Shown: positions 1-20,953 of the stretch, piece by piece | How positions within the stretch are numbered: position 1 is the first letter of the stretch | Layout: every line of letters starts with the position of its first letter | Virus record (IMG/VR): IMGVR_UViG_3300031379_000384 | Coordinates: 1-20,953 of that record | Strand: one strand, 5' to 3' | Length of the DNA: 20,953 nt | Origin: a virus | The notes under the pieces: generated by a model | Database searches by the model: none | Seen by the model: the letters and a program-made list of their open reading frames with translations, nothing else | Told to the model about the DNA's origin: nothing | Translations under genes and position numbers: made by a program

Positions 1-1
1 C

Positions 2-313
2 TTTGACGTCACCATGCGAATCTATCGGGGGGGAGGGTTGACAAAGGATGTGGTCTATTTGCGCGGGCTGAGCAGATTGCTCCAGTACCTCGGCGAGGGG
101 GGAGAACTTGAGCCGCTTCTCGTCGGCAAGATCGCCTTGGACCACACCGCCATCATGCGCGAGCTACATCTCCGAGAAGTGTTGTGCCCGCCACCGCTAA
201 GACCGCGGTATCTGGACGATCCTCAGGTTGCGGGTAAACTGGCGAAAGTCCGGCAGGGACTCACGGTCTTGCAGTTGATCGAAAGGAAGAACGAATGCGC
301 GTCGGATTCGTAG
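2..313 (+). CDS. DUF1704 / MATCAP-like metallopeptidase family protein, C-terminal fragment
   Basis: Open from the window edge in frame 2. The first ATG (base 14) is probably internal, because the frame is open upstream and the family is far longer than 99 residues. What is seen: a motif YRGGG-TKD followed by YLRGL, then a segment LLVGKIALDH, and a short C-terminal tail with PPPLRPRYL. From recall, this pattern matches the end of DUF1704 proteins, which bacterial annotations call flavohemoglobin expression-modulating QEGLA-motif proteins. Eukaryotic members (MATCAP) are zinc tyrosine carboxypeptidases. The expected HExxxH and QEGLA motifs would lie upstream of the window, so catalytic competence cannot be judged. 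The last 19 bp overlap the start of the ATP-grasp gene, which suggests translational coupling and a shared operon. Substrate is unknown. Confidence 0.7.
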   Translation, partial: FDVTMRIYRGGGLTKDVVYLRGLSRLLQYLGEGGELEPLLVGKIALDHTAIMRELHLREVLCPPPLRPRYLDDPQVAGKLAKVRQGLTVLQLIERKNECASDS

Positions 314-1341
314 TCAATGATATTGCGACGGAGGAGGCCATCTACACGACGAGCCGCCTCGCCATGGCAGCGGTCAACCGCGGGCACGAATCCTGGTTGA
401 TCGGAGCCGGGGATCTCGCATTGGACCCGGACAACTGCATCCGTGCTCGAGCGCGTGCCGCGCCCGAAACCAGGTATAAGTCCACGCAAACGTATCTTGA
501 CCAATTACGAGGTTCCAACGGCATCGTGGAACGGATAACGGTGGACGACCTCGACGTGCTGATGCTTCGGAATGACCCGGCGGAGGACAAGGATCGTCGG
601 CCCTGGGCACAAACGGCAGGCATCATGTTCGGCCGGGCGGCCCTTCTCCGCGGGGTGATCGTCCTCAACGATCCCAATGGTCTCGCCAATGCGATGAACA
701 AGATGTACTTTCAATTGTTTCCGGAGGAGGTGCGCCCGAAGACGTTGATCACACGAGATCGGGACGAAATCAAGGCTTTCGGCAAGGAGCACGGAAGAGA
801 CATCGTCATCAAACCGCTTCAGGGTTCTGGAGGCGAGGGCGTCTTCCGCGTTCGAAGCGATGACTTCGGGAACCTGAATCAGATGATCGAATCCGTCAGC
901 CGTAACGGGTATGTCGTCGCCCAGGAATACCTGGCCGAGGCGGCCGAGGGGGACATGCGCCTGTTCATGATGAACGGCCAGCCGCTGCGGTATAAGGGCA
1001 AGTACGCCGCCTTCCGCCGCGTCCGCTCCGGTGATGACATCCGCAGCAACATCCACGCCGGTGGTGAAAAGGCCTCGGCCGAGGTGGACGATCGTGTCTT
1101 GAGGATCGCCGAAATCGTGCGTCCCAAGTTGGTCGAAGACGGCATGTTCCTGGTGGGGCTCGATATTGTCGGCGACAAGTTAATGGAGATCAACGTCTTC
1201 ACGCCGGGGGGGCTGGGCAGCGCTCGACAATTCGAGGGGGTTAACTTCGCACACGCAGTGGTCGAAGCGCTGGAGCGGAAGGTGAAATACGTAGGCTTCT
1301 ACCAGCGCAGATTCGACAATGTCGACATGGCGACGCTCTAG
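295..1341 (+). CDS. Glutathione synthetase-like ATP-grasp ligase
   Basis: 348 residues. The ATG is preceded by AGGAAG with a 5-nt spacer and lies inside the end of the DUF1704 gene. The ATP-grasp hallmarks of the GshB family appear in order: RNDP (92-95), NDPNGL (125-130), KPLQGSGGEGVF (173-184, the glycine-rich nucleotide loop), EGDMR (218-222), NIHAGG (252-257) and GLDIVGDKLMEINVFTPGG (288-306, metal-binding E and N). GshB joins gamma-glutamylcysteine to glycine with ATP in the cytosol. Length is slightly above that of typical GshB (about 315). No gamma-glutamylcysteine ligase is in the window, so glutathione itself is not established as the product. The overlap with a DUF1704 gene fits a peptide- or amide-metabolism operon of unknown substrate. 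Family assignment is firm; the exact reaction is an inference. Confidence 0.85.
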   Translation: MRVGFVVNDIATEEAIYTTSRLAMAAVNRGHESWLIGAGDLALDPDNCIRARARAAPETRYKSTQTYLDQLRGSNGIVERITVDDLDVLMLRNDPAEDKDRRPWAQTAGIMFGRAALLRGVIVLNDPNGLANAMNKMYFQLFPEEVRPKTLITRDRDEIKAFGKEHGRDIVIKPLQGSGGEGVFRVRSDDFGNLNQMIESVSRNGYVVAQEYLAEAAEGDMRLFMMNGQPLRYKGKYAAFRRVRSGDDIRSNIHAGGEKASAEVDDRVLRIAEIVRPKLVEDGMFLVGLDIVGDKLMEINVFTPGGLGSARQFEGVNFAHAVVEALERKVKYVGFYQRRFDNVDMATL

Positions 1342-1368
1342 GGGACGTGATCTACCTCCCAAGAGCGC

Positions 1369-1965
1369 ATGAGAAGATGCGGCGCCATGAATACCTTCAC
1401 GGGCTTGCTTGATGCATACCCTTTGTTTTGGCCTGTGTTCATCTTCTGCGCACGCGTGGTTGACGTCTCGATGGGAACCTTCAGAACAATCTGCGTTATT
1501 AGAGGTTCACGCGTTGTTGCGCCTATCCTTGGATTCTTCGAAGTATCTATCTGGGTGTTGGCGATTTCTGGTGTCCTGACCCACCTGGATCACTGGTATA
1601 ACATCGTGGCCTATGCTGGCGGTTTCGCAACCGGCACAGCTGTTGGTGTCCTTCTGGAGCGCAAGCTGGCTATCGGCATGCAAGCGATCCGGCTGATCTC
1701 CCGGACCCGAAGCGCGGCGGTGGCGGAGGGGCTAAGACTCGCGGGTTTCGGTGTCACTGAAATGAAAGGGCACGGAATGACCGGTGAAGTTTCCGTCGCA
1801 TTCGTCGTGGTCCCTCGCCGACAGACGGAGACAGTAATAGGAGCAGCAAAGACCGTTGATCCCGAAGTGTTTACGACAATAGAGGACATCCGCGGTGCGA
1901 ACTTGCATATCTACCGAGGTGCTGTTCCGCCTACCGGATGGAGAGCGATTCTCAAGCGGAAGTGA
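1369..1965 (+). CDS. UPF0316 / DUF2179 family integral membrane protein
   Basis: 198 residues if started at 1369. A second ATG at 1387 has GAGAAG about 10 nt upstream and gives a 192-residue protein starting MNTF; I consider it at least equally likely. The N-terminal two thirds hold about three hydrophobic segments. The UPF0316 signature is visible: F-ARVVDVSMGTFRT, then VIRGSRVVAPILGFFEVSIW, then a glycine-rich AYAGGFATGTAVG segment. The C-terminal part (about 115-185) is a soluble alpha/beta region typical of DUF2179. Function of the family is unknown; the inner membrane is the expected location. It sits 27 bp after the ATP-grasp gene on the same strand, probably in the same operon, and is the last host-type gene before the convergent phage block. 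Confidence 0.85.
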   Translation: MRRCGAMNTFTGLLDAYPLFWPVFIFCARVVDVSMGTFRTICVIRGSRVVAPILGFFEVSIWVLAISGVLTHLDHWYNIVAYAGGFATGTAVGVLLERKLAIGMQAIRLISRTRSAAVAEGLRLAGFGVTEMKGHGMTGEVSVAFVVVPRRQTETVIGAAKTVDPEVFTTIEDIRGANLHIYRGAVPPTGWRAILKRK

Positions 1966-2178
1966 GACTTCGAGACGATTCGCAATCAGCGCTCGGCATA
2001 CATCAGCTCGAGCATCAACAGTAACCCTTGCCGCCGAACGGCATAGATGCCGTGGTCCGGGATGTGGCCCCCAGCCTCCTCCAGAAGTGCGGAGAAGCGT
2101 TCTCACCTGCCCGGTCGCAATTCATGAGTCAGATTTGTCTATCGGACACCGTAGCCGGGAGGCTGTCATCCTCGGACC
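1966..2178. other. Intergenic junction between host genes and phage block
   Basis: 213 bp between the stop of the UPF0316 gene and the stop of the last phage gene, which converge here. I see no tRNA, no T-rich terminator stem and no obvious att core. An open frame on the + strand runs across it into the phage gene, but it has no family features and overlaps a better-supported gene. The only clear structure is a short palindrome at 2038-2053. If the phage block is an integrated prophage, its left end most likely lies in or near this stretch. Confidence 0.5.
2038..2053. repeat. Short perfect inverted repeat
   Basis: ACGGCAT and its exact complement ATGCCGT are separated by only AG. The 7-bp arms lie in the gap between the converging host and phage operons. 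There is no following T tract on either strand, so an intrinsic terminator is not supported. A protein-binding palindrome or a chance feature remains possible. Confidence 0.35.
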
Positions 2179-3279
2179 TCAGGCCGCCAGTTTGTCGAAG
2201 TTGAAGGTGCCGAGGACGCCGCCGGCGGCGGCCCAGTTGAAGTTGTCGGTCGAATACTCCGTTCCGCTGCCGGGGCTCCAGCCGGCGCAGAGCACCGACT
2301 CGGTCGGATCGTCGTTGTCCAGGTACAGGATCAGGTACCGCGTGCCGGGAGGGTAGACCGTCGCGTCGCTGAAGAGCACAGTCCTGTCCGTGGTCTGCTC
2401 TTCGGAGCTCTCGATGGTTCCGGACTTGAAGTTGCTGCCGGCGGCGACCAGGTCCTCGTAGCTGGACGGAGACGGATTGGTCTCGGACATGTCCATCAGA
2501 GCCGTGATGGGGCGGCCAATGGACATGGTGAAGCTTGATCCTCCCGTGTACCTCGACCGGTAGGCCCGGTACTTCGCGTACGGGTAGATGTGCTGGCACG
2601 GATGGCCGGTCATGTCCTCATACCCTGGCCGGGCAGCGTGAACCGTGAAGCCGAAGTAGCTGGCCCTTTGGTGCTGGCCGGTGTACTGGGCGCCGAGGTG
2701 CGTGTAGTAGCCAGGATAGTAGTGCCAGACGTGAATGCCAAAGGCGTAAGCGGTCTGGAGCCAGGCGGTCCCGGCCAGCTCGGCCAAGGCTGCCGCACAG
2801 GTCGGCTGATACGCGGATCCTCGCCGGCGGCGCCCCTGCGTTCCGCCGCCAGCGGACGTGAGGGTGAAGACAGTCATCTCGTTGGCGAGTTCCCTCATGT
2901 CCTCGAATTGACGGGCATTGAAACGCGCTCCCTTGCCCCGGGGATCCCGCCAGGTGGTGATCCCCGGCCCGATGCCCTTCTCGAAGATGTTCCATTTCAT
3001 CTCGGGCGGATCAGTGGGCGTGGTCACCAGACTCCAGACGCTGAACGTCTTCCAGTCGGTGTAGCTCTCGATCCACTTCCACCCGTTGATGATGTAGTTG
3101 AAACCGTCGGTCAGCTCGGAGGTGAGCCTGCGGCCCTTCTGATGGGCCTCGGGCAGATAGGGCAGGTACCACTGGTTCCGGGCGGCCGCCCGTTCCAGGC
3201 AGGCGTGGCGGAACTCGTTATGCAGGGGTTCAGCCGTAGCTCGTGCCCCTTTCACCGGTAGCGTCTGCGTCCAACCCAT
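2179..3279 (-). CDS. Terminal tail-region protein, unrecognised
   Basis: 366 residues, the last gene of the phage operon. The start ATG lies 3 nt beyond the stop of the preceding gene; its leader has only a weak G-rich ribosome site. I do not recognise a family with certainty. The N-terminal 110 residues are rich in aromatic residues and charge. A basic RRRRG patch sits near residue 155, followed by an aromatic stretch (HVWHYYPGYYTHLG) near residues 185-200. The C-terminal 150 residues look beta-rich (alternating S/T/V/Y), as in virion surface proteins. No signal peptide or membrane segment is evident. Position after the tape measure and two other tail genes, at the distal end of the cluster, suggests a tail-tip, fibre or receptor-binding role; this is inferred from order alone. 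Confidence 0.7.
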   Translation of the reverse strand: MGWTQTLPVKGARATAEPLHNEFRHACLERAAARNQWYLPYLPEAHQKGRRLTSELTDGFNYIINGWKWIESYTDWKTFSVWSLVTTPTDPPEMKWNIFEKGIGPGITTWRDPRGKGARFNARQFEDMRELANEMTVFTLTSAGGGTQGRRRRGSAYQPTCAAALAELAGTAWLQTAYAFGIHVWHYYPGYYTHLGAQYTGQHQRASYFGFTVHAARPGYEDMTGHPCQHIYPYAKYRAYRSRYTGGSSFTMSIGRPITALMDMSETNPSPSSYEDLVAAGSNFKSGTIESSEEQTTDRTVLFSDATVYPPGTRYLILYLDNDDPTESVLCAGWSPGSGTEYSTDNFNWAAAGGVLGTFNFDKLAA

Positions 3280-3282
3280 CGG

Positions 3283-4083
3283 TCACCCCATGGCCGCCCA
3301 GGGCGAGAGGATGGCCAGGTACTTCTTGCCGTAGGTCGCCTCGTCGCCCCAGTCCGAATCCGATTGTTTCCACGTCGGGCACGGCTTGATCTCAATCACA
3401 TCGTTCGCGTCGAGGAGATCAGCCACGCCAGGGTCGTTGAGGAACATGAACTGCACGGCATCGCCGAGGGAGCCGCCGTCGTTCTTGATATGGCCGGTGT
3501 AGCGCTTGTTGGTTCTGTCTCCGTCGAACACCGCAAATGCCGTGAGCTGGGGCTGCCCGACCGGGAACAGCACGACACCCCACTTCAGGCCGGTGCCGGA
3601 TTCCTTCCAGAGGATCCGCGCTGATCCCGAGCCCGTTTCCAGGAAGCCCGTTTCACCCGTCTTGGCAACCGCATACTGATCGTCCTCGCTCTGGACATCC
3701 AGCTTGACCGGCGTGACGCCCGCGACCATCGCATGGCCGAGCCGACCGGCCGCGATCGGTCCGGTGAGGATGACGAAGCTGTCCGTGTGATCGTCGGTTG
3801 GGACCACGACATCGAAGGCCGGGCGGCTCTGGAACTCCAGCTCGTTGTCCGCTGGGGGAATCACGATGCCCGAAAGGCCCATGACGGCGAATCGATCCTG
3901 ATCCGCCCCCGAAGTGTTTCGCACGGTGACGATGCCAGCGCCCATCCTCAGGCCGCCCGCATCCACACCCTGTGACAGCTCCCGCTGGCGGTGCGAACGG
4001 GCCACGTCCATGAGCGTGTTCCAGGTGTCCGCCGGAACCCGCAGCGTCTCGCCGCGAGCGACTTTGCGCAGTTGCGAACTCAT
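3283..4083 (-). CDS. Phage tail-region structural protein, function unknown
   Basis: 266 residues. The start overlaps the previous stop as ATGA (bases 4080-4083), a sign of translational coupling. The N-terminus has the pattern KVARGETLRVPADTWN followed by VARSHRQR; I recall this start as common in phage structural proteins of planctomycete-type prophages, usually without a known function. The rest is glycine- and valine-rich with predicted beta character, and the C-terminus carries a short acidic/tryptophan segment (DSDWGDEATYGKKYLA). There is no membrane segment. Downstream of the tape measure and upstream of the terminal gene, it probably belongs to the tail tip or baseplate. It could instead be a minor decoration protein. 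Confidence 0.75.
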   Translation of the reverse strand: MSSQLRKVARGETLRVPADTWNTLMDVARSHRQRELSQGVDAGGLRMGAGIVTVRNTSGADQDRFAVMGLSGIVIPPADNELEFQSRPAFDVVVPTDDHTDSFVILTGPIAAGRLGHAMVAGVTPVKLDVQSEDDQYAVAKTGETGFLETGSGSARILWKESGTGLKWGVVLFPVGQPQLTAFAVFDGDRTNKRYTGHIKNDGGSLGDAVQFMFLNDPGVADLLDANDVIEIKPCPTWKQSDSDWGDEATYGKKYLAILSPWAAMG

Positions 4084-4862
4084 ACTCCAAGCCCCAAAGC
4101 GGTGAAGTCCGATGTCGGATAGACCCGCTCGACGTGCACGCCGATCGGCTTCTTCACGATCGACTTGGCCGTGTCGTCCACGTCCTCCGCATAAAGCACC
4201 CAGAGGTACTCCCAGCCCTTCTTGGCGATCCCGGTGATCTCGCCGACCTGGATGTCGCTCTTGTTAGGCGAGGCGCTGAAGCGGAACTGCAGCTCCCACA
4301 GGTCGTTGCCGCGCTTGCTGCCGCTGGCCCCCAGGAACAGGACCTCGCCCGCGCTAAAACCCCGCCACGAGGCGTTGTTGACCGTGCCGGTCAGGTTGAA
4401 CAGCGTGGCCTTGTAGGCAGGTGTCACCTGAGCATCCGTGAAGTAGTGCGTCTCGGAGAAGGCGTAGACGGGCACGACGATGTCCACGCCGTTGACGTTC
4501 TGGCCGTCGTAGTTGATCGCCCCGCCCAGCTTGGTCGATGCGCCCGGGCCGTAGCGACCGACGGTGCTTAAGCTCTGCGTGATGTGCTGCTGGCCGCCGC
4601 CGGTGTCGAAGCTCCAGACGGATTCCTTGAGCTCATACGACGCGACGAGCCGCCACTGCGCGTTGTTGATCCGCTCCTCGATCGCAATACTCGTGCGGAG
4701 CAGGCCGTTGTAGGTGGGTGGCAGCGTCGCATCAGCGCTGAGGAGCACGGCCGTCTCGTCCTCGCCCTCGCTGGTCGTGGCCAGGTGGGCTATTTCGGCC
4801 GATGGCCGCACACCCACGGCCTCGGTGCGATCGGCGAAGAGTTCCTGAAACGTGATGGCCAT
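4080..4862 (-). CDS. Conserved phage tail protein after the tape measure
   Basis: 260 residues from the ATG at 4862, which is preceded by GGAGG with a spacer of about 9 nt. A TTG start at 4871 would add three residues but would lie too close to that site. Recognisable segments are SFDTGGGQQHITQSL (about residues 85-100), VPVYAFSETHYFTDAQV, EVLFLGASGSKRG and a C-terminal KKGWEYLWVLY. I recall this combination as a conserved phage family of unknown function that follows the tape measure gene in prophages of Planctomycetota and some Proteobacteria. It has no membrane segment. By position it is the candidate distal-tail protein. Its gene is separated from the tape measure gene by an octamer-repeat hairpin. 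Confidence 0.8.
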   Translation of the reverse strand: MAITFQELFADRTEAVGVRPSAEIAHLATTSEGEDETAVLLSADATLPPTYNGLLRTSIAIEERINNAQWRLVASYELKESVWSFDTGGGQQHITQSLSTVGRYGPGASTKLGGAINYDGQNVNGVDIVVPVYAFSETHYFTDAQVTPAYKATLFNLTGTVNNASWRGFSAGEVLFLGASGSKRGNDLWELQFRFSASPNKSDIQVGEITGIAKKGWEYLWVLYAEDVDDTAKSIVKKPIGVHVERVYPTSDFTALGLGV

Positions 4863-4886
4863 TGCGAACAACCTCCGGTTGTTCGG

Positions 4887-4974
4887 GGCTGTTAGACTGT
4901 TCGGCTGTTAGGCTGTTAGGAACGACCAGCCGCCCCGCGCCCCAACAGTCGAACAGCCCAACAGTCCAACAGCC
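4887..4974. repeat. Octamer-array inverted repeat, copy 1
   Basis: Left arm 4887-4920 is four tandem 8-bp units of the form CTGTTNGN. Right arm 4941-4974 is four units of the complement (NCNAACAG). Aligned arms match at 29 of 34 positions, and most differences fall at the variable unit positions. The spacer (4921-4940) is GC-rich. The right arm touches the tape measure stop codon (4975-4977), and the array ends about 25 bp before the next start codon. As RNA from the - strand it would form a long imperfect hairpin. No T tract follows, so it does not look like a simple intrinsic terminator. Confidence 0.9.
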
Positions 4975-7311
4975 TCATCCAAACGACAGTTCCTGGCCCG
5001 CCTTGCGGGCGATCTTGGCGGTATTGCGGGCGGTCTCCTCGGTGGCTTTGGCTGTTCGCTCCTGGACGCTGCCCATGCCGAGGCCGAAGGCGGCCAGGGC
5101 ATTGAACGTGCCGGCCGTGGTCATCCCGCGAGTAACAACATCCGCCTGGCCGATCGCGTCCGTGACGCCGGCCAGCATCTTCTTGATCCGCTCGGCGACG
5201 TTCTCCGGCTTCTCGGGCCCTTCCCCTTCCTCGGCTTCGGCCCGTTGAGCACCCGCCTCGGCAATGGCGGCTTGCCATTCAGCTCTGGCCTTGGCGAGGG
5301 CATCCTCCGACGCCTTCAGTTGATCAGCGTACCGCTGTTTGCGGGCCTCGTTCTCGGCGTCGGCCATCTCGTCGATCGCCCGCAGTGTGCCGATGCGTTC
5401 CTGTTCGATGGCTTCCCGCTTCTGCTTGCGCTGCTGTTCACGCTCGGCCAGGGTGCGCTGCGCGTCGCGCTCGACCTGGGCGTTCCGCCGGGCCAGGTCC
5501 TCGTCCGCCATGCGGATCGCCGCCTCAACGTCGAGATCCTCGTCAAACAGGCCCATGAGTTTTAGCCAGCCCTTGGTCAGCAGGTTCTCGGCGGAATTCC
5601 ACGCCTTGGTCAGGCCGCCGGTGAATCGCGTCCAGGTGTTGGCCAGGAACGTCGTCGTCTCGACCCAGATCGCCTGCAGGCCCGCCCAGGCCTCGGCGAG
5701 TAAAGCCACCGCGCCGTAGAACGCATCCGTGGCCAGCGTCAGGAACCAGGTCTTGAAGTCGGTCCAGTAGCCCCTGAGCGCGTGCACGCCGCGCTGCCAT
5801 TCCAGCTTGAGCGTCAGCCAGAGGATTTTGGCCGCCAATGCGATGTTGCCGGCGGCCATCGCGTCACCGATGCCTTGCCAGGCTTTCAGCGCGGTCTGCT
5901 TGAGCGCATCGAACTTGTCCGCCAGCCAGCCGAGGGCTTTGGCGCCGGCGCCCGTCGCGTGAAGGATCCCGACCGCCAAGCCGACGACGCCCGCTGTGAC
6001 CAGGCCGATCGGTGACAGCAGCGCAGCGAGCACTGAGCCGAGCACACCGATGGCCGTGCCTACGCCCGTGATGATCGACGCAATGCCGCCGAAGACGAAC
6101 GACATGGCCGCACCGGCGACGCCGACGGTGATCAGCGCGCCGCCAACGAGACCGATCGCCGCGACCACCTTGGCCGCCGAGACGACCATCGCCTTGTTCT
6201 CCTCCAGCACCCGCCGCACATGCGCGGCGTAGGTCTTGATCGTCCTTGCGATGCGGGCGACGGGCTCAGCCAGTGCCTCACCCACGACCGACAGGGCGAC
6301 AATGGCCGACTGCTTGATCTGCCGGAAGCCGTGAGCGAGCGTGCCCGTCATTTTCTTATAGGCGGCCTCTGTCGCGCCAGCCCGATCAGCCATGACGGCA
6401 ATGTCTTCGGTGAAGCCCTCCATGTTCTTCAGGGCCGGCAGCACGCCTTTGAGGGCCCGGATGTTCGGGAACAGCTTGGAGATCGCGTCCGGCGGCAGTT
6501 TGCTGATCTTGTTGAAGACGCCAGCCAGGCCCTCCGACCTAATCGTGGCCGACGACATCTCGAAGCCGAGTTGCCGGGCATATTCGGTCGCTTCAGAAGC
6601 CGGTTTGAGGAAAGACGAGATGATCGCGTTGAGCGCGGTGACGGCGTTTTCGGTCTGGACGCCGTTGCGGGTCATCGTGGCCAGGGCGGCGCCCGCCTCG
6701 TCCAAGCCGACACCGGCGCTGGCCGCGATCGTGGCCACGTTGCCGATGCTGGGTGCGAGCTCGGCGAACGTGGTCTTGCCCCGCTTGACGATCGAGAAGA
6801 GCCAGTCGCTCACATCACCCGCCCGCTCGGCCGACAGGCCGTAGGCGTTGAGGACGGTGGTGATCGCATCGGCGGCCGTACCGGTGTCGGTGATGCCGGC
6901 CTGTGCGGCCTTGGCGGCCACGGCCAGCACCGACAGGGCGTGCTCGGCCGGCACCGAGGCCGACAGGATGTCGTAAAGGCCCTTGGCGAGCGTCTCGGTG
7001 GACTCGCCGAACTCGACGGACATGTCACGGATACCCTGGCGGAACCGGGCCATGTGCTTGTCCGGCTCGTCGAGCATGGTCGAGACGTTGGCCATCTGCT
7101 GCTCGAAGTCGGCGAAGACTTTTACTCCGGCCACCAGCGGCGTGGCGAACACCGCGCTGACCTTGGCGAGCTGCATACCGATCTGACGCACGGACGCACT
7201 GAAGGCCTTGAGCCTTCGCGATGCATTGCGCAGGCCCTTGACCAGCCGATTGTCGTGGGCATAGAGTTCAACGTAGGCCGCCCCCGCCCGGATGTTCCTG
7301 GCCGATGGCAT
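4975..7311 (-). CDS. Phage tail tape measure protein (TP901-like)
   Basis: 778 residues. The N-terminal 50 residues are helical and basic. Residues 55-350 match the tape-measure core, with a helix FADFEQQMANVSTML near 66-80, then alternating Ala-rich helices and GNVATIAASAGVGLDEAGAALATMT-type text around 190-213. Residues 380-455 form a long hydrophobic stretch with several potential membrane helices, typical of tape measures that contact the host membrane. Residues about 600-700 are a highly charged coiled coil (repeated E, R, K, Q, A). It sets tail length inside the tail tube and is ejected with DNA. At about 0.15 nm per residue the tail would be near 115 nm, a siphovirus size. Start: GGAG lies 8 nt before the ATG, held in a hairpin loop (7312-7332). 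Confidence 0.95.
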   Translation of the reverse strand: MPSARNIRAGAAYVELYAHDNRLVKGLRNASRRLKAFSASVRQIGMQLAKVSAVFATPLVAGVKVFADFEQQMANVSTMLDEPDKHMARFRQGIRDMSVEFGESTETLAKGLYDILSASVPAEHALSVLAVAAKAAQAGITDTGTAADAITTVLNAYGLSAERAGDVSDWLFSIVKRGKTTFAELAPSIGNVATIAASAGVGLDEAGAALATMTRNGVQTENAVTALNAIISSFLKPASEATEYARQLGFEMSSATIRSEGLAGVFNKISKLPPDAISKLFPNIRALKGVLPALKNMEGFTEDIAVMADRAGATEAAYKKMTGTLAHGFRQIKQSAIVALSVVGEALAEPVARIARTIKTYAAHVRRVLEENKAMVVSAAKVVAAIGLVGGALITVGVAGAAMSFVFGGIASIITGVGTAIGVLGSVLAALLSPIGLVTAGVVGLAVGILHATGAGAKALGWLADKFDALKQTALKAWQGIGDAMAAGNIALAAKILWLTLKLEWQRGVHALRGYWTDFKTWFLTLATDAFYGAVALLAEAWAGLQAIWVETTTFLANTWTRFTGGLTKAWNSAENLLTKGWLKLMGLFDEDLDVEAAIRMADEDLARRNAQVERDAQRTLAEREQQRKQKREAIEQERIGTLRAIDEMADAENEARKQRYADQLKASEDALAKARAEWQAAIAEAGAQRAEAEEGEGPEKPENVAERIKKMLAGVTDAIGQADVVTRGMTTAGTFNALAAFGLGMGSVQERTAKATEETARNTAKIARKAGQELSFG

Positions 7312-7332
7312 TGAAACATCTCCGATGTTTCA
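7312..7332 (-). promoter_or_regulatory. Stem-loop presenting the tape measure Shine-Dalgarno
   Basis: On the - strand the 21 bases before the tape measure ATG read TGAAACAT, CGGAG, ATGTTTCA. The 8-bp arms are perfectly complementary, the 5-nt loop contains the GGAG ribosome site, and the stem ends immediately before the start codon. The spacing from GGAG to ATG is 8 nt. The second arm also contains an out-of-frame ATG that would be paired in the stem. This could tune initiation on the tape measure gene, which must be made in low copy number; that role is inferred. Confidence 0.6.
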
Positions 7333-7425
7333 GGCTGTTGGACTGTTAGGCTGTTAGACTGTTGGGGAAACGATCCAACCGTCATCTTCCCCAACAGCCG
7401 AACGGTCTAACAGCCGAACAGTCTG
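7331..7425. repeat. Octamer-array inverted repeat, copy 2
   Basis: Left arm about 7331-7370 and right arm about 7386-7425 are built from CTGTTNGN units and their complement. The arms are about 40 nt, with differences mostly at variable unit positions and one T/C change inside a CTGTT core (AACGG in the right arm). The right arm is flush with the stop codon of the holin-like gene (7426-7428). The left arm shares two bases with the stem-loop that carries the tape measure ribosome site. The spacer differs from those of copies 1, 3 and 4. Confidence 0.9.
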
Positions 7426-7614
7426 CTACTTCTTCGCCATCGCCGCCCGGAATGACACGCCGGTCCAGGTGGCGATGAGGATGGCCAGGGTCTGAGCGAG
7501 CTTGTCGTCAATCAGGCCAGAGCTCCAGAAAAGCCCCAACGTCCCGGCCGCGATCATCCCGATGTACGTCTTCTTGCCGCTCAGAAACGCTCGGATCTGA
7601 CGCAGTGTCTCCAT
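7426..7614 (-). CDS. Small holin-like membrane protein
   Basis: 62 residues. The N-terminus is short and basic (residues 1-16, ending SGKK). A hydrophobic helix spans about 17-33 (IGMIAAGTLGLFWSSGL), then a short acidic turn (IDDK), a second hydrophobic helix at about 37-55, and a basic C-terminus (AAMAKK). Two helices with charged ends and this size fit small phage holins, which form pores in the inner membrane at lysis, but no experimental family match is claimed. GGAGG lies 9 nt before the ATG. The gene starts inside the reading frame of the upstream lipoprotein-like gene and lies just before the tape measure gene. No endolysin is adjacent, so lysis function remains an inference. Confidence 0.75.
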   Translation of the reverse strand: METLRQIRAFLSGKKTYIGMIAAGTLGLFWSSGLIDDKLAQTLAILIATWTGVSFRAAMAKK

Positions 7615-7801
7615 CGGATTGGACCTCCATCACCGTCTGTGGCTCGGATTCAGTGCGCACGATCTTGACCAGCACGAGGTCGCCCGTGGCGCACCCGGCA
7701 CCCGGCAAGGTGCAGGTCAGTGGCACAACCGGCCACAGGACCATCGAACGAACGATCCTTCGCACCTGTCTGCGTGCAACGCACAGGCAGATTCGCGTCA
7801 C
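7508..7801 (-). CDS. Small lipoprotein-like phage protein overlapping the holin-like gene
   Basis: 97 residues from a GTG start that overlaps the preceding stop as GTGA. AAGGAGG sits 7 nt upstream, the strongest kind of ribosome site, which argues that the frame is genuinely used. Residues 1-17 are basic, about 18-32 hydrophobic (MVLWPVVPLTCTL), followed by PGAGC, an imperfect lipobox with Cys near residue 37, then GDLVLVKI and a polar acidic tail. The last third (107 bp) overlaps the start of the holin-like gene in another frame. I recall similar small lipoproteins beside holin genes in related prophages; a spanin-like or outer-membrane role is possible. The C-terminal part inside the overlap may be poorly constrained. 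Confidence 0.6.
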   Translation of the reverse strand: MTRICLCVARRQVRRIVRSMVLWPVVPLTCTLPGAGCATGDLVLVKIVRTESEPQTVMEVQSDGDTASDPSVSERQEDVHRDDRGRDVGAFLELWPD

Positions 7802-8175
7802 TCGGTATCCTCCTTGATCGCGTCGGACGCCGGCTGGGTGGACGTGACATCGGGCCCCTGGTCAGCCTGCGTCGCCCCGGCCAGGTTCGCGCTTACGCCG
7901 TCAAGCTTGACGCTGGCCGTCCAGACAAAGCCGGTGCCGACGATGCCGTAGCCGTCCATCACGTAGCCGGGATTGATGAGCGAGCCCTGGCCCTGGAGCG
8001 CCGCCGACCGCTGGCCCAGATCGGTGACCGCCTTCTGGACGGCCGGCGAGACGACCTCGTCGATCATGCGGTTACTCGCCCGCTCGATCGGCTCGGTATT
8101 GACCGCACAGCCCGGGCTGAGAACCACCACGAACAGCGCCAACAAGACAGTCATCATTACCTTCCGTGGGAACAT
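7798..8175 (-). CDS. Phage-encoded lipoprotein
   Basis: 125 residues. The signal sequence is basic at the N-terminus (FPRK), hydrophobic at residues 7-20 (MMTVLLALFVVVL), then SPGC, a lipobox-like site without the preferred Leu at -3. The mature part has a helical segment (PIERASNRMIDEVVSPAVQKAV) and then a conserved-looking stretch with ALQGQGSLINPGYVMDGYG and ANLAGATQADQG. I recall this combination from prophages near the tape measure gene, with no assigned function. The start ATG follows AAGGAG with about a 10-nt spacer. It overlaps the end of the frameshift extension by 19 bp and the next gene by 4 bp. It could act at the outer membrane in lysis or in superinfection exclusion. Confidence 0.75.
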   Translation of the reverse strand: MFPRKVMMTVLLALFVVVLSPGCAVNTEPIERASNRMIDEVVSPAVQKAVTDLGQRSAALQGQGSLINPGYVMDGYGIVGTGFVWTASVKLDGVSANLAGATQADQGPDVTSTQPASDAIKEDTE

Positions 8176-8621
8176 GGTTTTAGACTCCTTCCTGTACTTG
8201 TGCCTTTGTCCACAAACACCCGTTTGAGGATCGACAGGTCATTAGTCCGGATGATGGGCTGGTCCGTTTGCCGCTGCTCCATCGGATTAAAGTCCGCCGG
8301 CGTGAACGGCCTGGTCTTCTTGGTATCCCGGTGAGCGTTGGCGATCATCGCCAGAATCGCCGACGTACGGGCCCAGTTGTCCTGCACCCTGGCCTCGGCC
8401 ATCGCCAGCAGTTCACGCAACGTCAGTGGTCCGGGATCGAGGCCGACGACGCCGGCAAGCTGCCAGACGAGCTGCCAGACATCGACGCGTTCAGTTCGGC
8501 TTCGATCCGGGCCTCCAGCTCCGGATCGTCGAGCCGCGTCTCGGCCACCTGCAGCGCCCGGGCCTCCAGCGCCTTGAGCTTGGTCAGCGCCTTGCTCAGA
8601 ACTCGACGCTTCGGCCCGGGG
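8157..8621 (-). CDS. Tail assembly chaperone, -1 frameshift extension (gpT-like part of gpGT)
   Basis: This frame is open from 8672 to its stop at 8157. It lacks a convincing start; the first in-frame candidates near 8420 are TTG and a later ATG without a ribosome site. Conserved-looking coding text begins before those candidates: VWQLAGVVGLDPGPLTLREL is encoded around 8408-8467 and overlaps the end of the shorter chaperone frame. The following LAMAEARVQDNWARTSAILA and the NAHRDTKKTRPFTPADFNP segment resemble the T domain of tail chaperones. I therefore annotate it as translated by -1 frameshift at the T TTT TTC site (8621-8627). The fusion would contain 97 residues of the upstream frame plus 154 of this one (251 in total). 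The shift point is inferred; the open frame and motif continuity are seen. Confidence 0.75.
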   Translation of the reverse strand, partial: PRAEASSSEQGADQAQGAGGPGAAGGRDAARRSGAGGPDRSRTERVDVWQLVWQLAGVVGLDPGPLTLRELLAMAEARVQDNWARTSAILAMIANAHRDTKKTRPFTPADFNPMEQRQTDQPIIRTNDLSILKRVFVDKGTSTGRSLKPCSHGR

Positions 8622-8911
8622 AAAAAATCCACGAGTTCCTCCAGCAGCGCGGTGGTCGCGTGGTCGATCGCGTCACCGGCCATCGCCCGGCCGAAGTCCT
8701 CGTCCGTGACCTGCCGGGCGTCGGCGTCGGGCTTGACCAGGCAGTAGATCACGTCGCACAGCAGCACCGGGTCGCTGACGATCCGCTCCAGCAGCTTGCC
8801 GTCCACCACGTCCAGCAGGTTCACATCGAGCAGCGAGCGAACGCGCTTGATCGCGTCCACGTTGACCGTGATCGTCCAAGTCCGGCCGTTGTTGTCCTGG
8901 AACGTTTTCAT
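8423..8911 (-). CDS. Tail assembly chaperone (gpG-like, unshifted product)
   Basis: 162 residues. The ATG follows GAGGG with a short spacer. Start MKTFQDNNGRTW, then INVDAIKRVR-type text (here VNVDAIKRVRSLL), a segment DPVLLCDVIYCL, DEDFGRAMAGDAID and LEELVDFFPGPKRR are recognisable as a phage tail assembly chaperone family. Such proteins bind the tape measure and recruit tail tube subunits. Gene order (tail tube, chaperone, tape measure) is the standard one. The C-terminal part after residue 97 is Ala/Glu-rich and ends in a low-complexity serine run (SMSGSSSGSLPASSAS), consistent with the zero-frame tail being less constrained than the shifted frame. A frameshift signal lies in codons 95-97. 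Confidence 0.85.
   Translation of the reverse strand: MKTFQDNNGRTWTITVNVDAIKRVRSLLDVNLLDVVDGKLLERIVSDPVLLCDVIYCLVKPDADARQVTDEDFGRAMAGDAIDHATTALLEELVDFFPGPKRRVLSKALTKLKALEARALQVAETRLDDPELEARIEAELNASMSGSSSGSLPASSASIPDH
8621..8642 (-). promoter_or_regulatory. Putative programmed -1 frameshift signal
   Basis: Codons GAT TTT TTC of the chaperone gene contain the heptamer T TTT TTC (8627-8621) in the exact X XXY YYZ phase needed for tandem -1 slippage. GGAGG (8642-8638) lies 10 nt upstream, the spacing at which an internal Shine-Dalgarno stimulates -1 shifting in bacterial dnaX. A GC-rich CCCCGGGCC follows directly. After the shift the new frame has no stop until 8157. Confidence 0.65.
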
Positions 8912-8920
8912 GACCTACCC

Positions 8921-9523
8921 TCATGGCGTACTATCGAAAAGGACACCGATCTTGCACGTAGCCGCTTCCGTGGCCCCCGTGCTGGCCCTAACCTTGTCGA
9001 CCGGATTGCCCGCCAGCGGGTTCGACTCTCCTGAGTCCGACGCCCACCAGTCCACCTCGTTCGCCGCGAGCTCAGCGGCATACAAACTCACGCTGCCCGA
9101 GTCCTGGAAATCGACGTGGAGGCGCTTGGTCCCATGGATCGCCAACATTTTCATGTTGTCGCCATCGAAATCCGCATCGATTTCCGTCTGCACGCTGGCG
9201 GTTACGGTGGTATCCTGCGCCGGCAACACCGTACCGGCGCCACCGCTGAAGGGGACGACGTTTCCCGCGACCGTGCCCACGGTCGCGCCGTACTGCACAC
9301 CGCCGTCCCAGTAGATGTCGATGACATCACCGGTGGTGATCCCGTGCCCTGCCGACAGCGTCAGATCGCCGGTGGTATCAGTCGTGCGCGCGGACAGCGA
9401 ACCCGATTTTGCGGCCGGCAACACCACTTCGTGGCTTTCCTGGCCTTCCGCCTGGCGACTGACGGTGGACTGGATAGAGATCCCGGCGATACTGACATTT
9501 GATGTAATCGAACCAATCGGCAT
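8921..9523 (-). CDS. Beta-rich virion protein next to the tail tube gene
   Basis: 200 residues. AAGGAG lies about 6 nt before the ATG, among the clearest ribosome sites of the operon, which suggests high expression. The protein is rich in Gly, Ser, Thr, Val and Asp with alternating beta patterns. It has no cysteine before the C-terminal ATCKIG motif, no signal peptide and no membrane segment. Visible segments are VLPAAKSGSLSARTTDTTG, LSAGHGITTGDVIDIYW and NMKMLAIHGTKRL. I do not have a firm family name; I recall similar proteins at this position in planctomycete-type prophages. Placement between tail tube and chaperone suggests a tail tube-associated or decoration protein. A second tail tube-like subunit is an alternative. 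Confidence 0.75.
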   Translation of the reverse strand: MPIGSITSNVSIAGISIQSTVSRQAEGQESHEVVLPAAKSGSLSARTTDTTGDLTLSAGHGITTGDVIDIYWDGGVQYGATVGTVAGNVVPFSGGAGTVLPAQDTTVTASVQTEIDADFDGDNMKMLAIHGTKRLHVDFQDSGSVSLYAAELAANEVDWWASDSGESNPLAGNPVDKVRASTGATEAATCKIGVLFDSTP

Positions 9524-9557
9524 CGTTGTCTCCTTTATGTTTACGATGCTACATTCA

Positions 9558-9971
9558 TCACACCCACGCCGGGGCTCGGGTCGAGTAGGTCGGCTTGGCC
9601 GTCACGCTGACGGTCATCGCCTCCTCCAGCGGCTCGTTGCGGGTGAAGTTGGTGATCGAGAAGTCGGCGTCGAGACCACTGCCACCTGCGCCATCCAGGA
9701 TGGCCAGGGCGATGGGCGTGTTGTTGAAGTATGCCTGCTGGATCGCGGTAAATCCGGCATCGCTGGTGTCCCAGATCATCTCGAACTCGACGCTGCCGTT
9801 CTTGAGGGTGGCCACCGTCGCCCGCCAGCCCTGGTTGCCCCGGGTGGTCACGTCCGCCTCGCCGGTCTCCAGGTTCAGCGTCACGTCCTTGACGTTGGTC
9901 AGCTCCGACGTGGCGGTACTACCAGCGGGCCCGTGGTAGAGCTTCGCCTCCATGCCTAACTTGATGGCCAT
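9558..9971 (-). CDS. Major tail (tube) protein
   Basis: 137 residues. GAGGAG lies 6 nt before the ATG. The N-terminus (MAIKLGMEAKLYHGPAG), the segment ELTNVKDVTLNLETGEADVTTR, the helix-forming AIQQAYFNNTPIALAILD and the closing beta strands with TVSVTAKPTYSTRAPAW are characteristic of phage tail tube proteins of the TP901/lambda gpV fold. It polymerises around the tape measure to form the tail conduit. Order is standard: tail completion gene upstream, chaperone and tape measure downstream. No membrane segment or signal is present. The length is typical of compact tube subunits. Confidence 0.88.
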   Translation of the reverse strand: MAIKLGMEAKLYHGPAGSTATSELTNVKDVTLNLETGEADVTTRGNQGWRATVATLKNGSVEFEMIWDTSDAGFTAIQQAYFNNTPIALAILDGAGGSGLDADFSITNFTRNEPLEEAMTVSVTAKPTYSTRAPAWV

Positions 9972-9981
9972 AACCGTCTCC

Positions 9982-10374
9982 TCATCTCACAGAACTGGCC
10001 CACATGCGGGGCAGTCGATCCTTGATCTTCTCCAACGCCGGTCCCATGAAGGCCCGGCGGTCATAACGCTGTCCCCGAAACCGTCCGCCGAACTCATGGG
10101 CCATCGCCGACGGGCCGACGATCGCATACGCCGGGCCGACGACCACACGCTGGGCCTGTTTTTCCACCGCGTACAAGATCGCGCGGCGCAGTTGCCCGCG
10201 TCGGGTTTTCGGTGGCGTCCCGGGCCGTGAGGGCTTCAGACTCCGCCGAATGGACCGGCGAGCGACCAGTCGGACGGCCGCTCCCGCGTGCCCCAGCGAT
10301 TCGATGTTCGCCCTCCGCAGTTGGCGAAGGACCTTGGGCACATCGTCTCGCGTGCGGATACCCATACCGACCAT
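9982..10374 (-). CDS. HK97 gp10-like head-tail/tail completion protein
   Basis: About 130 residues from the ATG at 10374, which overlaps the preceding stop as TGATG; a GTG at 10377 and an ATG at 10365 are alternatives. It is strongly basic. The N-terminal half is helical (DVPKVLRQLRRANIESLGHA, ARRSIRRSLK), followed by PGTPPKTRRGQLRRAI, the motif VVVGPAYAIVGPSAMAHEFGG, and a C-terminal RRAFMGPALEKIKDRLP. The P-G-x-P-P turn, VGP, HEFGG and final A-L-E-K helix are hallmarks of the HK97 gp10 / virion morphogenesis family, which act at the neck or tail terminator. It sits directly before the tail tube gene, as expected. It is very likely a structural or assembly protein; which neck position it takes is uncertain. 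Confidence 0.85.
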   Translation of the reverse strand: MVGMGIRTRDDVPKVLRQLRRANIESLGHAGAAVRLVARRSIRRSLKPSRPGTPPKTRRGQLRRAILYAVEKQAQRVVVGPAYAIVGPSAMAHEFGGRFRGQRYDRRAFMGPALEKIKDRLPRMWASSVR

Positions 10375-11681
10375 CACCCCGCCCCCATTCGCAGAAGCCC
10401 GTGATTATTACCCGGCCGCTGCTCGGCCCCGATGTCGCCCGACGGCCAGGCCCGGCCGATGGCCGGACTGATCGAACGCAGGCGATAATCGCCGTTGGCC
10501 GCGTCCACGAACCCGGGATCGTCGGCGATCACGTCGCCCACGCCGGGGGCCACGTTCTCGTAGCTCACGGTGCAGCTTGTGATCAGGTTGTTTCTCAGGA
10601 CGACGATCGGGCCGGCCGCTTCGTAGGCTTTCACGCCGATGGCGTAGTTATGGATGATGTTGTTCGCGGCCAGGGCAGATTGAGCACTGAAGAAGAGGCC
10701 CGCCTTGCCGCTGGCCTTGGCAGTTTCACTGCCGACAATCGTGCAGTGGATCACCGGCGGGTTGGACATGGACGACGTGTTGACCGCGTGATTGTCATTA
10801 TTCAACAGGCGGCAGAACTGCAGCAATCCCGCGCCGGTGTAGGGCGTACCGGCTCCATTGATGAATTCGCATCCCAATGCGTCCACCGGCCCGTATGCGC
10901 CCTGGATCATGAAGCCATCGAACAGGCAGTTCAGCGCGAGGCACGGATCCGATGCATACAGGTCGACGAAGTTGTTCCGACCCGCGCAGTTCACGAACAT
11001 CGCAGCGGAGATGTCGATAGCCTGTCCATTGGCACGGTTCTGCACCTGCACGTTCCTGAATACGTAGTAGAGCTGCCAGGACAGACTGCCCTTGGAAATC
11101 CCTGCGTAGCTGGTCCCGTCGCAGTCCAGACGTACGCGGTAGTCGTCGAACCGGGCATCGCTCGGCCAGATGTGTGCGTTGGCCTGGAAGAAGGCGGTAG
11201 CGCCGCCCTTCGTCTGGCGATAGCCCTCGACCACGATCGGCTGAGCGATCGTGCCCTTGGTCTTGAGGGTGATGATGGGCGCCCCGTTTGGCAGATAATC
11301 TCCGTCGCCCTTGATCCAGATCGTATCGCCCGGATCGACACAATCCGCGGCCTTCTGCGGCGTGGCGAAAGCACCGCCGATCGTCCAGGCCTGGTCGCTG
11401 CCGACGCCAGGAGCGGGAGTCACCGTGAGCCGGTCGTTCGGATCGTCAACATCCGTGATCTCGAAGATGTCCGTTCCGTGAATGCCGTCGCCTCGGGCAG
11501 CGATACGGATCGTGTCGTGACCGGCGCCCTGGTTGACGCCGGAGAGATTCGTGCCGACGGGCAGCTGGACGGTTGCGGTGCCGTCCGTGATCGCGCCGGT
11601 CCCGCTGACGATCATCGACTCGGACGAGCCGCTGTTGTTCGCCGAGCCGTTCTGAGCTGACACGTGATACACCAGCGCCAT
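10374..11681 (-). CDS. Right-handed beta-helix (pectate lyase-like) virion protein
   Basis: About 435 residues. GGGAGG lies 4 nt before the ATG at 11684 and 7 nt before the ATG at 11681; I chose the latter for spacing. A GTG at 11696 is also in frame. Residues about 15-105 form a beta-rich N-terminal domain. From about 110 onward there is FATPQKAADCVDPGDTIWIK, then repeated short turns with N, C and G (FVNCAG, CEFINGAG, VIHCTIVG, LAANNIIHN, VLRNNLITS), the signature of a parallel beta-helix. The end (ADDPGFVDAANGDYRLRSISP, then AIG, DIGA) is typical of choice-of-anchor-Q/polysaccharide-lyase-like proteins. Such folds occur in tail fibres, tailspikes and capsid decorations that bind or cut glycans. 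No catalytic residues can be assigned. Its place among connector genes is unusual. Confidence 0.8.
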   Translation of the reverse strand: MALVYHVSAQNGSANNSGSSESMIVSGTGAITDGTATVQLPVGTNLSGVNQGAGHDTIRIAARGDGIHGTDIFEITDVDDPNDRLTVTPAPGVGSDQAWTIGGAFATPQKAADCVDPGDTIWIKGDGDYLPNGAPIITLKTKGTIAQPIVVEGYRQTKGGATAFFQANAHIWPSDARFDDYRVRLDCDGTSYAGISKGSLSWQLYYVFRNVQVQNRANGQAIDISAAMFVNCAGRNNFVDLYASDPCLALNCLFDGFMIQGAYGPVDALGCEFINGAGTPYTGAGLLQFCRLLNNDNHAVNTSSMSNPPVIHCTIVGSETAKASGKAGLFFSAQSALAANNIIHNYAIGVKAYEAAGPIVVLRNNLITSCTVSYENVAPGVGDVIADDPGFVDAANGDYRLRSISPAIGRAWPSGDIGAEQRPGNNHGLLRMGAG

Positions 11682-12067
11682 CATCTGCCCTCCCACGGAC
11701 TCTCTACGGGCGGCGAGAGGTAGACGTACTGCTTGGTCTCCGGGTCCCAGCGGCCATGCAGGCGGCTGCCTCGCACCTCGTGTGCGATGACCTCACCGTC
11801 GATTTCCACCTCTACGGTTCGCAGGGCCACGTCGGGCTCTATCACGCTCGTGTTGCAGCGCGTGACCGTAGATCCGGGCGGCGGTTCGCAGTTGGTCAAG
11901 TTGCAGTCGATGAATGTTCGCGGCGCGCCGTCCCCGGGAAACAGTCGGACCCCTCGCTTCTTGCCGTCCTCGTCGATGGGGCTCGGCTGGCTGAAGTTGC
12001 AGCGACGGTACTCGCGGTCGAGTGCCGAAGGGCGCACCTGGCCTGAGAAGTTTCGGTTGGTCACCAC
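11681..12067 (-). CDS. Small Cys/Asn-motif phage protein, possible short beta-helix
   Basis: 128 residues from a GTG with AGGAGG 7 nt upstream; the start overlaps the preceding stop and the end overlaps the beta-helix gene start (ATGATGG). Repeated patterns C-N-x-S/T-x (RRCNFSQP, FIDCNLTNCEPPPGS, TRCNTS) resemble pentapeptide-like or short beta-helix coils. I recall this layout (NRNFSG near the N-terminus, then two CNL-type turns) in phage proteins of unknown function from several phyla. The last 30 residues (HGRWDPETKQYVYLSPPVE) are polar. There is no signal peptide. Together with the following gene it may form a beta-helix pair; function is not known. Confidence 0.7.
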   Translation of the reverse strand: MVTNRNFSGQVRPSALDREYRRCNFSQPSPIDEDGKKRGVRLFPGDGAPRTFIDCNLTNCEPPPGSTVTRCNTSVIEPDVALRTVEVEIDGEVIAHEVRGSRLHGRWDPETKQYVYLSPPVESPWEGR

Positions 12068-12279
12068 GCCAGGTCCTCCTGGGCGACAAGTCCATGGGTC
12101 CGTTGAGACAGGATGAGCATGCGCCGCAGGAGCGGATCCCGCTGGAGCCAGCGACGTTGCTTGGCTGCGGGAAGAGATGCGAAGGTCGGCAGAGCATCTG
12201 ACAGTCGCCCTGCGAGCTCATCAAGGAACGCTAATGCTCGCTGGTAATCCTGACTGCTCGTGCTGATCGTCAGTCGCAT
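12061..12279 (-). CDS. Small helical phage protein, unknown
   Basis: 72 residues. GGAAGG lies about 10 nt before the ATG, a weak but usable site. It is predicted largely helical, with a segment YQRALAFLDELAGRLSDAL, then AAKQRRWLQRDPLLRRMLIL, and ends AQEDLAW. It has no cysteine, signal or membrane helix. I do not recognise the family. Its end overlaps the next start by 7 bp and it lies 33 bp after the preceding gene, so it is embedded in the operon. Support is the overlap structure and operon position. Confidence 0.6.
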   Translation of the reverse strand: MRLTISTSSQDYQRALAFLDELAGRLSDALPTFASLPAAKQRRWLQRDPLLRRMLILSQRTHGLVAQEDLAW

Positions 12280-12312
12280 GAGAGTTTGCCCTTCCTCGGC
12301 GTCATCCTTCGC

Positions 12313-12729
12313 TTACTCCTCGCAATACACGGCCCAGCCGCCGCAGCGCCAGGCGGCACTGAGATGGATGGTCAACGGCTCGCCCGGCTCCGTTTGAAGC
12401 CAGGGCATGGACGGGTCTGCCGGCATCGGCAGGACGAAGCCACCCCGGTCGCCCACCGGAATCGGACCCGTCAATGCGGTTCCCGTATCCGCCGGGCCGG
12501 AGTAGAAGGTCACGTCCACCGCTTCCTCAGCCAGCAGACAGATCCCAAGCACACAGATCCGCTTGCCTGAAACGCCCGCTATGATCTCGTTGCCCTCGGC
12601 CGCGTCGCTGGCGGCATCAATAACCGCGCGTTTGACTTCGATGCCGCCGCCGGTGCGGACCAACAGTTCGCCGGTGGCTTCGTCGATCGCCACTGTCGCG
12701 GCCTGGATCCATCTGCGTTGAACAGCCAT
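12313..12729 (-). CDS. Small beta-sandwich virion protein
   Basis: 138 residues. The N-terminal part is charged and variable. From about residue 44 there is DAAEGNEIIAGVSGKRICVLGICLL, followed by beta strands with TFYSGPADTGTALTG, GFVLPMPAD and EPLTIHLSAAWRCGGWAVY. The pattern G-N-x-I-h-A-x-V-x-G-K-x-I-x-V-L and a closing L-x-L-S-A-A-x-x-x-G-G-x-x-x-Y is, from recall, common in small phage virion proteins of unknown role, standalone or fused to larger proteins. It may decorate the capsid or tail. The leader holds an AGCGAGCGAAGCGAGC block instead of a good Shine-Dalgarno, and an octamer-array repeat lies just upstream. Confidence 0.75.
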   Translation of the reverse strand: MAVQRRWIQAATVAIDEATGELLVRTGGGIEVKRAVIDAASDAAEGNEIIAGVSGKRICVLGICLLAEEAVDVTFYSGPADTGTALTGPIPVGDRGGFVLPMPADPSMPWLQTEPGEPLTIHLSAAWRCGGWAVYCEE

Positions 12730-12733
12730 GTCT

Positions 12734-12749
12734 GCTCGCTTCGCTCGCT
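12734..12749. repeat. 16-bp leader block shared with 13554-13569, copy A
   Basis: The + strand reads GCTCGCTTCGCTCGCT. The identical 16-mer occurs at 13554-13569. Each copy lies between an octamer-array repeat and the start codon of the next - strand gene, 5 bp from the ATG in both cases within a few bases. It replaces a recognisable Shine-Dalgarno at both genes. Confidence 0.8.
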
Positions 12750-12751
12750 TT

Positions 12752-12867
12752 CAGGCTGTTAGACTGTTGGGCTGTTAGGCTGTTCGGAAAGACGAGCCCC
12801 GCCGCGCCCCAACAGTCGAATAGCCGAATCTCCCAACAGCCGAACAGTCGAACAGCCCAACAGCCTG
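12752..12867. repeat. Octamer-array inverted repeat, copy 3 (asymmetric)
   Basis: Left arm 12752-12787 has four CTGTTNGN units. Right arm 12807-12867 has about seven complementary units, two of them degenerate (AATAG, AATCT). The arms are therefore unequal, and the longer arm could pair with the left arm in more than one register. The spacer (about 12788-12806) is closely similar to that of copy 1, including a shared GCGCCCC before the first right-arm unit. The right arm ends 2 bp before the stop codon (12870-12872) of the tail terminator-like gene. Confidence 0.88.
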
Positions 12868-12869
12868 AC

Positions 12870-13298
12870 TTATCGCCACACGCGATAAGTCACGGTCAGC
12901 ACGCTGGTGAACACCCGGTTCTGCTCCATGTGCTCGGCGGCGTAGATGGGAGTGTTCTCCGTTTTGACCCACATCGCCTCCGGCAGCCCTTCCAGCCGCT
13001 TGAACCGGAAGTGATCCGCGATCTGCTCCACCAGCGCCATCAGCGGGTCGAGCTCGGCCGAATCCCCGTTCTCGAACTTCTTCTGGATCGCGATGTCGAT
13101 CCGGCAATCGTATTGACTTCGCCCCCGGCCGGCCGTTTCGATCGCCATACCCTGGGGCACCACCGTCACATGCAGTGTTCCCATCTCCGGCAGGTCGAAC
13201 ACCGGTCGATAGTGCCGCTCGGCAGTGAACTCCTGACCGAACGAGCCGGCGTTCAGGCTGGCCACCACGGCATCGGCGATGTCAGTGATGACGGCCAC
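12870..13298 (-). CDS. Tail terminator-like (tail completion) protein
   Basis: 142 residues from a GTG start with GGAGG about 10 nt upstream; the preceding stop is 1 nt away. The N-terminus (MAVITDIADAVVASLNAG) is a helix, followed by beta strands with LPEMGTLHVTVVPQG, a central SQYDCRIDIAIQKKF, a helix DPLMALVEQIADHFR and a final pair of strands (QNRVFTSVLTVTYRVW). This order fits phage tail terminator / minor tail proteins of the lambda gpU type that cap the tail tube at the neck. Placement between head-tail joining and tail tube genes is right for that role. Family identity is from pattern memory, so a related connector protein is the main alternative. Confidence 0.75.
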   Translation of the reverse strand: MAVITDIADAVVASLNAGSFGQEFTAERHYRPVFDLPEMGTLHVTVVPQGMAIETAGRGRSQYDCRIDIAIQKKFENGDSAELDPLMALVEQIADHFRFKRLEGLPEAMWVKTENTPIYAAEHMEQNRVFTSVLTVTYRVWR

Positions 13299-13299
13299 G

Positions 13300-13548
13300 T
13301 CACACTTCCTCCCGGGCGATGCACGGCCGCGAGATGATCTTGTCGTGCAGCGAGCGGTTCAGCTTCAGCAGGTCGCAGGTCGTGCTCGTCAACTGGCGGA
13401 TCGCCTCCGTGTTGGCAGCGATGATCCGGTTGTTGGCCTCCAGGACGTCCAGCAGCTTGCGGATCAGCCAGATGACCACACCCAGCAGGACCACGGAGAA
13501 GCCCAGGAAGCCGTACTGCACCACGGGTTGGATCATCCAGTCTTCCAT
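13300..13548 (-). CDS. Small single-helix membrane protein
   Basis: 82 residues. One membrane helix at about residues 10-29 (VQYGFLGFSVVLLGVVIWLI), followed by a helix likely to be amphipathic or coiled (VLEANNRIIAANTEAIRQL) and a basic C-terminus (HDKIISRPCIAREEV). The layout is like BhlA-type holin-like proteins and other small phage membrane proteins, but no specific motif proves this. It lies among head-tail connector genes, unusual for a lysis gene, and a second holin-like gene exists at 7426. The leader carries the AGCGAGCGAAGCGAGC block and lacks a clear Shine-Dalgarno. It ends 1 nt before the terminator-like gene. Confidence 0.7.
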   Translation of the reverse strand: MEDWMIQPVVQYGFLGFSVVLLGVVIWLIRKLLDVLEANNRIIAANTEAIRQLTSTTCDLLKLNRSLHDKIISRPCIAREEV

Positions 13549-13553
13549 TTGTC

Positions 13554-13569
13554 GCTCGCTTCGCTCGCT
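13554..13569. repeat. 16-bp leader block shared with 12734-12749, copy B
   Basis: Exact second copy of GCTCGCTTCGCTCGCT, 5 bp upstream of the ATG of the single-helix membrane protein gene (- strand) and directly next to octamer-array copy 4. The two leaders also share the following CAGGCTGTT that begins the octamer array, so the duplicated unit is larger than the 16-mer. Confidence 0.8.
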
Positions 13570-13570
13570 C

Positions 13571-13660
13571 CAGGCTGTTGGGCTGTTCGGCTGTTAGACT
13601 GTTGGGAGTCTTGCCCGCCCACCCCAATAGCCGAACGGCCTAACAGTCGAACAGTCCGAC
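13571..13660. repeat. Octamer-array inverted repeat, copy 4, entering the upstream gene
   Basis: Left arm 13571-13606 has four CTGTTNGN units. Right arm about 13622-13660 has four complementary units with two decayed cores (AATAG, AACGG). The spacer is short (about 13607-13621) and C-rich. Unlike the other copies, this one overlaps a coding region: the stop codon and last residues of the head-tail joining gene (13640-13660) are made of repeat units. Confidence 0.88.
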
Positions 13661-14023
13661 TTGCTTCGTGTGGATCCGCAACGTCCGGCGGTAGGAATCC
13701 GAATATCGCCAGTCGGGCTCACTGCCACCCGGTCCCATGACCTCGTGAACGAACACCTTGCCGTCCTGCGTTTCTCTGATCCGGTCGCCGCGTTGCGGCA
13801 GCGTCGGTTCGCCGCCAAGCACGAGGTTGGCCGTCCGGATCAGATAGTCGCGCCGCACATGCCGGATCGTGGCCCCGTAACCCTCGTCGATCCGAAAGAC
13901 CGTCTGGCCAACCGTGGCCGCTACCTCCACGGTCTCACCGTCGCGCTCGTAGATCACGGTGCGCGTCATGTGCTCGTGACGCTGGTCCTCCAGCCAAGCC
14001 GCGCCCTTCTCCAGCAGGTCCAT
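13640..14023 (-). CDS. Head-tail joining (connector) protein
   Basis: 127 residues. The start MDLLEKGAAWLEDQRHEH, then TVIYERDGETVEVAATVGQTVF, EGYGATIRHVRRDYLI, LPQRGDRIRE and a C-terminal WRYSDSYRRTLRIHTK match, from recall, a phage head-tail joining family of the gpFII/stopper type that closes the portal-adaptor channel. Its position after capsid and cement genes agrees. The ATG has no clear Shine-Dalgarno; a heptamer-array repeat begins 2 bp upstream. At the other end the final residues VGLFDC and the TAG stop are encoded by octamer-repeat units (copy 4), so the native C-terminus was probably near HTKQ. It is probably functional, since the conserved text is complete. Confidence 0.8.
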   Translation of the reverse strand: MDLLEKGAAWLEDQRHEHMTRTVIYERDGETVEVAATVGQTVFRIDEGYGATIRHVRRDYLIRTANLVLGGEPTLPQRGDRIRETQDGKVFVHEVMGPGGSEPDWRYSDSYRRTLRIHTKQVGLFDC

Positions 14024-14025
14024 TG

Positions 14026-14123
14026 GTAGTCCGTAGTCTGTAGTCTGGAGTCCGTAGCGAAGGATCCTGCAAGCACCTTCCGCCTTGTCCGGCTACAGAC
14101 TCCGGACTCCGGACTACAGACTG
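14026..14123. repeat. Heptamer-array inverted repeat
   Basis: Left arm 14026-14057 is built of 7-bp units of the form GTAGTCY (one GGAGTCC variant). Right arm 14093-14123 is built of the complement (GACTAC/GACTCC type). Aligned, 25 of 31 positions agree. The spacer is 35 bp. The right arm ends 4 bp before the stop codon of the cement gene (14128-14130) and the left arm ends 2 bp from the start codon of the head-tail joining gene. Unit sequence and length differ from those of the octamer family, yet architecture and placement are the same. Confidence 0.88.
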
Positions 14124-14127
14124 TTCC

Positions 14128-14469
14128 TCACTGGCTCAGCCGCACGCGGACGGTCGCATCGGCGTCGGCCGCGGCCTTCACCGTCTTGCCGAGCTTCTTG
14201 TTCGCGCCCGATTCGTCGTCGGTCTTGGCGACCTGATCGGCCTCGTCCCAGTAGACTTCCGCCCCGGCGGCGATGGCCTCACCCACGCCCGTCGTCTTGG
14301 GCAAGTCAAACACGCCCGTCACCGCCAGCGCGCCGAGTGCGTTCGCCGCGATCGGGGTCTTCGCGACGCCGACCAGGTCACCCTGAACGACCACGTCGCC
14401 GGCCGCGACGTCGGCGCCCGGCGTGTAGTCGATCGAACTGCCATCGTGAACGAATGTCACCACTGCCAT
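14128..14469 (-). CDS. DUF2190 capsid cement/decoration protein
   Basis: 113 residues. GAGGAG lies about 9 nt before the ATG. The N-terminus (VTFVHDGSSIDYTPGADVAAGDVVVQGDLVGVA) and the following small-residue beta strands (ANALGALAVTGVFDLPK), AAGAEVYWDEADQVA and a terminal TVRVRLSQ are typical of DUF2190, a family of trimeric decoration proteins that stabilise expanded capsids. Length is typical (about 110). The gene directly follows the major capsid gene, the usual order. No membrane or signal segment. Expression is expected to be high, in line with the strong ribosome site. Confidence 0.88.
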   Translation of the reverse strand: MAVVTFVHDGSSIDYTPGADVAAGDVVVQGDLVGVAKTPIAANALGALAVTGVFDLPKTTGVGEAIAAGAEVYWDEADQVAKTDDESGANKKLGKTVKAAADADATVRVRLSQ

Positions 14470-14499
14470 GATTCATTGCTCCTCAAGCCGTAAGCCTCA

Positions 14500-16674
14500 T
14501 TACGCTTCGCCCTTCGCCTTCACGCCGCCCTTGGGCTCCTGCAGCGCGACCCCGAAATCGTGATAGCCGCGCATCTGCACGCCCAGCACGTTGAAGTCCG
14601 CCTCGGCGGTCTCGATCGTGGGCGACTCCTGGCCGTTCAGGAACGCGACCTCGATCACCGCCAGGTCGTTCGGATCGGCCAGCAGGTACCACGCCTTGGC
14701 CGACGAGCCCGTGTACTGAGTGTTCGCCAGGTACCGGCTCACCTCGGCCCGGAACTTGCCCGCATGCGGGTTGGCCACCGGATACTTTGTGCTGGCCGTC
14801 GTGTCGCGGATCTCCAGCGACTTGAACAGCATCGTCGCCATCGCACTGAGCGACGTGGGCACGAGCATGACCGCCGGCATGATGCCGATCGGCTTGCCGT
14901 CGGCGTCGGTCTGGTCCATGAACGTTTGCTCGGCCTTGCTCAAACCGTCGATGCTCAGGACGGTGTCGGCCCCTTCGAGGTAGTTGTTGTTGGCCGCCTT
15001 GAAGAAGTCGGCGTTGTTCAGGAGTGTGGTCCAGAATACGTCGTTGATCTTCAGGCCCGAGCCACGACCGAGCTTGCGGGGTACCGTCGTGATGGCGCCC
15101 AGGTCGTCGTTGATGATGTCCCGCCGGTCGATGGACAGCAGCAAGCCGTAGGTGTCGGCCTTGTTCGAGTAGCTCTCCTCGCCGAGCGTGCCGTGCTTCA
15201 ACTCGCCGCCGGGGGCAACCTGCTCGTACTGATCCTTGCCGATCAGCCGATAGCTCGTGACCGTCTTGAAGTCGCTGACGTTGCGGATTGAAGTGATGTT
15301 CCGCCAGGTCCGCTCCACGCTGAAGAATCCCTCGAGCAGGAACTTGTTCGCCACGTTCGACAGGATCCCGCCGATATCGATCGTCGAGAACGCTGCCTGC
15401 AGGTTATGGCCAAAGGCGTAGCGCAGCACCGACCGGCTGTCGCGGAAGTTGCGGCCGGTGAACCCGTTGGCCCAGGCCGCCTCCAGCAGCAGCTCCTGCA
15501 GGCCGATCCCGCCCCGGAACCGCTTGCTGGCCGCCTCAAGCGTCTTCTCGTCGTGCAGCTCTTGCACATCCGCCAGGTTGGCCGTCAGCATGCACGCGGC
15601 CTCCAGGACCGCACCGTCCATCGCGTTGTCCACCACGTGCACGGCCGGCGCCTTGGGCCGCGAGGCGCGCAGCACTTCCAGTTCGGTCCGCGTGGCGTCC
15701 CAGCCTTCGGAGATCGCTCGGGCGGCGATCTCGCCGTGATCTTTACCGCAGACCTTCCGGATCGCGTTGATCCGCTCCTGCTCGGCCGCCGCCGCGGCGC
15801 GCATCTCGGCCGCGGGGTCCGCAGCCGCTTCGACCGACGACGCAGGCGCGCCAGCGTCCGTGCCGGCTACCGCCTGCGTTTCGGTCGTTTCTGCCTGCTT
15901 GTCGTGGTCGTTCTTCGCTACGTGCGTCTTGTCGCCATTCATCTCGTCCATACCTGTGTTCTCCTGTCCGGTCGCCGCTACACGGGCCGAGGTCTCCGTG
16001 TCGGCCCCGCTGTCGACGAAACTGATCTCCTTGAGGACGGCCTTGCGCACCACGTGCACCGGGCCTTCGAACGTTCGGCCGTTGACGTGAACCGATTGCC
16101 TGGGGGGCACGAACTCGCTCTCGACGACCGCCGCCCCGATACTCGCCTGCCAGGGGAAGCCGTTGGCGCCGGACCTCGCCACGTCGCGAGCCCAGGAGGT
16201 GTCCCGACTGATGAGCCCCTCGGCGATGAGCTTGCCGCCCTCGACGGCCACGCGTTGCGTGTGGCCGACGCCCTGGCGTCGTTCGTGCTCCAGGCGGATC
16301 GGCAGGTTCTGCGACGGGATCTCCAAACCCGCCAGGTCCACCACGACCGGGTGCGGAAAGCCCGCCAATTGCATCAGTCCGCCCGTGTAGGCGACCATGC
16401 GGAAACGTGGCAGGTCCTTCCCGTCACCCGCAGCCTCGACGGTCAGCGCGGCCTTCATCGTCACGAACCGGGGTTGGTTCTCGCTCGACATCCTCGTTGC
16501 TCCCTTCCATTGCCTTTCGCAGACGGCCCGTCGCTGGTCGGCGTCCGGGAACTCTCGGACCATCACCTCATCCGCCATGCAGCGGTGGACGAAGTCGCCG
16601 TGCGTCTCGTCCTGGCGTTGCTCAGGCAGCGGCACGATCCGCCTCGCTTTCCGCTTCGTCATCTTCTTCCGCAT
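14500..16674 (-). CDS. Prohead protease / gpT-like major capsid fusion protein
   Basis: 724 residues in one frame. Residues 14-57 are a small module with a pattern ET-DFV-RCM-DE--M--EFPD--QR-AVC--QW (Cys32, Cys52). Residues about 75-232 fit an S78-type prohead protease: candidate catalytic His130 (IRLEH), Ser178 (WQASIG) and the terminal strand LKEISFVDSGAD. Residues 240-310 are an Ala/Glu/Gln-rich linker with likely coiled coil, a probable scaffolding delta region. Residues about 430-720 match the Mu gpT-like major capsid fold (IDIGGILSNVANKFLLEGF, GKDQYEQVAPGGE, SIDRRDIINDDL, the closing GYHDFGVALQ). Protease cleavage during maturation should free the capsid subunit. The start is ATG 16674 or ATG 16662, both overlapping the portal gene by about 40-53 bp. 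Met62 (16491) has GGGAG 8 nt upstream, so a shorter product is possible. Confidence 0.9.
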   Translation of the reverse strand: MRKKMTKRKARRIVPLPEQRQDETHGDFVHRCMADEVMVREFPDADQRRAVCERQWKGATRMSSENQPRFVTMKAALTVEAAGDGKDLPRFRMVAYTGGLMQLAGFPHPVVVDLAGLEIPSQNLPIRLEHERRQGVGHTQRVAVEGGKLIAEGLISRDTSWARDVARSGANGFPWQASIGAAVVESEFVPPRQSVHVNGRTFEGPVHVVRKAVLKEISFVDSGADTETSARVAATGQENTGMDEMNGDKTHVAKNDHDKQAETTETQAVAGTDAGAPASSVEAAADPAAEMRAAAAAEQERINAIRKVCGKDHGEIAARAISEGWDATRTELEVLRASRPKAPAVHVVDNAMDGAVLEAACMLTANLADVQELHDEKTLEAASKRFRGGIGLQELLLEAAWANGFTGRNFRDSRSVLRYAFGHNLQAAFSTIDIGGILSNVANKFLLEGFFSVERTWRNITSIRNVSDFKTVTSYRLIGKDQYEQVAPGGELKHGTLGEESYSNKADTYGLLLSIDRRDIINDDLGAITTVPRKLGRGSGLKINDVFWTTLLNNADFFKAANNNYLEGADTVLSIDGLSKAEQTFMDQTDADGKPIGIMPAVMLVPTSLSAMATMLFKSLEIRDTTASTKYPVANPHAGKFRAEVSRYLANTQYTGSSAKAWYLLADPNDLAVIEVAFLNGQESPTIETAEADFNVLGVQMRGYHDFGVALQEPKGGVKAKGEA

Positions 16675-18070
16675 CGCCGATGGCCGGCCGTGCGTCGGAC
16701 TCCGTCAGGCCAAGCTCGGCCATGAGCTGCTTCTCCTTGCTCCGCTGGCGCAGCTCGGTTTCCCAGTCCTTGCCCTGCCGGGCGTATTCCGTGGCGAGCG
16801 TGGTGGTGTGACTGGCCAGGCGGGTGGCCTGGGCGTTGGCTTCCTTGGCCGGATCGACGTGCTCGTGGCCGTCCCAGAACCACTGGTGCGGCGCGCCGGC
16901 CACATCGCCCACGCCGAAGACGCGGACGGCCTCGGCCAGCCAGGCGGCGAGGATGCGATCCAGCACGCGTGACTCCAGGTCGGCCTGCTCGACGGAGATG
17001 CTCTTGTAGTAGGTCTGGTGATCCAGTCGCCCGGAGGCGTAGTTGTAGTCGCTGGAATTGCAGGCCGCGATGTTGTACGGCATGTTCAGACAGCGGGCGA
17101 TCTCGTTGAGGATCTCGTGCTTGAACATGTCGTAGGTCGTCGCGGGCTGCTCGGCCTTGACCTGCGAGGGCTCCCAGCCCTCCGGCGTGAAGACGGCCAT
17201 GTTCGGGACAAACTCCATCTCCGTCATGGGTTCGACCTCGGCCGACTCGCCTCCCGCCGGCGTGTTGGTCTTCATCAGGACGGCAATGTTCGCCGCGCTC
17301 TCGGCCGCCGCGATGACCGCCAGCGTGTACCGCCGAAGCTGGGCGAACAGCGGCAGGGACGGCAGGATGTCCGGCAGGCCGCGGGACTGACCGGGCCGGT
17401 CGGCCCGGAACCAGTGGATCATGCTGGCCGCCGGGATGCGGTCGTACCGCGTGCCGGCCAACGCACCGCTGGAGCCGGGGTGCTCGGTCAACACGTGGTA
17501 CTCGACGGGGTTGCCGAACTCATCGAAGACGATCCCGTCCACGTTCCTGACCCCGCCAGTTTGAATGGGCGAGAGGCCGGGCGTCGTCACCTGGTCGGCC
17601 TCGATCAGGCGGATGTCGAGCTTGACGGGATCCGCGAGCCGGGCGTTGTTGAACAGCAGCGCGAACGCCTCGCCATCCTGCGCCCGTGCCTGCCGCATCG
17701 TGCGGAGCTTACCGGGCAGGTCCACGGCCTTCGCCCAGGCGGCGAACTCGGTCTCGATGGCGCGGTTGGCCTCGTCGCTATCGCTAAGCATCTGGAGGCG
17801 TGGCCCGGTGCCGATCGTATCGTTTGCCAGCGTCAACACGATACCCCGGGCGTAGGCGTTGTTGGCCACCTCGTAGCGGGCGCGGTTGCGGAGGGTGCGG
17901 CGCACGTCCGGCGAGGCGGCGGCATCGGCCGAGAGATGGTCGGCGTTGGCCCAGTGCTTGCGGTTGTCCGGCGTGGTCCGGGCGGCATCGAACCGGCCGC
18001 GCACGAGCATGACCTGCCCAACGGCCTGCACCTTCTTCCGCTTTGTCCAGGGCCACAGTTTCATGTTCAC
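16622..18070 (-). CDS. Phage portal protein (lambda gpB-like)
   Basis: 482 residues from GTG 18070, which overlaps the previous stop as GTGA; ATG 18064 (starting MKLWPW) is the alternative. Recognisable parts in order: RARYEVANNAYARGIVLTLAND with IGTGPRLQ, the DGEAFALLF loop, LIEADQV, NPVEYHVL, IPAASMIHWFRADRPGQSRG, LRRYTLAVIAAAESAANIA, and a C-terminal CLNMPYNIAACNSSDYNYASG with DHQTYY. This is the lambda-type portal family, the dodecameric ring at one capsid vertex through which the terminase pumps DNA. An acidic C-terminal tail (EEDDEAESEAD) follows. It lies between packaging genes and the capsid gene, as expected. Confidence 0.93.
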   Translation of the reverse strand: MNMKLWPWTKRKKVQAVGQVMLVRGRFDAARTTPDNRKHWANADHLSADAAASPDVRRTLRNRARYEVANNAYARGIVLTLANDTIGTGPRLQMLSDSDEANRAIETEFAAWAKAVDLPGKLRTMRQARAQDGEAFALLFNNARLADPVKLDIRLIEADQVTTPGLSPIQTGGVRNVDGIVFDEFGNPVEYHVLTEHPGSSGALAGTRYDRIPAASMIHWFRADRPGQSRGLPDILPSLPLFAQLRRYTLAVIAAAESAANIAVLMKTNTPAGGESAEVEPMTEMEFVPNMAVFTPEGWEPSQVKAEQPATTYDMFKHEILNEIARCLNMPYNIAACNSSDYNYASGRLDHQTYYKSISVEQADLESRVLDRILAAWLAEAVRVFGVGDVAGAPHQWFWDGHEHVDPAKEANAQATRLASHTTTLATEYARQGKDWETELRQRSKEKQLMAELGLTESDARPAIGDAEEDDEAESEADRAAA

Positions 18071-18264
18071 GCAGTTCCCGGGGGCACGATTTTGGCGCGG
18101 GTGAACGCCTTGGCCGGGCCCTTCGCCGCGTCCTTGGACGCGAGGTACTTGTCCGCCGCGATCTGATCTTTCAGGTCGTGCTGATCGACGCTGCCCGAAT
18201 CCCCGCTGGCCCGCTTCGGCCCTTCGGCGTTCTGCTTGATCGCGTCTTTCAGGTCTTCCGCCAT
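18067..18264 (-). CDS. Small conserved protein between terminase and portal genes
   Basis: 65 residues. AAGGAGAGG lies about 7 nt before the ATG. Charged and helical; visible pattern DAIKQNAEGPKRASGDSGSV, then DQHDLKDQIAADKYLASKDA, and a closing TRAKIVPPG. I recall this GDSGSVxQHxLxDQIxADxYLxS pattern as conserved in phage genomes at this place, with no experimentally known role that I can name. In lambda the equivalent slot holds gpW, a small head-tail joining protein of similar size, but sequence does not prove homology. The end overlaps the portal start by 4 bp, so the two are probably co-translated. Confidence 0.75.
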   Translation of the reverse strand: MAEDLKDAIKQNAEGPKRASGDSGSVDQHDLKDQIAADKYLASKDAAKGPAKAFTRAKIVPPGTA

Positions 18265-18359
18265 CGCGTCACCTCTCCTTCACTACCTACCGCCGACCGG
18301 CCCGAGATGTCCGGCCGCGGGCTGACAACCGGCCGCGTGAGCCGTCTGCGAAGGATCGG

Positions 18360-18375
18360 TTTCCATATCTGGAAA
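18360..18375. repeat. AT-rich inverted repeat after the zinc-ribbon gene
   Basis: TTTCCA and its complement TGGAAA are separated by TATC, 5 bp beyond the stop codon of the zinc-ribbon gene on the - strand. The stem is only 6 bp and no T tract follows, so it is at most a weak hairpin. It lies in the longest repeat-free gap of the phage operon (18265-18380), which also holds two direct copies of CCGGCCGCG (18311-18319 and 18329-18337). Confidence 0.3.
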
Positions 18376-18380
18376 GAACT

Positions 18381-18581
18381 TCACTCGTTCGGGCCGACGG
18401 CCCGCTCAGACGTGGTCATACGCTGGCCGCAGTTGCGGCATCGGCGGTAGCGGATGATCATCCGGTTGACCTTCCGCGTGTTGTCCACCACGAAGTGGCG
18501 GCAACCGCACTTGCGGCATTCCAGGCCGCGCGTGTCGCCGTCGGAGGGCCAGCTCTTTCGCTCTGTCACCGGCTCGGTCAT
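18381..18581 (-). CDS. NrdR-like zinc-ribbon phage protein
   Basis: 66 residues. AAGGAGG lies 6 nt or so before the ATG, which overlaps the terminase stop as ATGA. Two zinc knuckles are seen: CRKC (Cys22, Cys25) and CRNC (Cys48, Cys51), joined by FVVDNTRKVNRMIIRYRR. The layout C-x2-C, D-x-R, R-x-R-R-C-x2-C-G-x-R-x-T-T-x-E closely resembles the N-terminal zinc ribbon of the ribonucleotide reductase repressor NrdR, without its ATP-cone domain. It is probably a DNA- or RNA-binding accessory protein. Similar short ribbons sit near terminase genes in other phages; a role in packaging or late regulation is conjecture. Confidence 0.8.
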   Translation of the reverse strand: MTEPVTERKSWPSDGDTRGLECRKCGCRHFVVDNTRKVNRMIIRYRRCRNCGQRMTTSERAVGPNE

Positions 18582-20854
18582 GCATCCCTCCTTCGCAGGT
18601 CGTTCTGCGTGTAGCGCTTGCGGGGCTTGGCAGCCAGCGCTTCGCCGGGGGCCTTGACGCCGCACATCGATGCCGCTGCGGCGCAGCCGACCAGGCAGTC
18701 GAACCAGTGGTTGTCGGGGCGGGTCGGACGCGGCGACCATTCGTGCACGACCCGCCCCAGGGCGGTCGTCTCGACCCAGGTTTCCGAGTGGGCGACGTGC
18801 TCGGCGAACAGCTCGTGCTCGCGGCCGTCGTTGCCGAACAGCGAGATGCAGCCGCGGTCCCCGGGCGCCGTGAGCAAACCGGAATGCACGAAGGTCTTCC
18901 AGTAGTTCACGTCCACCAGCACGTGCGGGAACTCGCCGGTCCTGCGGACGTTGGGGATGTACCAGAAGTGGCCGTGCACTTCGCCGGGATGGCGCGTGTA
19001 GGTGGACAACGGCTTGCGGCTGGCGCGGATGCCCACACCCTTGGCCGGCATCATGGCCGTGCCGCCGACCTTGCGTTTCACGTCGGCGACGATGCCGGGT
19101 TTGTAGCCCATGTCCACCAGCAGGCGGTCGATCTTCATCAGGCCGTCGCCGCGCTTCCACTCGCGCGAGAGGTACGTCGAGATCAGCTTATCCATCCCGG
19201 CGTGGATCGCGCCGTCCACGCCCGCGCCCGGGAACGCCCGGCCAAGCGTGCGGGTCGCGCTGGCAAGCGTGAAGGTGTATCGCTTCTGCTGCGGGAACGT
19301 CCCATAGTCGATCACGTAGCCGGTGAAATCCTCCTGCCACGCGCAGACGCAGTAGAACAGGAGCCGGTCGTGCACGTCGATGAACATCGTCAGCTTCGTG
19401 CAGGCGGGGGGCACCGCGCCGCGCTGGTGGCCGTTGGTCTTATCGCAGACCTGTTCGACGGTGAGCACCTGATCGTTGATCTGCTCCAGGACCGGCTCGT
19501 TCTGATACTCGCTGGCGAAGGCCTCGGGACCGACCTTGAGCTTGAGGTTCATCGCGTGCTGGATGGCTGAGACCTCGGTCTTCGGGTCGTAGCGCGCCGG
19601 CCAGGCGACGACCGCGTCCGCGTCCATCGCCTCCCGGTGACGGCGGTAGAACTCGGTCGCCGCGGCACGGCCCCGCGACCGGCGCAGGTGTGAGTATTCG
19701 TCCCAGAGCTTCTCGTTCGTCGGAAAGGCGTAGACGAGCTTGGTGCATTCGCTGTCCCACTCGGGGTTCTTCTCGCGGTCGAGCACCTGATCGGCCAGGT
19801 CGCCGTCGTAAATCTTCGTGCAGGTCAGCACGGCCGCGATCTGTTCGCCCGGACCGGCCATGCCCAGGACGTCGCCGTTGAGCAGTTCCATGCGGCGCTT
19901 GGTCTGCGTCGGTGACGCCGCCGACTGGCGGGTCTGCGGGTCGTCCAGTAGGACCAGCGACGGGCGGATGACCGAGCCGTCCACGCGGCTGTGCTGCTGG
20001 CCGCGCATGTTCGCGTCGAGGCTGGTCGTCGTGATGATCGATCCGCAGGAGGGGCTGCCCTCGTAACCGTCATCGCGCAGCGCCCGGGGCAGGTGCTCGC
20101 GTTCGATAGTCGGGAAGACCAGTTTTTCCTGTCCCCAATGCACGTGCGTCAAGCGGCCCTGAATGTGCTGTTGAAGCTGCCGCTTCGAGCTGTTCTCGAG
20201 GCATCGGAGCGGGTGGACCGCTTCGGGAAAGTCGGCAAGGAGAAGCGGGTTCTCGACGATGTGCTTCTTGATCGGGATCAACAGCTCCTTGGCGCGGTCG
20301 TCGGCCGCGCCGATCAGGCACACGAACGGGCGGTAGCCGTAGAGGACCGCCCACAGGGCCGAGCAACGTGCCAACGTGGTCTTGCCGCTTCCTCTGGGCA
20401 TGGCGAAGGCGAACAGGCCGCCCTCGCGCACGGCCTTCTCGATCCGTCCAATGACGCGCTGATGATCGTCGGACCACTCGCGATAGAACGCCCCCGGGAA
20501 GTACGTCTCGCAGAACAGCCGAAACGACTCACCGCACGCCTTCCGCCGCTCGCAGTCCTCGATCTCGGGGACGGGGTGGACGTCCTGGGACGCCTTGGTG
20601 GCCGCGCGGTTCCGCTCGGCCTGCTTGCGCCGCGCCTCGGCGTAGTCGGCCTTCGGCGGTCGGGGCTTGTCCAGCTCATCAGCCAGCCATCGTGCGTACC
20701 GAACCAGGTGGATGTGCGTGCCGTCGCCGAACTTGAGCGCCCCAGCGTCCATCTGCCGGCGCAGGCGCGAGCGGGTCAGCACCACGCCCAGCGGCGTGGC
20801 GTTGACCATCTGGAGCAGGTCGCTCTGCGTCAGCTTCGCCGGATCAATCGCCAT
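18578..20854 (-). CDS. Terminase large subunit (GpA-like)
   Basis: 758 residues. Residues 8-62 resemble a small-terminase-type winged-helix module ending IHLVRYARWLADEL. The ATPase follows: Walker A MPRGSGKTT (152-160) and Walker B SLVLLDDPQ (299-307), with a motif VLTCTKIYDGDLAD (342-354) in the place of the coupling motif. The RNase H-like nuclease has acidic residues in FIDVHDR (491-497), LLVDMGY (578-584) and PDNHWFDC (713-720), the latter typical of GpA-type terminases. The enzyme cuts concatemeric phage DNA and pumps it through the portal. All expected catalytic motifs are present, so it looks intact. The start overlaps the upstream gene by 11 bp with no strong ribosome site, which suggests coupling. 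Confidence 0.93.
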   Translation of the reverse strand: MAIDPAKLTQSDLLQMVNATPLGVVLTRSRLRRQMDAGALKFGDGTHIHLVRYARWLADELDKPRPPKADYAEARRKQAERNRAATKASQDVHPVPEIEDCERRKACGESFRLFCETYFPGAFYREWSDDHQRVIGRIEKAVREGGLFAFAMPRGSGKTTLARCSALWAVLYGYRPFVCLIGAADDRAKELLIPIKKHIVENPLLLADFPEAVHPLRCLENSSKRQLQQHIQGRLTHVHWGQEKLVFPTIEREHLPRALRDDGYEGSPSCGSIITTTSLDANMRGQQHSRVDGSVIRPSLVLLDDPQTRQSAASPTQTKRRMELLNGDVLGMAGPGEQIAAVLTCTKIYDGDLADQVLDREKNPEWDSECTKLVYAFPTNEKLWDEYSHLRRSRGRAAATEFYRRHREAMDADAVVAWPARYDPKTEVSAIQHAMNLKLKVGPEAFASEYQNEPVLEQINDQVLTVEQVCDKTNGHQRGAVPPACTKLTMFIDVHDRLLFYCVCAWQEDFTGYVIDYGTFPQQKRYTFTLASATRTLGRAFPGAGVDGAIHAGMDKLISTYLSREWKRGDGLMKIDRLLVDMGYKPGIVADVKRKVGGTAMMPAKGVGIRASRKPLSTYTRHPGEVHGHFWYIPNVRRTGEFPHVLVDVNYWKTFVHSGLLTAPGDRGCISLFGNDGREHELFAEHVAHSETWVETTALGRVVHEWSPRPTRPDNHWFDCLVGCAAAASMCGVKAPGEALAAKPRKRYTQNDLRRRDA

Positions 20855-20953
20855 CGCGCTGCCCCAGCCGCCGGTTCAGCCACGCCGTGTAGTGCACCAG
20901 GTTGATCATTCCGTCCGCGCTGACCGGCGCGCCGTCGGCGACGTGCTCGCGGA
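20844..20953 (-). CDS. Probable terminase small subunit, C-terminal fragment
   Basis: The - strand frame is open from the right edge of the window and ends in a TGA (20844-20846) inside the start of the terminase gene. The visible 35 residues read REHVADGAPVSAD, then GMINLVHYTAWLNRRL, ending GQRDGD. The segment G-M-I-N-L-V-H-Y-x-x-W-L closely parallels residues 45-58 of the large terminase (G-T-H-I-H-L-V-R-Y-x-R-W-L), a pattern I associate with the wing of Nu1-type DNA-binding domains. Position directly before the large terminase fits a small terminase subunit. The rest of the gene is outside the window. Confidence 0.6.
   Translation of the reverse strand, partial: REHVADGAPVSADGMINLVHYTAWLNRRLGQRDGD

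Follow-up and report, generated by a model that had tools for sequence, protein, structure and literature searches.

The 20,953-bp stretch of DNA analyzed here (the window) constitutes an entire IMG/VR record. Host-like genes, encoding a glutathione synthetase and a DUF5698/DUF2179 protein, are located at 295-1965, and the remainder consists of a tailed phage's late operon. All phage structural genes lie on the minus strand, and the operon encodes a terminase, portal, protease-capsid fusion, cement protein, head-tail joiner, tail tube, and tape measure protein (TMP). Relatives of the capsid protein were present in 41 of 294 Planctomycetota genomes, which makes a planctomycete the most likely phage host. 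A scan of 20 window proteins revealed no transposase.

Five hairpins with arms of tandem repeat units, numbered J1 to J5 in the direction of transcription, are each located between the stop codon of one gene and the start of the following one, read on the minus (coding) strand. J1 (14028-14122) separates the genes for the cement protein (stop at 14128) and the head-tail joining protein (start at 14023); its arms are heptamers (GTAGTCY/RGACTAC) laid out as in the octamer hairpins. J2 (13571-13660) extends into the head-tail joining gene (stop at 13640), replacing its last codons at the 3' end, and ends before a gene for an 82-aa protein. J3 (12751-12868), with four units in one arm and seven in the other, is situated between the genes for 142-aa and 138-aa proteins, J4 (7331-7425) between a gene for a 62-aa protein (stop at 7426) and that for TMP, and J5 (4887-4974) between the TMP gene (stop at 4975) and a gene for a 263-aa protein. 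Repeat, TRF, and stem searches recovered the arrays of J2 to J5 with a period of 8, confirming all four sites of the original prediction, which had missed the heptamer hairpin J1. Its general design of about four units, a spacer, and complementary units also held, although the spacer, given as 15-20 bp, is 17-24 nt in three copies, and in J3 one side comprises seven units and the inner stretch is longer. As had been noted, the arrays start at the upstream stop (the high-coordinate end, the structural genes being on the minus strand) or within the gene: arms begin 0-1 nt past the stops at 4975, 7426, and 12870 and, for the gene ending at 13640, within its final codons. The hairpin sites had further been described as the only large gaps in the operon, whereas hairpin-free gaps of 30-34 nt occur at 14470-14499, 12280-12312, and 9524-9557.

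The octamer hairpins are not chance. Folding energies of the coding-strand RNA were -59.7 (J5), -50.8 (J4), -69.6 (J3), and -38.6 kcal/mol (J2), with z-scores against dinucleotide shuffles of -7.7, -7.7, -8.1, and -2.7, respectively, and of -6.4 for J1; the predicted folds contain stems of at least 20 bp in the transcript, the length expected of an RNase III-type substrate. In agreement with the earlier view that simple termination is unlikely, no T tract and no intrinsic terminator-like site (a G+C stem followed by a T run) was present at any of the five. Rfam returned no match at gathering scores (sub-threshold microRNA matches were taken as chance), and blastn of the J3 hairpin against named phages and plasmids gave none. 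The GTAG/CGTC terminal tag of REP/REPIN sequences was absent from the octamer copies, and the GTAG of J1 lies inside the repeats and is not an end tag.

Between the hairpins and the downstream genes are short leaders, likewise on the minus strand, two of which are perfect 21-nt palindromes. That beside J5, CGAACAACC-GGA-GGTTGTTCG (4865-4885), has a Shine-Dalgarno-like GGAG at its center and stands 2 nt before the ATG (4862), and that beside J4, TGAAACATC-GGA-GATGTTTCA (7312-7332), directly precedes the TMP start codon; the GGA(G) centers of both are likely the ribosome-binding sites, 0-2 nt before the start. The leader between J3 and its start codon (12730-12750) contains GCGAGCGAAGCGAGC, and that between J2 and its start codon (13549-13570) is GGAGCGAGCGAAGCGAGCG. 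Perfect palindromes centered on GGA occurred at 4 of 34 starts near hairpins (a count that includes J4, filed as not near by the strict detector) versus 4 of 1485 other starts (Fisher test, P about 1e-5). In a related phage, L146, the TMP of which is 79% identical in amino acids, the homologue of the J4 mini-palindrome is imperfect and carries two double changes, which are paired and compensatory. The process that makes the hairpin palindromes may also have produced the mini-palindromes.

If the stems were selected in the mRNA, G-U pairs would be expected to exceed A-C mismatches on the coding strand. The first set gave 30 G-U versus 44 A-C mismatches on the mRNA strand, and all 46 hairpins gave 47 versus 68 (P = 0.06), opposite to that expectation. 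Within the window, the pairing score of arms with their own partners (20.2) was no better than that with foreign arms (21.3), contrary to the earlier proposal that the arms are selected for pairing; own arms paired better in some other phages because their hairpins differ in unit and detection itself requires pairing. The stem is a consequence of one unit being present in inverted copies and gives no sign of fine tuning. The conserved CTGTT core with variable N positions was borne out across related phages, where 127 octamer units gave the consensus C-T-G-T-T-N-G-R, with a free N and a purine at position 8 in all 127. A core so rigid, in arms whose own pairing is not favored, is what would be expected if the arrays were DNA sites bound by a host or phage protein in regulation, replication, or packaging, and octanucleotide arrays in opposite orientation in Geobacter have been proposed as sites of a global regulator (PMC2700814). 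We nevertheless consider this role improbable for the phage arrays, given that the unit sequence, and even its length, changes at one site between related phages, that arrays are missing from most relatives, and that no promoter-like enrichment was detected at them.

A detector for stems with periodic arms yielded 58 non-redundant matches in 2.44 Mb of related loci, 33 with period 7 and 25 with period 8, of which a few are false. Hairpins within genes of L055 and L300 were rejected as G+C-rich coding sequence, and an in-gene hairpin at 1529 in L014 was put down to faulty gene calling; in L081, this hairpin immediately precedes a start codon. Consistent with the anticipated preference for gene ends, most hairpins were at gene junctions and not evenly scattered, though called intergenic sequence made up only 15% of the first set. 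The frequent heptamer units are AGRCYNN, so that GRCY is common to both usual unit types (CTGTTNGR octamers and AGRCYNN heptamers); other heptamer units (GATTGAT and GAGTGCA) lack it. Copies at different junctions within one genome can share a loop, as seen in L015, in L162, and in the window, where J3 and J5 are 86% identical over 88 nt, loop included. A candidate core shared by the loops (GGAA...GCGCC) outscored shuffled sequences, but letters of the arrays had leaked into the motif, and no weight is placed on it.

The family is largely confined to phage DNA. In a scan of a viral collection for the hairpin pattern, six of seven contigs carried other genes of this phage family. Among the genome bins, all 17 octamer matches in G003 fell on a 29.7-kb phage contig and all 6 in G002 on a single contig bearing genes of this phage; those in G001 (Pirellulales) were scattered, and 400 kb of other planctomycete chromosome gave one weak hairpin. 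An origin from host REP sequences was not supported, since G003 has octamer arrays on its phage contig only, although AT-rich heptamer hairpins also occur, in small number, elsewhere in that genome. Octamer arrays with GTCTGTTA-like units were observed in Saprospiraceae, Lewinella, Prevotellaceae, and Aminicenantes genomes and appear to represent this design in other lineages.

The comparison of orthologous junctions suggested in the original prediction showed that copies are present or absent between close relatives. Two contigs from one sample, L037 and L145, are colinear with the window at 85-93% DNA identity over most of the aligned length and lack the hairpin at every junction covered (that of J5 in L145 only), with a gap of only 0-14 nt in its place. 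Their junctions read TGA-GGCACCC-ATG, TAGATG (the J2 junction), TAGGCAAATG, TAG-14 nt-GTG, and TGA-9 nt-GTG. No target-site duplication was visible at the five filled/empty comparisons, in which the flanking bases also differ. In L146, hairpins are present at the J4 and J5 junctions; at J4, both arms and loop have diverged, yet the sequence still folds (z = -6.4) and the leader at the start codon is homologous. The simplest history is that the hairpins predate the split between the window and L146 and were lost in the line of L037 and L145, the alternatives being recombination and parallel gain. The genomes are mosaic: L037 is near the window in its tail genes, whereas its capsid protein (77%) groups elsewhere. 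On the capsid-protein tree, hairpin presence is patchy, with 5 changes, at least 4 of them forced by well-supported branches.

Three hairpins lie within the portal gene (L081, L227, and L088), all in frame and without stop codons. Those of L081 (octamer) and L227 (heptamer) share one portal loop, between EADQV and DGI.FDEFG, which spans 13-25 residues in other phages. The heptamer copy of L088 occupies another portal loop, in which its sister L018 has no copy and L054 has a different, REP-like palindrome. The peptides encoded by the three inserts are unrelated, and tolerant loops of one protein collect several kinds of palindrome. The loops of L018 and L088, compared in opposite orientation, gave P = 0.004 for homology, a lead only, as the pair was chosen after looking.

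Nearly all copies at junctions lie between co-directional genes, just past the stop and just ahead of the Shine-Dalgarno sequence and start. Certain junctions recur: cement/joiner in 8 phages (the J1 junction, with hairpins in seven phages besides the window), that preceding TMP in 8, and that between TMP and the next gene in 9, with units differing between phages. Together, these three types hold 25 of 40 junction hairpins, and 0 of 87 portal/MCP junctions, which mostly overlap, carry one. Compared with short non-overlapping junctions, and ignoring phylogenetic relatedness, the odds ratio was 6.7 (P = 3e-7) in the set that first revealed the pattern, 2.4 (P = 0.28) in an independent set examined afterward, and 5.0 (P = 1e-6) when pooled. 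This recurrence provides the strongest argument for a role at the borders of genes made in different amounts, as had been proposed, and it fits such a role, although the independent sample was not significant; harm elsewhere, upstream of highly expressed genes, could explain it equally. Hairpins acting in the late mRNA as an RNase III-type substrate or exonuclease barrier would part messages for the high-copy capsid from those for the low-copy connector and TMP and block translational coupling. Strong predicted folding, the placement of copies relative to stops and starts, and the persistence of the J4 hairpin in L146 despite diverged arms and loop all speak for such a function, which we regard as the leading alternative reading, possible but tentative. 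Weighing against it, about 87% of relatives, close ones included, have no hairpin at the same junctions, and the mismatches on the mRNA strand favor A-C over G-U. Copies in the portal ORF would cut the portal's own message, and their presence is difficult to reconcile with hairpins that serve to separate cistrons.

The general design has precedents, even though the original prediction knew of no described element with this architecture. Cyanobacterial STRR hairpins, such as that between hupS and hupL, consist of tandem 7-bp units in intergenic regions, for which effects on transcript stability or translational coupling have been suggested (PMC2670836), and J1 and the 33 of 58 hairpins with period 7 share this form. 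STRR hairpins reside in cyanobacterial chromosomes and have another unit, whereas the present hairpins belong mostly to a phage family with capsid relatives in Planctomycetota, comprise both 7-mers and 8-mers (CTGTTNGR or mostly AGRCYNN), and include some in-frame copies. In Geobacter metallireducens, GTTGCTYN occurs as four tandem octamers per site, with pairs of sites on opposite strands at variable distance (PMC2700814); the paired opposite-strand octamer arrays are alike, but those of Geobacter are proposed chromosomal regulator-binding sites with another unit, some of them carrying insertion sequences. Rickettsia palindromic elements (RPE) are short palindromes, many of them in frame in protein genes (PMC10969869), as are the three portal copies, but they are about 150 bp, chromosomal, and described there without tandem-unit arms, and they encode a conserved peptide, which the inserts of L081, L227, and L088 do not. 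REP/REPIN sequences (GTAG and CGTC families) and MITEs are small, mostly intergenic palindromes of patchy occurrence, thought to be mobilized non-autonomously (PMC3733652); REP/REPIN sequences differ in being single palindromes of 20-40 bp with a tag, often a RAYT transposase, and no tandem units. TAACTGA heptamer arrays of Beggiatoaceae, cyanobacteria, and Bacteroidetes lie between genes, many just before starts, and are patchy in close relatives (PMC4679880), but are direct repeats that are almost never inverted. Borg tandem repeats are recent, vary between relatives, are nearly absent from the host, and occur in and between genes (PMC9879509), again as perfect direct repeats and not as inverted pairs. 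We assign the window hairpins to none of STRR, the Geobacter pairs, or RPE because features that define these are absent here; their design resembles STRR and the Geobacter pairs, and their in-frame copies resemble RPE.

Of the roles originally offered, that of a REP-like mobile element has the strongest support. On balance, we hold with roughly even confidence that the hairpins belong to a family of small, non-autonomous palindromic insertion elements in a group of Planctomycetota phages, because of the empty sites, the loops shared between copies, the in-frame copies, the patchiness, and the confinement to phages. Each copy, of about 70-120 bp, consists of tandem units, a spacer of about 15-45 nt, and inverted units, which in the window are GRCT-GTT-N (8 nt) or RGACTAC (7 nt); both lengths are found at the same sites. 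New copies would arise by the copying of existing ones, through REP/MITE-type transposition or template switching, and would land in many places, surviving where they are least harmful, between non-overlapping cistrons and in tolerant protein loops. Once in place, they would form strong hairpins in the transcript between cistrons and may influence the expression of neighbors, as a consequence of their presence and not as its reason. Counting against such insertion elements, the loss of all five copies in the line of L037 and L145 would be unusual for unlinked insertions, and the choice of junctions is uneven, with a concentration at three types that is more than tolerance of short non-overlapping gaps predicts. 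Units that differ between sites and phages, and the GGA-centered palindromes adjoining several copies, as fold-back copying would give, could instead reflect growth in place, with each array arising through replication slippage and fold-back copying and none moving between sites. This appears highly unlikely, since the same units at several sites of one genome and loops common to sites call for copying between sites.

A hairpin kept at fixed gene borders of a phage family while its unit is wholly rewritten from an 8-mer to a 7-mer in both arms simultaneously could also be a structure-conserved, sequence-free element, written by a process that makes inverted tandem arrays; we think this rather unlikely. 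Hairpins of tandem 7-mers have long been reported between bacterial genes. These compact phage genomes offer filled and empty sites at defined junctions, copies in frame, and both unit lengths at a single site, so that the question of mobility versus function, and of how inverted arrays form, becomes testable in a small genome.

In several phages, the long hairpin at the gene junction was followed by a GCGAGCGAAGCGAGC-like leader and then by the start codon, an arrangement observed in the window at 12730-12750 and 13549-13570 and in the related phage loci L018, L054, L088, L103, and L079. The GGA of the ribosome-binding site also formed the center of perfect palindromes located 0-4 nt upstream of start codons, with enrichment beside the long hairpins (window 4865-4885 and 7312-7332; further examples in L227, L015, L146, and L158).

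The portal loop accommodated different palindromes: L054 carried a REP-like palindrome (GGCGTCTCGCC ... GGCGGGACGCC) as an in-frame insert at ~5120-5180, in the loop that held a heptamer hairpin in L088. Two GATTGAT-type heptamer hairpins were present in another phage, L162 (4347-4444 and 12684-12765), and behind each of them lay a further array of heptamers, with the unit CACCCTT. Arrays of CTGTTNGN, tens to hundreds per genome and some of them hairpin-forming, were found in genomes of unrelated phyla (G005, G006, G008, and G009, comprising Saprospiraceae, Prevotellaceae, Lewinella, and Aminicenantes genomes).

The gene content of the window included a gene encoding 200 aa with no Pfam match (8913-9561), which was missing in L037, a relative otherwise colinear with the window. 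Host-like genes on the plus strand (295-1965; glutathione synthetase and DUF5698/DUF2179) adjoin the phage operon, suggesting that this region represents a prophage end.
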